DNA from: Fertoeibacter niger
GTDB lineage: Bacteria; Pseudomonadota; Alphaproteobacteria; Rhodobacterales; Rhodobacteraceae
DNA: 64,000 bases
Direction: 5' to 3'
NCBI RefSeq assembly: GCF_009380135.2
Contig: NZ_WHUT02000002.1
Coordinates: 62,001-126,000 of the forward strand
Shown: positions 1 to 64,000 of the stretch, piece after piece
Layout: each line of letters begins with the position of its first letter
Position numbering within the stretch: the stretch's first letter is position 1
Position numbers and translations under genes: made by a program
The notes under the pieces: model-generated
Databases searched by the model: none
What the model was told of the DNA's origin: nothing
Seen by the model: only the letters and a program-made list of their open reading frames with translations

Positions 1-1496
1 TGCGCGCCGAAGTCACCGCAGCGGGCCTGACGTTCGAGACCGAGACAGATACCGAAACCGTGGCCCTGCTGGCCCGGATGTATATGGATCAGGGCCTTGC
101 CCCGCGTGAGGCCGCTGAGGCCACCCTGCAACGGCTGCACGGCGCCTTTGCTTTGTGCTTCCTGTTTGACGGCGAGGAAGACCTGCTGATCGCCGCGCGC
201 AAGGGCAGCCCGCTGGCCATCGGCCATGGCGACGGCGAGATGTTCGTGGGATCGGATGCCATCGCGCTGGCCCCGATGACCGACCGCATCACCTATCTTG
301 AGGAAGGCGACCGGGCCGTCGTCACCCGCGCCGGGGCCGAGATCTTCAACGCCGAAGGCCAGCGCGCCAACCGCGCGATGACCCGCATCGCCATCGACAG
401 CACCCGTATCGAAAAGGCGGGCTACAAGCATTTCATGGCCAAGGAAATCGCCGAACAGCCGGTGGTCATCGCCGATGCCCTGCGCCATTACATCAGTGGC
501 GGCGCGCTGGCCCTGCCCGAGGGGCTGGATTTCACCAGCGTTGACCGGCTGACGCTGGTGGCCTGCGGCACGGCCAGCTATGCCTGCCTTGTGGCGAAAT
601 ACTGGTTCGAACAGATCGCGGGCCTGCCCTGCGAGGTCGATATCGCCAGCGAATTCCGCTACCGCGAACCGCCTCTGTCCGACCGCAGTTGGGCGCTGTT
701 CGTCAGCCAGTCGGGCGAAACCGCCGATACCCTGGCCGCCCTGCGCTATGCGTCAGGCAAGGTGGCCAAGGTGGTGTCGGTCTGCAACGTGCCCACATCC
801 TCGATCGCGCGCGAGTCCGATCTGGCGCTGCCGATCCTCGCGGGGGTCGAGGTAGGCGTGGCCTCGACCAAGGCCTTTACCTGTCAATTGACCGTGCTGG
901 CGCTGATGGCGCTGAAGGCGGCGGCCGACCGGGGGCGGCTGGACGGTCCCGCACTGGCCGCACATCTGGCCGATCTCGCCACCCTGCCCGGCCTGATGAA
1001 CCACGCGCTGCGGCTGGCCGGTGACATCGCCCATATCGCCGAGGAACTGGCCGAGGCGCAGGACATCCTGTTCCTGGGGCGTGGCCCGATGTTCCCGCTG
1101 GCCATGGAAGGCGCGCTGAAACTCAAGGAAATCAGCTATATCCACGCCGAAGGCTATGCGTCGGGGGAACTCAAACACGGCCCCATCGCCCTGATCGACG
1201 CCCGCGTGCCGGTGATCGTGATGGCCCCCAAGGACACGCTGTTCGAGAAAACCGTCAGCAACATGCAAGAGGTGATGGCAAGGCATGGCAAGGTGCTGCT
1301 GATCTCCGACATGGCCGGTGTTCAGGCGGCGGGCATGGGCTGCTGGCAGACGCTGACCCTGCCCGCAGCCCCCGCCCTGCTGGCCCCGATCCTTTACGCC
1401 ATCCCCGCGCAGTTGCTGGCCTATCACACCGCCATCGCCAAGGGCACCGATGTGGACCAGCCGCGCAACCTCGCCAAATCCGTGACGGTGGAGTGA
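1..1496 (+). CDS. glmS: Glutamine--fructose-6-phosphate aminotransferase, 3' part
   Basis: Makes glucosamine-6-phosphate from fructose-6-phosphate and glutamine, the first step toward UDP-GlcNAc for peptidoglycan and LPS; cytoplasmic. The reading frame is already open at the window edge (codons begin at base 3), so the N-terminal Cys of the glutaminase domain is missing. Visible parts are the end of the glutaminase domain with its TETDTETVA segment, two SIS sugar-isomerase domains (ACGTASYA, SQSGETADT, GRGPMFPLA, EGYASGELKHGPIALID), and the family's C-terminal DVDQPRNLAKSVTVE end. The downstream gene starts four bases later, so the two are probably cotranscribed. Identification is secure. Confidence 0.96.
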   Translation, partial: RAEVTAAGLTFETETDTETVALLARMYMDQGLAPREAAEATLQRLHGAFALCFLFDGEEDLLIAARKGSPLAIGHGDGEMFVGSDAIALAPMTDRITYLEEGDRAVVTRAGAEIFNAEGQRANRAMTRIAIDSTRIEKAGYKHFMAKEIAEQPVVIADALRHYISGGALALPEGLDFTSVDRLTLVACGTASYACLVAKYWFEQIAGLPCEVDIASEFRYREPPLSDRSWALFVSQSGETADTLAALRYASGKVAKVVSVCNVPTSSIARESDLALPILAGVEVGVASTKAFTCQLTVLALMALKAAADRGRLDGPALAAHLADLATLPGLMNHALRLAGDIAHIAEELAEAQDILFLGRGPMFPLAMEGALKLKEISYIHAEGYASGELKHGPIALIDARVPVIVMAPKDTLFEKTVSNMQEVMARHGKVLLISDMAGVQAAGMGCWQTLTLPAAPALLAPILYAIPAQLLAYHTAIAKGTDVDQPRNLAKSVTVE

Positions 1497-1500
1497 ACCG

Positions 1501-2232
1501 ATGATCGACGCCGCAATCGCGCTGATCCGGGCGCAGGCCGAACCGGGCAATGCCGAAACCATGGCCGCCTATCACAAGGCCCCGCGCGTATATTTCGGCA
1601 CGCCCAACCCCGCCATCGACGCGCTGGTGAAAGACTGGCGGGCCGAGCTTGATCTTGAGGCGCGCCTGGCGCTGGCGCAGGGCCTTTGGGCCAGTGACGT
1701 GCACGAGGCGCGGGTGGCGGCGGCCAAACTGCTGACCCAGGCCCGCATCCGCCCCGATGACAGCGCCGCCTGGGCCCTGATCTGCACCTGGGTGCCGGGG
1801 TTCGACGCCTGGGCCATCGCCGATTCGGCCTGTATCGCGGCCCAGAAACGCATCAGCGCCGATCCGGCCCGGCTGGACGACGTGGAAAGCTGGACCACCC
1901 ATGAAAACATGTGGACACGGCGCGCGGCGCTGGTGGCCACCCTGCCCTTTGCCAAGCTGAACCACCTGAAACCGGCGGAACATGACGCGCGCGAACGGGT
2001 GCTGGGCTGGGCCGCATCCTATGTCGGCGACCGCGACTGGTTCATCCAGAAAAGCATCGCCTGGTGGCTGCGCGATCTGTCCAAACACGACCCGGCCCGC
2101 ACGCAAAGCTTTCTGGCCGAACATGGCCCCTACATGAAATCCTTCGCCCGCAAGGAAGCCGCGCAATACCTGCCGCCCGATACAGTTGCGCCGCCCGCAG
2201 AAGACACCCCGCCCGCGTCATTTTCTGCCTGA
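1501..2232 (+). CDS. DNA alkylation repair protein, AlkD-like HEAT-repeat family
   Basis: A 243-residue, all-helical protein resembling the AlkD/AlkC-type DNA glycosylases that excise alkylated bases. Visible family features are the N-terminal helix with HKAPRVYFGTP, repeated short helical units (for example GLWASDVHEARVAAAKLL and WAIADSACIAAQ), and a C-terminal WFIQKSIAWWLRDLSKHDP stretch typical of these HEAT-like repeats. It follows glmS after four bases and probably shares its transcript. Substrate range cannot be judged by eye. Downstream lies copy 1 of the GC-rich hairpin repeat. Confidence 0.8.
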   Translation: MIDAAIALIRAQAEPGNAETMAAYHKAPRVYFGTPNPAIDALVKDWRAELDLEARLALAQGLWASDVHEARVAAAKLLTQARIRPDDSAAWALICTWVPGFDAWAIADSACIAAQKRISADPARLDDVESWTTHENMWTRRAALVATLPFAKLNHLKPAEHDARERVLGWAASYVGDRDWFIQKSIAWWLRDLSKHDPARTQSFLAEHGPYMKSFARKEAAQYLPPDTVAPPAEDTPPASFSA

Positions 2233-2286
2233 AAATATCCTCGGGTGAGGGGTCCGGGGAGAGGGCAGACAGCCCTCTCCCCGGCC
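2228..2286. repeat. GC-rich intergenic hairpin repeat, copy 1
   Basis: An AATATCCTCGGG core is followed by a 13-bp perfect stem, CCGGGGAGAGGGC at 2254-2266 and GCCCTCTCCCCGG at 2272-2284, around an AGACA loop. The same core, loop and stem ends occur at 15431-15481 and 48574-48625. The stem here carries an extra GAGA/TCTC pair of insertions on its two arms, so pairing is kept. It lies between the alkylation-repair gene and the convergent lipoprotein gene and may act as a terminator for both. Confidence 0.85.
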
Positions 2287-2309
2287 TGTTCAAACGAAAC
2301 GCCGCAGGC

Positions 2310-2771
2310 CTACTGCGCGAATACCCGCACTTCCACCAGATCGGTCAGCCCCAGACCCAGCGCGCGATAGGCCGCCAGCGACAGTTGCGCGCTTCCCGTG
2401 CCCGGCAGCAGGTCCACCGCCACGCTTTGCCCGCCCGCCGTTTCCACCCGCCCCTTGCCGGGCGCGCTGACCAGCGACGACCGCAGCCAGAAACCCGGCT
2501 CGGCCACCGCCCCCAGTGACACGATCACCGATCCCAGCGCCGCAGCACCTGTGGGTGCGGGGGCCGCCAGCGCCGCAGCCCGTTCGGCATCGGTCGTGGT
2601 GTCCAGCGCCTCGGGCGACCCGGCCAGCGGCACTGGCAGGGTCGCGGACGGGCTTTCGGCCACAGGCGCAGCCCCGGCCCTTTCGCCACGGAGATTCTGC
2701 ATCATGTCGCCACAACCCGCCAGCAGCGGAAGCGACAGCGATACGGCGATGAGTGTGCGCAATTGGGTCAT
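2310..2771 (-). CDS. Putative lipoprotein of unknown function
   Basis: Starting at the ATG whose product begins MTQLRTLIAV gives a clear lipoprotein signal: a short basic N-region, a hydrophobic core and a lipobox LLAGC with the acceptor Cys at about residue 19. A longer reading frame exists upstream but would bury this signal. The mature part has an Ala/Pro-rich linker. A C-terminal beta-rich segment ends LSLAAYRALGLGLTDLVEVRVF, which faintly recalls the end of a double-psi beta-barrel (RlpA-like) domain; that is inference only. It is divergent from moaA with 85 bases between. No function is assigned. Confidence 0.7.
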   Translation of the reverse strand: MTQLRTLIAVSLSLPLLAGCGDMMQNLRGERAGAAPVAESPSATLPVPLAGSPEALDTTTDAERAAALAAPAPTGAAALGSVIVSLGAVAEPGFWLRSSLVSAPGKGRVETAGGQSVAVDLLPGTGSAQLSLAAYRALGLGLTDLVEVRVFAQ

Positions 2772-2856
2772 GCCGGCACGATAGTCTGCCCCCGCGCGCC
2801 GTTCAACCACCGCAATGCCGCTTGCGGGGAAGACCGCCGAAGCCTACCTTACCTCC

Positions 2857-3861
2857 ATGAACGCACCTCTGATCGACCCTTTTGCCCGCGCGATTTCCTA
2901 CCTGCGCGTATCGGTCACTGACCGATGCGATTTCCGCTGCCTGTATTGCATGTCGGAAAACATGACCTTCCTGCCCAAATCCGACCTGCTGACGCTGGAG
3001 GAACTTGACCGGCTGTGTTCCACCTTCATCGGCATGGGCGTGGAAAAGCTGCGCATCACCGGGGGCGAACCTTTGGTGCGGCGCGGCATCATGACGTTTT
3101 TCCGCGCCATGCAGCGGCATCTCGAATCGGGCGCGCTGAAGGAACTGACACTGACCACCAACGGCAGCCAGCTGCGCAAATACGCACAGGAACTGGCCGA
3201 TTGCGGCGTGCGGCGCATCAACGTGTCGCTGGACACGCTGGATGCCGCCAAATTCGCCCATGTCACCCGCTGGGGTCGGCTGGATCAGGTGCTGGATGGC
3301 ATCGCGGCCGCACAGGCGGCGGGGATGCGGGTCAAGATCAACGCGGTGGCGCTGAAAGGCTTCAACGAGGATGAACTGATCCCGCTGGTGCGCTGGTGTG
3401 GCGACAATGGCCATGACCTGACCTTCATCGAAGTGATGCCGATGGGCGAGATGGGCACCGAAGACCGGCTTGACCAATACTGGTCGCTGAAGGATCTGCG
3501 CGCCCGGCTGGCCGCGCAATTCACCCTGACCGATCTGGCCGAACGCACGGGCGGGCCTGCCCGCTATGTGCGGCTGAATGAAACGGGGCAGAAGGTGGGC
3601 TTCATCACGCCGCTGACGCATAACTTCTGCGAAAGCTGCAACCGGGTGCGGCTGACCTGCACGGGCGAACTATACATGTGTCTGGGGCAAGAGGATATGG
3701 CCGACCTGCGCAGCCCGCTGCGCGCCAGCCCCGATGATGCGGTGCTGGGCCAGGCGATCCGCGCGGCCATACTGCGCAAGCCCAAGGGCCATGACTTCGA
3801 CTATTCCCGGCAGCAGGTGGCGGGCCAGATGACGCGTCACATGAGCCATACCGGCGGCTGA
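2857..3861 (+). CDS. moaA: GTP 3',8-cyclase MoaA
   Basis: A radical SAM enzyme that starts molybdenum cofactor synthesis by converting GTP to 3',8-cyclo-GTP. The 334-residue protein has the N-terminal [4Fe-4S] motif with Cys24, Cys28 and Cys31 (RCDFRCLYC). The second cluster motif [13 protein letters not shown]...C lies near residues 257-274, and the protein ends in Gly-Gly, which MoaA needs for activity. An in-frame ATG at 2815 would add 14 residues, but the 2857 start fits family length. It is followed by a double-hairpin repeat, then the quinol oxidase genes. Confidence 0.96.
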
Positions 3862-3876
3862 CCCGCCTGTCGCGGT

Positions 3877-3928
3877 GCGAATTTTCTGCGAAAATTCTTC
3901 CTGCCTTGATTTTTCGCAGGAAAATCGT
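3877..3928. repeat. Double-hairpin intergenic element, copy 1
   Basis: Two 8-bp hairpins with 3-base loops sit in tandem. Hairpin A is GAATTTTC-TGC-GAAAATTC (3879-3897); hairpin B is GATTTTTC-GCA-GGAAAATC (3908-3926, one G.T pair). The two loops are reverse complements of each other. The same architecture recurs at 23816-23870 with compensatory stem changes. It lies just after moaA and may terminate transcription. Confidence 0.8.
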
Positions 3929-3949
3929 GCCACCAGCCCGCTGCGGCAA

Positions 3950-3973
3950 TTGCGCACGGCAGACACTGTGCAA
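3950..3973. promoter_or_regulatory. Imperfect inverted repeat upstream of cydA
   Basis: TTGCGCA and TGTGCAA, one mismatch from being reverse complements, are separated by 10 bases about 135 bases before the cydA start. It could be a regulator site for the oxidase genes, but it does not match the FNR consensus (TTGAT-N4-ATCAA) and I cannot name the regulator. Confidence 0.25.
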
Positions 3974-4109
3974 ATCTCAAAAACCCTTGTAGCGTTCAAT
4001 CGGCGGCTGTTTTGCCGCAGCGTTGTGGCGCGTCGTCGCATCGGGGATGCACCGGAACCGCGCTAAGCCTATCTCTGCCCCGATTGGCAAGGACACCAAA
4101 GGCACCGTC

Positions 4110-5492
4110 ATGGACACTCTGCTCCTCTCCCGCATCCAGTTTGGCGCGAACATCTCGTTCCACATCCTGTTTCCGACCATCACCATCGCACTGGGCTGGG
4201 TGCTGCTGTTCTTCAAGCTGCGCTACACCGTCACAGGAGACGCGAAGTGGATGCAGGCCTATGGGTTCTGGGTGAAGGTGTTTGCCCTTTCCTTTGCGTT
4301 GGGCGTGGTGTCCGGCATCACCATGTCGTTCCAGTTCGGCACCAACTGGCCGGGGTTCATGGAAACCGTGGGCAACGTGGCGGGTCCGCTGCTGGCCTAT
4401 GAGGTGCTGACGGCGTTCTTCCTTGAGGCGGTGTTTCTGGGCATCATGCTGTTTGGCGCGCAGCGCGTGCCGGGCTGGCTGCACACGCTGGCAACCTTTC
4501 TGGTGGCCTTCGGCACCACGATGAGCGCGTTCTGGATCATTGTGCTGAACAGCTGGATGCACACGCCGCAGGGGTATGAACTGCGCGAGGGCGTGGTGCA
4601 TGCGACCGACTGGTTCGCCATCGTCTTCAACCCCTCGATGCCTTACCGCCTGTCGCACATGCTGCTGGCCTCGGGCCTGACCGTGGCCTTCCTGATCGCG
4701 GGGCTGTCGGCGTTCCGGCGTCTGCTGGGCGACCGTTCGGCATCTGTCATGGCCAGCCTGCGCTTTGCGCTGATCCTGGGGGCGGTGCTGATCCCGATCC
4801 AGATCGTCGCGGGTGACATGCACGGGCTGAACACGCTGGAACACCAGCCGCAGAAAGTGGCCGCGATGGAAGGCAACTGGGAAACCGGGGGCAACAAGCC
4901 CCTGCTGCTGTTCGCCCTGCCGGACGAGGCGGCGCGCGAGAATCATTTCGAGATCGGCATCCCCAACGGGGCCTCGCTGATCCTGAAGCACCATGCCGAT
5001 GGCGTGATCCCGGGGCTGAACGATTTCGTGGCCGAGGACGGCACAGTGCTGCACCCGCCAGTGGCCCCGGTGTTCTGGGCATTCCGCATCATGGTGGGCA
5101 CGGGCATGGCGATGCTGGCGCTAAGCTGGGCCGGTGTGGCGCTGATGCTGCGCAGGCGCGGGGTGGAGGGGCTGCCGAAGCCCTATCTTTACGCCACGGT
5201 GGCGATGACCTTTGCGGGCTGGCTGGCCACGCTGGCGGGCTGGTATACGACCGAGATCGGCCGTCAGCCTTGGCTGGTCAGCGGCTTGCTGACCACCGAA
5301 CAGGCGGTGGCCGATGTGCCCGCCCCGCTGGTTCTGGGCACGCTGGTGACGTATCTGGCGATCTATGCCGCGCTGATCGTGGCCTATATGGGGGTCTTGT
5401 TTTACCTCGCGCGCAAATCGGCGATGGGCGACCATGTGGCGATGATGCCCCCCTCTTCGGCGGCGCAGGTCGCCATCACGGCAGCGGAGTAA
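4110..5492 (+). CDS. cydA: Cytochrome bd-type quinol oxidase subunit I
   Basis: Subunit I of a copper-free quinol:O2 oxidoreductase in the inner membrane; it carries hemes b558, b595 and d and lets respiration run at low oxygen. The 460-residue protein opens MDTLLLSRIQFGANISFHILFP with the conserved heme-ligand His18, and has the ATLAGWYTTEIGRQPW motif near the C-terminus. A longer frame from 4023 exists, but the start at 4110 matches the family N-terminus. At 460 residues it is shorter than long-Q-loop E. coli CydA (about 520), which points to the short-Q-loop, cyanide-insensitive (CioA) type. cydB follows after three bases. Confidence 0.93.
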   Translation: MDTLLLSRIQFGANISFHILFPTITIALGWVLLFFKLRYTVTGDAKWMQAYGFWVKVFALSFALGVVSGITMSFQFGTNWPGFMETVGNVAGPLLAYEVLTAFFLEAVFLGIMLFGAQRVPGWLHTLATFLVAFGTTMSAFWIIVLNSWMHTPQGYELREGVVHATDWFAIVFNPSMPYRLSHMLLASGLTVAFLIAGLSAFRRLLGDRSASVMASLRFALILGAVLIPIQIVAGDMHGLNTLEHQPQKVAAMEGNWETGGNKPLLLFALPDEAARENHFEIGIPNGASLILKHHADGVIPGLNDFVAEDGTVLHPPVAPVFWAFRIMVGTGMAMLALSWAGVALMLRRRGVEGLPKPYLYATVAMTFAGWLATLAGWYTTEIGRQPWLVSGLLTTEQAVADVPAPLVLGTLVTYLAIYAALIVAYMGVLFYLARKSAMGDHVAMMPPSSAAQVAITAAE

Positions 5493-5495
5493 CCC

Positions 5496-6557
5496 ATGTT
5501 CAGCGATCCCGCCATCTGGCTGCCCTTTGTCTTTGCCGCCCTCATGGGCCTGTCGATCCTGATCTATGTCGTGGCCGACGGGTTCGATCTGGGCGTCGGC
5601 GTGCTGTTCCCCTTTGCCGATGATGATGAAAAGGATCTGATGATCGCCTCCATCGGCCCGTTCTGGGATGCCAACGAGACCTGGCTGGTGCTGGCGATCG
5701 GGCTGTTGCTGGTGGCGTTTCCTGCGGCGCATGGCGCGATTCTGACCGCGCTTTACCTGCCGGTGGCGGTGATGCTGGTGGGGCTGATCCTGCGCGGCGT
5801 GGCGTTCGAATTCCGCGCAAAGGCCCCGGCGCATCACAAGACGCGCTGGAACTGGGCGTTCTACACCGGGTCGATGATGGCGTCGCTGTCGCAGGGCTTC
5901 ATGCTGGGCATCTACATCCTGGGGCTGGAACAGGGCTGGGCCGACCTTGGCTTTGGCCTGCTGACAGCGGTGTTCCTGACGGTGGGCTACAGCTTCATCG
6001 GGGCGGCCTGGCTGATCCTGAAGGCCGAAGGCGCGTTGCAGGTCAAGGCGGTGGCCTGGGCCAAGGGTGGCATCTGGGGGCTGGTGCTGGGGCTGGGGGC
6101 GGTGTCCGCCGCGTCTCCGCTGGTCAGCACCCGCATCTGGGACAAGTGGTTTTCCTGGCCCGAATTGCTGTGGCTTGCGCCCTTGCCCCTGTTGTCAGCG
6201 GCGCTGGTGGCGGGCCTGTGGCGGGCGTTGCGCCGCCTGCCCCGCCCTGGCGACCACGGCGCATGGGTGCCCTTTGCCGCTGCCACCGCGCTGTTCGTGC
6301 TGGCCTTTCTGGGCCTCGCCTATTCCTTCTACCCCTATGTGGTGCCGGAAAAGCTGACGATCTACGAATCCGCCAGCGCGCCCGAAAGCCTGATGATCAT
6401 CCTTGTGGGCACCGCCGTGGTGCTGCCGATGATCCTGGGCTACACCGTGCTGTCCTATACCGTGTTCCGGGGCAAGGCGAGCCTGCTGAACTATGATCTC
6501 ATGGCGCAGAACGCGGCCCCAGAGGCGGCGGAAACCGGCACTACAACGGAACGGTGA
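5496..6557 (+). CDS. cydB: Cytochrome bd-type quinol oxidase subunit II
   Basis: Membrane partner of CydA, needed for assembly of the heme b595/d site. It is 353 residues with roughly eight to nine hydrophobic segments. Family motifs include the N-terminal YVVADGFDLGVGVLFPF and WDANETWLV in the first third. It starts three bases after cydA and is surely cotranscribed. No cydX-like small ORF or cydCD follows, because the convergent kinase gene overlaps its last 17 bases. With the CioA-like subunit I it could equally be called cioB. Confidence 0.93.
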   Translation: MFSDPAIWLPFVFAALMGLSILIYVVADGFDLGVGVLFPFADDDEKDLMIASIGPFWDANETWLVLAIGLLLVAFPAAHGAILTALYLPVAVMLVGLILRGVAFEFRAKAPAHHKTRWNWAFYTGSMMASLSQGFMLGIYILGLEQGWADLGFGLLTAVFLTVGYSFIGAAWLILKAEGALQVKAVAWAKGGIWGLVLGLGAVSAASPLVSTRIWDKWFSWPELLWLAPLPLLSAALVAGLWRALRRLPRPGDHGAWVPFAAATALFVLAFLGLAYSFYPYVVPEKLTIYESASAPESLMIILVGTAVVLPMILGYTVLSYTVFRGKASLLNYDLMAQNAAPEAAETGTTTER

Positions 6558-7635
6558 TCTGCACCGCGCGACCGATGTCGGTGGGCACGACCTCCAGCTT
6601 GCCGCCAAACTGCGCAACCGACGCCTCGATGATAGCATTGCCGATGCCCGGTTGCGCCGCGTTTGACCCATTGGCCGCGGCGGCAAGGCCCACGCCATCA
6701 TCGGCGCAGGTCAGGATGTAGGATTTGCCCGGCTCCGCCGTGCCGGTAAGGGTGACGGTGCCGCCATTGCCGTGCGGAAACGCATGTTTGAAGGCGTTGG
6801 TGCACAATTCGTTCACAATCACGGCGACAGACCCCGCCACCGCGGGCGAAAGCTGCACCCGTGCCACGTCAAGGCTCAGCGCCACGCCTTCGGGGGCCGT
6901 GCCCCGCAAAAGCCCCACGATCTGCGCCAGATATTCGGCAAGGCAGATCGTGCCTTCGGTCTTGGTCTGGTATAGCAGACCATGCAGCGCCGCGACCGTG
7001 TCAATGCGCTGCCGCACCACACCCAGCGCCGCGCGCGTTTCGTCCGATGCGGCCTGCCGGCCCTGGATGCGCACCAGCGCGGTGATCGCCGTCAGCGAGT
7101 TTTTCACCCGGTGGTCGCTTTCACGCCGCAGGGCCGCCTCGCGCCGCAGGGCAAGCCGCAGTTCAAGCTGTGTCATCACCTGCGCCGCCAGAACGCGCAG
7201 CGCATTGATCTGCAAAGGCGACAGCCGGCGCGGCGTGGTATCCAGCACGCAAAGCGTGCCCAAGGGCAGCCCATCCCCGGTGCGCAGCAGCGCCCCGGCA
7301 TAATAGCGCAGCCCGGGTTCGCCCGCGCAAAGCGGGTTGGAGGCGGTGCGTTGGTCTGCCAGCGTATCCTCGATCTCCAGAAACTCTTCCTCCAGGATCG
7401 CATGCGCGCAAAGCGACGTGTCCAGCGGCGTCTCGCGCACGCCCAGCCCGACCTCGGCCTTGAACCACTGGCGGTCCTGGTCGATGAGGTTGATGACGGA
7501 AATCGGTGCGTCGCAGATTTCCGACGCCAGCGCCACGATATCGTCGAAATCACTCTCGCGCGGGGTGTCGAGCACGCCGTAACGGTGCAGGGCGGCCAGA
7601 CGTTCCATCTGCTGTGGGTGCAAGGCCGCTTTCAA
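6541..7635 (-). CDS. GAF-domain sensor histidine kinase, HWE/HisKA_2 type
   Basis: A soluble 364-residue sensor kinase. Residues about 10-155 look like a GAF domain (ISVINLIDQDRQWFKAEVGL, SLCAHAIL, LPLGTLCVLD). Residues 171-245 form a HisKA_2 helical domain with the phospho-acceptor His175 in ESDHRVKNSL. A C-terminal HATPase follows (VNELCTNAFKHAFP, CADDGVGL). The frame begins with a TTG preceded by AGGTGA on the minus strand; an ATG 27 bases in is an alternative. There is no transmembrane segment and no adjacent response regulator, so signal and target are unknown. It converges on cydB with a 17-bp overlap. Confidence 0.87.
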   Translation of the reverse strand: MKAALHPQQMERLAALHRYGVLDTPRESDFDDIVALASEICDAPISVINLIDQDRQWFKAEVGLGVRETPLDTSLCAHAILEEEFLEIEDTLADQRTASNPLCAGEPGLRYYAGALLRTGDGLPLGTLCVLDTTPRRLSPLQINALRVLAAQVMTQLELRLALRREAALRRESDHRVKNSLTAITALVRIQGRQAASDETRAALGVVRQRIDTVAALHGLLYQTKTEGTICLAEYLAQIVGLLRGTAPEGVALSLDVARVQLSPAVAGSVAVIVNELCTNAFKHAFPHGNGGTVTLTGTAEPGKSYILTCADDGVGLAAAANGSNAAQPGIGNAIIEASVAQFGGKLEVVPTDIGRAVQITVPL

Positions 7636-7641
7636 ATTTCA

Positions 7642-7672
7642 CCTGCCTGACGACGAATGCTGCGCAGGCAGG
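7642..7672 (-). promoter_or_regulatory. Inverted repeat in the leader of the sensor kinase gene
   Basis: Perfect 8-bp arms CCTGCCTG (7642-7649) and CAGGCAGG (7665-7672) are separated by 15 bases, immediately before the kinase start codon. The inner arm covers part of the ribosome-binding sequence (AGGTGA on the minus strand), so a hairpin here could limit translation, or it could be an operator. Confidence 0.4.
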
Positions 7673-7762
7673 ATAAAGGCCGCCCGCCGAAAGAACAGAG
7701 CAAATCGCCGCACCCCATGACCTTGCGTGTGATGACGCAGGGGCATGGGGCGCGGCCCCGCT

Positions 7763-8929
7763 TCATGCCGCAGGCATCCGCGCCTCGGCCATGCCGGCAT
7801 ACCAGCTTGCGCCGAACGGAATGGCGTTGTCGTCAAAGTTATAGGCAGGGTGATGCACCATCGCGGTGTCACCATTGCCAAGAAAGATATAGGCCCCCGG
7901 GCGTTCGTTCAGCATGAAGCTGAAATCCTCGGCCCCCATCAGCGCGGGTGTATCGGGGTTGACCTGCCCCGATACCGCCTGCGCCACCGCCACCGCATGT
8001 TCGGTGTTCTCGGGCGCGTTCACCGTCACCGGATAGCCGCGCTGGTAATCCACCACCGCCTGCGCGCCCAAAGCCGTGGCGGTGCCGCCAACGATCTCGG
8101 ATATGCGCCGCTGCACATAATCCTGCACCGCAGGGTCCATGGTGCGCACAGTGCCCTTCATCTTGACCACCTGCGGGATCACGTTATGCGCCGTGCTGTC
8201 GGTGGCCACGGTGCACACGCTGACGACCACCTGTTTCAGCGGGTCCACGCCGCGCGAGGCGATGGTCTGCAACGCCACGATGATATGCGCGGCCACCACA
8301 GTGGTATCAATGCAGTCATGCGGCTTGGCGGCATGGCCGCCCTTGCCGGTCACGGTGATTTCAAACTGGTCAGCCGCCGCCATGATGGCACCCGGGCGGA
8401 TGGCGAAATGGCCCACCGGGATGCCCGGCATGTTGTGCATGCCATAGACTTCCTGCACGCCCCAGCGGTCAAGCATGCCATCGGCCACCATCTCGCGCCC
8501 GCCGCCGCCGCCCTCTTCCGCGGGCTGGAAGATCAGCACGACCTTGCCGTCGAACTGCCGCGTCTCGGCCAGGTATTTCGCCGCCCCCAGCAGCATGGCC
8601 GTATGGCCGTCATGGCCGCAGGCATGCATCTTGCCCGGCACGGTCGAGGCATAGGCCACCCCGGTCTGTTCGGTGATCGGCAGCGCATCCATGTCGGCGC
8701 GGAGCCCGATCGCCCGGCCCACCGTATCTGTCTTGCCATGGATCACGCCCACCACGCCGGTGCGCCCGATGCCCTCCACCACCTCATCCACGCCAAAGCT
8801 GCGCAGCAGGTCGGCCACCTTGGCCGCCGTGCGGTGAACGTCGAACAGCAGTTCAGGATGGGCGTGGAAATCCTGCCGCCAGGCGGTGATCTCGGGCAGC
8901 AATTCGGCAAAGCGGTTTTTCACGGGCAT
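7763..8929 (-). CDS. M20-family amidohydrolase (hippurate hydrolase-like)
   Basis: A cytoplasmic metallo-amidohydrolase of the peptidase M20/ama-hip family, which cleaves N-acyl amino acids. The 388-residue protein starts MPVKNRF, after the strong ribosome site AAAGGAG; the longer open frame upstream is discounted. Visible motifs are WRQDFHAHPELLFD near the start, LRADMDALPITEQTG, HACGHDGHTAMLLGAA (metal ligands), QPAEEGGGGG (catalytic Glu) and GAEDFSFML near the C-terminus. The exact substrate is unknown. It lies just downstream of dxs on the same strand, 91 bases after the dxs stop. Confidence 0.88.
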   Translation of the reverse strand: MPVKNRFAELLPEITAWRQDFHAHPELLFDVHRTAAKVADLLRSFGVDEVVEGIGRTGVVGVIHGKTDTVGRAIGLRADMDALPITEQTGVAYASTVPGKMHACGHDGHTAMLLGAAKYLAETRQFDGKVVLIFQPAEEGGGGGREMVADGMLDRWGVQEVYGMHNMPGIPVGHFAIRPGAIMAAADQFEITVTGKGGHAAKPHDCIDTTVVAAHIIVALQTIASRGVDPLKQVVVSVCTVATDSTAHNVIPQVVKMKGTVRTMDPAVQDYVQRRISEIVGGTATALGAQAVVDYQRGYPVTVNAPENTEHAVAVAQAVSGQVNPDTPALMGAEDFSFMLNERPGAYIFLGNGDTAMVHHPAYNFDDNAIPFGASWYAGMAEARMPAA

Positions 8930-9020
8930 GGTCAGTCTCCTTTGCCTGCCAGCCTGATCCAAAGCCGCAGGGGGTGCAAGGCGGCACGCGGCAAAAAGCA
9001 GCCTTTGGCCAGCCCCGGCG

Positions 9021-10973
9021 TCAGACCACCCGCAACCCGCCACGACGCGGCATGATCCGCCCGCGCGCCAGTGCCGTGCGGGCCTGCGCGGCTATATCCT
9101 CCGCTGTCAGCCCGGCATCGGCATACATCGCGGCGGGGCTGGCCTGTTCGATGAACCGGTCGGGCAGCGTCAGGGTGCGGATCGCAAGGCCGCCGTCCAG
9201 CAGCCCCGCGCCCGCCAGCCATTGCAGCACCATCGCGCCAAAGCCGCCCATGGCCCCCTGCTCCACCGTCACCAGCGCCGCATGGTGGCGCACCAGTTGC
9301 GCGATCAGCGCGGTATCCAGCGGCTTGGCGAAACGCGCATCGGCCACGGTGGCGCTGATGCCTTCCTCGGCCAGAATATCCGCCGCGCGCAGCGCCTCGT
9401 GCAGATGCGCGCCGAAACTCAGCAGCGCCACATCCGTGCCTTCACGCAGCACCCGGCCGCGGCCGATCTCCAGCGGCACACCGCGCGCAGGCAGGTCCAC
9501 GCCCACGCCCTCGCCACGCGGGAAACGAAAGGCGATCGGGCCTTGGTCATGCGCCACGGCGGTGGCCACCATATGCACCAGTTCCGCCTCGTCCCCCGCC
9601 GCCATCACGGTGAACCCGGGCAGCGCCGACAGGAACCCGATGTCGAACGCCCCCGCATGGGTCGCGCCATCGGCCCCCACCAGCCCCGCGCGGTCAATGG
9701 CAAAGCGCACCGGCAGGCCCTGCAAGGCCACATCATGCACGATCTGGTCGTAACCCCGTTGCAGGAAGGTCGAGTATATCGCGCAGAACGGCCGCAGCCC
9801 CGCCGCAGCCATCCCGGCGGCAAAGGTCACGCCATGCTGTTCGGCAATGCCCACGTCGAACACGCGGCTGGCAAAGCGTTTCGCCATGATGTCGAGGCCC
9901 GTGCCCGATGGCATCGCCGCCGTCACCGCGACGATGCGCGGATCGCGGCCCGCCTCATCGGTCAGCGCATTGCCGAACACGCCGGTATAGCTGGGCGCAT
10001 TCGATTTCGCCTTGGCCTGCACGCCCGACACCGGATCGAATTTGTTCACCCCGTGCCCCTTGTCGGCAGCATTTTCTGCGGGGGCATAGCCCTTGCCTTT
10101 CACCGTCACCGCGTGGATCAGCACCGGCCCCGTGGCCCGCGCCCGCGCGGCGCGCAGCGTGGCCAGCAGTGCGGGCATGTCATGGCCATCGACCGGGCCG
10201 ATGTAGGAAAATCCCAGCTCCTCGAACAGCGTGGCGCCGCCCGGCAGGCCCGTCACCAGCTGCCTTGCCCGCCGCGCACCGTCGCGCAGGGGCCCGGGCA
10301 AGGCGGCCTCGAACCCCTCTGCCGCCGCCTTCAATGCCACCAGCGGCCCCGGCGCATGCAGCCCGGCCAGATAGCGCGACATCGCCCCCACGGGCGGCGC
10401 GATGCTCATGTCATTGTCGTTCAAGATCACGAACAGCCGCTTGCCCAGATGGCCCGCGTGGTTCAGCGCCTCATAGGCCATGCCGGCCGTGATGGCCCCG
10501 TCACCGATGACGGCAATCGTATCGCCCACCGGCTGCCCCATGTCGCGCCCCACCGCAAAGCCCAACGCGGCAGAGATGGAGGTGGAGGAATGCGCGGCCC
10601 CGAACGGGTCAAATTCGCTCTCCGACCGTTTGGTGAAACCGCTCAGCCCGCCCCCTTGCCGCAGGGTGCGCATCCGGTCACGCCGCCCGGTGAGTATCTT
10701 GTGCGGATAACACTGGTGGCCCACGTCGAAGATCAGCTTGTCCAGCGGCGTGTTGAACACGGCGTGTATTGCCACCGTCAGTTCCACCACCCCCAGCGAC
10801 GACCCCAGATGCCCGCCGGTTTCCGACACGACAGAGATCACCTCGGCCCGCACCTCATCGGCCAGCCGTCGCAGCGCGGCATCGCCAAGACCCTTCAGGT
10901 CGGCAGGCCCGGCCACGCGGTCAAGCATGGGGGTTGAAGGCCGGGAAAGTTCGGGGCGCAGGGGTTCGGTCAT
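9021..10973 (-). CDS. dxs: 1-deoxy-D-xylulose-5-phosphate synthase
   Basis: A thiamine-diphosphate enzyme joining pyruvate and glyceraldehyde-3-phosphate in the first step of the MEP isoprenoid pathway, which feeds carotenoids and the phytol side chain. It is 650 residues from the ATG of MTEPLRPEL, preceded by GGGAGG. Motifs include [12 protein letters not shown], the ThDP-binding [32 protein letters not shown] and the transketolase-like [13 protein letters not shown]. Its position right after pufX is conserved in Rhodobacter. A strong hairpin plus T-tract ends 11 bases before its start codon, so transcription from puf must pass that hairpin. Confidence 0.96.
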
Positions 10974-10984
10974 GGCAGCCTCCC

Positions 10985-11016
10985 AAAAAAATGCCGTGTG
11001 GGCGAACCACACGGCA
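10985..11016 (-). terminator. Rho-independent terminator between pufX and dxs
   Basis: A perfect 10-bp stem, TGCCGTGTGG/CCACACGGCA (10992-11016), with the loop TTCGC on the minus strand, is followed by seven T residues. It should terminate the puf transcript. The T-tract runs straight into GGGAGG, the ribosome site of dxs. Confidence 0.9.
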
Positions 11017-11019
11017 CCA

Positions 11020-11047
11020 GGTTCCTGTCGCCAACAGGAAGGGAACC
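11020..11047 (-). other. Secondary hairpin upstream of the puf terminator
   Basis: TTCCTGT and ACAGGAA (7 bp, 5-base loop, 11022-11040) can pair, with an alternative outer pairing GGTTCC/GGAACC (11020-11047). On the minus strand it comes just before the terminator and may protect the 3' end of the puf mRNA. Confidence 0.6.
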
Positions 11048-11131
11048 GGGCAGTGGTTGCGCCCCGGATCCGGGCCGGCGTTGGCCCGAATTGGTGGGGG
11101 CGGGCGACGCATCGCCCTGCCCCGTGGTATT

Positions 11132-11353
11132 TCAGACCAGCCGGCTGGCCAGTTCGGCCCCGCCGCGGATCACATCCAGCGCGGCATTGGGGTTCTCGGG
11201 CAGAAACCAGGCCAGCGCCCGCAGGATCACCAGAAAGCCGATGATCCCGAACACCAGAACCGCCGCCCAGCCCGCACCGCGCAGCATGTTCATCAGGATC
11301 CAGCTGCGCAGCGTCGCCTCGCGGTTTTCCTCGAAATAGGGTTTGTCACTCAT
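11132..11353 (-). CDS. pufX: Reaction-centre/LH1 core protein PufX
   Basis: A single-span membrane protein that opens the LH1 ring so ubiquinone can exchange with the reaction centre; known only from the Rhodobacter group. The start is the ATG of [10 protein letters not shown], 11 bases after pufM. The transmembrane part reads [19 protein letters not shown], with the family's GAGWA and FG positions, and the C-terminus ends ELASRLV like known PufX. At 73 residues it is a little shorter than the roughly 78-82 of characterised homologues. The family diverges fast, but position and motif make the call firm. A terminator follows. Confidence 0.93.
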
Positions 11354-11364
11354 GGTCTTTCCCC

Positions 11365-12288
11365 TCAATCCAGCGGTGCATAGCCGTGGTCCTGTGCCCA
11401 GACATACCAGTTGTCCACCACAGTGCCCGTCAGCAGGATGCCGATGCCGCCGGTCAGCGTGACCAGCACGGCAAACCACCAGGCCCAGCGGTGAATCCCC
11501 TCCATCGTGGCGTTGAAGCCCATGGTCCAGCGCCAGAACAGTGCGGCGCGTTCCGAGGCCGTGCCACGGTCCACGATCTGCTCCAGTTCGCGGTCGCCGC
11601 CAAACCGGCTGACCGCCAGGATGGTCGCCCCGTGCATGGCGAACAGCAGGGCCGAGCCATAAAGGAAGGCAATCGAAAGCGCGTGGAAGGGGTTATAGAA
11701 CAGGTTGCCATAGGTCAGGCTGAACAGGTTGGTCCAATCCAGATGGCTGAAGATGCCGTAAGGCACGGCTTCCGACCATGACCCCATCAGCACCGGGCGG
11801 ATCAGGCCCAGCACCAGGAACAGCCAGATGGCACTGGCAAAAGCATAGCACACATGCTTGCCCATCCCCAGCGCCTCGGCCCGCAGGTAAGTGCGGATCC
11901 ACCAGCAGATGACCGAGATCAGCAGGAAGAACCCCGCCAGCAGGAACAGCCCGCCCTCGTTCATCGGCGGGATGCGCAGGCCCCATTCGGGTGCCGGCGG
12001 CTCCAGCGAGAACCAGAACAGATCACGGGCAAAGACCGCCGGGTTATAGCCCGCCTGCCCCCAGAAATGCGCGCCGACGATGAAGAACCAGATCGCCCCG
12101 GTGGCCAGTGCCACCACGCCGAAGGTGCCCAGATAGATCGGCCCCAGCTGCGCATTGCCGAACCAGCCCGCCAGCGTGGAAAACCCTGCGCTCTTGGTGC
12201 GGTTGCCAAGGTTCACATCCTCGACCATCCCCATCTCGGGTGCCGCACGCACCTGCACCTGGGTAAAGATGTTCTGATACTCAGCCAT
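11365..12288 (-). CDS. pufM: Photosynthetic reaction centre M subunit
   Basis: Membrane subunit that binds half of the special pair, bacteriopheophytin and the primary quinone QA. It is 307 residues with five membrane spans. Landmarks are [14 protein letters not shown], the loop [21 protein letters not shown], and the iron/quinone His in [13 protein letters not shown]. It overlaps pufL by eight bases (ATGGCTGA), indicating translational coupling in equal amounts. Ends [12 protein letters not shown] as in Rhodobacter proteins. Confidence 0.98.
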
Positions 12289-13129
12289 TCACGCCTCCCG
12301 CGACATTGGCCCACCAGGGCAGTTCAAGCCACCAGTCCCACCATGTGACCCATTCGTCGAACCAGATCGTGCCCGACACGATGATGCAGACCGCCGACCA
12401 GAAGGCAGCGTTCAGCGCCAGCAGCAGGCCCAGCCGGTGAATGCCCAGGGTGCCCACCGAATAGCCGATCAGGTCACGAAAGAACGTATCTTCATGATCC
12501 GGCGTGCGGATCACCTTGCCCTTTTCCGGGTTCACCGCCGACAGGATCAGCGACCCATGCAGCGCCAGCGCCAGCGCGTTGGTGAAGAAGAAGCTGACGG
12601 CAATCATATGCGCCGGATTGTAGTGGAAATTGCCATAGGTGTAGCCGGTGTTGCTGACCCAATCGAGGTGGGTCCAGATGCCATAGGGAAACGCATGGCC
12701 CCAGGCCCCCATCAGCACCGGGCGCAGCACGACCAGCGTGGTATAGGCCAGAATGGCAAAGCCAAAGGCAAAGGGCACATGAAAGCCCATGCCCAGCTTG
12801 CGGCAGATTTCAACCTCGCGCAGCAGCCAGGAAATGAACGCGCCATGTGCGCAGATGGTGATGATCTGCCACAGCCCGCCTTCGCGCAGCGGTGCCGCGG
12901 CCAGGCCCATTTCTATGGGCGGCGGGTTGATCGAGATCAGCCAGGGGTTCCAGGTGCCCTGCAAGGACGCCCCGTAGAAAATCAGCAATGTGCCGAGGGC
13001 GGCAAAGAAAAATGTCGTGACCCCGAAGAAGCCCACATAGAACGGGCCGACCCAGAAGTCGAACAGGTTCCCGCCGACCAGCGTGCCCCCCGGCACGCGA
13101 TATTTACGCTCGAAGCTGAGCAGTGCCAT
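12281..13129 (-). CDS. pufL: Photosynthetic reaction centre L subunit
   Basis: Partner of PufM that carries the active electron-transfer branch and the QB site. The start is the ATG of [15 protein letters not shown], giving 282 residues, as in Rhodobacter. Chlorophyll and iron ligands lie in [31 protein letters not shown] and [14 protein letters not shown]. It is separated from pufA by 117 bases that hold a strong GC hairpin, the usual arrangement for making LH1 mRNA more stable than reaction-centre mRNA. Confidence 0.98.
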
Positions 13130-13207
13130 GCTTCCCTCTCCGCTGTGCCGCAGGCCGCTCCCGCACGGGTCGCGCGGGGCAAGCTGTCTGGTGTAAGGTG
13201 ATTTGTC

Positions 13208-13229
13208 GCGGGCGGTCTGGGCCGCCCGC
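13208..13229 (-). other. pufA-pufL intercistronic hairpin
   Basis: GCGGGCGG and CCGCCCGC form an 8-bp stem with a 6-base loop, 17 bases after the pufA stop on the minus strand. No T-tract follows, so it is not a terminator. In Rhodobacter a hairpin here protects the pufBA mRNA segment from 3' decay; the same role is inferred. Confidence 0.8.
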
Positions 13230-13246
13230 AACGAGAGCGTGCCCAG

Positions 13247-13423
13247 TTATTCTGCCGGAGCAACGCGGTTGTATTTTTCAGCCGCGATGTCCAGCCAGTT
13301 GTAGCTGGGGGTGCTGAGCAGAACGAGGTGAATCATCGCCGCCAGCAGAAAGAGGAAAACGCCCTGCGCCACGAAGACGCGACGCGGATCGAAGATCAGC
13401 CAGATTTTGTAAAACTTGCTCAT
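13247..13423 (-). CDS. pufA: LH1 light-harvesting alpha polypeptide
   Basis: Small inner-membrane polypeptide that binds bacteriochlorophyll in the core antenna. The start is the ATG of [15 protein letters not shown], preceded by GGGGA, giving 58 residues. It has the [11 protein letters not shown] membrane-entry motif and the chlorophyll-ligand His in [10 protein letters not shown]. The C-terminal [11 protein letters not shown] is typical of alpha chains. It lies 13 bases after pufB. Confidence 0.97.
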
Positions 13424-13436
13424 GATCTTTTTCCCC

Positions 13437-13586
13437 TCAGAACCACGGACGCCAGATGTAGACCGCCAGATGAGCGACAACGGCGATGGCTGTGAACAGC
13501 CAGAGCCCGCTCATGTAGACGGAATGCAGTTCCTGCGCCTGCTCGTCCGTAAGACCTGTGAAACTCAGGTCGGATTTATCAGCCAT
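13437..13586 (-). CDS. pufB: LH1 light-harvesting beta polypeptide
   Basis: Core antenna beta chain of 49 residues beginning [18 protein letters not shown], preceded by the strong ribosome site CGGAGGA. One membrane span carries the chlorophyll-ligand His in [14 protein letters not shown], the universal beta-chain ending. It is the first structural gene after pufQ, from which it is separated by a hairpin-rich 117-base spacer. Confidence 0.97.
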
Positions 13587-13610
13587 GCTATCCTCCGGAT
13601 CGGTAGACTG

Positions 13611-13654
13611 ACGCCACGTACCCCGTGGCGTGGTAGGCAAGGGTGCATGCACCC
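13611..13654 (-). other. Hairpin and palindrome in the pufQ-pufB spacer
   Basis: ACGCCACG/CGTGGCGT forms an 8-bp stem with a 5-base loop (13611-13631). A perfect 14-base palindrome, GGGTGCATGCACCC, lies at 13641-13654. Both are between pufQ and pufB, where 5' processing of the puf transcript occurs in Rhodobacter, so they may define the stable pufBA 5' end. Confidence 0.6.
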
Positions 13655-13703
13655 CCTCGTCATCCGCCGCCCCTGTTGGTGCGGCGAAAACTGTGTCGCG
13701 CGG

Positions 13704-13931
13704 TCAGGCGCGGAAAATCAGCGGCGTGATCGCCCCGGCATCGGCCCAGGCGGCGGCCAGCGGCCCCTGTTTGGGCAGGCGGCCATGGCGCAGCGCCTGC
13801 ACCACCCAGCCCAGCAGGGCAAAGGGCACGGCAAAAGCCAGGATCACGGCGAAATAGGCATAGAACTCGGCACGCGGGGCGCGGTGGGCATGGCCCGCAG
13901 GCACCGGGGTGTTGGCGGTCTGGTCGCTCAT
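13704..13931 (-). CDS. pufQ: PufQ, bacteriochlorophyll-related membrane protein
   Basis: A 75-residue protein with one hydrophobic span ([21 protein letters not shown]) and a polar N-terminus, matching PufQ in size, place and composition. Genetic work in Rhodobacter links PufQ to the level of bacteriochlorophyll synthesis; its exact biochemical role is unsettled. Its ATG overlaps the bchZ stop (ATGA), so it is translationally coupled to the bch genes upstream and heads the puf part of the superoperon. Confidence 0.9.
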
Positions 13932-15406
13932 CTGTTCTCTCCCTTGGTCTTGGCAAAGCCCGGCGCGCGCAGGGCTTCGACGGTCTCGCGCAGCACCCGC
14001 TCGGCGCCGCTGTCCAGCGCCGCCTTTTCCGCCGCATCGCGCAGGGTGCGCGCGGCGCTGATCCGCGTCAGGATCGGGTGTTCCTCGACAATCCGGTCAA
14101 GGGCGGCTTGCGCATCGGCATCCCAGGGGAAATCGCGGCGCAGGGTTGTGGGCGTGGCGGCGGCGCTGTCCATCTCGGTGCCCAGCGGCAGAATGTGGAA
14201 CAGCGCGTCGAACAGGGCATTGCAGACCTCCTGCAAGATCCAGACCGCGCCGGAATAGCCCATTACCGGGCTGCCGGTGTGACGGCGGATCGCAGCCCCC
14301 GGAAAGCTGGCGGCGATGAAGCTGGGCTGCGGGCCGAAGCCCTTTTTCAGCTCGGCCAGATACATCTTCTCGTTGATCGACCCCATGACGATCAGCGGCC
14401 GGTGCTGGGCGATCAGCGCGCGCACCGCCTCGTTGTTGGTCTTTTTCCCACGCAGCCGCGCCACGGCAAAGGCGCAGGGCAGCCCCAGATCGGTTTCCAG
14501 ATAGTTGCGGATGCCGCGCGCATAGGTCTCGGTCGCCACGATGGCGAAATTCGCCGTGCCAAAGAAATCCTGCGTCACGCTGCGCCACAGATCCCACACC
14601 GGCTTCAGCGTCGAATGCTTTTCGCGCTCGATGAAGGGTTCCACATCCAGCGACAGCATCTCGCCCAGCTTGCGCAGGAAGGCGGTCGTGCTCTCCAGCC
14701 CGATGGGGGCCTGCAGATAGGGCTTGCCCAGAACCTCGGCCAGACCCCGGCCGAATTCGCGATACATGCAGATGTTCACATCGGCATTCACCAGATTGCG
14801 CATCTCGGCCACATGCGCGCCCAGCGGCAGCACCATGTTCACCTCGGCCCCGATGCCCTCAACCAGACGGCGGATCTCGTGCAGATCCGAGGCCATGTTG
14901 AACACGCCATACATCGGCCCCAGGATGTTCACGCGGGGCTTTGCCCCTTCGGTGCGCTTGGCCTCCTGCGGCATGCGGCCCTTGGTCATGCCGAATTCGG
15001 TGAAGATCCAGGTCATCGCCCGGTCGGCGCATTCCCACTGATCCTCGTCAATCGTGCGCGGCAGAAAGCGCTGGATGTTGGTGCCCATCGGCGTGACACC
15101 ACCGCCGATCATCTCGGCAATCGACCCCGTCACCACCACCGCAGGCAGCGCTGGATCAAGCGTTTTCCACGCCCGCCGCATCGCACCTTCGGTGCCGTCG
15201 CGGCCCAGTTCCTCTTCGCCCAAACCCGTCACCACGATGGGCAATTCATGCGGCGGCAACCCGTCGGTGTAATGCAGCACCGATGTCACCGGCAGGTTCT
15301 CGCAGCCCACCGGCCCGTCGATCACCACCTGCAACCCCTTGACGGCGCAAAAGGCATAGATCGCGCCCCAATAACCGCCCGCCCGGTCATGATCCTGCAC
15401 TAGCAT
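13928..15406 (-). CDS. bchZ: Chlorophyllide a reductase subunit Z
   Basis: Catalytic-component subunit (NifK-like) of chlorophyllide a reductase, which reduces ring B to make the bacteriochlorin. It is 492 residues. A conserved N-terminal segment contains [19 protein letters not shown], whose Cys sits at the cluster region. Other landmarks are [25 protein letters not shown] and [24 protein letters not shown]. It works with BchX and BchY encoded just upstream. Unlike the other joints in this operon, bchY and bchZ are separated by 97 bases carrying a hairpin repeat. Confidence 0.97.
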
Positions 15407-15430
15407 GAGGCAGCCCCCCTGCCCGCTCTT

Positions 15431-15481
15431 TCCAGAGACAAATATCCTCGGGGGGTCCGGGGGGCAGACAGCCCCCCGGCT
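15431..15481. repeat. GC-rich intergenic hairpin repeat, copy 2, inside bchY-bchZ
   Basis: AAATATCCTCGGGGGG is followed by a 9-bp stem, CCGGGGGGC/GCCCCCCGG (15457-15479), with the same AGACA loop as the copies at 2228 and 48574. In the plus orientation it matches those copies, but here it lies antisense to the genes and within an operon, so it may attenuate or process the bchY-bchZ transcript. Confidence 0.85.
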
Positions 15482-15503
15482 CCGGCCATTGCGAAAAGAC
15501 GCG

Positions 15504-17075
15504 TCATATCATCTCCTCCGCCTTCGCCGCCCGGGCCGCCTTGTCCAGTTTCTTTTGGTGCACCGCGCGGAAATCGGGGCGCAGGTTGGGGCTGCCTTCC
15601 CAGATGCCCGCCGTGTCGCCCCTGCCCACGCCTTCAAAGAAGCCGCGCATCCGGCTCATGCGGTCGCGGTTGCCGATGGCGGCGTTCACCACATCGGCCA
15701 GGCTCCCCGCCCCGGCCGGCCCCATCAGCGGGCGCGCCGAAATCAGGTTGGTGAAGTAAAGCGCCGGGATGCCCAGTTCCTTGCCCTTCTGCACCACCGG
15801 CGTTGTGCCGATGGCCAGATCGGGTTGGAACCCTTCCATCGCCGCGCAGTCATCTTCCAGACTGGCGCGGAATTTCACCGCCACGCCGCGCGCGGTCAGC
15901 CAGTCCAGATCCGGCGCCGACCATTCGCTTTTCGCGCAGGCCGTCCCCACATAGGGCACCTCCGCGCCGCTTTCGATCAGCAGGCGGGCCACCAGCAGTT
16001 CCGACCCTTCATAGCCGGAAATCGTGATGCGCCCGTGGATCGGCTTGGCCGCAAGTGCTGCCCGGATGCCGGGCAGGAACGCGTTCTGCGCCGCCGCCAC
16101 ACGTTCCGCCGAAATCCCGAAAGCCTCGCCAATCGCCGCCAGCCAGGCCGCCGTGCCGTCATGGCCGACCGGGGCCGACCCCACCACCTTGCGCCCGGCA
16201 TTGCGGAACTCGCGCACCGCCGCCGTGTAGAACGGGTGGATCGCCGCCACCACGTCGCAATCCAGCGCGGCATACAACTCACGCCACTCGCGGCACGGCA
16301 CCACAGGCCCGGCGGCCAGACCCATGGGCGCCAACAGCGCGCCGATCATCATCGGATCCGCCGGAAACATCTCGCCCAGCAACGCCACGGTGGGGCGGTC
16401 GCCCCGTCCCTGCGCGGGCGATGCCACCGGCCCCGCCTCGATCTCGGCCCGGGCGTATTTCAGCATGGCACCGGCCAGCACATCCTTCGCCTCGGCATGC
16501 GTCGGGATACCAAAGCCCGGAACGTCGATACCCACGATGCGCACACCGTTGATTTCATTGGGCAGCAGCTTCAGCGGCACACCGGATGCCGTGGGCACGC
16601 AGAGGTTCGTGACCACCACCGCATCATACCGGTCCGGGTCGGCCAGTTCATGCACCGCATCGCGGATGTCCTCGAACAGCTTGCCCGTCACCAGCGTCTC
16701 AGAGTTGAACGGCACATAGCCCACTGACCGGCGCGCCCCGTAGAAATGGCTGACAAAGGTCAGGCCATAGACGCAACAGGCAGAGCCTGACAGCACCGTC
16801 GCCACCCGCCGCATCCTGAGACCCACGCGCAAAGACCCAAAGGCCGGGCACATCGACTGCGGCTTGTCATGCGGGCCGGTCGGGTAATCGGCGGCATAGC
16901 CATCCAGCAGTTCGGAATTGCCCGCAGCGCGCGCCGCAGCCTCCATCCGCGTGGCACCGGAATGACAGCCCAGCCCATCCATCGGGGCATCACCGGTCAG
17001 GGGTGCCAGCTCATCCTGCGGCACCTCCAGCAGAGGTGCGGCATGGGCGCTGTCATATCCGATCTCGCCGCTCAT
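15504..17075 (-). CDS. bchY: Chlorophyllide a reductase subunit Y
   Basis: NifD-like catalytic subunit of chlorophyllide a reductase, 523 residues. Candidate [4Fe-4S] ligands are the Cys in [19 protein letters not shown] and [12 protein letters not shown], all in the first quarter, as expected. The C-terminal half contains [30 protein letters not shown]. Its ATG overlaps the stop of a 27-codon ORF (ATGA) and has no clear Shine-Dalgarno of its own, so translation probably depends on that ORF. Confidence 0.97.
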
Positions 17076-17155
17076 TTGGCACCGTTGGGTGCGGGCGGCG
17101 GGGCGAGGCGCTGCAAGGCGCGGTCAATCTGGGCGAGAATGTCGAGGTCAAACAT
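17072..17155 (-). CDS. 27-codon ORF coupling bchX to bchY, unknown
   Basis: A very short frame reading [17 protein letters not shown] then a Pro/Ala tail ending NGAK. Its ATG overlaps the last eight bases of bchX, and its TGA overlaps the bchY ATG (ATGA). It therefore fills the whole bchX-bchY gap without leaving an untranslated base. It has only a weak purine-rich sequence upstream. The peptide may be functional, or the ORF may simply carry ribosomes from bchX to bchY. I do not recognise the peptide. Confidence 0.45.
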   Translation of the reverse strand: MFDLDILAQIDRALQRLAPPPAPNGAK

Positions 17156-18152
17156 CGTCATACACCACTTCCAGCGATTTCTTCAGGACCAGGTTCTTGC
17201 CGCGCATGTCGGCGTCGGTGGCGGGGGTCAGGACAAAATCCTTGCCGGTGGATTCGGCGGAAAACAGGTTCAGCAAACCATCCTGGGTCAGCGGGGCGGG
17301 CCGCACCGGCGGGGCAATCGCCACGGCATCGGCAAGGGCGGCAAACATCGGCCCCCATTGCGATTCGTAGCTGCCAACGATCTGGTAATTCGCCGATTTC
17401 TTGCGCAGGTCATCGTCCTGTGGAATGGCGGCCAGCACCGGGATCTTGACGCTTTCGGCAAAGGCCGCCGCCTCGCCCGTGCCGTCATCCTTGTTGATCA
17501 CCAGCCCCGCGATGCCCACATTGCCGCCCAGCCTGCGGAAATATTCCACCGCCGAACAGACGTTGTTGGCCACATACAGCGATTGCAGATCGTTTGACGC
17601 GACCAGGATCACCTTCTGCGCCATGTCGCGGGCAATCGGCAGGCCGAAGCCGCCGCAGACCACATCGCCCAGAAAATCCAGCAGCACATAGTCAAAGTCC
17701 CAATCATGGAACCCCAGTTTCTCCAGCAATTCAAAGCCGTGGATGATGCCGCGCCCGCCGCAGCCCCGGCCAACCTCCGGCCCGCCCAGTTCCATCGCGA
17801 ACACACCGCCGCGCTTGAAGCACACATCGCCGATCTTCACCTCCTCCCCCGCCAGTTTCTTGCGGGTGGAGGTTTCGATGATCGTGGGGCAGGCTTTGCC
17901 GCCGAACAGCAGGCTGGTGGTATCCGATTTCGGGTCGCAGCCGATCAGCAGCACGCGCTTGCCCATTTCGGCCATCATGTGTGAGAGGTTGGCCAACGTG
18001 AAGGATTTGCCGATGCCGCCCTTGCCATAGATGGCGATGATCTGGGTTTTCTTGGTGGGCGTGCCCTGCGGGATTTCGAGGTTCGGCTCCTCATGCGCCT
18101 CATCGCGCAGCCTCTGGTCAAAGTCCTTGAGATTCGGAATATCCAGGGTCAT
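17148..18152 (-). CDS. bchX: Chlorophyllide a reductase iron protein, subunit X
   Basis: NifH-like ATP-dependent electron donor to BchYZ, 334 residues. The P-loop GKGGIGKS is at residues 43-50, the switch region contains [12 protein letters not shown], and the subunit-bridging cluster Cys are in [12 protein letters not shown] and [15 protein letters not shown]. Its ATG overlaps the bchC stop (ATGA). Distinguished from BchL by its longer N-terminus and by its bchC/bchY neighbours. Confidence 0.98.
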
Positions 18153-19105
18153 GCGGTGGCCTTCCAGTCGAGGATCATTTTCAGGCAGTCAGGGTCGGTG
18201 AATGCGGTGTCATAGGCCGCTGTCGCATCGGATGCCGGGCGGCGGTGGGTAATCAGCCCGTCCAGCGACAGCGCCCCGCTGTCGATCAGCGCGCGGGTGG
18301 CGGTCATGTCATCAGGGGCCCATTCGGCGGCGATGCGCAGCCGCGCCTCTTTCATGAAGGCGGGCGGAAAGGCGAAACTGATCGGGTCGGTGTAAAACCC
18401 GGCCAGCACCACCTCGCCGCCCTTGGCGATGCGCCCGATCAGCGTGTTCAGCAGCCCAGGCGCGCCCGAGGCGTCGTAAATTGCGCGGTAATCGCGCCGC
18501 GTGTCATCCTCGGGTGCGATACAGGCATAGCCTTTGGCCCCCTGCCGCCGCGCGGGATTGGTTTCCCATACGGTCGGTGCTGGCCCGCCCGCCGCCAGGG
18601 TCAGCCGCGCCAGCAACCGGCCCAGCGTGCCATGGCCCACGATCAGATCCGGCAAGGCCGTGTCGAACCCCGCAATCGCATGCCGCGCCGTGGCCGCCAG
18701 CGCCAGCAAGGCACCCGTCGCGCCAAGGCCCGCATCCAGCCGCACGGCCCGCGCCGCCTGCGTCACCAGATTGCGCGACGCCCCGCCGAACAGGCCGCGC
18801 ACCGGGCCATCGGCATTGGGGGCAAAGCAACTGGCCCCCGGCACGAACACGAAATCACCCGGGCGAAAGCCGGTGTCAGGCCCCGCCTCGACCACTTCAC
18901 CCGCCGCCTCATAGCCCGGAACCAAGGGGTAACCCATGCCCGGAAAGGGCGGCATCGTGCCCGACCAGAACAGCTTTTCCGTGCCGGTAGAGATGCCGGA
19001 ATGCGCCACCTCGACCACCAGATCCCCCGCGACGGGGGCGTTCAGCGACAGGTCTGCGACCTGCAACTGGCGCGGCCCTGACAGGATGACGGCACTGGTT
19101 CTCAC
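18149..19105 (-). CDS. bchC: Bacteriochlorophyllide a dehydrogenase BchC
   Basis: Oxidises the C3 hydroxyethyl group of 3-hydroxyethyl bacteriochlorophyllide a to acetyl. The 318-residue protein is a medium-chain dehydrogenase relative with the family's [35 protein letters not shown] and a nucleotide-binding region around [15 protein letters not shown]. It follows crtF after 135 bases that contain two PpsR sites and a promoter. It is the first gene of the bchCXYZ-puf part. Confidence 0.97.
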
Positions 19106-19176
19106 GGTTTCCTCCCCTGGCCGCCGCCTGTCCGGCGAAACCCTCAGGGACTCGGCGGTGGCGGTGACACGTTGTC

Positions 19177-19220
19177 TGTAACTTTAATCAGACATTCCAG
19201 AGTGTCAACTTTATTTGACA
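19177..19220 (-). promoter_or_regulatory. bchC promoter with tandem PpsR/CrtJ operators
   Basis: Two TGT-N12-ACA palindromes lie at 19177-19194 and 19203-19220, separated by exactly eight bases, the arrangement known for CrtJ at bchC in R. capsulatus. On the minus strand a perfect -35 TTGACA (19203-19208) lies in the upstream operator. A -10-like TAAAGT (19181-19186) lies in the other, with a 16-base spacer. PpsR binding would therefore cover both promoter elements and repress under oxygen. Confidence 0.88.
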
Positions 19221-19240
19221 GTTCCGGCGCCGAAAGCCAC

Positions 19241-20365
19241 TCAGGCCCGCGTCGCCACGACAGCGCTGGTCACGAATGGCCGGTAGCCGGGCAACACCCT
19301 GATCCCGGTGAAACCCGCAGCGGCCAGCAACCCGGCGATCTCGGCCCCCGACCTTGTGCGCCCGGTCTGCATCGCCAGCGTATAAAGCGCGAAATAGGTG
19401 TCTGTGGCCCGGTCAGGCCGCGCCCCGCCCGACATGGGTTCGGCCACCAGCACCCGCCCCCCTTGCGGCAACGCGGCATGGACCCGCGCCAACAGGCCCG
19501 CCACCGTGGCATCGGCATGGTCGTAAAGCACGCGGATCAGGCTGATGACATCGGCGCCCTGCGGCAGCGCATCGGTGCGGAACGACCCGGAGTGCAGTGC
19601 AACCCGCCCGGAAATGCCAGCCGCAGCAAGGCGTTGCGGGGCGGTCTTTACCACGTCGGGCAAGTCGAACAGCCCCAGCGCCAGCGCAGGATATGCCGCC
19701 GCCACCGCCGCCAGAAACGCCCCGCTGCCGCCACCCACATCCAGCAGATGCCGCGCGTCAGACAGATCCACCAGCCGCAGCACATCCTCGGCCACCAGAC
19801 TTTGGCTGTCAGCCATCAGCGCCGAATATTCCGCCGTCACCGCCGGATCAGTGGCCCCCGCACCAAAGACATAGGGCCAGAACCGCGCCAGTTCGGGGTC
19901 GGTCTGGCCACGAAAGAACGCCACCGGGTCGGCCAGATCGCGGTAAAGCACCGGGTGATGCCGGATCATCGCCACCAGCCCGGGCACCGCCAGCAGCGCC
20001 GCGCCACGCGGGGCCAGCGCGAAACGCCCGTCGCGCCGCCGATTCAGCAGCCCCATTGCCGCCCCGGCTTGCAGCAAAATCTGCATCCTTTCCGGCGGAA
20101 CCTGCGCAAAAGCCGCCAGCGCCGCCACCGGCAGGGCCCCTTCCTGCAAGCGGTGCAGCACGCGCAGTTCCACGAGCGCCAGCAACGCCTGCGACTGCAC
20201 GAAACCCGCCACCAGATCGAACAGCGCAGCCCCCTCGGCCCGCGCGATCCGGCGCAGCCCCGGCACCCGCGCCGCAAAGGCCTGAAACCGCCGCGACCCC
20301 GCCAGCCGCAGGATCAGCCCGGGGCGGGCGGGCGGCACCACCCCGGCAAACGGCTGATCCGTCAT
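19241..20365 (-). CDS. crtF: Demethylspheroidene O-methyltransferase CrtF
   Basis: S-adenosylmethionine-dependent methyltransferase that methylates the 1-hydroxy group in spheroidene synthesis; 374 residues. The N-terminal helical dimerisation part precedes a class I methyltransferase fold with the SAM motif LLDVGGGSGAFLAAVA and ISLIRVLYDHADATV. It starts one base after the crtE stop, so the two are coupled. The superoperon continues into bchC past the PpsR-regulated promoter. Confidence 0.95.
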   Translation of the reverse strand: MTDQPFAGVVPPARPGLILRLAGSRRFQAFAARVPGLRRIARAEGAALFDLVAGFVQSQALLALVELRVLHRLQEGALPVAALAAFAQVPPERMQILLQAGAAMGLLNRRRDGRFALAPRGAALLAVPGLVAMIRHHPVLYRDLADPVAFFRGQTDPELARFWPYVFGAGATDPAVTAEYSALMADSQSLVAEDVLRLVDLSDARHLLDVGGGSGAFLAAVAAAYPALALGLFDLPDVVKTAPQRLAAAGISGRVALHSGSFRTDALPQGADVISLIRVLYDHADATVAGLLARVHAALPQGGRVLVAEPMSGGARPDRATDTYFALYTLAMQTGRTRSGAEIAGLLAAAGFTGIRVLPGYRPFVTSAVVATRA

Positions 20366-20366
20366 G

Positions 20367-21248
20367 TCAGGCGCGCGCCCGCACGGGGCTGGCCGACAGG
20401 GCGCCCGGCATCATCCGCTCGGCATAGCGGTTGACCATCTGCGCCAGCATCGCCTCGCCCGGGCAAGACGGGATCGAGGCGATGGCCCCGCCCAGAATAT
20501 CCTTCAACCGCCCCATCGCCCCCTGCACGCCCAGTTCGCGCACCGCGTTGGGGCGGGCATGCAGCGCATCCTGCCCCACCGGCTTGCCCAGCTCATCCGC
20601 GCTGCACAAGGCATCGCGCAGATCATCGGCCACCTGAAACGCCTCGCCGATGCGCGCGCCCAGTTCTTCCCACGGTTCCGCCTCTTGCCCCGCGGCAAGG
20701 GCACCCATCTGGGTCGCGGCGATGAACAGCGCCCCGGTCTTGGCGCGGTGATAGGCCGACAGGTTGATGACTGCCTCTGATTCCCAGCCCTGGCCTGCGC
20801 AGATGCCCATCGGCATGCCGGTGCGCCGCGCCAGTGCGCCGATCAGCGCCACCGCCCGGTCGGGTGCATTGTCCGCCGCCCGCGCCAACACCTCGAACGC
20901 CATCACGATCAGGCTGTCACCCGTCAGCACCGCCAAAGGTTCGGAATAGGCGCGATGGACCGAAGGCTTGCCGCGCCGGATGTCGGCATCGTCAAAACAC
21001 GGCAGGTCATCATGCACCAGACTGGCGGAATGGATCAGTTCCAGCGCCACGGCGGCGGCATCCGACAGGCCGGGCCGGTCATCCCCGCAGGCCAGCGCGA
21101 CAGACAGCAGAATCGTCGGGCGGATTCGCGCGCCGCCCGGCGTCACCGCATAATCCAGCGCGCCCGCCAGCCGCGCAGGCGCATCGCCACCCTGGCCCTG
21201 CGCCACGGCCTGCGCCATCGCCGCCTCGATCCGCCTGTCCAGTGCCAT
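20367..21248 (-). CDS. crtE: Geranylgeranyl diphosphate synthase CrtE
   Basis: Makes GGPP, the precursor of carotenoids and of the bacteriochlorophyll tail; 293 residues. The first Asp-rich motif DDLPCFDDADIRRG and the second in FQVADDLRDAL bind Mg-diphosphates. LELIHSASLVHDD precedes the first. It is the first gene of the crtE-crtF-bch-puf superoperon and shares with crtD a divergent control region holding two PpsR sites. Confidence 0.96.
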   Translation of the reverse strand: MALDRRIEAAMAQAVAQGQGGDAPARLAGALDYAVTPGGARIRPTILLSVALACGDDRPGLSDAAAVALELIHSASLVHDDLPCFDDADIRRGKPSVHRAYSEPLAVLTGDSLIVMAFEVLARAADNAPDRAVALIGALARRTGMPMGICAGQGWESEAVINLSAYHRAKTGALFIAATQMGALAAGQEAEPWEELGARIGEAFQVADDLRDALCSADELGKPVGQDALHARPNAVRELGVQGAMGRLKDILGGAIASIPSCPGEAMLAQMVNRYAERMMPGALSASPVRARA

Positions 21249-21301
21249 GAAACGCCCTTTCGCAGATGATTGGCCGGCGGAACGGCCCGCAGCCCGGTTT
21301 G

Positions 21302-21343
21302 TGTAATTTATTTCTTACACCACACTGTCATTCATACTGGACA
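21302..21343. promoter_or_regulatory. Two PpsR/CrtJ operators between crtE and crtD
   Basis: TGT-N12-ACA palindromes lie at 21302-21319 (TGTA...TACA) and 21326-21343 (TGTC...GACA), six bases apart, in the divergent crtE/crtD spacer. One regulator pair could control both the crtEF-bch-puf superoperon and crtDC. On the minus strand the inner site provides ATGACA, a near -35 for crtE; no convincing -10 was found for either direction. Confidence 0.85.
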
Positions 21344-21388
21344 CATCCGCCGGGCAAGTCAACAATCGCCGCCATGGAACAGGCGGGG

Positions 21389-22978
21389 ATGTCAGAACCC
21401 ACGCAGCCCGGACCGGGCGCGCGGGTGGTTGTGGTTGGCGCGGGCTTTGGCGGCCTTGCGGCGGCCATCCGTCTGGCGCGCGCTGGCCTTTCGGTCACGG
21501 TGATCGAGGCGCAGGCAGGCCCGGGCGGCAAGGCGCGCACCCTGCCTTCGGCGGCAGGCCCGGTGGATGCCGGGCCCACGGTGCTGACCCTGCGGGCGGT
21601 GTTCGACGATCTCTTCACCCTGTGCGGCACGCGGCTGGAGGATCATGCAACCCTGATCCCGCAGCCCCTGCTGGCCCGGCACTGGTGGCCCGATGGCAGC
21701 AGCCTTGACCTGTTCAGCGACGCCGAGGCCAGCGCCACCGCCATCGCGGCCTTTGCCGGGCCGCGCGAGGCCGCAGCCTTCCGGCGCTTTCACGCGCTGA
21801 CCGCCCGGCTTTATGATGCGTTCGAGGGGCCGGTGATGCTGTCGCCCCGCCCTGACAGCGCGGCGATCCTGCGCGCGGCGCTGCGCGACCCCGGCCTTTG
21901 GCCCGCGCTGCTGCCCGGCATGACGCTGGCGCGGCTGCTGCGGCTTTACTTCCGCGACCCGCGTCTGCGGCAGTTGTTTGGCCGCTATGCCACCTATGTC
22001 GGCGGCACGCCCAGCCGCAGCCCCGCCGTGCTGGCGCTGATCTGGCAGGCCGAGGCGCGGGGCGTCTGGGCGGTGCAGGGCGGCATGCACGGGCTGGCAC
22101 AGGCGCTGGCAAAGCTGGCTGCGGCGCAAGGCGTGCAGTTCCGCTATGGCACCGGGGTGGCGCGCATCATCTGGCAGGGTGGCCGCGTGTCGGGCGTGCA
22201 ACTGGATGACAAGCGCAGCCTGGCCTGCGACCGGGTTGTGTTTAACGGCGACCCGGCGGCTCTGCGCGCGGGCCTGCTGGGCGGCGGAGCCAAGGCCGCC
22301 CTGCCCGCCAGCGCCGTCACCAAACGCAGCCTGTCGGCTTATGTCTGGGCCTTTGCGGCACGGGCCGAGGGCCTGCCGCTGGCCTATCACAACGTGTTCT
22401 TCGCCGCCGACCCCGCCCGCGAATTCGGCCCGATCCGCCGCGGCACCATGCCCGAAGACCCCACGCTTTACCTCTGCGCCGAGGACCGCGCCACCGGCAC
22501 CGTCCCGCAGGGCGCAGAGCGGTTCGAGATCATCATGAACGGCCCGCCCCTGCGCGACGGCCAGCCCGCCCCTGAAGAGGACAGCAAGTGCCACAGCCGC
22601 ACCTTCCCGCCACTGGCCCGTTTCGGGCTGACCTTCACGCCCACGCCCGACACGCGCAGCCTGACCACGCCACAGGGCTTTGCCAGGGCCTTCCCGGGCT
22701 CGCAGGGGGCGCTTTACGGCCTGTCGCCCGAAGGGATGATGGCGGCCTTTCACCGGCCGGGGGCGAAAACCCTGCTGCCGGGGCTGTATCTGGCGGGGGG
22801 CGGGGCGCATCCGGGGGCGGGGGTGCCGATGGCGGCGCTCTCCGGCAAGCACGCGGCAGGGGCGATGCTGGCGGACCTTGCTTTGCCATCGAAGTCTGCC
22901 CCGACGGCTATGCCTGGTGGTATGTCGATGGTGTCGCGGATGACGGGCGGCGGGCGGTCTCGGTCATCGGGTTCATAG
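21389..22978 (+). CDS. crtD: Methoxyneurosporene/hydroxyneurosporene desaturase CrtD
   Basis: FAD enzyme introducing the C3-C4 double bond in the spheroidene pathway. The dinucleotide-binding motif VVVGAGFGGLAAAIRLARAG lies near residue 15. The C-terminal flavin motif is TLLPGLYLAGGGAHPGAGVPMA. The chosen ATG (MSEPTQPG) has AGG five bases upstream; an in-frame ATG at 21374 is an alternative. The last roughly 30 codons (after AGAMLADLALPSK) overlap the crtC frame, so the C-terminal tail is unlikely to be conserved for its own sake. Confidence 0.93.
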   Translation: MSEPTQPGPGARVVVVGAGFGGLAAAIRLARAGLSVTVIEAQAGPGGKARTLPSAAGPVDAGPTVLTLRAVFDDLFTLCGTRLEDHATLIPQPLLARHWWPDGSSLDLFSDAEASATAIAAFAGPREAAAFRRFHALTARLYDAFEGPVMLSPRPDSAAILRAALRDPGLWPALLPGMTLARLLRLYFRDPRLRQLFGRYATYVGGTPSRSPAVLALIWQAEARGVWAVQGGMHGLAQALAKLAAAQGVQFRYGTGVARIIWQGGRVSGVQLDDKRSLACDRVVFNGDPAALRAGLLGGGAKAALPASAVTKRSLSAYVWAFAARAEGLPLAYHNVFFAADPAREFGPIRRGTMPEDPTLYLCAEDRATGTVPQGAERFEIIMNGPPLRDGQPAPEEDSKCHSRTFPPLARFGLTFTPTPDTRSLTTPQGFARAFPGSQGALYGLSPEGMMAAFHRPGAKTLLPGLYLAGGGAHPGAGVPMAALSGKHAAGAMLADLALPSKSAPTAMPGGMSMVSRMTGGGRSRSSGS

Positions 22979-23811
22979 GCTCGGTCTTTTCGCCTTGGTA
23001 TCGCTGGTCGGGGCGGCGCGATCCGGCCAACCATTGCTGCATCAACGTGGCCACCTATGGCCCCGGCGGGCGGTTCACCATGACCGACCGCGGCCGCGCG
23101 GCGCTGCGCCAGACACCCGACACGCTGACCGTCGGCCCCAGCCGCATGCACTGGACCGGGCGGCAACTGGTGATCGAGATTGACGAGGTGGGCGCGCTGC
23201 CCATGGTCACGCCGGTCAGGGGCCGCATCGTGCTGACCCCCTCGGGCGTCACCGATGTCGAGGTGGCGCTGACCCCCGACGGGCGGCACATCTGGCGCCC
23301 CTTCGCCCCCACCGGGCGGATCGAGGTCGATCTGACGCAAGGCCACCGTTGGCAGGGCCACGGCTATTTCGACGCGAATTTCGGCACGAAGGCGCTGGAG
23401 GCGGATTTCCGGTCATGGACCTGGGGCCGCTATCCTTTGCGCGACGGGGCGGCCTGTTTCTATGACGCGATCCGCGCCGATGGCTCGCGGCTGGCACTGG
23501 GCCTGCATGTGACACCCGAAGGTGTTGCGCGCGAAATCACCCCGCCCGCCCCGGCACGCATGGCCCGGACGCTGTGGGGCATCCGGCGTGATACCCCCGC
23601 CGACCCCGGCTTTCAGCCCCGGCAGGTGATGGCCATGCTCGAGGCTCCGTTCTATTCCCGTTCACTGGTCGAAACCCGGCTGGGCGGCGAGGTGACCACC
23701 GGCGTGCATGAGGCGTTGGACCTGCGGCGTTTCCGCTCGCCGCTGTTGATGCCCATGCTGGCCGTGCGGGTGCCGCGAAGGGCGGGGTGGCAGTTTGCCG
23801 ATGCGGTATAG
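22963..23811 (+). CDS. crtC: Carotenoid 1,2-hydratase CrtC, start codon unclear
   Basis: Hydrates the terminal double bond of neurosporene/lycopene derivatives. The conserved core is IGFIGSVFSPWYRWSGRRDP, HCCINVATYGPGGRFTMTDRGR and FDANFGTKALEADFRSWTWGR. In this frame I find no ATG, GTG or TTG between an unlikely ATG at 22588 and a GTG at 23047, which lies inside the conserved block. By remembered family length (about 280 residues) the start should be near the GTC at 22963 or ATC at 22966. The crtD stop at 22976-22978 falls here, so coupled or non-canonical initiation, or a base error, is likely. Confidence 0.85.
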   Translation, partial: VIGFIGSVFSPWYRWSGRRDPANHCCINVATYGPGGRFTMTDRGRAALRQTPDTLTVGPSRMHWTGRQLVIEIDEVGALPMVTPVRGRIVLTPSGVTDVEVALTPDGRHIWRPFAPTGRIEVDLTQGHRWQGHGYFDANFGTKALEADFRSWTWGRYPLRDGAACFYDAIRADGSRLALGLHVTPEGVAREITPPAPARMARTLWGIRRDTPADPGFQPRQVMAMLEAPFYSRSLVETRLGGEVTTGVHEALDLRRFRSPLLMPMLAVRVPRRAGWQFADAV

Positions 23812-23815
23812 GCTA

Positions 23816-23870
23816 CGATCTTTCTGCGAAAGATCCCGCAGGCATTCCTGATTTTTCGCAGAAAAATCGT
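23816..23870. repeat. Double-hairpin intergenic element, copy 2
   Basis: Hairpin A is GATCTTTC-TGC-GAAAGATC (23817-23835) and hairpin B is GATTTTTC-GCA-GAAAAATC (23850-23868). It has the same order, stem length and TGC/GCA loops as the copy at 3877, with paired base changes in hairpin A. It lies between convergent crtC and tspO and could be a bidirectional terminator. Confidence 0.82.
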
Positions 23871-23883
23871 CCGCCCAAGCAAA

Positions 23884-24351
23884 TCAGGCCACAACGGCCG
23901 CCCGGTTCTTCCACCAGACCGAGGCGTTCAGCGCCGTGGCGATCGTGACCCACAAAAGGTAAGGCGCGAACAAAAGCCCCGCAATGGCATCCAGCGCCCA
24001 GAAACCGCGCATCGTCATCGCCACCGCCACCCACAGCAGCACGATCACCACCAGCCCCGTGCCCATCCGCTTCAGGCCAAAGAACACCGGCGTCCACAAC
24101 GTGTTCAGCGCGATCTGCACCGACCACCAGGCCAGCGCCGCCCCCGATCCCGCGATCAGCGCCACCCGCATGCCCGCGTAGGCGATGGCGATGTAAAGCA
24201 CCGTCCAGACCACCGGAAACACCCAGTTCGGCGGCGTCCATGACGGCTTTTCCAGGCTTTCATACCAGGCCCCCGGCTGGATCAGCGCACCCGTGGCCGC
24301 CGCCGCCCCACAGGCAAAAAGGTAAGTCAGGAACAGGCCCCAGTCCATCAT
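23884..24351 (-). CDS. tspO: TspO/MBR tryptophan-rich sensory protein
   Basis: Five-span membrane protein (formerly CrtK) that binds tetrapyrroles and, in R. sphaeroides, lowers photosynthesis gene expression under oxygen. The 155-residue protein has the family's LEKPSWTPPNWVFPVVWTVLY and QIALNTLWTPVFFGL, with many Trp. GGGAG five bases before the first of two adjacent ATGs supports that start. Its place between crtC and crtB is conserved in Rhodobacter. It begins 43 bases downstream of crtB on the same strand. Confidence 0.95.
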   Translation of the reverse strand: MMDWGLFLTYLFACGAAAATGALIQPGAWYESLEKPSWTPPNWVFPVVWTVLYIAIAYAGMRVALIAGSGAALAWWSVQIALNTLWTPVFFGLKRMGTGLVVIVLLWVAVAMTMRGFWALDAIAGLLFAPYLLWVTIATALNASVWWKNRAAVVA

Positions 24352-24394
24352 GCGATCTCCCGTTGTCCGCCTTTACTTAGGCCGGGCACGCGGG

Positions 24395-25465
24395 TTATCC
24401 AAGCCTTTGCCGCGCCATTCCGCCCGCATGGCCCCTGTCGCGCGCCTCCAGCTGCGCCAGAACCGCCAGCAGCGCATCAGACCGCGCCTTTTCCGGGCGC
24501 TGCCGGGCGGCGGCCTGCACCAGAAAGGCCACTTCGGGCACCGGGGCGGCATGCAGCACGGCGGCGCGGGGTGCCAGCGGCGTTGCAGCGGCACGCAGGG
24601 CCGCCAAAGCCAGCCAGCCGATCTTCTGCGCTTTTGTGGTGCGGGCGCGGCGGGTGATGCTGTCATGGCGATTGCGCGCCACCGCGCCGCCGATACCGGC
24701 ATAGATGTGCCGCGCGGCAAAGATGCCCGGGCGGCAGGCCAGCGGCAGCGCGGGCACCCCGGCATCGGCGCGGGCATAAAGCCGGTCCGCCTCGGCCAGC
24801 AACCTTGCAGTCACGCGGGCGATGCGCGGGTCGGGGCGCGGATCGGCCAGGAAAGCCCCGGGGCACAGCCCCTCCTCCGCCAGCCAATTGGCGGGCAGAT
24901 AAAGGCGGCCCGCCCGCGCATCCTCGCCCACATCGCGGGCGATATTGGTCAACTGCATCGCCAGCCCCAGATCGCAGGCCCGCGCCAGCGCGTCGGCGTC
25001 ACGCACCCGCATCAGCACGCACATCATCGCGCCCACCGCAGCCGCCACCCGGGCGGAATAGGCCAGCACGCCGGGCAGATCGTCATAGCGCCGCCCGACC
25101 GCATCCCATGCCAGCCCCTCCAGCAGCGCCTCGGGCAGGGCGCGGGGCATGTCGAACTCCTGCACCACCGCGGCAAAGGCACGGTCGGCGGCGGCGTTGC
25201 GCGGGCGGCCCTGATAGACCAGATCCAGCCGGTCGCGCAAGGTCAGCACGGCGCGGGCCTTGGCATCGGCATCCTCCGCCCGGCCCGCGCCCACGGCGTC
25301 ATCCACCGCATCATCCGCCAGCCGGCAAAAGGCATAGAGCGCCAAGGCCGGGTCACGCACTTTCGCAGGCAGCAGCCGGGATGCCGCATGAAACGACAGC
25401 GACCCCTGACGGATCGCCGCGCGGCAGGCGGCCATGTCGGCGGCAGGATCGGCGGCGGCAATCAT
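24395..25465 (-). CDS. crtB: Phytoene synthase CrtB
   Basis: Condenses two GGPP to 15-cis-phytoene, the first committed carotenoid step; 356 residues. Substrate-Mg motifs are visible as AFCRLADDAVDDAV and LTNIARDVGEDARAGRLYLP, the squalene/phytoene synthase signature. The ATG overlaps the crtI stop (ATGA). The C-terminal roughly 60 residues are Ala-rich and less conserved. Confidence 0.96.
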   Translation of the reverse strand: MIAAADPAADMAACRAAIRQGSLSFHAASRLLPAKVRDPALALYAFCRLADDAVDDAVGAGRAEDADAKARAVLTLRDRLDLVYQGRPRNAAADRAFAAVVQEFDMPRALPEALLEGLAWDAVGRRYDDLPGVLAYSARVAAAVGAMMCVLMRVRDADALARACDLGLAMQLTNIARDVGEDARAGRLYLPANWLAEEGLCPGAFLADPRPDPRIARVTARLLAEADRLYARADAGVPALPLACRPGIFAARHIYAGIGGAVARNRHDSITRRARTTKAQKIGWLALAALRAAATPLAPRAAVLHAAPVPEVAFLVQAAARQRPEKARSDALLAVLAQLEARDRGHAGGMARQRLG

Positions 25466-27051
25466 TCGGCGGCCAGCGGCAAAGCCGCAACGTCATGGAA
25501 CGGCGCATCGGGCACCAGCGTGCCCAGCACCTCGGCCGAGGCAATCACCCCCGGCAGGCCTGCGCCGGGATGCGTGCCCGCGCCGACCAGATACAGGCCC
25601 TTCGCCTCTTCGCTGACATTGTGCGGCCGGAACCAGGCCGATTGCAGAATGCGCGGCTCGATGGAAAAGCCCGATCCATAGGGCGACAGATAACGGTCAC
25701 GGAAATCCTCGGGCGTGAAGACCAGACTTGATGTGATACGCGAGGATAGACCCGGAAGCAGTTGCTTTTCCAGCACAGCCAGCACTTTCTGGCGGTATGG
25801 TTCCGCCTCGGCCCGCCAGTCAACAGGGTGTTTGAACCCCAGATGCGGCACCGGCGACAGGGCATAGAACGTGTCATCGCCCGCAGGTGCCACAGAAGGG
25901 TCGGTGACAGACGGGCGGTGCACATAAAGGCTCATGTCGCCCGACAGCCGCCCCTTAATGAAGATGTCGCGCACCAGACCCTTGTAGCGCGGGCCGTTCA
26001 GGATGGTGTGATGCCCGGCATCCTTCCACATCCCCGCCGTGCCTCTGGTGCCGAAATACCAGACGAACAGCCCCATCGACCACCGCTTGCGCGCCAGTTT
26101 CGCATCTGTCCACCGCTTGCGCGGCAGGTTGCGCAGCAGGCGGGTGTAGGTATGCCCGGCATCGGCGTTCGACACCACCAGCCCCGCGCGCAAGACCGTG
26201 CCACCCACCAGCCTCACCCCCTGCGCGCGCCCGTCTTTCACAAGGATTTCATCCACTTCGGCGTTCATCCTGAACTGGCCGCCCTGCCCTTCGACCACCC
26301 GCGCCATGGCAGCGGCAATCGCGGCCACGCCGCCCATGGCATAGTGAACGCCAAATTCCTTCTCCAGATGGCTGACGAGGATATACATTGACGTGACGTG
26401 GAACGGGTCGCCGCCGATGAACAAGGGGTGAAACGACAGCGCCATGCGCAAACGTTCATCCTTCACCCGCCGCGCGGCATGGGCATAGACCGAACGGTCG
26501 GCCCGCATGCGCACGAAAGTTGGCAGCACCTTCAGCAGGTCGGTGAAACGGTGCATGGAACGGCGGCCCAGATCCTCGAACCCGAACCAATAGCGCGCCT
26601 CGCTGTCTTTCAGGAACTTCTCGTAACCCTTTGTGTCCGCAGGCGAAAGCCGCGCAACCTCGGCCCGCATCGCATCGGTGTCTTGCCGGGCGGTGAAGTG
26701 CGAGCCGTCTGGCCAGCGAATCTCATAAAAAGGATCCAGCGGGCGCAGATCGACATCGGTGGCGAAATCACGCCCGCAGGCGGCCCACAGATCGCGCAAC
26801 CCCTGCGGCACGGTCACGATGGTGGGCCCCAGATCAAACCGGTGGCCGCCCTGGGTGATGGATGACCCGCGCCCGCCCGGCATGTCCAGCCGGTCGATCA
26901 CCGTCACGCGCCAGCCCTTTGCCCCCAGCCGCATGGCCGAGGCAAGCCCGCCCAGCCCTGCACCGATGACAATGGCATGGCCCGCATCCTCCGCGTCACG
27001 GGTGGCAAGATGCGGGGCAAAGGCGGGGCGGGGCGCAGCATGTGTCAACAT
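25462..27051 (-). CDS. crtI: Phytoene desaturase CrtI
   Basis: FAD-dependent desaturase; in Rhodobacter it performs three desaturations of phytoene to neurosporene. It is 529 residues from the ATG of MLTHAAPRPAF. The N-terminal motif is IVIGAGLGGLASAMRLGAKGW and the C-terminal flavin signature is GLYLVGAGTHPGAGLPGVI. There is no Shine-Dalgarno before this ATG, and a PpsR site sits 15 bases upstream, so the mRNA may be leaderless. crtB is translationally coupled behind it. Confidence 0.95.
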   Translation of the reverse strand: MLTHAAPRPAFAPHLATRDAEDAGHAIVIGAGLGGLASAMRLGAKGWRVTVIDRLDMPGGRGSSITQGGHRFDLGPTIVTVPQGLRDLWAACGRDFATDVDLRPLDPFYEIRWPDGSHFTARQDTDAMRAEVARLSPADTKGYEKFLKDSEARYWFGFEDLGRRSMHRFTDLLKVLPTFVRMRADRSVYAHAARRVKDERLRMALSFHPLFIGGDPFHVTSMYILVSHLEKEFGVHYAMGGVAAIAAAMARVVEGQGGQFRMNAEVDEILVKDGRAQGVRLVGGTVLRAGLVVSNADAGHTYTRLLRNLPRKRWTDAKLARKRWSMGLFVWYFGTRGTAGMWKDAGHHTILNGPRYKGLVRDIFIKGRLSGDMSLYVHRPSVTDPSVAPAGDDTFYALSPVPHLGFKHPVDWRAEAEPYRQKVLAVLEKQLLPGLSSRITSSLVFTPEDFRDRYLSPYGSGFSIEPRILQSAWFRPHNVSEEAKGLYLVGAGTHPGAGLPGVIASAEVLGTLVPDAPFHDVAALPLAAE

Positions 27052-27066
27052 GCAGATACGATATAC

Positions 27067-27084
27067 TGTCCATTTCAATTTACA
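27067..27084 (-). promoter_or_regulatory. PpsR/CrtJ operator at crtI
   Basis: A TGT-N12-ACA palindrome 15 bases upstream of the crtI ATG. On the minus strand a -35-like TTGTAA is followed after 16 bases by TATCGT. That would place the transcription start at or next to the A of the ATG. Confidence 0.8.
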
Positions 27085-27142
27085 ACACGCGACTGCGCGG
27101 CGCGGCAAAATCCCGTATGCCCTTCCCCTGGCACTTGAAACC

Positions 27143-27160
27143 TGTAAGATCGGATTGACA
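27143..27160 (+). promoter_or_regulatory. PpsR/CrtJ operator at crtA
   Basis: A TGT-N12-ACA palindrome ends one base before the GTG start of crtA. Its centre is 76 bases from that of the crtI-side operator (58 bases between them), so two bound PpsR complexes could interact across the divergent spacer. It contains TTGACA (27155-27160), a perfect -35 hexamer, which is hard to reconcile with the GTG start. Confidence 0.8.
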
Positions 27161-27161
27161 G

Positions 27162-27899
27162 GTGCAGCAGGGGGATGCGGCAATTCAGACAGTCACGCTC
27201 AGCCTGTTCCGCTTTGACACGGCGCTTGCGCGGCTGTGGGTGCTGGGGCAGATGGCCACGGCCCGGCTGGCGCTGCGGCGCATGCAGGGCGCGGGATTCT
27301 GGAAGCTGTGCGGGTCAGGCACGGGTGAAGGGTTCACCCCCAAACCCAACTGGGGGGTCTGGGCGATTCTGGTGGTGTGGCCGGATGAGGCGACCGCCCG
27401 GCGCCAGTTGAACGATGCCGCCCTGTTCCGGCGCTGGCGCGCGAAATCCACCGAAGGGTGGACCGTGTTTCTTGCCCCGCAATCGGCACGTGGGCTGTGG
27501 GCCGGGGTGCAGCCCTTCACCGCCACGGATGCCGCCTGCGCCGCAACACCCGGCCTGGCCGTGCTGACCCGCGCCAGCCTGCGCCCGGCGAAACTCGCGC
27601 GGTTCTGGGCGCGGGTGCCGGGCATTTCCGCCGTGATTGGGGCTGACCCGCATGTGGCCTTCAAGATCGGCATCGGCGAATTGCCCCTGCTGCACCAGAT
27701 CACATTCTCGCTGTGGCCCGACGCCGCCTGCATGGCGCGTTTCGCCCGGGGCGACGGGCCGCATGGCCGCGCCATAAAGGCCGTGCGCGCCGAGGGCTGG
27801 TTCCGCGAGGAGCTTTACGCCCGCTTCCACATCCTTGGCGCGACCGGCACATGGGCCGGGGCCGACCCGCTTTTACTGTTGAAGAAAGACGCCGCATGA
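27162..27899 (+). CDS. crtA: Spheroidene monooxygenase CrtA
   Basis: Adds the C2 keto group, converting spheroidene to spheroidenone in the presence of oxygen; 245 residues. Conserved stretches are TVTLSLFRF near the N-terminus, GSGTGEGFTPKPNWGVWAIL, and FKIGIGELPLLHQITFSLWPD. The only standard start is a GTG that directly abuts a PpsR operator and has no Shine-Dalgarno. Homologues as I recall begin near TVTLSLF, so the N-terminus is uncertain by several residues. The stop overlaps the bchI ATG. Confidence 0.93.
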   Translation: MQQGDAAIQTVTLSLFRFDTALARLWVLGQMATARLALRRMQGAGFWKLCGSGTGEGFTPKPNWGVWAILVVWPDEATARRQLNDAALFRRWRAKSTEGWTVFLAPQSARGLWAGVQPFTATDAACAATPGLAVLTRASLRPAKLARFWARVPGISAVIGADPHVAFKIGIGELPLLHQITFSLWPDAACMARFARGDGPHGRAIKAVRAEGWFREELYARFHILGATGTWAGADPLLLLKKDAA

Positions 27900-28900
27900 C
27901 ACAGCCCTTCCCCTTCGCCGCCATCGTGGGACAGGAGGCGATGAAACAGGCCATGGTGCTGACGGCGGTAGACCCGGGCATCGGCGGGGTGCTGGTGTTC
28001 GGCGACCGGGGCACCGGCAAATCTACCGCCGTGCGCGCGCTGGCGGCGCTGCTGCCACCGATCACGGCGGTCGAGGGCTGCCCGGTGAACTCTGCCCGCC
28101 CCGACGATTGCCCGGATTGGGCGCATGTCACCTCGCGCAAGCTGGTCAGCCGCCCCACCCCTGTGATCGACCTGCCGCTGGGTGTGACCGAGGATCGGGT
28201 GGTGGGTGCCTTGGACATCGAACGTGCGCTGACCCGGGGGGAAAAGGCGTTCGAGCCCGGCCTTCTGGCCCGCGCCAACCGGGGATACCTGTATATCGAC
28301 GAGGTGAACCTGCTGGAGGATCACATCGTCGATCTGCTGCTGGACGTGGCGCAGTCGGGCGAGAATGTGGTGGAACGCGAGGGCCTGTCGATCCGCCACG
28401 CCGCGCGTTTCGTGCTGGTGGGGTCTGGCAACCCCGAGGAAGGCGAGTTGCGCCCGCAATTGCTGGATCGGTTCGGCCTGTCGGTCGAGGTGGCCAGCCC
28501 GCGCGACATCGACACGCGGGTCGAGGTGATCAAACGCCGCGATGCCTATGAGAATGACCGCGAGGCCTTCTTGAAGAAATGGCTGAAGGGCGATGCCGCG
28601 TTGCGCAAGGCGATACTGGCGGCACGGGTGGCGCTGCCGGGGCTGAAGACCCCCAACACCGTGCTGCATGATTGCGCGGCCCTGTGCATCGCTTTGGGGT
28701 CAGACGGGCTGCGGGGCGAGTTGACGCTGCTGCGCACGGCGCGGGCACTGGCGGCGTTCGAGGGGGCCGCGGTGGTGGGCCGCGCCCATCTGCGCGCCGT
28801 GGCCGCGATGGCGCTGAGCCACCGCTTGCGCCGTGATCCGCTGGACGAGGCGGGTTCGGGCGCGCGCGTGGCGCGTGTGCTGGCCGAGGTGCTGCCCTGA
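27896..28900 (+). CDS. bchI: Magnesium chelatase ATPase subunit BchI
   Basis: AAA+ ATPase of the magnesium chelatase that inserts Mg2+ into protoporphyrin IX; 334 residues from MTQPFPFAAIVGQ. Walker A GDRGTGKST is at residues 36-44 and Walker B in GYLYIDEVNLLEDHIVDLLLDVA. The VGSGNPEEGELRPQLLDRFGL sensor/Arg-finger region follows. Its ATG overlaps the crtA stop (ATGA), so chelatase and carotenoid genes are coupled. Confidence 0.98.
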   Translation: MTQPFPFAAIVGQEAMKQAMVLTAVDPGIGGVLVFGDRGTGKSTAVRALAALLPPITAVEGCPVNSARPDDCPDWAHVTSRKLVSRPTPVIDLPLGVTEDRVVGALDIERALTRGEKAFEPGLLARANRGYLYIDEVNLLEDHIVDLLLDVAQSGENVVEREGLSIRHAARFVLVGSGNPEEGELRPQLLDRFGLSVEVASPRDIDTRVEVIKRRDAYENDREAFLKKWLKGDAALRKAILAARVALPGLKTPNTVLHDCAALCIALGSDGLRGELTLLRTARALAAFEGAAVVGRAHLRAVAAMALSHRLRRDPLDEAGSGARVARVLAEVLP

Positions 28901-28920
28901 CCCCGGGCGATCAGCCGGAC

Positions 28921-30849
28921 GTGGGGCGCGGCGGCGCACCGCAGGCCGCGCTTCTGGCTGGCGCTTTGGCCATGCCGGGTGCCGGGGTGCCGGTGTCAGC
29001 CAAAACGGGCGCGTCTGCGGCACAGGCGGGCGATCTGCCCGGGGCTGATGGCGCGGCGGCCGGTCCGGTCGCGGGGGCGCAGCGAACCGCCCCGGCAGCC
29101 GTGGCGCTGGAGCCTTGGGCACGGGTGGAAACGGCGCTGGCGCTGCTGGCGGTCGATCCGGCGGGGCTGAAGGGGCTGTGGCTGCGCGCCCGCGCGGGGC
29201 CCTTGCGTGATCGGGTGACGCTGGCCCTGTCGGCCATTCCCCTGCCTGCGCGCCGCCTGCATCCCGGCATCGAGGATCAGGCGCTGTTCGGCGGGCTTGA
29301 TCTGGCGGCGACCCTGGCCGGGGGCGTGGCGGCGCGCACGACGGGGCTGCTGGCCGATCCGGCGGCGCTGGTGCTGGCGATGGCCGAACGTTGCCCGCCC
29401 GGGCTGGCGGCGCGGCTGGGGGCGGCACTGGATGCGCCCGGCCACAGCCTGATCGCGCTGGATGAGGGGGACGCGGACGAGGCCTTGCCCCCCGGCCTTG
29501 CCGACCGGCTGGCGCTGTTTGTCGATCTGGAGGGGCTGGGCTGGGGCGACTCGCAGCCCGTGGTTCCGGATCTGGCCCGGCTTTCAGCGGCGCGGGCCGC
29601 TTTGCCGCAGGTGGAATTGCCGCCGGATGCCGCCGAGACCCTTGCCCGTGTGGCGGCCACACTGGGCATCGCCAGCCTGCGCGCGCCGACGCTGGCGCTG
29701 GCGGCGGCACGGGCCGGGGCCGCGCTTGCAGGGCGCAGCGCGGTGACGGATGACGATCTGCGGCTGGCCTGCGATCTGGTCTATGCCCACCGTGCCTTGC
29801 CTGCCGCCGCCGAGGCCGAACCGCCGCCAGCCGAAGACACGCCACCCGAAGACACGCTACCCGACAATTTACCCCCCGAACCACAGGACAGCGACCGTTT
29901 CCCCGAGGAAATGCTGGTCGAGGCTGCACGCGCCGCGCTGCCCGCCGATCTGCTGGCGCGTCTGGCGGCGGCACGCGCGGCCCGGGTGGCAAAAGGGGCC
30001 ACGGGCAGCGGTGCGGCCAAGGCGGGCAACCGGCGCGGCCGCCCCCTGCCATCGCGCGCAGGCCGGCTGGGCAGCGGGCAACGCATTGATCTGGTGGCCA
30101 CATTGCGCGCCGCAGCCCCATGGCAGCCGCTGCGCCGCGCGCAGGCGGCTTTGGCGGCGGGCCTTGACGCAGGGCAATCGGGCGGCGTGGCAGACCTGTC
30201 GCATCCTTTGTCACCCCGGTCGCCATCCACCCTGCCCGCCCTGCTGCTGCGCCCGTCTGACATCCGGCTGAAACGGTTCATGGAAATGTCCGACCGGGTG
30301 CTTATCTTTGCCGTCGATGCCTCGGGCTCCTCCGCCATGGCGCGGCTGGCGGAAACCAAGGGCGCGGTGGAACTCTTGCTGGCGCAGGCCTATGCCCGGC
30401 GCGACCATGTGGCGCTGCTGGCGTTTCGGGGCCGCGCGGCGGAACTGATCCTGCCGCCCACCCGCAGCCTGGTGCAGACCAAGCGGCGGCTGGCGGGCCT
30501 GCCGGGCGGCGGGGCCACGCCGCTGGCGCATGGCTTGCAGATGGCGCTGGCGGTGGGGCAACAGGCCCGGGCCCGGGGGCTGACGCCCACCATCGCGCTG
30601 ATGACCGACGGGCGCGGCAATATCGCGCTGGACGGCACGGCCAACCGCGCGCAGGCCGAGGCGGATGCGCTGCAACTGGCCCGCGTGATCGGCGCGGCCC
30701 GCCTGCCCGCGCTGGTGATCGACACCGCCAGCCGCCCGCAACCCGCCTTGCAGACGCTGGCCCGGGCTTTGGGTGGCACCTATCTGGCGCTTCCCCGCGC
30801 CGATGCGCATCGCATGGCGGTGGCGCTTTCGGGCGCGCTGGGGGGCTGA
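28921..30849 (+). CDS. bchD: Magnesium chelatase subunit BchD
   Basis: Platform subunit of magnesium chelatase. An N-terminal AAA+-like part lacks a working Walker A. It is followed by an acidic Pro-rich linker (about residues 300-325) and a C-terminal von Willebrand A domain with the metal site DASGSSAM near residue 464. The frame opens with GTG and adds about 55 low-complexity Gly/Ala/Pro residues before the recognisable VETALALLAVDPAGLKGLWL, so the true start may be later. It begins 20 bases after bchI, and bchO overlaps its stop. Confidence 0.93.
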   Translation: MGRGGAPQAALLAGALAMPGAGVPVSAKTGASAAQAGDLPGADGAAAGPVAGAQRTAPAAVALEPWARVETALALLAVDPAGLKGLWLRARAGPLRDRVTLALSAIPLPARRLHPGIEDQALFGGLDLAATLAGGVAARTTGLLADPAALVLAMAERCPPGLAARLGAALDAPGHSLIALDEGDADEALPPGLADRLALFVDLEGLGWGDSQPVVPDLARLSAARAALPQVELPPDAAETLARVAATLGIASLRAPTLALAAARAGAALAGRSAVTDDDLRLACDLVYAHRALPAAAEAEPPPAEDTPPEDTLPDNLPPEPQDSDRFPEEMLVEAARAALPADLLARLAAARAARVAKGATGSGAAKAGNRRGRPLPSRAGRLGSGQRIDLVATLRAAAPWQPLRRAQAALAAGLDAGQSGGVADLSHPLSPRSPSTLPALLLRPSDIRLKRFMEMSDRVLIFAVDASGSSAMARLAETKGAVELLLAQAYARRDHVALLAFRGRAAELILPPTRSLVQTKRRLAGLPGGGATPLAHGLQMALAVGQQARARGLTPTIALMTDGRGNIALDGTANRAQAEADALQLARVIGAARLPALVIDTASRPQPALQTLARALGGTYLALPRADAHRMAVALSGALGG

Positions 30850-31730
30850 TGGATTTCGCCCGCATCCCCCCCGACTGGCCGGGCCGTGCCAATATGCGCC
30901 GCATTTCCGCCCGCCCACATCAATGGTGCGTGCTGGAACAGGGCGCGGGCCCGGTGGTTCTGCTGCTGCACGGCGCGGGCGGGGCCTCGCATTCCTTCCG
31001 CGCGCTGCTGCCGCTGTTGGCACCGCATTACCGGCTGATCGCCCCCGACCTGCCGGGCCAAGGCTTTACCCGCGCGGGCGCGCGGCAGCGGCTGGGGCTG
31101 GATGCAATGGCCGAGGATCTGGCGCGGCTGTGTGCCGAGCAGGGCTGGCCCGTGGCTGCGATCATCGGCCATTCGGCAGGGGCGGCGGTGGCGCTGCGCA
31201 TGGCCGAGATCATGGCCGCGCCCCCCCGCGCAGTGGTGGGCATCAATGCGGCCTTGGGCGCGTTCGAAGGCGTGGCGGGGTTTCTGTTTCCGCTGCTGGC
31301 CAAGGTGATGGCGCTGAACCCGCTGGTGCCGCGGCTGTTTGCCCGGCTGTGGGGGAACGAGGCACGGGTGCAGAGCCTGCTGGCCTCTACCGGCTCAACC
31401 CTCGATGCGGCGGGCGTGGCGCACTATCTGGCGCTGGTGCGCGACCCCGACCATGTGGAAGGCACCTTGGGCATGATGGCGCAATGGAAGCTCGACGGGC
31501 TGATGGCCCGCCTGCCGCAGCTGGCCCTGCCGGTTCTGCTGATCGCCGGGGCACGCGACCGTGCGGTGCCGCCGCAGGTGTCACGCGATGCGGTGGCGCG
31601 GATGCCGGGGGCGCGTTACGCCGAATTGCCCGGCCTTGGCCATCTGATGCATGAAGAGGCGGCGGATCAGACCGCAGCTCTGATCCTGCCGTTTCTGGCC
31701 GCACATACCAGGGCGGATCAGCGCCCCTGA
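30849..31730 (+). CDS. bchO: Alpha/beta hydrolase BchO, magnesium chelatase-associated
   Basis: An alpha/beta-fold hydrolase of 293 residues found beside bchID in many phototrophs; its reaction is not established. The fold is clear: VVLLLHGAGGASHSFRALL (oxyanion loop), the nucleophile elbow IIGHSAGAAVALRMAE with Ser near residue 108, IAGARDRAVPP, and the catalytic His in GLGHLMHEE. It overlaps bchD by one base (TGATG) and converges on the enoyl-CoA hydratase with a 13-base overlap, which marks the edge of this photosynthesis cluster. Confidence 0.93.
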   Translation: MDFARIPPDWPGRANMRRISARPHQWCVLEQGAGPVVLLLHGAGGASHSFRALLPLLAPHYRLIAPDLPGQGFTRAGARQRLGLDAMAEDLARLCAEQGWPVAAIIGHSAGAAVALRMAEIMAAPPRAVVGINAALGAFEGVAGFLFPLLAKVMALNPLVPRLFARLWGNEARVQSLLASTGSTLDAAGVAHYLALVRDPDHVEGTLGMMAQWKLDGLMARLPQLALPVLLIAGARDRAVPPQVSRDAVARMPGARYAELPGLGHLMHEEAADQTAALILPFLAAHTRADQRP

Positions 31731-32488
31731 AACTGCGGCGCGCGCTTGGCCATGAAGGCGGCCACCCCCTCGCGGAAATCATGGCTGGTGCCACATTCCC
31801 CCTGCAACCGCGCCTCCAGCGCCAGCTGGGCATCCAGATCATTGGCGGCACTGGCCCGCAGCGCCTGTTTCACGCCCCGGTAGGCCGCCGTGGGGCCGTT
31901 GGCCAATTGCGCGGCGCGGGCCTGCCAATGGGCGGCAAAACCGTCATCCGCCACCGCCTCCCAGATCATCCCCCAGTCGGCGGCCTGCCGGGCCGTCACC
32001 TTTTCGGCGAACAGACAGGCCCCCATCGCGCGGGCAAAGCCGATCTGGCGCGGCAACCAATAGGTGCCCCCGGCATCGGGGATCAGGCCGATGCGGGTAA
32101 ATGCCTGGATGAAGCTGGCCTGTTCGGCGGCGATGACCACATCGGCGGCCAGTGCCAGGTTCGCCCCCGCCCCCGCCGCCGCCCCGTTCACCGCCGCAAT
32201 CACCGGCACCGGACAATCATAGATGGCGCGCAGCAAGGGCTCGTATTCGTCGCGCAGCGTCGCCTCCATGTCCAGCGCCGCACCCGCATCGGCCAGATCC
32301 TGACCCGAGCAGAACGCCCGCCCCGCCCCGGTGATCACCAGCACCCGCGCCTCAGCCCCGGCAGCGCGCACTGCCGCCAGCATTTCGGTCCGCATCTGTG
32401 ACGACAGGGCGTTCATCACATCGGGCCGGTTCAGCGTCAGAACCGCAACGCCCGCTTCGGCCTGATAGGTGATCGTGTCATAGCTCAT
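31718..32488 (-). CDS. Enoyl-CoA hydratase/isomerase family protein (PaaG-like)
   Basis: A crotonase-fold enzyme of 256 residues, starting at MSYDTITY after GGGAGG; a longer upstream frame is discounted. Oxyanion-hole regions are VITGAGRAFCSGQDL and AAVNGAAAGAGANLALAADV, followed by FTRIGLIPDAGGTYWLPR. The sequence resembles 2-(1,2-epoxy-1,2-dihydrophenyl)acetyl-CoA isomerase (PaaG), but crotonases cannot be assigned safely without phylogeny. It lies 65 bases after ccmH on the same strand, a pairing common in Rhodobacterales. Confidence 0.87.
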   Translation of the reverse strand: MSYDTITYQAEAGVAVLTLNRPDVMNALSSQMRTEMLAAVRAAGAEARVLVITGAGRAFCSGQDLADAGAALDMEATLRDEYEPLLRAIYDCPVPVIAAVNGAAAGAGANLALAADVVIAAEQASFIQAFTRIGLIPDAGGTYWLPRQIGFARAMGACLFAEKVTARQAADWGMIWEAVADDGFAAHWQARAAQLANGPTAAYRGVKQALRASAANDLDAQLALEARLQGECGTSHDFREGVAAFMAKRAPQFQGR

Positions 32489-32553
32489 CGCGCCCTCCCA
32501 AGGTTTGCGGCCAGCATAGCGGGCACAAACCTGCGGCAAAGCGGAACACTGCG

Positions 32554-32997
32554 TCAGTCCCTCAGGATTTCGGCAAGGCGGGCCTGTTCGTCGGGCGTCA
32601 GCGGCGCGTCGGGCGCAGATTTGCGGCGGCGCAGCGTGGCCAGAGCCAGCCCCGCACCACCCAGCAGCAAGGCAGGCCCCGCCAGCCACAGGATGATGTT
32701 CGACCCGCCGGTGGTGGGCGTCAGCAGCACATATTCGCCGTAACGCTCCACGATGAAATCCAGTGCCTCGGCATCCGTGTCGCCCGCCACCAGCCGCTCG
32801 CGCACCAGCAGACGCAGGTCGCGCGCCAGATCGGCGTTGCTGTCGTCGATATTCTCGTTGCGGCAGACCAGACAGCGCAGATTCTGCGACAGCGCCCGCG
32901 CCCGCGCCTCCAGCGCGGGGTCGGCCAGCACCTCATCCGGCTGCACCGCCAGCGCAGGTGTTGCCAGCAGCGCGCAAAGGCCCAGTGCCAGCCTCAT
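32554..32997 (-). CDS. ccmH: Cytochrome c maturation thioredoxin-like protein CcmH (CycL)
   Basis: Periplasm-facing, membrane-anchored component of System I cytochrome c maturation that reduces the apocytochrome heme-binding Cys pair. The 147-residue protein has a signal peptide (cleavage near ALA18), the family motif LRCLVCRNENI with Cys42 and Cys45, and one C-terminal membrane span (about residues 103-122). It overlaps ccmF by four bases. The short form lacks the CcmI-like tail of E. coli CcmH. Confidence 0.95.
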   Translation of the reverse strand: MRLALGLCALLATPALAVQPDEVLADPALEARARALSQNLRCLVCRNENIDDSNADLARDLRLLVRERLVAGDTDAEALDFIVERYGEYVLLTPTTGGSNIILWLAGPALLLGGAGLALATLRRRKSAPDAPLTPDEQARLAEILRD

Positions 32998-34964
32998 TCC
33001 GCGGGCACCCCTGCGGGTGTGCGCCGCGCCCCCGCGGCAATGCGGTAGCGCCGGTCGGAAAGGCTGAGCATGCCGCCAAAGGCCATCAGCAGCGCCCCGC
33101 CCCAGATCCAGTTGGCAAAGGGCTTGATATAGCTGCGCACCGCCCAGCCGCCGCCCTCCTGCGGATCACCGATCACCAGATAGATGTCGCGCCAGAAGCC
33201 ATAGGCGATGCCCGCCTCGGTCGTGGGCATTCCGGCCACGGGATAAAGCCGTTTCTCGGGGTAAAGGGTGGTCACGGCCTGCCCGTCCCGCGTCACCTGC
33301 AACTCGGCCATGGTGGACAGATAATTCGGCCCCTGCACATCGCGCACATCGGCCAGCGTGACTTCATAGGCGCCGATCGGGAAGCTCTGCCCCACCTGCA
33401 CCACGCGAATATCCTCCAGCGCCCAGGCGTTGATCGCGGCCACGGCAAAGATCGTGACGCCAAGCCCGGCATGCGAGGTGGCCTTGCCCCAGTCGGCGCG
33501 CGGCAACCTTGTGATGCGGCCCAGCCGCCCGGCCAGATTGCCGCGCCCCGACCGTACCCAAAGCTCGGTCGCGGCGCCGAACACCACCCAGGCCCCCAGC
33601 GCCAGCCCCACCGGCCCCAGCGCCGAACGCCCGGTCTGCATGGCAAAGGCCAGCGCCCCCAGCGCCAGCGACAGCACCAGCGCCGCGCGCAGATGCGGCA
33701 GCACCCGCCCGCCCTGCCCGCGCTTCCACGGCATCAGCGCGCCGATGGGCAGCACCAGCGCCAGCCCGATCATGAAGGGCGTGAAGGCCGCGTTGAAGAA
33801 CGGCGCACCGACCGACAGTTTGCGGTCCCACAGCATTTCGGCCACCAGCGGCCAGATCGTGCCGATGAACACCACGAAGCAGGCCACCGCCAGCAACAGG
33901 TTGTTCAGCACCAGCGCCGATTCGCGGCTGACCATGGAAAACACGCCCTTCGCCTCCATCGCGCCGGCGCGCAGGGCAAACAGCGTCAGCGCGCCGCCCA
34001 TGAACACGGCCAGTATCAGCAGGATGAACACGCCACGCTCCGGGTCATTGGCAAAGGCATGCACCGATGTCAGCACGCCCGACCGCACGATGAACGTGCC
34101 GATCAGGGAAAAGCCAAAGGCGAGGATGGCCAGCAGGATCGTCCAGGCCTTCAACGCCTCGCGCTTTTCCACCACGATGGCGCTGTGCAGCAGGGCGGCA
34201 GCGATCAGCCAGGGCATGAAGCTGGCATTTTCCACCGGATCCCAGAACCAGAACCCGCCCCAGCCCAGTTCGTAATAGGCCCACCACGACCCCAGCGCGA
34301 TGCCGATGGTCAGAAACACCCAGGCGGCCAGCGTCCACGGCCTGACCCAGCGGCCCCATGCGGCATCCACCCGCCCCTCGATCAGCGCGGCCACGGCAAA
34401 GGAAAACGCCATGCTCAGGCCCACATAGCCAAGGTAAAGGAACGGCGGGTGAAAGGCCAAACCCGGGTCTTGCAGCAGCGGGTTCAGATCCTCGCCATCA
34501 AACGGCGGTTCGGCCAGCCGCAGGAACGGGTTTGAGGTGAGAAGCAGGAACAGCAGGAACGCCACGCCGATCATCCCCTGCACCGCCAGCACACGCGCGC
34601 GCAGCGCCACCGGCAGGTTGCCGCCAAACCACGCCGCCGAGGCCCCGAACAGCGCAAGGATCAGCACCCACAGCAGCAGCGACCCTTCATGGTTGCCCCA
34701 GACGCCCGAGATTTTGTAGATCAGCGGTTTCAGCGTATGCGAATTCATCACCACCAGCCGCAGCGAGAAATCCGAGGTCACAAACGCATAGGTCAGCGCG
34801 GCAAAGGAAAAGCCGATCAGCAGGAATTGCAGCGTGGCCGCAGGCCCGGCGACCGCCATCCAACCCGCCCAGCGTTTCTCGGCCCCGATCAGCGGCACGG
34901 TTGATTGCACCAGCGCCACGGCAAGGGCGAGGATCAGGGTGAAATGGCCAAGCTCGACAATCAT
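32994..34964 (-). CDS. ccmF: Heme lyase subunit CcmF (CycK)
   Basis: Large polytopic membrane protein that, with CcmH, attaches heme to apocytochromes c in the periplasm. It is 656 residues with about 14-15 hydrophobic segments. The conserved heme-handling WWD-type region shows YKISGVWGNHEGSLLLWVL early, then GWGGFWFWDPVENASFMPWL. AAAGG-like purines (AAAGGGA) precede the ATG. ccmE, often just upstream in relatives, is absent here. Confidence 0.96.
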   Translation of the reverse strand: MIVELGHFTLILALAVALVQSTVPLIGAEKRWAGWMAVAGPAATLQFLLIGFSFAALTYAFVTSDFSLRLVVMNSHTLKPLIYKISGVWGNHEGSLLLWVLILALFGASAAWFGGNLPVALRARVLAVQGMIGVAFLLFLLLTSNPFLRLAEPPFDGEDLNPLLQDPGLAFHPPFLYLGYVGLSMAFSFAVAALIEGRVDAAWGRWVRPWTLAAWVFLTIGIALGSWWAYYELGWGGFWFWDPVENASFMPWLIAAALLHSAIVVEKREALKAWTILLAILAFGFSLIGTFIVRSGVLTSVHAFANDPERGVFILLILAVFMGGALTLFALRAGAMEAKGVFSMVSRESALVLNNLLLAVACFVVFIGTIWPLVAEMLWDRKLSVGAPFFNAAFTPFMIGLALVLPIGALMPWKRGQGGRVLPHLRAALVLSLALGALAFAMQTGRSALGPVGLALGAWVVFGAATELWVRSGRGNLAGRLGRITRLPRADWGKATSHAGLGVTIFAVAAINAWALEDIRVVQVGQSFPIGAYEVTLADVRDVQGPNYLSTMAELQVTRDGQAVTTLYPEKRLYPVAGMPTTEAGIAYGFWRDIYLVIGDPQEGGGWAVRSYIKPFANWIWGGALLMAFGGMLSLSDRRYRIAAGARRTPAGVPAE

Positions 34965-35109
34965 GCGGTGGTCCCTTTGGCTTCGGGCGAACGGCGTCCG
35001 GCTGGCGCAAGCTTAGGCGCAAACCCGCGGCGGTCCAATGGGGATGCGCGCCGATGTCGCGGCATTGTCATCTGCATCGGCCGTGCATCAGATGTGCGCG
35101 CCCCGCTTC

Positions 35110-35544
35110 CTACCGCCGCCCCGCCCGGCGCGTGGTCAGCATCAGGTTGGTTTCCGATGTGCTGACGCCCTCGAAACTGCGGATGCGGGCCAGCACCTCG
35201 TCAAATTCCGCCAGCGTGGCGGTGCCGATCTCGGCAATCAGATCCCACCGGCCATTGGTGGAATGCACCGCCTGCACCGCGGGCAAGCCCAGCAGGCGTG
35301 CCATGATGCGGTCGGTGCCGCGCCCCTCGATGCCGATCATCATCAGCCCGCGCACCGGCGAGGCCGTCACATCGCCGCGCGTCAGCACGGTAAAGCCCGC
35401 AATCTCGCCCCGTGCCGCCAGCCGCTCCATCCGTGCCCGCACCGTGGCGCGGCTAAGCCCCAGCCGCAGCGCCAGATCCGACAGCGCCGCCCGTCCGTCG
35501 CGGCGCAATTCGGCGATCAGTCGGTGGTCGGTATCGTCCATCAT
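35110..35544 (-). CDS. Lrp/AsnC family transcriptional regulator
   Basis: A feast/famine regulator of about 144 residues. An N-terminal helix-turn-helix (DHRLIAELRRDGRAALSDLALRLGLSRATV) precedes an AsnC ligand-binding RAM domain with GRWDLIAEIGTATLAEFDEVLARI. The frame has clustered ATGs (MAMMDD); the GGAAGA upstream favours the second or third. It is divergent from the arginase gene with about 105 bases between, so it probably responds to arginine or ornithine and controls that operon. This is inference from position. Confidence 0.88.
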   Translation of the reverse strand: MMDDTDHRLIAELRRDGRAALSDLALRLGLSRATVRARMERLAARGEIAGFTVLTRGDVTASPVRGLMMIGIEGRGTDRIMARLLGLPAVQAVHSTNGRWDLIAEIGTATLAEFDEVLARIRSFEGVSTSETNLMLTTRRAGRR

Positions 35545-35648
35545 GGCCATTTCTTCCGCCGATTTGCGCAAAGCCCTGTGCAGACCGACCATAAAGCCGC
35601 TAGAATCTGCCGCAAGATGAAATCACTTTCCCCGCAAAGGAGAATGCC

Positions 35649-36575
35649 ATGCCCAACACCATCCTGATCGGTGCCCCGATCGATTCCGGCCAGCGCCGCC
35701 CCGGCTGCCTGATGGGGCCATCCGCCTACCGCGTGGCGGGCATCGCGCAGGCGATCCGCGATCTGGGCCATGGCGTGACCGACTGGGGCGATGTGGCCTT
35801 GGGGGAACTGCCCAAAGGTGAATGCCCCAACCCCGCGGTCCACAGCCTGCGCGAAACGCTGGGCTGGACCGAGGTTCTGGCCGACAAGACCGATGACGCA
35901 TTGTCGCAGGGCGGCTTTCCCATCATCCTTGGGGGCGATCATTCGCTCGCGCTGGGGTCGGTGGCCGGTGCCGCCGCCTATGCCGCGCGGCGCGATGTGC
36001 CGCTGTTCTTGTTGTGGCTGGATGCCCATTCCGATTTCCATACCCCGATGACCACCACCACCGGCAACCTGCATGGCACGCCGGTGGCCTATATCGCGGG
36101 CCGCGACGGGTTTGAGGCCTTTCCGCCCTTTCCCAAGCCCATCCCCGCCGACCGCATCTGCCTTTACGGAATCCGGTCGGTTGACCCTGCCGAACATGCG
36201 GCCTTGCTGGATCATGACATTGCGATCAATGACATGCGGGTGCTGGACGAGCATGGCATCGTGGCCCCCCTGCGCGCATTCCTGAACAAAGTGCGCGATA
36301 TGGGCGGCATGCTGCATGTGTCGCTGGACGTGGATTTCCTTGACCCCTCCATCGCGCCTGCGGTGGGCACCACCGTGCCCGGCGGCACCACCTTCCGCGA
36401 GGCGCATCTGGTGATGGAACTGCTGCACGAATCCAGTCTGGTCACATCGCTGGATCTGGTGGAACTGAATCCGTTCCTGGATGAGCGCGGCCGCACCGCC
36501 CGGCTGATGGTCGATCTGGTGGCCAGCCTGATGGGCCGCAAGGTGTTTGACCGCCCGACCCGCAGCTTTGCCTGA
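35649..36575 (+). CDS. rocF: Arginase
   Basis: Binuclear manganese enzyme hydrolysing arginine to ornithine and urea; 308 residues. Metal motifs are all present: GGDHSLALGSV, WLDAHSDFHTP and SLDVDFLDPSIAP. GNLHGTPVA is also conserved. AAAGGAG lies seven bases before the start. It is followed after 21 bases by ornithine cyclodeaminase, giving a two-step arginine to proline route. Confidence 0.95.
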   Translation: MPNTILIGAPIDSGQRRPGCLMGPSAYRVAGIAQAIRDLGHGVTDWGDVALGELPKGECPNPAVHSLRETLGWTEVLADKTDDALSQGGFPIILGGDHSLALGSVAGAAAYAARRDVPLFLLWLDAHSDFHTPMTTTTGNLHGTPVAYIAGRDGFEAFPPFPKPIPADRICLYGIRSVDPAEHAALLDHDIAINDMRVLDEHGIVAPLRAFLNKVRDMGGMLHVSLDVDFLDPSIAPAVGTTVPGGTTFREAHLVMELLHESSLVTSLDLVELNPFLDERGRTARLMVDLVASLMGRKVFDRPTRSFA

Positions 36576-36596
36576 CCCTGAACCCCGGGAGATCCC

Positions 36597-37640
36597 ATGA
36601 CCGCGCCCTCACATCACGCCTATGTGCCTTTTGTCAGCGTTCACAACATGATGCGGCTGGTTCTGCATGTGGGGATCGAACGGGTGCTGGTTGATCTGGC
36701 GGCCGAGATTGCCGCCGATTTCCTGCGCTGGCCCGCGTTTGACAAGACGCCGCGCGTGGCCAGCCATTCCGACGTGGGGGTGATCGAACTGATGCCCACC
36801 TCGGACGGGCAGACCTACGGCTTCAAATATGTGAACGGCCACCCCAGCAACATGAAGCAGGGCTTGCAGACCGTCACCGCCTTTGGCCTGCTGGCCGATG
36901 TGGCCACCGGCTACCCGCTGCTCTTGTCGGAAATGACCATCCTGACCGCGCTGCGCACCGCTGCCACCAGTGCCATGGCGGCCAAATGGCTGGCACCGGC
37001 AGGGGCCACCACCATGGCGCTGATCGGCAACGGCGCGCAGGCCGAATTTCAGGCGCTGGCCTTCAAGGCGATCTGCGGGGTAGCGCAAGTGCGCCTTTAC
37101 GACATCGACCCTGCGGCCACGCGGAAATGTGCAGCGAACCTGCGGGGTTACGGGCTGGGCGTGGTGTCATGCGCCACAGCGGAAGAGGCCCTGCTGGGAG
37201 CCCAGATCATCACCACCGTCACCGCCGACAAGCAATATGCCACGATCCTGACCGACAACATGGTTGGCCCCGGGGTGCATATCAACGGCGTGGGCGGCGA
37301 CTGTCCCGGCAAGACAGAATTGCACCGCGACATCCTGCTGCGGTCGGCGATCTTTGTGGAATACCCGCCCCAGACGCGGATCGAGGGCGAGATCCAGCAG
37401 CTTGATGCGGATCACCCGGTGACGGAACTGTGGCAGGTGATGGCCGGGCAGGCCCCGGGCCGCACGGATGCGCGCCAGATCACCCTGTTCGACAGCGTGG
37501 GTTTCGCCATCGAAGATTTCAGCGCGCTGCGCTATGTGCTGGGCAAGCTGCGCGACACCGGGTTCTGCGAGCAACTGGACATGATCGCCGACCCGGACGA
37601 CCCGCGTGATTTGTTCGGCATGCTGCTGCGGGCGGCATAG
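36597..37640 (+). CDS. ocd: Ornithine cyclodeaminase
   Basis: NAD-dependent enzyme converting ornithine to proline and ammonia; 347 residues of the mu-crystallin family. Visible parts are the substrate-binding KYVNGHPSNMKQGLQTVTAFG, the Rossmann motif MALIGNGAQAEFQALAFK, and GVHINGVGGDCPGKTELH. Cotranscribed with arginase. A weak CGCCC-TGC-GGGCG hairpin lies between its stop and the convergent usg gene. Confidence 0.94.
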   Translation: MTAPSHHAYVPFVSVHNMMRLVLHVGIERVLVDLAAEIAADFLRWPAFDKTPRVASHSDVGVIELMPTSDGQTYGFKYVNGHPSNMKQGLQTVTAFGLLADVATGYPLLLSEMTILTALRTAATSAMAAKWLAPAGATTMALIGNGAQAEFQALAFKAICGVAQVRLYDIDPAATRKCAANLRGYGLGVVSCATAEEALLGAQIITTVTADKQYATILTDNMVGPGVHINGVGGDCPGKTELHRDILLRSAIFVEYPPQTRIEGEIQQLDADHPVTELWQVMAGQAPGRTDARQITLFDSVGFAIEDFSALRYVLGKLRDTGFCEQLDMIADPDDPRDLFGMLLRAA

Positions 37641-37669
37641 GCCGCTTCTCCGCCCTGCGGGCGACGGCG

Positions 37670-37933
37670 CTAGTGCAGCCGGAACTCGCCCACCACATTG
37701 CGCCACTCGCCCGGGCTGATCAGCTTGCGGTGGGTGAAGCGCACCGAATGCAGCGGGCCTTCCAGCTTTTCCTGCCAGAATTCGATGAACTTGAACAGTT
37801 GCGGGTAATCGGGGGCCAGATCGTAATCCTGCCAGATGAAGCTGTTCAGCACATGGCGGTAATCTGGCATGCGATAGTAGAATTCCGCCGTGGTCAGCCC
37901 GTAACCCTGCAACATCCGTTCCGTTTCACGCAT
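37670..37933 (-). CDS. usg: Usg family protein
   Basis: An 87-residue, Tyr/Phe-rich protein of the alphaproteobacterial Usg family, whose function is unknown. Recognisable stretches are TTAEFYYRMPDYRHVLNSFIWQ and LFKFIEFWQEKLEGPLHSV. It stands alone, converging on ocd and divergent from gyrA. The 208 bases upstream are AT-rich and contain GATTC-N7-GAATC, but no clear promoter could be named. Confidence 0.85.
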   Translation of the reverse strand: MRETERMLQGYGLTTAEFYYRMPDYRHVLNSFIWQDYDLAPDYPQLFKFIEFWQEKLEGPLHSVRFTHRKLISPGEWRNVVGEFRLH

Positions 37934-38141
37934 TTGCCATACCTCTGTGGTTTCTTCTTTTCATTGATGATGCGCGATTCGCTTTAAGAATCAACGAAAA
38001 CAATGTGTTGTCACTCGCAAGGCCTGGCTGCGAACAGCGGCCGGCAGCCCATTGGCGCGCCCTGCCATTGCACCCCGGATGACCGATGGTCTATAGTCCG
38101 CCCCAGCATATGCCTCAGCCGACCGAGAGAGAGCGCCACCT

Positions 38142-40858
<2,717 letters not shown>

Positions 40859-40862
<4 letters not shown>

Positions 40863-41200
40863 GCCTGCCGGGGCTAGCGGTGGCGCTAGATGATCTGGCG
40901 GCGCGTGGGGAAACAATGACCTACGGGGCATTGGCCCTCGCGCTGGCGGTGCCGGGGCCGGGCAGCATCGCCCGGCTGACAGCGGCGCTGGAGGATTTGA
41001 TGGCCGAGGATGCCGCCGCTGGCCGCCCCTTCCGCGCTGCCCTTTGCGCCGGGCGGCTGGCGGGCGGGTTGCCCGCGCCGGGGTTCTTTGCCGCCGCGCG
41101 CGCCCTTGGCCGCTATGCCGGGCCGGATCAGGGCCCCGAGGCTGCGGCCTTTGCACATGCAGAACGCGCAGCCCTTTTCAACAGCGGCCCAACGGGTTAA
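40859..41200 (+). CDS. Conserved hypothetical protein behind gyrA
   Basis: A 113-residue Ala-rich protein beginning with a GTG that overlaps the gyrA stop (GTGA), so it is coupled to gyrA and followed nine bases later by trmFO. The segment [21 protein letters not shown] resembles the start of a small winged-helix or alkyltransferase-like DNA-binding fold, but this is weak. No catalytic motif, signal peptide or membrane span is seen. Function unknown. Confidence 0.65.
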
Positions 41201-41209
41201 ATCCTGCCG

Positions 41210-42544
41210 ATGGAAAAAACTTTGCATATCGTCGGCGGCGGCATGGCCGGGGCAGAGGCCGCATGGCAGGCGGCCAACATGGGTGTGCACGTGGTGATCC
41301 ACGAAATGCGCCCCAAGGTCGGCACCTTCGCGCATCGCACTGGGCATCTGGCGGAAATGGTCTGCTCCAATTCCTTCCGCTCGGATGATGACCAGCAGAA
41401 TGCCGTGGGCCTGTTGCATTGGGAAATGCGCGCAGCGGGTGGCATCATCATGGCGGCGGCGCATGCGCACCGCCTGCCTGCCGGTGGCGCGCTGGCGGTG
41501 GACCGTGACCCTTTCGCGGCATGGGTGACGGAAAAGCTTTTGGCGCACCCGCTGATTTCTGTCAGCTACGAGGAAATCACCGCCCTGCCCGATGATGGCC
41601 ACTGGATCATCGCCACCGGCCCGCTGACATCGGGCGCGCTGGCCGAGGCGATCAGGGCCGAAACCGGCGCGGATGCGCTGGCGTTCTTCGATGCCATTGC
41701 GCCCATTGTCTATGCCGAGAGTATAGACATGTCGGTGGCCTGGATGCAGTCGCGCTATGACAAGGGCGAGACTACAGCCGAACAGACAGCCTATATGAAC
41801 TGCCCGATGACCAGGGACCAGTATGAGGCCTTTATCGACGCGCTGCTGGCGGCCGAGAAGACCGAGTTCAAGGAAGGCGAGACGGCGGGCTATTTCGACG
41901 GCTGCCTGCCCATCGAGGTGATGGCCGAACGCGGCCGCGAAACGCTGCGCTTTGGCCCGATGAAACCGGTGGGCCTGACCAATGCGCATGACCCGCAGGT
42001 CAAGGCCTATGCCGTGGTGCAACTGCGCCGTGACAACAAGCTGGGCACGCTTTACAACATGGTGGGTTTCCAGACCAAGATGAAATATGGCGCGCAAACC
42101 GCTGTTTTCAAACTGATCCCGGGGTTGGAGAATGCCAGTTTCGCGCGGCTGGGCGGCATTCACCGCAATACCTTCCTGAACTCGCCCACATTGCTGGATG
42201 ACCGGATGCGCCTGCGCAGCCGCCCGCATATCCGCTTTGCCGGTCAGGTCACGGGGGTGGAGGGGTATGTCGAATCCGCTGCCATGGGGTTGCTGGCCGG
42301 GCGGATGGCTGCGGCAGAGATTCTGGGCCGCGATCTGGCGCCACCGCCGCCGGAAACCGCCACCGGCGCGCTGATCACCCATATCACCGGCGGGGCCGAT
42401 GCAAAGACCTTCCAGCCGATGAACGTGAATTTCGGTCTTTTCCCCCCCATCGACGCGAAAGGCGGGCGGCGCGGGCGCAAGGACCGCTACAAGGCCTATA
42501 CCGACCGCGCGAAGGAGGCGTTCACAGGCTGGCTGAATGGCTGA
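41210..42544 (+). CDS. trmFO: Folate/FAD-dependent tRNA m5U54 methyltransferase TrmFO
   Basis: Methylates U54 in the T-loop of tRNAs using methylenetetrahydrofolate and FADH2; 444 residues. Shows the FAD motif [20 protein letters not shown], the [12 protein letters not shown] segment, and the catalytic Cys in [15 protein letters not shown]. The C-terminal [21 protein letters not shown] completes the flavin fold. Ends with an eight-base overlap (ATGGCTGA) with gluQ, so two tRNA-modification genes are coupled. Confidence 0.96.
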
Positions 42545-43385
42545 TTATGTGACCCGCTTTGCACCCTCGCCCACCGGGCCGCTGCATCTGGGGCATGCGT
42601 TTTCGGCCCTGACGGCATGGGACCGGGCACAGGCGATGGGCGGCACCGCGCTGCTGCGCATCGAGGATATCGACCGCAGCCGCGCCCGCCCGGAATGGGA
42701 GGTGCAGATTTACGACGATTTGCGCTGGCTGGGGCTGGACTGGCCCGAACCCGTGATGCGCCAGTCGGAACGCGGCGCGGCCTATCAGGCGGCGCTGGAC
42801 CGGCTGGCCGACATGGGGCTGATCTATCCCTGCCGCTGCACCCGCAGCGACATCCGCGCGGCGCTGTCGGCCCCGCAGGAGGGGGTGATTCCCATGGGGC
42901 CGGACGGGCTGATCTATCCCGGCATCTGCCGGGGGCGCGGGCTGGATGATGCGGGGCCCGACGATGCGCTGCGGCTGGACATGGCGGCGGCGATGCGGGT
43001 GGCAGGCACTGTGCGCTTTGCCGAAACCGGGCCACTGCATGCCGGGCACTATGCCTTTGACGAGGGTTTCATGGTGGAACATGTAGGCGATGTGGTGCTG
43101 TCGCGCCGGGGGGTTGGCGTGGCCTATCATCTGGCTGTGGTGGTGGATGATGCCCAACAGGGCGTAACCGAAGCCGTGCGTGGTGCCGATCTGTTCGAGG
43201 CGGCGGCGGTGCATGCCCTGCTGCAACGGCTGCTGGATCTGCCGCGCACGGATTGGCACCACCATGCGCTGATCCGCGACACCGCCGGCAAGCGGCTGGC
43301 CAAGCGCGACGATGCCCGCGCGCTGGCGCAGTTCCGCGCCGAAGGGCTGGGCCCGCAGGACATCCGCCGCATGGTGGGGCTGTAG
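42537..43385 (+). CDS. gluQ: Glutamyl-Q tRNA(Asp) synthetase
   Basis: A truncated glutamyl-tRNA synthetase paralogue that attaches glutamate to queuosine in tRNA(Asp). At 282 residues it lacks the anticodon-binding domain. The class I signature [15 protein letters not shown] and the KMSKS equivalent [10 protein letters not shown] are present. A CxC...Y...C zinc site is seen in YPCRCTRSD...YPGICRG. It overlaps trmFO by eight bases and stops three bases before the convergent MoxJ-like gene. Confidence 0.95.
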
Positions 43386-43388
43386 CCG

Positions 43389-44324
43389 CTACCTGTCGGG
43401 CGGGGTGAAGGTCAGCCCGTAACCGGCATAAAGTGCGGCCATGCGGCCATCGGCCAGCGCCGCCGTCACCGCATCATCCACCGCGTAGGCCAGATCGCGG
43501 TGGCTGTGATGCACGGCCAGCCCCACTGTCCAAGCCCCCAGCGCAAAGCCGGGCAGCGGCGGCTGGTGAACGGCCACGCCATCCGCAGCACCAAATTGCA
43601 ACTGCGCGCGCGGGCCCATGGCGGCCATCACCTCGCCCGCCGCCAGCGCCGCCATCGCGGCGGCCATGGTGGGATAGCGGCGGATGTTGGGGCCGATCTG
43701 CCCGCCGGGAAAGGCCGTCAGGTAAAAATCGGCGATTGAATCATTTTCCACCGCCACCGTGTCATAGCGGAAAAACGCGGGCACCGGGCCGCCCTCGTGC
43801 CGGGGCGCATCGCTGACCACCGCATCGGGATAGGCGGCAAGGGAATAGGCAATCGCGATTTCCTCCTTGCCATATTGGCCAGTGAACACGACCTGTTCCA
43901 CCAGACAGGTGAAGGTGCTGTTGTAGGGCACGCGCAGCATCACATTCGCGACCGGGTCGCGCAGCACCGAGCCGCGCCACACATAGGTCATCAGATCGGC
44001 CTGAAGGTTCTCGCCCGCCTGCACAAAGCGGAACTCGGGCTCCACCCCCAAGGCATCGGCGATGAAACGCCCCACGCCCACATCAATGCCCATCGGCTGA
44101 CCGTCCTGCACAAAGGAATAGGGCGGAAATTCCTCATAGACCGCAAAGCTGATGCTGCCGCGTTCCTCGATCTCTTCCATGGTCTGCCCGACGAATTCGC
44201 GCGGCGTGTTCTGCGGGCGCTGGCCCGGCACCACATCTTCGCAACGGGCAAGGGCGGGCGCCGCAACGGCCCCCGCCAGCAACAGGGCACACAGGCCCCC
44301 GGCCAATCCGCGCCTGCGCATCAC
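43389..44324 (-). CDS. Quinoprotein dehydrogenase-associated periplasmic binding protein (MoxJ-like)
   Basis: A 311-residue exported protein with an N-terminal signal peptide (RRRGLAGGLCALLLAGAV...ALA) and a bacterial solute-binding fold of the type encoded beside PQQ alcohol dehydrogenases (MoxJ/XoxJ family). Typical stretches are GSISFAVYEEFPPYSFVQDG and LRVPYNSTFTCLVEQVVFTG. In that family the protein is thought to help mature or activate the dehydrogenase. It overlaps the cytochrome gene by four bases (ATGA) and has no transporter partner of its own. Confidence 0.85.
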   Translation of the reverse strand: MMRRRGLAGGLCALLLAGAVAAPALARCEDVVPGQRPQNTPREFVGQTMEEIEERGSISFAVYEEFPPYSFVQDGQPMGIDVGVGRFIADALGVEPEFRFVQAGENLQADLMTYVWRGSVLRDPVANVMLRVPYNSTFTCLVEQVVFTGQYGKEEIAIAYSLAAYPDAVVSDAPRHEGGPVPAFFRYDTVAVENDSIADFYLTAFPGGQIGPNIRRYPTMAAAMAALAAGEVMAAMGPRAQLQFGAADGVAVHQPPLPGFALGAWTVGLAVHHSHRDLAYAVDDAVTAALADGRMAALYAGYGLTFTPPDR

Positions 44325-44995
44325 TGGGTCGCCGACAGACCGATGGTCAGCGTGTCAGACGCCGACCTTGCCCCCTCGGGCGAGCCGTCCAGCGCCAGCG
44401 CGGCGCGGTAGGGTGCTGAATCGGCCACCGGCGCACCCGATGCGGTTTTCACCTCAACCGCAATCGCCTCCAGCTCGGCCTTCAGCGCTGCCGCATTCGC
44501 TGCGCCCGCCGCCAGTTCGTCGCGGATCGCATGCAGCCGGTCCGAATGGGCATCCAGCGCGCCATCCTCGGGCCGGGTTTCGATATAGGTGCGGATCGCC
44601 CAGGCGGCCTTTTGGCCCAGCACCTCGCCAAAGGCGGGCATCTTGGTGGTGCCATCCTGCGTATAGCCGTGGATGAAGCGTTCGGCATACCATTCGTCGC
44701 CATATTCCGCCGCCTCAAGAAAACGCAGGTCGGGGGCCAGCCCGCCCGACACCACGCCAAGCCCGTGGCAGCGCGCGCAATTCTGGTTATAGCCGCTGTC
44801 ACCGATGGTCACGGCGGCCCACCAGACCTCCGGCCCCGCCGTTTCGGCGCGGTAGGGGTTTTCGATCAGCCATTCCTCGCCCAGTTCGGGCAGGCTGTCG
44901 GTGTTCACCGGCTGCGGGTTCACATCGCCATGGGCATGCACGAGGCCTGCGGCAAGCAACAGGGCAGCGGCGGCAAGCGGGGCTTTGGGGGTCAT
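44321..44995 (-). CDS. Cytochrome c-550, PedF-like
   Basis: Periplasmic monoheme cytochrome c of about 224 residues, probably the electron acceptor of the nearby quinoprotein alcohol dehydrogenase. The heme site is NCARCHGLGVV, with an axial Met likely in TKMPAFGEVLGQ. A signal peptide ends near VHAHG. An AGGAG touches the first in-frame ATG but lies six bases before the second, so the start at 44995 (MTPKAP) is preferred over 45001. The C-terminal Ala/Glu-rich helix is unusual for small cytochromes but fits the PedF family. Confidence 0.87.
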   Translation of the reverse strand: MTPKAPLAAAALLLAAGLVHAHGDVNPQPVNTDSLPELGEEWLIENPYRAETAGPEVWWAAVTIGDSGYNQNCARCHGLGVVSGGLAPDLRFLEAAEYGDEWYAERFIHGYTQDGTTKMPAFGEVLGQKAAWAIRTYIETRPEDGALDAHSDRLHAIRDELAAGAANAAALKAELEAIAVEVKTASGAPVADSAPYRAALALDGSPEGARSASDTLTIGLSATQ

Positions 44996-45145
44996 CGGCA
45001 TCTCCTCATCTTCTGCAACCCTGCTAATCAGGCCCGCCGGTGGCCGGTATTAGACCTTCGTGGCAAAACCGGCCCCCTTGCCACCAAGGTCGTATTGGCC
45101 TGCGTGACCACCGCGGGCCAACGTTCCGGCGAGGGAGGACCACAT

Positions 45146-46357
45146 ATGCACCGCATGACCCGAAAGGCGCTGGCGCTGTGCGCGCTGGCCCTGCCCAGCA
45201 GCCTTTTGCCCGCCACGACCGCTCAGGCCCAGACGGCGCCGGCCCAGATCGAGGTGCCCATAACCTATCTGCGGCAAGAGGTGGAATTGCCCCCCACCCT
45301 GTCAAACCTTGATCCGGTGCCCGAGGATCTGGGCATCGTGGGGGCCGAGGTGGCCCTGGCGGACAATGCCACCACCGGCGGCTTTCTGGGGCACGATTAC
45401 ACGCTGGATATCGTGTCGGTCGCCCCGGGCGATGATCTGCTGGCCGCTGCCGGGGCCGCACTGGCGGCATCAGGGCTGCTGCTGGTCGAGGCCGGGGCGC
45501 CCGACCTTTTGCGCATCGCCGACCTGCCCGCCGCTGCCGACGCGCTGATCTTCAACGTAGCCGCGGGCGACCGTGCCCTGCGCGATGCCGATTGCCGGGC
45601 CAATCTGCTGCACACCCTGCCCGAAGATGCGATGCGCACCGATGCGCTGATGCAGGTGCTGCAAGCCAAACGCTTTGCCGATCTGGTGATGATCACCGGC
45701 CCGCAGCCCGGTGATGCCAGCTATGCCGAGGCTTTGCGCCGGTCGGCCACCAAATTCGGGCTGACGATCCTTGCCGAAAAGCCCTGGACCTTCGACACCG
45801 ACCTGCGCCGTGCCGCCCCCGCCGAAGTGCCGCTGTTCACGCAGGATTTCCCCGACCACCACATCCTGCTGATCGCGGACGAGGCCGATGATTTCGGCCG
45901 CTATGTCGAGCACAACACCTGGCTGCCCCGCCCCATCGCGGGCTCCGAAGGGCTGGAGGGGCTGGGCTGGGCGCCCGTGGTGGAACAATGGGGCGCGGTG
46001 CAGTTGCAGAACCGTTTTGAAAAACAGGCCGGGCGCGACATGGCCAGCCGCGATTACGCCGCCTGGGCAGCCGTCCGCGCGATCGGCGAGGCGGTGACGC
46101 GCACCAACGCCGCCGATCCCGCCGCCTTGCGCGCCTACATGCTGTCGGATGCCTTTGCGCTGGATGGGTTCAAGGGCCGCCCGCTGACCTTCCGCACCTG
46201 GAACGGGCAGTTGCGCCAGCCGATCCCGGTGGTGAACGCCCGCGCGCTGGTGCAACTGGCCCCGGTCGAGGGGTTCCTGCACCAGTCCAACGAACTTGAC
46301 AGTCTGGGCGTGGATGCGCCCGAAAGCACCTGCACCGCCTTCGGAGGAACGCCATGA
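45146..46357 (+). CDS. ABC transporter substrate-binding protein, PQQ alcohol dehydrogenase system
   Basis: A 403-residue exported protein starting at MHRMTRKALAL after GGGAGG, with a signal peptide cleaved near TAQA. It is a periplasmic binding fold of the branched-chain amino acid type (IEVPITYLRQEVELPP, DHHILLIADEADDFGRYVEHNTW). It matches the binding-protein family found with PQQ alcohol dehydrogenase ABC systems (PedA/LutA-like operons). Its stop overlaps the propeller gene (ATGA). The ligand is unknown; lanthanide complex, PQQ and alcohol are candidates by context. Confidence 0.85.
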   Translation: MHRMTRKALALCALALPSSLLPATTAQAQTAPAQIEVPITYLRQEVELPPTLSNLDPVPEDLGIVGAEVALADNATTGGFLGHDYTLDIVSVAPGDDLLAAAGAALAASGLLLVEAGAPDLLRIADLPAAADALIFNVAAGDRALRDADCRANLLHTLPEDAMRTDALMQVLQAKRFADLVMITGPQPGDASYAEALRRSATKFGLTILAEKPWTFDTDLRRAAPAEVPLFTQDFPDHHILLIADEADDFGRYVEHNTWLPRPIAGSEGLEGLGWAPVVEQWGAVQLQNRFEKQAGRDMASRDYAAWAAVRAIGEAVTRTNAADPAALRAYMLSDAFALDGFKGRPLTFRTWNGQLRQPIPVVNARALVQLAPVEGFLHQSNELDSLGVDAPESTCTAFGGTP

Positions 46358-47355
46358 CCCGCGCCAGAAACCACGCCCGCAACCGCCTTGCCGCCCTGTT
46401 GCTGACCGCCGCCCTGCCCTTTGCCGCAGGCGCCGGATTTGCCGGGGAAATCTGGATCACCAATGAAAAGGACGACACGATTTCGGTGATCGACGCCGAC
46501 ACGCTGGAGGTGACGCGCACCATTCCGACGGGTGAGCGCCCGCGCGGCATCGTCTTTGCGCATGATTATTCGGTGGTCTACATCTGCGCCTCCGACAGTG
46601 ACACCGTGCAGGTGATGGACCCGGCCACCGGTGCGGTGCTGCACGAACTGCCCTCGGGCGAAGACCCCGAACAATTCGCATTGGCCCCCGATGGCCGCCA
46701 CCTCTACATCGCCAACGAGGATGACGCGGTGACAACCGTGGTGGATACCCAGACCCGCGCTGTGGTGGCGCAGATCAACGTGGGGATCGAGCCCGAGGGC
46801 ATGGCGGTGTCGCCCGATGGCCGCGTGGCGATCACAACTTCCGAAACCACCAACATGGCCCATTGGATCGACACGGCCACGCAGAAGCTTTTCGCCAACA
46901 CGCTGGTTGACAGCCGGCCCCGCCATGCCGAATTCACCGCCGATGGCGCGGAAATGTGGGTCAGCTCCGAAATCGGCGGCACGGTGACGGTGTTCAACGC
47001 CGCCGACCAGACCGAAAAGGGCAAGATAAGGTTTGCGATCACCGGGGTGAACGCCGATCTGGTGCAGCCCGTGGGGTTCAAGTTCACACCCGATGGCAAG
47101 ACCGTGTTCGTGGCGCTTGGCCCGTCAAACCATGTGGCCGTGGTCAATGCCGAAACCCTGGCGGTGGAAGAGTATGTCCTCGTCGGCCGCCGGGTCTGGC
47201 ACATGGCGTTTTCGCCCGACAACACCCGGCTTTTCACCACCAACGGCGTGTCGGGCGACGTGACCGTGATCGACGTGGCCAGCCGCGAGGCGCTGAAATC
47301 CATCAAGGTGGGCCGCTTTCCCTGGGGGGCCGCAATGCGCCCCACCAAGGGCTGA
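46354..47355 (+). CDS. YVTN beta-propeller protein, PQQ-dependent catabolism-associated
   Basis: A 333-residue exported seven-bladed propeller. After a signal peptide, repeated blades of about 42 residues carry the YVTN-type pattern (EIWITNEKDDTISVIDADT, VVYICASDSDTVQVMDPAT, HLYIANEDDAVTTVVDTQT, TVFVALGPSNHVAVVNAET, RLFTTNGVSGDVTVIDVAS). Such proteins accompany PQQ alcohol dehydrogenases and Lut/Ped transporter operons, but their role is not fixed. It is coupled to the binding-protein gene. Confidence 0.87.
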   Translation: MTRARNHARNRLAALLLTAALPFAAGAGFAGEIWITNEKDDTISVIDADTLEVTRTIPTGERPRGIVFAHDYSVVYICASDSDTVQVMDPATGAVLHELPSGEDPEQFALAPDGRHLYIANEDDAVTTVVDTQTRAVVAQINVGIEPEGMAVSPDGRVAITTSETTNMAHWIDTATQKLFANTLVDSRPRHAEFTADGAEMWVSSEIGGTVTVFNAADQTEKGKIRFAITGVNADLVQPVGFKFTPDGKTVFVALGPSNHVAVVNAETLAVEEYVLVGRRVWHMAFSPDNTRLFTTNGVSGDVTVIDVASREALKSIKVGRFPWGAAMRPTKG

Positions 47356-47376
47356 TTTTCATAACCGGAGAGAGAG

Positions 47377-47835
47377 ATGATGAACCGCATGACCCTGCTG
47401 GCCGCGCTGCTGGCCACCGCCCTGCCCGCCGCCGCATTCGCACAAGAGGCCGAGGAAGAGGAAAACGAGCTTGGCCTCGCTGGGCTCTTGTCCTCCAACA
47501 ACCGGGAAGACATGCCGGGGCTGACGCTGTCGGCGGGCCAGCCCATCGCGGCAGGCCCGATCACCCTGAAATCCGGCAAATACTACACGCTGGAAATCAC
47601 CGCCGATGGCAGTCAGGAACTGGCGCTGTCTGGCCCCGAATTCTTCCGCGCGATCTGGTTGAACGAGATCGTCATCGAAGGCATCGAGATCAGGCCCATG
47701 GCCATCGACAGCCTGGAATTCGACGAGGCGGGCGAGGCGGAAGTGTCGTTCGTCGCGGTAAAGCCGGGCAGCTATTACCTTATGATCCCCGGCACCACGG
47801 GCGACAGTCAGCGCGTGGCGATCACCATCGAATGA
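47377..47835 (+). CDS. Small exported acidic protein in PQQ-associated operon, unknown function
   Basis: A 152-residue protein with a signal peptide (MNRMTLLAALLATALPAAAFA). An acidic patch, QEAEEEENELG, follows at the mature N-terminus. The rest is beta-rich: ITLKSGKYYTLEITADGSQELALSG, then EVSFVAVKPGSYYLMIPG. The pattern suggests a small beta-sandwich, perhaps cupredoxin-like but without a recognisable copper site. It lies 21 bases after the propeller gene, and its stop overlaps the ATPase start. A periplasmic metal-handling role is only a guess. Confidence 0.75.
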   Translation: MMNRMTLLAALLATALPAAAFAQEAEEEENELGLAGLLSSNNREDMPGLTLSAGQPIAAGPITLKSGKYYTLEITADGSQELALSGPEFFRAIWLNEIVIEGIEIRPMAIDSLEFDEAGEAEVSFVAVKPGSYYLMIPGTTGDSQRVAITIE

Positions 47836-48557
47836 GCATGACGGCAGGCCTCAGCCTCCAGACCGTCAGCTATGCCTTCGGCGCGAAACAGGCGTTGCGG
47901 GATGTCAGCTTTGCCGTCGAACCCGGCACGTTCTGCGCGCTGCTGGGGCCGAACGGGGCGGGGAAATCCACCCTGTTCGGCCTTTTGACCCGGCTTTTCA
48001 CCACCGGGCAGGGCAGCATCACGGTGGCGGGGCATGATCTGGCCCGCCAGCCGCGCGCGGCGCTGGCCCGCATCGGCGTGGTGTTCCAGCAGCCCACGCT
48101 GGATCTGGATCTGACGGTGCGCCGCAACCTGCTGTATTTCGCGGCCCTGCACGGCCTTGCGGGGCGCGAGGCCGAAACGCGCTCCATGGCGGCGCTCGAC
48201 CGGCTGGGCATGGCCGAACGCGCGGGCGAACTGGCGCGCAACCTGAACGGTGGCCACCGGCGGCGGATGGAGATTGCCCGCGCCCTGATCCACCGTCCCG
48301 CCGTGCTGCTGCTGGATGAACCCACCGTGGGCCTTGATGCCGCCGCGCGCTTTGCCATCACCGATCATGTGCACGGGCTGGCCGCCAGCGGGCTTTCGGT
48401 GCTCTGGGCCACCCACCTGACCGACGAGGTGCGCCCCGCCGACCAGCTGGTGATCCTGCACCGGGGCCGCGTGCTGGCGAACGGCACCGCGGCCGACATC
48501 AGCGCTGGCAAACCGCTGTCCGACGTGTTCCTCGCCAAGACCGGCACCCCGGCATGA
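47832..48557 (+). CDS. ABC transporter ATP-binding protein, PedB/LutE-like
   Basis: Cytoplasmic ATPase of 241 residues. Walker A is LLGPNGAGKSTL, the signature is a variant LNGGHRRRMEIARAL in place of LSGGQ, Walker B is AVLLLDEPTVGLDAAARF, and the switch His is in WATHLTDEV. The start overlaps the preceding stop (ATGA). It pairs with the permease gene downstream, separated from it by a hairpin repeat. Confidence 0.9.
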   Translation: MSMTAGLSLQTVSYAFGAKQALRDVSFAVEPGTFCALLGPNGAGKSTLFGLLTRLFTTGQGSITVAGHDLARQPRAALARIGVVFQQPTLDLDLTVRRNLLYFAALHGLAGREAETRSMAALDRLGMAERAGELARNLNGGHRRRMEIARALIHRPAVLLLDEPTVGLDAAARFAITDHVHGLAASGLSVLWATHLTDEVRPADQLVILHRGRVLANGTAADISAGKPLSDVFLAKTGTPA

Positions 48558-48573
48558 CGCCGCGCCTGCTCAT

Positions 48574-48625
48574 TTTCTGTCCATAAATATCCTCGGGGGG
48601 TCCGGGGGGCAGACAGCCCCCCGGC
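48574..48625. repeat. GC-rich intergenic hairpin repeat, copy 3, between ABC ATPase and permease
   Basis: TTTCTGTCCATAAATATCC, then a run of G, then a 9-bp stem, CCGGGGGGC/GCCCCCCGG (48602-48624), around AGACA. It is nearly identical to copy 2 at 15431 and shares the upstream TCATTTTCTG with copy 1. Being inside the operon, it may reduce permease expression relative to the upstream genes. Confidence 0.87.
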
Positions 48626-48658
48626 GCCCGCCGCGTGCGCACCGCCGGAAAGGCCGCC

Positions 48659-49450
48659 ATGACCGCAGCCCTCATCGCCCTCCGCGCCATCCTGCACCGC
48701 GAGGCGTTGCGTTTCGTCACCCAGCGCGGCCGGTTCATCGCGGCGCTGGTGCGCCCGCTGGTCTGGCTGTTCATCTTCGCCGCGGGTTTCCGCGCCGCCC
48801 TCGGCCTGTCGATCACCCCGCCTTACCAGACCTACATCACCTATGAGGTCTATATCGTCCCCGGCCTCTGCGGCATGATCCTGCTGTTCAACGGCATGCA
48901 ATCGTCGCTGTCGCTGGTCTATGACCGCGAGATGGGCTCGATGCGGCTGCTATTGACTTCGCCCTTGCCGCGCTGGTGGCTGCTGACGGCCAGGCTGATC
49001 GCGTCCACCACCGTGTCGCTGCTGCAATGCGCGGCCTTTCTGGGGGTTGCGGCGCTGTGGGGCATCACCCTGCCCTGGCAGGGCTATCTGGCGGCGATCC
49101 CCGCGCTGTTCGTGGCGGGGCTGATGCTGGGCGCGCTGGGGCTGATGCTGTCATCCTTCATCAAGCAACTGGAGAATTTCGCGGGGGTGATGAATTTCGT
49201 GATCTTTCCGATGTTCTTCCTGTCATCGGCGCTTTACCCCCTGTGGAAAATGGCCGAAGCCTCGCCCCGCCTGCGCGACCTTTGCGCCGCAAACCCGTTC
49301 ACCCAGGCGGTGGAACTGATCCGCTTCGCGCTTTACGGCCAGATGAACCTGCCCGCCCTGGGCTGGACGCTGCTGGCGCTGGCCTTGTTCGGCGGGGTGG
49401 CCCTGTGGGGCTATGATCCGGCGCGGGGGATGGTGCAGCGCAAGGGCTGA
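48659..49450 (+). CDS. ABC-2 type permease, PedC-like
   Basis: Inner-membrane permease of 263 residues with about six hydrophobic segments. It has the ABC-2 pattern of export-type systems (FVTQRGRFIAALVRPLVWLFIF, YDREMGSMRLLLTSPLPRWWLL, MNFVIFPMFFLSSALYPL). An ATG with GGAAAGG upstream is preferred over a GTG 24 bases earlier. It resembles PedC/LutF permeases of PQQ alcohol dehydrogenase gene sets. The ABC-2 type is more usual for export, so transport direction is uncertain. Confidence 0.88.
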   Translation: MTAALIALRAILHREALRFVTQRGRFIAALVRPLVWLFIFAAGFRAALGLSITPPYQTYITYEVYIVPGLCGMILLFNGMQSSLSLVYDREMGSMRLLLTSPLPRWWLLTARLIASTTVSLLQCAAFLGVAALWGITLPWQGYLAAIPALFVAGLMLGALGLMLSSFIKQLENFAGVMNFVIFPMFFLSSALYPLWKMAEASPRLRDLCAANPFTQAVELIRFALYGQMNLPALGWTLLALALFGGVALWGYDPARGMVQRKG

Positions 49451-49599
49451 AGGTTCGGCCCTGGTGCCGGCACTTCCCGCCTGGCCTGCGCCCAAACGGC
49501 TGCGGCTGCGGGGAAGGAAGGGCAGCGTTGCCCGTTCTGCTGTGCAGTTTCCGGGCCATGCGGCGCGCCATCCGCTGATCCGCCACCCGCTGCTGACGC

Positions 49600-49631
49600 A
49601 AAACGCGCCCTCCCGTTGCCGGGAAGGCGCG
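49600..49631 (-). terminator. Terminator of the PQQ alcohol dehydrogenase gene
   Basis: A 12-bp stem, CGCGCCTTCCCG/CGGGAGGGCGCG on the minus strand with one G.T pair, is capped by a GCAA tetraloop and followed by TTTT. It lies 27 bases after the dehydrogenase stop. Confidence 0.88.
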
Positions 49632-49658
49632 CCTTGCCATGGATCAAACCCGAGGGGG

Positions 49659-51425
49659 TCAGTTCGCCGCGGCAAGCTGTTTTGGCAGCTTGAAGGTCCA
49701 GACCGTGCCGCCCTGGTTCAGATAGTTCACCTTCTTGGCCACCTCGCCGCCCCACAGCGGCACTGCGCCGCCCCAGCCGGAGATCACGGTGACATATTGC
49801 TCGCCGTCCTGATCCCAGGTGACGGGCTGGCCCACGATGCCCGAGCCGGTCTGGAACGACCACAGCACCTCGCCCGTCTCGTCATCCAGCGCGATGAACT
49901 CGCCTTCGGGCGTGCCGGTGAACACAAGGCCCCCCGCCGTTGTCATCACCCCGGCCCACAGTGGGGCCTCGTTCTTGTATTCCCATTTCCATTCGCCGGT
50001 CACGGGGTCGATGGCTTTCAGCGAACCGATATGGTCCTCGTAATTCGGCTTGATGGTGAAGCCGGACCCCAGATAGGCCGCGCCCTTTTTATAGGTGATC
50101 GGCTCGTTCCAGATATCCATGCCCCATTCGTTCGAGGGCACATAGAAAAGGCCGGTTTTCTGGCTGTAGGCCATCGGCATCCAGTTCTTGCCACCAAGGA
50201 ACGAGGGCGAGGAGAACACGATTTCGCCCTTGGCGCCATCGGCGGCGGCGGCCGGGTCGCCGGGGCGGTTTTCCTCGACATAGACGGGCCGCCCGTCATC
50301 GCCGATGTCCGTGGCCCAGGTGATGTCTTTGACAAAGGGGAAGGCATCGACAAACTTGCCATCCTCACGGTTCAGCACATAGAAAAAGCCGTTGCGGTCG
50401 GCGGTGGCGAAACGCTTGTTGCCGTCCTTGTCGACAAAGGACACCACCTCGTTCACGCCGTCATAATCCCAGCCTTCGCGCGGCGTGGTCTGATAGTGCC
50501 ATTTGATCTCGCCGGTTTTCGGGTCCAGCCCCACGCGCGACGCGGCATAAAGATTGTCGCCCGCGTTGCCCTCTACCGGCTTGCCCGCGTTGCGCAGGTG
50601 GCTGTTCCAGGGCGCGGGGTTGCCCGCACCGAACACCAGCGTATCCGTCTCGATGTCATAGGATCCGCCCAGCCAGGTCGCCCCGCCGCCGGTCTTCCAC
50701 ATGTCGCCCGGCCAGGTGGCGTTCAGCACGCCGGTCATGGTCGATTCCGCGCCATTCAGCGTGCCCATGTGGCCTTCGATCATCGGGCGCGTCCAGACCG
50801 TTTCGCCGGTGTTGGCGTCACGCGCCTGCACCTCGCCCACGATGCCGAATTCGCCGCCCGAATTGCCGGTGATGACCAGACCGTTCACGATCAGGGGGGC
50901 CGCGGTATAGGAATAGCCCTCCTTGTATTCGGCGATCTTCTTGTTCCAGACCACATCGCCGGTTTTCGCGTTCAGCGCCACGATGCGGGCGTCGAGCGTG
51001 CCGAAATACACCTTGTCGCCATAGATGGCGGCCCCCCGGTTCACCACGTCGCAGCAGGGCAGGATGCCCTCGGGCAGGCGGGCGTCGTATTGCCACAACT
51101 CGCGGCCGGTCTTCACGTCGATGGCGTAAAGCCGGGAATACGACCCGGTGATATACATGATGCCATCCGAAATGATCGGCTGGCTTTCCTGCCCGCGCTG
51201 CTTTTCGCCGCCAAGGCTGAAGGCCCAGGCGGGCAGCAGGTTGCCGATGTTATCCTTGTTCAGGATGGCCAGCGGGCTGAAGCGTTGCAGATCACGGCCC
51301 ATGCCGTTGGTCAGCACCTGCGTGGTCTCAGCGGCGTCATTGGCAATATCGGCCTCTGTAACCTCGGCCTGCGCCATGGATGCGGCGCAGATGGCGGCGG
51401 TTACGGCGATGATGAACCGGTTCAT
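49659..51425 (-). CDS. PQQ-dependent alcohol dehydrogenase with lanthanide-type Asp signature
   Basis: A 588-residue periplasmic quinoprotein, starting [13 protein letters not shown] after GGGAGGA and carrying a signal peptide ending AQA. Eight-bladed propeller motifs recur ([30 protein letters not shown]). The vicinal disulfide pair is in [15 protein letters not shown]. The active-site motif is [13 protein letters not shown]; the second Asp, two residues after the catalytic Asp, coordinates lanthanide in XoxF and PedH, while calcium enzymes have Ala, Ser or Thr there. Overall it looks more like ExaA/PedH ethanol-type than classical MxaF, and some databases would call it XoxF. Its neighbours are a cytochrome, MoxJ-like and ABC genes. 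Confidence 0.9.
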
Positions 51426-51641
51426 CAGAATCCTCCCTGTGGTTTTCTGGCTGACCGATGCCACGCCCCCTCAAACGACAGCACGATCCACCGTAATACT
51501 CCGCCGCAGCGCCGCCGGGGCGAAATTGCACCATGGTCGTAAAGCCTGCCAAAGCGCGCAAAAGTGGCCCCCTGCTTTGGTCGCATTGCGCGGCCCGGTG
51601 CCGCTGTCACCCTTGGGCGCATGTCTGAGGGGGGACCGGAG

Positions 51642-52622
51642 ATGAGCATGCGATACACGCGGCGGGGGGTGCACGGGCTGGTGGCCGCGCTGGCGCTGGC
51701 CCTGCCGGCATGGGCAGATGTGCCGCAACTGCGCATCGCCACGCAGGTCAGCGGCACGGTGAACTGGGAACTGACCACCATGACCACCCGGGGCTTTGAT
51801 ACCGCCAACGGGTTCACGCTGGTGGTGCAGGATGTGGCCGGATCGCCCGCCGCGCAGGTGGCGTTTCAGGGGGGCGAGGCGGATGTGATCGTGTCCGACT
51901 GGCTGTGGGTGGCCCGGCAGCGGGCGGAAGGCCAGGATTTCGTGTTCATCCCCTATTCGCGGGCCGTGGGGGCGCTGCATGTGATGGCCGACAGCCCGGC
52001 CAGGACGATAAGCGATCTGGCAGGCGGCAAGATCGGCATTGCTGGCGGGCCGGTGGACAAAAGCTGGCTGATCCTGCAAGCCTATGCGCAGCAGGCCGAA
52101 GGCATTGATATTGCCATGCAAACCGAACAGGTGTTCGGCGCGCCGCCCTTGATCATGGAAACCGCGCTGTCGGGCCAGGTGCAGGGGGCCGTCAACTTCT
52201 GGCATTTCGGTGCCAAGATGGAGGCGGCGGGCATGCGTCCGCTGATCACCGTGGCCGATGCGGCGGTGGCGCTGGGGCTGGATCCGGCGACGCCGCTGCT
52301 GGGCTATGTGGTGCGCGGTGAACTTCTGCGCGATCAGCCTCAGCTGGTGGCGGGACTGGCAGCGGCCAGCCGGGCCACCAAGGATGTGCTGGCGGCGGAC
52401 GAGGCCGCGTGGGACGCGCTGCGCCCGATGATGAATGCGCAATCAGATGCCGAATTTGCCGCGTTGAAGGCCGGGTTCCGCGCGGGCATCCCCGCCCCCG
52501 GCCCGGTGGACGAGGCTGCGGCAGGGCGGATGCTGGCCATCATGGCCTCCTTGGGTGGCGAGGAACTGGTGGGCCGCATGACCACGCTGCCCCAGGGCGT
52601 CTTCGTGCAGCCGGGCAGTTGA
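51642..52622 (+). CDS. ABC transporter substrate-binding protein (NMT1/SsuA-like)
   Basis: A 326-residue exported binding protein starting MSMRYTRRGVHG after CCGGAG, with a signal peptide ending AWA. Type II binding-fold signs are PQLRIATQVSGTVNWELTTM, GGEADVIVSDWLWVARQRAEG and ISDLAGGKIGIAGGPVDKSW. This resembles the nitrate/sulfonate/taurine/NMT1 group. It is divergent from the PQQ alcohol dehydrogenase, and an ATPase gene follows after seven bases. The ligand is unknown. Confidence 0.82.
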   Translation: MSMRYTRRGVHGLVAALALALPAWADVPQLRIATQVSGTVNWELTTMTTRGFDTANGFTLVVQDVAGSPAAQVAFQGGEADVIVSDWLWVARQRAEGQDFVFIPYSRAVGALHVMADSPARTISDLAGGKIGIAGGPVDKSWLILQAYAQQAEGIDIAMQTEQVFGAPPLIMETALSGQVQGAVNFWHFGAKMEAAGMRPLITVADAAVALGLDPATPLLGYVVRGELLRDQPQLVAGLAAASRATKDVLAADEAAWDALRPMMNAQSDAEFAALKAGFRAGIPAPGPVDEAAAGRMLAIMASLGGEELVGRMTTLPQGVFVQPGS

Positions 52623-52629
52623 CCGGGCG

Positions 52630-53292
52630 GTGACGGCGGCCCTTTCCCTGACGCTGGCGACCGCCGGCCATGGCGCGGCCCCGGTTCTGGGGCCGCTGTC
52701 GCTGGCGGTGATGCCGGGTGAGACGGTGGCGATCACCGGGCCGTCGGGCATCGGCAAGACCACATTATTGCGCATCGTGGCGGGGCTGCATCGGCGTTGG
52801 CAGGGGCAGCTGGTGCTGCCGGGCCGGGTGTCGATGGTGTTTCAGGAACCCACCCTGTTGCCCTGGCGAACAGCGGTGCAGAATCTGCGGCTGACCACGG
52901 GCTGCTCGGTGGCCGGGGCCACGGCGGCGCTGGCCGATGTGGGGCTGGCCGGTCTTGGCGCGCGCTATCCTGCCGCCCTGTCACTGGGCCAGCAGCGCCG
53001 CCTGTCGCTGGTCCGCGCCTTTGCGGCCCGGCCCGATGTGCTGCTGATGGACGAGGCCTTTGTGTCGCTGGATGCGGCGCTGGTGGACGAGATGATGGCG
53101 CTGTTCGAACGCCTGCGCGCCCGCCGCCCGCTGGCCACGCTGATGGTGACACATGCCCTGCCCGAGGCGGAACGGCTGGCCAGCCGCATCATCCGGCTGG
53201 AGGGCACCCCCGCGACAATCGCCGAAGACCGTCAGAACAGCGGCGCATATTTCCAGTTGTCGGCATCCGGCGTCACCTCATCGGGGTCATAG
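52630..53292 (+). CDS. ABC transporter ATP-binding protein, permease gene absent
   Basis: A 220-residue ATPase, GTG start seven bases after the binding-protein stop. Walker A is ITGPSGIGKTTLLR, the signature region is SLGQQRRLSLVRAF, Walker B is VLLMDEAFVSLDAALVD, and the His switch is in MVTHALPEAERL. The last roughly 22 residues (after GTPATIAED) look like run-on into the convergent Sel1 gene, overlapping it by 61 bases. A permease is expected with this transporter type but is not in the window. Confidence 0.85.
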   Translation: MTAALSLTLATAGHGAAPVLGPLSLAVMPGETVAITGPSGIGKTTLLRIVAGLHRRWQGQLVLPGRVSMVFQEPTLLPWRTAVQNLRLTTGCSVAGATAALADVGLAGLGARYPAALSLGQQRRLSLVRAFAARPDVLLMDEAFVSLDAALVDEMMALFERLRARRPLATLMVTHALPEAERLASRIIRLEGTPATIAEDRQNSGAYFQLSASGVTSSGS

Positions 53293-53789
53293 CCCGCGCC
53301 CTGCAAGCGCCGCGCCACCGGCAGGCCCATGGCCGCCGCCCGGTCAACCAGCCTGCGCCCCTCGGCCAGATCCTGCCGCACGCCGTGGCCGCGCAGCTGC
53401 GCAAGGCCATAGTTGAACAGGCCCACCGGATCGCCCGCCTCGGCGGCCTGCCGGTCCCATTCCGCCGCGCGGTCGGGGTCGGCGTCGGCCCCCAGCCCGT
53501 TGTTGTCCAGATGGCCCATCCAGGTCATCGCGCCGGTATAGCCATCTGCCGCGCAACGCTGGAACAGCGCCCGCGCCGCCGCGTGCTGGCCGGATTTGGT
53601 CATCATGTAGCCCGAGGCGCAGGTGGTCATGGATGTTTCGCCCCGCGCGGCATTCTCCATCATGCGGCCCATGCCCATCTCGTCGGGGTTCAGCGTGCCG
53701 CCGCCTTCGGTGTCCGGCTGGGTGGTTTCGGCAAGCGCCGGACCGGGCGCAACGACGGCAAGCAGCAGGGCAAGGGCGATGTGGCGCAT
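53232..53789 (-). CDS. Exported Sel1-repeat protein
   Basis: A 185-residue protein with a signal peptide (MRHIALALLLAVVAPGPALA). At least two Sel1-like helical repeats are visible: GYTGAMTWMGHLDNNGLGADADPDRAAEWDRQAAEAGDP and LFNYGLAQLRGHGVRQDLAEGRRLVDRAAAMG. Two Cys (TTCASGY and FQRCAADG) may form a disulfide. Sel1 proteins mediate protein contacts. Its place beside quinoprotein genes suggests a periplasmic assembly role, but that is inference. It overlaps the convergent ATPase gene by 61 bases. Confidence 0.78.
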   Translation of the reverse strand: MRHIALALLLAVVAPGPALAETTQPDTEGGGTLNPDEMGMGRMMENAARGETSMTTCASGYMMTKSGQHAAARALFQRCAADGYTGAMTWMGHLDNNGLGADADPDRAAEWDRQAAEAGDPVGLFNYGLAQLRGHGVRQDLAEGRRLVDRAAAMGLPVARRLQGAGYDPDEVTPDADNWKYAPLF

Positions 53790-54015
53790 GGTTTTCCCGG
53801 GGTTTGGGGGGAAAGGCTAACATGCAGGGGGCCGCAGCGCGACGCGGCTATGGTCGTAGGCGGGTGACAGGATGGCCGATGTGGCAAGCACAGCGGCGCT
53901 GCGGCACAGGCGAGGCCATTTCGGCGCAGCAGCAGCGCCGGATCGTGAACGGATGGCAATCATGCCCCGCAACACTGGCCGCAGCGGCCTGGCACCTACG
54001 TGCCGTCTGGCAACT

Positions 54016-54807
54016 TCAGCAAAAGCTCAGCGTGACATGGCCAAAGGGGCCGAAGTCGGCGGCAAAGCGGCTTGCGGGCGGGGCCTCGACGGGCCGGATG
54101 AAACTGCCTGACAGCACGATGTCACCCGCCGCGATGCCCTGACCATAGGCGGCCAGCCGGTGCACCAGCCACAGGATGCCCGTCACCGGATCATCCAGCA
54201 CGCCTGCGCCAAGGCCGGTTTCCTCGACCACGCCGCCACGTTTCACGATGGCACCGACCCAGCGCAGGTCATGGGCACCGATCGCGTGGCGCTGCGCACC
54301 CAGTACAAGGCCCGCATTGGCGGCATTGTCGGATACCGTATCGGTGATGATCCGCGCGGCACCCGTGGCGGGGTCGGCCCGCAAAACGCGGGTGTCGAGT
54401 ATCTCCAGCGCCGGGGCGACATGGGCGGTTGCCGCCACCACATCGGCCCGCGTCACATGCGCGCCTTGAAGGGGGGCACGCATGACAAAGGCAATCTCGG
54501 CCTCCACCCGTGGCTGGATAAACCGGCCACGCGGCACGGTCGCGCCATCGGCAAACAGCATGTCATCCAGCAGCACGCCGGAATCGGGCGTGGTGATGTT
54601 CAGCGCCTGCTGCATGGCGCGGCTGGTCAGGCCGATCTTCCAGCCAATCCCCCTGCGCCCCTTCAGCGCGACAAAAGCCGCCTGCACGGCATAGGCATCA
54701 TCCAGCGTCATGCCCGGGTAGCGCAGGCTGAGAAGCCCGCATTGCACACCTGTGCGTTCGGCGGTGAACAGGCTGGTCGCGGCCTCGGCGATCTGGTCGG
54801 GGGTCAT
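54016..54807 (-). CDS. hpaH: 2-oxo-hept-4-ene-1,7-dioate hydratase HpaH
   Basis: Hydrates 2-oxohept-4-enedioate in homoprotocatechuate (4-hydroxyphenylacetate) breakdown; 263 residues of the MhpD/HpaH family. Visible features are GWKIGLTSRAMQQALNI, DDMLFADGATVPRGRFIQPRVEAEIAFV, which holds the metal-binding Glu pair (EAE), and GDIVLSGSFIRPVEA near the end. It is the last gene of the hpaFEDGH operon, overlapping hpaG by four bases. The aldolase HpaI that should act next is not in the window. Confidence 0.92.
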   Translation of the reverse strand: MTPDQIAEAATSLFTAERTGVQCGLLSLRYPGMTLDDAYAVQAAFVALKGRRGIGWKIGLTSRAMQQALNITTPDSGVLLDDMLFADGATVPRGRFIQPRVEAEIAFVMRAPLQGAHVTRADVVAATAHVAPALEILDTRVLRADPATGAARIITDTVSDNAANAGLVLGAQRHAIGAHDLRWVGAIVKRGGVVEETGLGAGVLDDPVTGILWLVHRLAAYGQGIAAGDIVLSGSFIRPVEAPPASRFAADFGPFGHVTLSFC

Positions 54808-55664
54808 TCGTCCACCACCCCGTTGCGCAGGGTGCCGATGCCGTCGGCCTGCACCTCTACCACGTCACCCGGCACCAGCCAGACGGGCGGATCGAACCGC
54901 GCGCCTGCCCCGGTGGGGGTGCCGGTCACGATGATGTCGCCCGGCACCAGCGTGGTGAAGGTAGAGATATAGGCGATCTGCCGCGCCACGGGGAACAGCA
55001 TGCGCCCGGTGCTATCCTGCTGGCGCAGCACGCCGTTCACCCGGGTGGTCAGCCCCACATCCATGATCTGCGCAGGGTCGGTGAAGGGCACCAGCCACGG
55101 GCCCATCGCGCCCGACCCATCCCAGTTCTTGCCCTGCGTCACGTTGAATTTCGCATGGCGCACCCAGTCGCGCAAAGTGCCTTCGTTGCACAGGGTCAGG
55201 CCCGCGATATGGGCCAGCGCCTGCGCCTCGGGGATGCGCCGCCCGCCCTTGCCGATCACCACGGCAATCTCGCCCTCGTAATCCAGTTGCGGGGTTTCGG
55301 GCGGGCGGGTCAGCGGCTGGTCGTGGCCGACAAAGGACCGCGCGAAGCGGATGAACAGCGACATGTGGGGCGGGGCCTCCTGCCCGTCCTTGTATTCGGC
55401 GTTGCGGTCGGGGAAATTCACCCCCACGCAGATGATCTTTTCCGGCGCGGGCACCGGAATGGCATAGGCCATTTCGGTGATGCAGAAATCTGGGCTGCAA
55501 CGCAGGGATTCCTCGGCCAGCCTTTGCAATGCCCCCGCCGTGATCACCTCGCGCAGGGTGGGATAGGTCTGGCGGTGGCGGGCGAACAGATCGACCACGC
55601 CACCGTCACGCTCCACCCCCCAGCCCGCCTGCCCCTGCCAGGTATAGCTGACGAACCGGGTCAT
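54804..55664 (-). CDS. hpaG: Fumarylacetoacetate hydrolase-family decarboxylase/isomerase HpaG
   Basis: Acts on 5-oxopent-3-ene-1,2,5-tricarboxylate and 2-hydroxyhepta-2,4-diene-1,7-dioate. The 286-residue single FAH domain starts at MTRFVSYTWQGQAGWG. Metal ligands are in TPQLDYEGEIAVVIG; IICVGVNFPDRNAEY and GDIIVTGTPTGAGARF are family signatures. E. coli HpaG has two fused FAH domains, so the single domain may do only one step or form a homodimer doing both. The stop overlaps hpaH, and the start is coupled to hpaD by four bases. Confidence 0.88.
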   Translation of the reverse strand: MTRFVSYTWQGQAGWGVERDGGVVDLFARHRQTYPTLREVITAGALQRLAEESLRCSPDFCITEMAYAIPVPAPEKIICVGVNFPDRNAEYKDGQEAPPHMSLFIRFARSFVGHDQPLTRPPETPQLDYEGEIAVVIGKGGRRIPEAQALAHIAGLTLCNEGTLRDWVRHAKFNVTQGKNWDGSGAMGPWLVPFTDPAQIMDVGLTTRVNGVLRQQDSTGRMLFPVARQIAYISTFTTLVPGDIIVTGTPTGAGARFDPPVWLVPGDVVEVQADGIGTLRNGVVDE

Positions 55665-56641
55665 GGCGCCACGATGGGCTGGGCGGCAAGGGTGCTGTCG
55701 CGCAGGGCGGCGCCGTCGAACACCGACCCCTCCTCGAACCAGCTTTTCGGCGCGGGGGCGCCCCACAGGGTCTGGCGCTGCGGGTCTTTCAGGTTCCAGC
55801 GGATCGGCTCCAGATCGGGGTCAACCGTCTGGTAGTCGGAGCAGTAAACCTCGGTCCGGTGGCCGTCATGGTCGCGGATATATAGGAAAAACGCGTTGGA
55901 AATGCCATGCCGCCCCGGGCCACGCTCGATATGGCCGACATAGCCGGTGGTGGCCATCAGATCCAAAAGGTCGATGATGTTCAGGGGCGTGGGCACCCAG
56001 AAGGCCAGATGGTGCAGGCGGGGGCCGCGCCCATTGGTGAAGGCGATGTCATGCACCCCGCCCTTGCGGTGCATCCATGCGGCCCAGGTGCGGCCCGTGT
56101 CCTCATCCGCCGTGTATTCGGTGACGCGAAAGCCCATCTGCGCGTAAAACGCCACTGACGCATCGACATCGGGCGAGAACAGGTTGAAATGGTCGATGCG
56201 CAGGGGTTTGACGCCCCGATACAGCGCGTAGTGCTGGTGGATCGGCGGCAGGCGGTCCATCTGCACATCGAATTCCAGCGGCACGCCCATGGGGTCGCGC
56301 GTCGCCAGCGCCCGGCCCATGAAGGGGCGTTCCACCCAGTCCACCGACAGGCCCTGCGCCGCAAACCAGGCCGCCGCCTTGTCAAGATCGGGCTGGTCAT
56401 ACAGTTTGAAGCCCAGCACGCCCACCGACCCGGCCGCTGCCAGTTTCAGGATCACGCAATGGTGGCCGCGTTCCTCCATCGCGCGCAGATAGATGTGGCC
56501 CGCATCCTCATGCGTGACCTGAAGACCCAGCGTATCGACGTAAAAGCCGCGCGCGCGGGCCAGATCGGTCACGCACAGTTCCACATGGCTGAGGCGCAGG
56601 ATGTTGAACGGCGGGTAAAGCGTGGCTGCGGGAATGGGCAT
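55661..56641 (-). CDS. hpaD: 3,4-dihydroxyphenylacetate 2,3-dioxygenase, vicinal-oxygen-chelate type
   Basis: Extradiol ring-cleaving dioxygenase, 326 residues, starting MPIPAATLYPPFN. Two VOC modules are seen. The metal ligands are likely the His in PLRIDHFNLFS, the His in RLHHLAFWVP and the Glu in HRTEVYCSDYQ. This is the type I fold of the Fe- and Mn-HPCD enzymes of Brevibacterium and Arthrobacter, not the LigB-type HpaD of E. coli. It lies between hpaE (28 bases upstream) and hpaG. Confidence 0.9.
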   Translation of the reverse strand: MPIPAATLYPPFNILRLSHVELCVTDLARARGFYVDTLGLQVTHEDAGHIYLRAMEERGHHCVILKLAAAGSVGVLGFKLYDQPDLDKAAAWFAAQGLSVDWVERPFMGRALATRDPMGVPLEFDVQMDRLPPIHQHYALYRGVKPLRIDHFNLFSPDVDASVAFYAQMGFRVTEYTADEDTGRTWAAWMHRKGGVHDIAFTNGRGPRLHHLAFWVPTPLNIIDLLDLMATTGYVGHIERGPGRHGISNAFFLYIRDHDGHRTEVYCSDYQTVDPDLEPIRWNLKDPQRQTLWGAPAPKSWFEEGSVFDGAALRDSTLAAQPIVAP

Positions 56642-56669
56642 GTGTCGGGTCTCCTCCCCGTTGATGCGG

Positions 56670-58177
<1,508 letters not shown>

Positions 58178-58181
<4 letters not shown>

Positions 58182-58570
58182 GACGGATCTCCGTTCAGGT
58201 GGTTGCGGATCGAGCTGGTTTTCGGGCTGAGCGCGGGGTCGATGTCGCGCATCTCGAACGACAACAGGAAAGATGACGATTGCAGCACCGCGGCGCAGAA
58301 CGCCTGGGCGGCGGCAAAGACGTGGGCGGTGGCTGCGGCTTTGGCGGCGGGGTCACGCCCGGCGCGCAGGCGGATCGACACGTCGCAGAACGCATGCGTC
58401 GGATTGCCGTCGGCGATCACCACATGATCCGCCGCCATGGCCCTGATGCGGATGCCTGCCAGCGGGAACAGCCCGGTTTCCACCATCGCATCGCGGATCA
58501 CCACGCACAGCGCCGCAATATCCAGCCGTTGCGCCAGATTGGCCGAATAGTCGATATGGACATGCGGCAT
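58178..58570 (-). CDS. hpaF: 5-carboxymethyl-2-hydroxymuconate delta-isomerase
   Basis: Small trimeric tautomerase-superfamily isomerase, 130 residues. Begins MPHVHIDYSANLA with the catalytic Pro at position 2 after Met removal, and has the GIRIRAMAADHVVIADG and FCDVSIRLRAGRD segments of the CHMI family. It is the first gene of the hpaFEDGH operon, preceded by a good ribosome site (AAGGGGG) and an A/T-rich palindrome. Confidence 0.92.
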
Positions 58571-58581
58571 CGGACCCCCTT

Positions 58582-58597
58582 TTAATTCATTTGTTAA
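58582..58597. promoter_or_regulatory. Candidate HpaR operator upstream of hpaF
   Basis: An imperfect A/T-rich palindrome, TTAA-N3-AT-N3-TTAA, just upstream of the hpaF ribosome site in the divergent hpaF/hpaR spacer. A -35-like TTGACG lies on the minus strand at 58614-58619. A MarR dimer here would block hpa transcription. Confidence 0.35.
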
Positions 58598-58715
58598 GCA
58601 AGTGATCGCCCATCGTCAAGTATCCCGGCGGGGGCGGCCCTGCGTTGCGGCGGCAAGATGCGGCGCGCGCCCGGCTTTTGCTTGAGCCGCCATCGAAAAA
58701 CGCCGATAGAGGCGC

Positions 58716-59195
58716 ATGGTTGATGACACCGCCCCTGCCCCGCCGCCCGTAACCCTGCGCCGCCCCGTGTCCCTGCGCCGCACGGAACGATCGCTGCCGA
58801 TTGCGCTCTTGCGCGCGCGCGAGGCAGTGATGGGCCCGGTGCGCGAAATGCTTGCGCAAAGCCCGGTGAACGAACAGAAATGGCGCGTGCTGCGCGTGCT
58901 GGACGAGGAAGGCCCGCTGCCCCTGACCTTGGTGGCCGATCATGCCTGTCTGCAAGCGCCCAGCCTGACCCGCATCATGCGCGCGATGGAGGATGACGGG
59001 CTGGTCAGCCGCGTCACCGGAACCGCAGACCGGCGCACCTTCATCGTTTGTATCACCGACCGGGGCCGCCAGGTGATCGCCGACCATGCCGCCGCCAGCA
59101 ACGCGTTGTTCGCCCGGCTGGAGGCGCTCTATGGCAAGGACAAGCTGGAGACGCTGCTGGACCTGCTGGAAGACCTGCAAGCGGTAAAGCTGTGA
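58716..59195 (+). CDS. hpaR: MarR-family regulator of homoprotocatechuate degradation HpaR
   Basis: A 159-residue winged-helix regulator. The MarR core reads NEQKWRVLRVLDEEGPLPLTLVADHACLQAPSLTRIMRAMEDDGLV, then a wing with RRTFIVCITDRGRQVI. TLRRPVSLRRTERSLPIALLRARE near the N-terminus is typical of HpaR. It is divergent from hpaF, as in other hpa clusters, and probably represses the operon until homoprotocatechuate or 4-hydroxyphenylacetate binds. Confidence 0.9.
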   Translation: MVDDTAPAPPPVTLRRPVSLRRTERSLPIALLRAREAVMGPVREMLAQSPVNEQKWRVLRVLDEEGPLPLTLVADHACLQAPSLTRIMRAMEDDGLVSRVTGTADRRTFIVCITDRGRQVIADHAAASNALFARLEALYGKDKLETLLDLLEDLQAVKL

Positions 59196-59260
59196 CGGTT
59201 GCGCGGGCCGCGCGTCACGCCTGACGGCGATCCGCGCTGCGTTTGCACGAATACCGTCCG

Positions 59261-60016
59261 CTAGACCATCGTGTGCAGCCGGTAGCCGGGCGCATAGGCC
59301 AGCCGCACGGCGGTGATGGCCCTGTCGCCCGACCAGGTGCAGCGTTCGGTGATGAACAGCGCGGTGCCGGGGGCAAGGCCCAGCACCTCTGCCTCGTGCG
59401 CCGTGGCATTGGCGGCGGAAAAGGCAATGTCGCCCGTGGTATAGGGCACATGGCCCACCAGCCATTCGTTCGCGCTGATCGCGGCGAAATCGGGGGCCGG
59501 GTCGGGCAGCAGGGCGGGGTTCAGCCAGCGCACCTCATACAGAAACGGGCGGCCATCGGCCAGATGCAGCGTGCACAGGTGCAACAGTGGCGTGGCGGGG
59601 GCCAGGCCCAGTTGGGCCGCCACCGGCACCGGGGCGGGCAGCAGCGCCTGTTCCAGCAGATGAAGGCCATAGCTTTGGCCGCGCCCCTCGACCTCGCGCC
59701 GGGTCACGGGAATGTCCAGCGTCGCGCGCCGCACCGGATGCAGCGCCACGCGGGTGCCCGCCTTGCGGCGGCGTTCCAGCACACCCGCCTCGGCCAGATC
59801 GCGCAGGGCGCGGTTCACCGTGGCCCGGGCGCAGCCGAATTCCTGCGCCAGCGCCTCTTCCGTGGGGATCGTGGCACCCGGCAGCCAGAGCCGCGCGTGG
59901 ATGCGGTGCAGCACCTCGGCGCGGATCGCCTCCCAGCCCTGCGGGGCGGGGCGGGGCAATGGCTTGGCGGGCGAGGATGCCGCCACAACGGGGGCTGGCC
60001 AATCCGGCATGTTCAC
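59261..60016 (-). CDS. hutC: GntR-family histidine utilisation repressor HutC
   Basis: A 251-residue repressor of hut genes, relieved by urocanate in characterised homologues. N-terminal wHTH (GATIPTEEALAQEFGCARATVNRALRDLAEAG) with the wing ERRRKAGTRV, then a UTRA effector domain (PFLYEVRWLNPALLPD, GTALFITERCTWSGD). The GTG at 60016 overlaps the hutF stop (GTGA); an ATG six bases in is possible. A matching palindrome lies in the hutF/hutI spacer, suggesting autoregulation. Confidence 0.93.
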   Translation of the reverse strand: MNMPDWPAPVVAASSPAKPLPRPAPQGWEAIRAEVLHRIHARLWLPGATIPTEEALAQEFGCARATVNRALRDLAEAGVLERRRKAGTRVALHPVRRATLDIPVTRREVEGRGQSYGLHLLEQALLPAPVPVAAQLGLAPATPLLHLCTLHLADGRPFLYEVRWLNPALLPDPAPDFAAISANEWLVGHVPYTTGDIAFSAANATAHEAEVLGLAPGTALFITERCTWSGDRAITAVRLAYAPGYRLHTMV

Positions 60017-61371
60017 AACCGCCCCACCAGCCGCGCCATCACCTTGCGGTAGGCTGCGGAGATCGCCTCGCGCGCCACGTGCCGCCCCCCCGTCACCACA
60101 TGCCGCCCGGCAGACCAGACATCGGCCACCATCCGGTCATCCCCCGCAAAGATCCAGGCATCCAGAATGCCGTCGCCCTGCCGCCCTTCCAGATCAACGG
60201 ACCCCATGTCAAGCGCCAGCATGTCCGCCCAGTCCCCCACACGGATCGCACCCGAGGCCCGGCCCCCCGCCTGCGCCCCGCCCGCTACCGCGCCATCAAA
60301 CAGCACCCGCCCGGTAGAGCGTTCCGGCGTGGCGAACATCGCCCGCCCCCTGTCGCGCAGCCGCTGCGAATATTCCAGTAGCCGCAGCTCCTCGGCCAGT
60401 GCGATGCGCACATTGCTGTCAGATCCGACGCCAAAGCGCCCGCCCGCGCCCGCCCAGCGCATGCCGTCAAAGATGCCGTCGCCCAGATTGGCCTCGGTGA
60501 TCGGGCAAAGGCCCGCCACCGCCCCGGTCGCCGCAAGGGCCAGCGTTTCGGCAGGCTGCATCTGCGTGGCGTGGATCAGGCACCAGCGCGCATCCACCGC
60601 GTGGTTGGCCAGCAGCCATTCCACGGGGCGCGCGCCATAGGCCGCCTGCACCTCGGCCACTTCTGCCACCTGTTCGGCCAGATGGATGTGCAGCGGCGCA
60701 TCCGGGGCCAAAGCCACCGCATCGCGCAGCCCCTCGCGGCTGACCGCGCGCAGCGAATGGGGTGCCACGCCCATGCGGGCATCAGCGGCGGTCAGATGCG
60801 CCCCTGCCGCCTGCCACAGCCGCGCAAACCCGTCAAAATCATTGCCAAACCGCGCCTGCCCCGCCGTCAGCCCGCGCCCGTCGCAGCCGCCCTGCTGATA
60901 CAGCACTGGCAGCAGCGTCAGCCCGATACCCGTGTCCTGCGAGGCCGCCACGATCCGCCCCGCCAGTTCCGCAGGGTCGGCATAGGCCACCCCGCCGGGC
61001 TGGTGGTGCAGATAATGAAACTCGGCCACGGCGGCATAGCCCGCCTCCAGCATTTCCATCTGCACCTGGGCGGCAATGGCCTGCACGTCGTCGGGCGTCA
61101 GCACGTCAAGGAATCGGAACATCAGCTGCCGCCATGTCCAGAAACTGTCGGTGCCTGCACCGCGCCGTTCGGTCATGCCCGCCATGGCGCGCTGAAAGGC
61201 ATGCGAATGCAGGTTCACCGGTGCGGGCAGCAAACAGCCCCGCTGCGCGCCGGACGGCGCGGCCCCCGGCGTCACGGCTGCAATCCGGCCCCCCGCAACC
61301 TTCACCTGCACATCGGATGCCCAGCCACCGGGCAGCAGCGCGGTCTTGGCCCACAGAATGTGATCGGTCAT
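60013..61371 (-). CDS. hutF: Formimidoylglutamate deiminase HutF
   Basis: Amidohydrolase-superfamily enzyme converting N-formimino-L-glutamate to N-formyl-L-glutamate and ammonia in histidine degradation; 452 residues from [16 protein letters not shown] metal site is in [21 protein letters not shown], with further ligands in [15 protein letters not shown] and [26 protein letters not shown]. It is divergent from hutI across a 72-base spacer with the HutC operator, and hutC is coupled behind it. Confidence 0.95.
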
Positions 61372-61380
61372 GGCAGCCTC

Positions 61381-61411
61381 TTGACAGGGTTTATTATGTG
61401 CAGACATAATA
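61381..61411 (+). promoter_or_regulatory. hut divergent promoter with HutC operator palindrome
   Basis: A perfect 20-base palindrome, TATTATGT-GCAG-ACATAATA (61392-61411), lies between hutF and hutI. On the plus strand a consensus -35 TTGACA (61381-61386) and a -10 CATAAT (61405-61410) are spaced by 18 bases. The palindrome therefore overlaps the hutI promoter and would block it. HutC is the likely ligand by position. Confidence 0.8.
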
Positions 61412-61443
61412 TCCTCAACACCAGACAAAAGGCAAGCGGCACG

Positions 61444-62637
61444 ATGATGATTCTGGGCAATGCAACGGTGGCAACGATGGTGGGGGGCTATGGCCTGATC
61501 GCCGCTGGTGCCATGGTGCTGGATGGCGCGCAGGTGCTGTGGGTGGGGCCAGAGGCCGATCTGCCGCCCCGTTTCACTGGCCACAGGCACGATCTTGGCG
61601 GCCGCCTTGTCACGCCCGCCCTGATCGACTGCCACAGCCATCTGGTGTTCGGCGGCCACCGCGCCGTGGAATTCGAGATGCGGCTGCAAGGTGCCAGTTA
61701 CGAGGCTGTGGCCCGCGCCGGGGGTGGCATCCTCTCTACCGTCCGCGCCACCCGGGCGGCGACCGAGGCTGATCTGCTGGCCGCAGCCCTGCCGCGCGTC
61801 GATCAGATGCTGGCCGAGGGCGTGACGACGATCGAGATCAAATCCGGCTATGGCCTTGATATTGAAACCGAACTGCGGATGCTGCGCGTCGCCCGCCGCA
61901 TTGGCGTGCTGCGCCCGGTGCATGTCCGCACGACGTTCCTTGGTGCCCATGCCATCCCGCCCGATTACGTCGGCCGCCCCGATGACTATCTGGCCGAACA
62001 GGCCATCCCCGCCCTGCATGCCGCCCATGCCGAGGGGCTGGTGGATGCGGTGGACGGGTTCTGCGAGGGCATCGCCTTTTCCCCCGCCCAGATCGCCCGG
62101 GTCTTTGCGGTGGCGCAAAGCCTTGGCCTGCCGGTGAAACTGCATGCGGAACAACTGTCAAACCTGCATGGCGCGGCGCTAGCCGCCCGGCATGGCGCGC
62201 TGTCCGCCGACCATCTGGAATATCTGGATGCCGATGGCGCTGCGGCCATGGCCGATGCTGGCACGGTGGCGGTGATCCTGCCCGGGGCCTTTTATGCCAT
62301 CCGCGAAACGCGGCTGCCCCCGATCCAGCTTTTGCGCGACCATGACGTGCCGATGGCCGTCGCCACCGATTGCAACCCCGGCACATCGCCCATGACCTCG
62401 CTGTGCCTTGCGATGAACATGGCCTGCACCCTGTTCCGCCTGACACCGGAAGAGGCTTTGCTGGGAACCACCACCCATGCCGCCCGCGCTCTGGGTCTGC
62501 CGGACCGGGGCAGCATCGCCCCCGGCCAGCGCGCCGATCTGGCCATCTGGCAGGCCAGCCACCCTGCCGAACTGGCCTACCGCATCGGCCCCACCCCGCT
62601 TCATTCCCGCATATTCGGAGGCCGTCTTGACGCCTGA
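61444..62637 (+). CDS. hutI: Imidazolonepropionase HutI
   Basis: Metal-dependent amidohydrolase opening imidazolone-5-propionate to formiminoglutamate; 397 residues. Features are the N-terminal metal motif [58 protein letters not shown] and [17 protein letters not shown]. Two adjacent ATGs (61444, 61447) are possible starts. hutH begins inside its last 11 bases. Confidence 0.96.
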
Positions 62638-64000
62638 GATCCTCACCCCCGGCGAAACCAGCCTTGCGCAGCTGGAACGCCTTTACCGCAGCGAAGCCCC
62701 CGCCACACTTGCCGCCGCGGCCCGCCCCGGCGTCGAGGCTGCTGCGGCCCGGATCGCCCAAGCCGCCGCCGGTGACGCCGCCGTTTACGGGGTGAACACC
62801 GGCTTTGGCAAACTCGCCAGCCTGAAGATCGCGGCGAAAGACACCGCCACCCTGCAACGCAACCTGATCCTGTCGCATTGCTGCGGCGTGGGCGATCCGA
62901 TGCCCCGGCCCGTCGCCCGGCTGATGATGGCGCTGAAGCTGCTGTCGCTGGGCCGTGGCGCGTCCGGCGTGCGCTGGGACATCATCGCGCTGCTGGAAGG
63001 GATGCTGGCCCGCGGCGTCACCCCCGTGATCCCCGCGCAAGGCTCGGTCGGGGCCTCGGGCGACCTTGCCCCCCTGGCCCATATGGCCGCCACGATGATC
63101 GGCGCGGGCATGGCGGAGTATGAGGGCCACAGCATGCCTTCGGCCGAGGCGCTGGCCCGCGCTGGCCTCACCCCCGTTACCCTCGGCCCGAAAGAGGGGC
63201 TTGCGCTGATCAACGGCACGCAGTTCTGCACCGCCTATGCGCTGGCCGCGTTGTTCGACGGCTGGCGCGCGGCGCAATCCGCGCTGGTCACAAGCGCGCT
63301 TTCCACCGACGCGATCATGGGCTCCACCGCACCGCTTCACCCCCAGATCCACGCCCTGCGCGGCCACAAGGGCCAGATCGAGGCCGCAGCCGCCCTGCGC
63401 GCGCTGCTTGACGGGTCGGAAATCCGCGAAAGCCATCGCGACGGTGACAGCCGCGTGCAAGACCCCTATTGCATCCGCTGCCAGCCGCAGGTGACGGGCG
63501 CCGCGATGGATGTGTTGCGCATGGCCGCCGCCACGCTGGAGGTCGAGGCGAATGCCGCCACCGACAACCCGCTGGTGCTGACCGATGGCGGCATCGTCTC
63601 GGGCGGCAATTTCCACGCCGAACCCGTGGGTTTTGCCGCCGACATGATGGCGCTGGCGATCAGTGAAATCGGAGCCATCGCGCAGCGCCGCGTGGCCCTG
63701 ATGGTGGACCCGACGCTCAGCTTCGACCTGCCGCCGTTCCTGACGCCGAACCCCGGCCTCAACTCCGGCCTGATGATCGCCGAAGTGACCACGGCGGCCC
63801 TGATGAGCGAGAACAAGCACCTCGCCACCCCCACCGTCACCGACAGCACCCCCACCTCCGCCAATCAGGAGGATCACGTTTCCATGGCCGCCCATGGCGC
63901 CCGCCGCCTTGGCCGCATGGTGGCGAACCTGAACATGATCCTCGGGGTCGAGGCGATCTGCGCCGCGCAGGGCATCGACTTCCGCGCGCCACTCGCCACC
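62627..64000 (+). CDS. hutH: Histidine ammonia-lyase, 3' end beyond window
   Basis: Converts histidine to urocanate using the self-formed MIO group. The MIO triad Ala-Ser-Gly is visible in [17 protein letters not shown]. Other motifs are [15 protein letters not shown] near the N-terminus, [11 protein letters not shown], and [19 protein letters not shown] near the visible end. The only sensible start is a TTG (62627) overlapping the hutI stop by 11 bases (first residues [11 protein letters not shown]); no in-frame ATG occurs until well into the conserved part. About 458 residues are visible of the usual roughly 510. Confidence 0.95.

Follow-up and report, generated by a model that had tools for sequence, protein, structure and literature searches.

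The chlorophyllide a reductase genes bchX and bchY of Fertoeibacter niger are bridged by a 27-codon open reading frame (ORF), a real small gene that has been overlooked even though the bchCXYZ-puf operon is a classic bacterial operon. The ORF was studied in a stretch of 64,000 nucleotides of contig NZ_WHUT02000002.1, which is referred to as the window. It is probably a translated relay between bchX and bchY, and comparison with related sequences suggests that in the Rhodobacter-like lineage, to which the window belongs, the peptide it encodes is also under selection. The arrangement is not a product of chance and is seen in about half of the related genomes examined.

The genes are found on the minus strand in the order bchC, bchX, the 27-codon ORF, bchY and bchZ, and the features of the junction are collected in Table 1. 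BchX, BchY and BchZ each score above the cut-off of their own NCBIfam equivalog model, and bchC was identified by its position and by annotated relatives. An earlier note on this DNA had described an ORF that bridges bchX and bchY with overlaps on both sides. This is confirmed, with 8 nt shared with bchX and 4 nt with bchY, and the strand, which the note had left unstated, is the minus strand. The gap between bchX and bchY is 72 nt long. Relative to bchX, whose stop context in the window is GTT TGA C, the ORF lies in the +1 frame. A 29-codon form of the ORF overlaps bchX by 14 nt, and its upstream ATG is not kept among the type A relatives described below, as TAC replaces TAT in 34 of 59 loci. 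It had also been claimed that bchY has no Shine-Dalgarno sequence. This is true of the window, where pairing of the anti-Shine-Dalgarno sequence upstream of bchY is weak (-5.3 kcal/mol, close to the -5.48 averaged by shuffled type A stretches), but it does not hold as a general rule, since 57 type A loci average -7.18.

Table 1. Features of the bchX-bchY junction, given as positions in the window.
Feature	Position	Strand	Basis
bchX, chlorophyllide a reductase iron protein subunit X	17148-18152	-	NCBIfam TIGR02016, 429 bits, above cut-off
bchY, chlorophyllide a reductase subunit Y	15504-17075	-	NCBIfam TIGR02015, 743 bits, above cut-off
Small ORF, 27 codons plus stop	17072-17155	-	E = 1e-10 with the profile built without the window; frame-specific constraint in relatives
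Longer alternative of the small ORF, 29 codons	17072-17161	-	In-frame ATG 6 nt upstream (17159-17161)
8-nt overlap ATGTTTGA, ORF start over bchX stop	17148-17155	-	Read from the sequence
4-nt overlap ATGA, ORF stop over bchY start	17072-17075	-	Read from the sequence
Shine-Dalgarno-like GGAAG in the last codons of bchX	17168-17172	-	Position -25 from the bchX end

The related junctions were collected by searching for BchY. A match at E <= 1e-100 was present in 165 of 394 genomes of the family, the best 80 loci were used from further contigs, and 27 of 385 genomes of the class had a match, two of these in the window's own family. The junctions read were from 130 of the 165 family genomes (the window's own genome, 29 loci and 100 regions) and from the 80 contig loci, two sets that overlap. 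After removal of 15 duplicates and of two loci with odd geometry (L126 and L186), 193 junctions were left; L001 and L002 are excluded from this set. Only exact duplicates were removed, and near-identical junctions stay in it. At one locus, L147, bchX apparently ends early and its usual C-terminus is found in another frame, which points to a frameshift, either genuine or introduced by the assembly.

In 103 of the 193 junctions, a +1-frame ORF extends at least 40 nt past bchX and its end overlaps a bchY start by 4 or 1 nt. An ATG lies over the bchX end in 99 of these 103 frames, and in the other four BchY seems to start elsewhere. The +2 frame, used as a control, gave 12 of 193 junctions, none with an ATG, and most of these are cases in which BchY apparently starts elsewhere. 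The earlier note had held that the proposal would fail if relatives lacked the frame entirely. They do not, although 94 of the 193 junctions have no ORF of such size by strict count, and the small ORF is therefore dispensable in many relatives. A cleaner subset consists of 144 family loci in which BchY is aligned from residue 1-4. The gap is at least 40 nt in 89 of them. In 71 of these 89 the open +1 frame extends to the bchY start, with an overlap of 4 or 1 nt, compared to 2 of 89 for the +2 frame. The overlap with both neighbours that a relay calls for is thus present in the window and recurs in its relatives.

In a first sorting of the 193 junctions, an ORF was defined as a +1 frame with an ATG at -14, -11 or -8 that extends at least 40 nt past the bchX stop. 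Such an ORF was present in 115 junctions, BchY itself was in the +1 frame in 39, and neither was found in 39. The overlap on the bchY start is exactly 4 nt (ATGA) in 97 of the 115. Among the junctions with neither, 13 have a tiny +1 ORF that ends on a candidate bchY start (10 with an ATG), compared to one for the +2 frame. Among those with BchY in the +1 frame, 28 have an ATG at -14, -11 or -8 in frame with BchY. These data suggest that many loci retain a start site over the bchX stop even as the sequence downstream of it changes.

The peptides encoded in the double-overlap arrangement are unlike each other across lineages and vary from 7 to 93 residues. The window peptide belongs to type A, which has the pattern M[FLC]DL[DE]xLxx[LWFI][DE]xALxx[LIM] and was found at 59 loci, 58 of which were used; D3, L4, L7 and L14 are nearly invariant across these 58 peptides. 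Type B is found at 23 loci and has the motif ARPEQ[LI]RRLLxDI, and 33 loci are of type C. On the BchX tree, from which L091 and L129 were excluded as short, types A and B are clustered (18 changes compared to 50.7 when shuffled for type A, 16 compared to 22.1 for type B, each with 0 of 500 shuffles as low) and type C is not (29 compared to 30.1, 141 of 500 as low). With a profile from which the window row was left out but which still includes the window's relatives, the window ORF stood out from the 1497 six-frame segments of the window with an E value of 1e-10, and the next segment had one of 0.49. The full profile, with the window row included, gave one significant match in the window's own genome (2.8e-10; the next was 0.1). 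A profile match at E <= 0.01 was present in 49 of the 394 family genomes. In the 31 genomes whose match reached E <= 1e-4, the alignment always begins at profile position 1, and 29 of the 31 matches adjoin BchY; the other two genomes, G147 and G166, gave no BchY position for comparison. The window peptide matched no Pfam family at E <= 1 and no NCBIfam family at E <= 0.1.

The structure of one long type A member was predicted with AlphaFold2. A helix is predicted for residues 4-18 (block means 89 and 83), with lower values for the rest (mean 71.8, pTM 0.31). A Cys-Pro is present in 12 of 15 long type A peptides (at least 43 aa), in none of 43 short type A and 23 type B peptides, and in 1 of 33 type C peptides. 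We take the Cys-Pro of the long type A peptides to resemble the heme regulatory motif; a motif of this type is absent from the window peptide. Other variations were observed at single groups of loci. The ORFs of six loci that are of type B or look like it (L030, L055, L059, L135, L146 and L176) begin with MC.[EQ]C or MCDEC, and most of them have more Cys residues nearby, which may form an N-terminal metal site. Three ORFs of the type A family (L016, L024 and L060) seem, by eye, to contain an in-frame inverted repeat (CCCGGAC...GTCCGGG-like) that reads PDLIRG...DQ[VI]RG. Four type C spacers (L027, L100, L107 and L159) resemble, also by eye, a GC-rich dispersed repeat of the bchY-bchZ gap, and it is probable that some of the type C ORFs are repeats left open by chance.

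Selection on the reading frame was studied by comparing pN/pS in the frame of the ORF with the other two frames. Pairs of type A loci, which share sequences, were compared over the 14 codons that follow the bchX stop. They gave 0.30 in frame compared to 0.88 and 3.56 out of frame for 11 pairs below 20% divergence, 0.51 compared to 1.08 and 1.88 for 57 pairs at 20-30%, and 0.69 compared to 1.14 and 1.38 at 40-60%. L070 was removed from type A for these tests. For the long type A peptides (at least 43 aa), 66 pairs at 40-60% gave 0.80 compared to 1.15 and 1.03. Type B gave 0.51 compared to 1.08 and 1.30 for 15 pairs below 30%. No codon constraint was found for type C in 20 pairs at 40-60% from 21 of the 33 loci (0.99, 1.01 and 1.01); the 12 loci in which the end is not 4 or 1 nt on bchY were excluded. 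These ratios suggest frame-specific purifying selection on the peptide in the close relatives of the window, and the support for it is good in the window's lineage. The earlier note had left the choice between a peptide and a relay to an alignment of the spacers. The alignment points to both, with a conserved peptide and low pN/pS in the ORF frame only in the window's lineage, and with the overlap kept around differing peptides elsewhere.

Possible start signals for the ORF are found within bchX. One of two motifs, GGAGG or GGAAG, occupies a fixed position (-25) within the Leu-Glu-Val codons of bchX. It is present in 41 of 57 loci for type A, 17 of 21 for type B and 15 of 21 for type C. GGAGG is found there in 17 of 21 type B, 14 of 21 type C and 10 of 57 type A loci and in 9 of 16 ORFs with other ends, and GGAAG in 31 of 57 type A, 1 of 21 type C and 0 of 21 type B loci and in 0 of 16 ORFs with other ends. 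Among the comparison loci, GGAGG is present in 2 of 39 with no ORF and in 9 of 39 with BchY in frame, and GGAAG in 6 of 39 and 4 of 39, respectively. With the loci taken as independent, the pairing energies compared to the loci with no ORF gave P values of 3e-5 (A), 2e-8 (B) and 7e-8 (C), and compared to the loci with BchY in frame 0.007 (A), 1.5e-7 (B) and 1.2e-6 (C). The codon tests treat the loci in the same way, and 20 of the 187 inner branches of the BchX tree are well supported; an independent-pairs test on this tree found only 5 pairs, too few to decide. The Glu codon at the motif is GAG in 90% of types B and C, compared to 61% and 58% in the rest of these bchX genes. In type A it is GAG in only 19%, compared to 50% elsewhere in bchX, and the Val codon is GTG in 89%, compared to 45%. 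The distance from the motif to the ATG at -8 is 12 nt, which is a long spacing, and the motif is absent in 16 of 57 type A loci. In the loci with no ATG at -8 or -11, the Tyr codon is TAT or TAC in a ratio of 25:4 with an ORF (the 4 were judged spurious) and 15:17 without (Fisher P 0.0014); this comparison presupposes that the ATG is needed for the start and no weight is placed on it.

Several other properties of the peptide and of the spacer were considered and rejected. A mimicry of the BchX N-terminus (D[IV]PNLKDFDxRLR, register by eye) is a weak lead, as this segment ranks only 96th of 65,085 places with the type A position matrix. Over the ORFs of the window, the best match to the matrix by far is in ORF 35110-35622, which we presume to be an Lrp/AsnC-type regulator. 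An N-terminal autoinhibition region of BchL is not seen in BchX, according to the part of the report available (PMC7948495). Strong amphipathicity was not found, the hydrophobic moment of residues 3-18 being on average only 0.95 sd above shuffles. A structured RNA element in place of a peptide was rejected, as the one Rfam match had an E value of 0.42 and was far below the gathering score.

Outside the family, none of 25 loci from other families of the class has an ORF of such size that ends on bchY; one of them, L237, is uninformative, as bchX was not found adjoining bchY. At three others (L225, L229 and L233) an ATG overlaps the end of bchX, and a frame a few codons long leads to a possible bchY start. 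Of the other 384 genomes of the class, 11 gave matches to the A1 profile, the best at E = 6.6e-4. Ten of these 11 have only stretches from profile position 3 or later, and in the two matched genomes known to carry bchY no profile match adjoins it. A tblastn search of plasmids with a short consensus peptide gave no match. For 11 plasmid records with BchY, a hypothetical protein is annotated at the match in three. Two of these three proteins, which lie between bchX and bchY, are RLO149_RS23885 (57 aa) of Roseobacter litoralis pRLO149_94 and BWR18_RS20275 (63 aa) of Tateyamaria omphalii pDOK1-4-3. They are like the window ORF in position and geometry, with a start 14 nt inside bchX and a stop 4 nt over bchY, but they are longer, have another sequence and have no annotated function. 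In another plasmid record with BchY, from Roseinatronobacter sp. S2, the frame runs into BchY. Full-text literature searches, at the level of titles and the starts of abstracts and with most subscription journals outside their scope, found no gene in the bchX-bchY gap. The bchY and bchX tags of R. sphaeroides are consecutive (RSP_0261 and RSP_0262) in the available part of one paper (PMC8307010), so nothing seems to be annotated between them in that scheme. A survey of the Rhodobacteraceae gives a gene table arranged by D. shibae, and in the portion available no entry separates bchX from bchY (PMC6052148).

How could the synthesis of BchY be linked to that of BchX across a gap of this length? 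Ribosomes finishing bchX, aided by the Shine-Dalgarno-like motif in its last codons, would start the ORF at the ATG over the bchX stop, and ribosomes finishing the small ORF would restart on bchY via the ATGA overlap. BchY synthesis would thereby be coupled to BchX across the 72 nt. In the accessible part of a study of six gene pairs, termination-reinitiation coupling was nearly abolished at about 20 nt (PMC10666635); a gap of 72 nt would then break the coupling, and with the ORF in place both junctions are overlaps again. In terms of architecture, the case for the relay is strong. In the Rhodobacter-like lineage the relay peptide may have become a conserved short micropeptide, probably helical. 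We infer translation, coupling, an effect on stoichiometry, and a partner or activity of the peptide from these patterns. Chlorophyllide a reductase (COR) activity was obtained in vitro by combining BchX and BchYZ that had been expressed in E. coli and purified separately, as described in the part of that report available (PMC4432870), and bacteriochlorophyll a has been made in E. coli with cloned R. sphaeroides genes, in constructs that may include the spacer, as far as the available part of that report describes them (PMC10443036). Both results make it unlikely that the peptide is an obligatory COR subunit. A role as a regulator or assembly aid is possible. A further reading, which must be considered a long shot, is that the peptide represents an unrecognised micropeptide family that regulates chlorophyllide a reductase. 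Its fuller form would be the long type A peptide, with an N-terminal helix, a linker and the Cys-Pro near the C-terminus (12 of 15), and would sense heme or redox at the heme/bacteriochlorophyll branch and tune BchX-BchYZ. The window's lineage would have lost the tail and kept the helix, and the coupled ORF would make peptide and BchY in a fixed proportion.

The simplest alternative is that only the translation of the spacer matters and that the peptide is a by-product in every lineage, including that of the window. The arrangement persists with unlike peptides of very different lengths and type C has no codon constraint, as this would predict, but conservation is seen in the peptides of types A and B, whose closest bins have in-frame pN/pS of 0.30 and 0.51 compared to 0.88-3.56 and 1.08-1.30, and four residues are nearly invariant in type A. 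We regard this alternative as unlikely for the window. The opposite case is a free-standing micropeptide gene whose product would be a binding partner or regulator of chlorophyllide a reductase or a neighbouring enzyme, and whose overlaps would be ordinary operon packing. The conserved peptide with its frame-specific constraint, the helix predicted for the long member, and the strongest profile matches, which adjoin bchY in 29 of 31 checked, are all compatible with such a gene. However, the overlaps persist where the peptide does not, and COR was reconstituted without the peptide, as far as the available part of the report describes (PMC4432870), which leaves a free-standing gene very improbable.

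A programmed +1 frameshift at the bchX stop would extend BchX at its C-terminus by the peptide. The +1 frame of the ORF and the stop context TGA C of the window fit such a mechanism, but the stop is preceded by varying codons and is TAA or TAG at some loci, and an ATG is kept in 99 of 103 frames. The context GTT TGA C can be compared with the prfB frameshift site, in which the Shine-Dalgarno spacing is 3 nt; the motif at -25 is about 20 nt before the bchX stop, far from that spacing. Hardly any likelihood can be given to a frameshift. That the frame is open by chance in GC-rich DNA and has no function is also highly improbable. A 35-codon ORF in the bchY-bchZ gap of the window (15400-15507, minus strand) overlaps both its neighbours and shows that such frames can occur, but it lies within a GC-rich dispersed repeat and is a useful negative control. 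This repeat, TGCCCCCNGGACCCCC, is found with at most 1 mismatch at 19 places in the window's own genome, compared to 0 for the reversed pattern, and at two places in the window, the bchY-bchZ gap and 48596-48611. For the bchX-bchY ORF, the counts of 71 of 89 and 2 of 89 in the control frame contradict chance, and the conserved peptide and the start signals also argue against it.

A translated relay whose peptide is also selected in the window's lineage is the reading that we consider probable. With start signals in synonymous codons of bchX, the ORF would be a natural and testable relay gene, and such a relay could also explain the balance of the chlorophyllide a reductase subunits. A relay peptide that is free to change in some lineages and held by selection in others suggests how micropeptides may arise from translational coupling.

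Two known systems can be compared with this ORF. In R. sphaeroides, pufK is a small ORF before pufBA that has been suggested to gate ribosome entry, and it is said to act by rare codons and ribosome stalling, according to the part available of a paper that cites Gong and Kaplan 1996 (PMC5725709). As far as that part describes it, pufK is like the bchX-bchY ORF in that it is very short, belongs to the same photosynthesis region and is found just before the gene it is thought to control at the level of translation; the bchX-bchY ORF is likewise a short ORF directly upstream of a gene in a photosynthesis operon. However, pufK sits in the puf operon, and the bchX-bchY ORF overlaps both its neighbours. 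Gene overlaps of 4 nt and 1 nt with termination-reinitiation are common for subunits of heteromeric complexes, as stated in the accessible part of PMC10666635. On that description, bchX, the ORF and bchY share with such pairs the overlaps, the downstream one being of the commonest 4-nt kind, and the position between subunits of one enzyme. In those pairs two structural genes overlap directly, whereas here a tiny third ORF bridges a gap that is too long for coupling.
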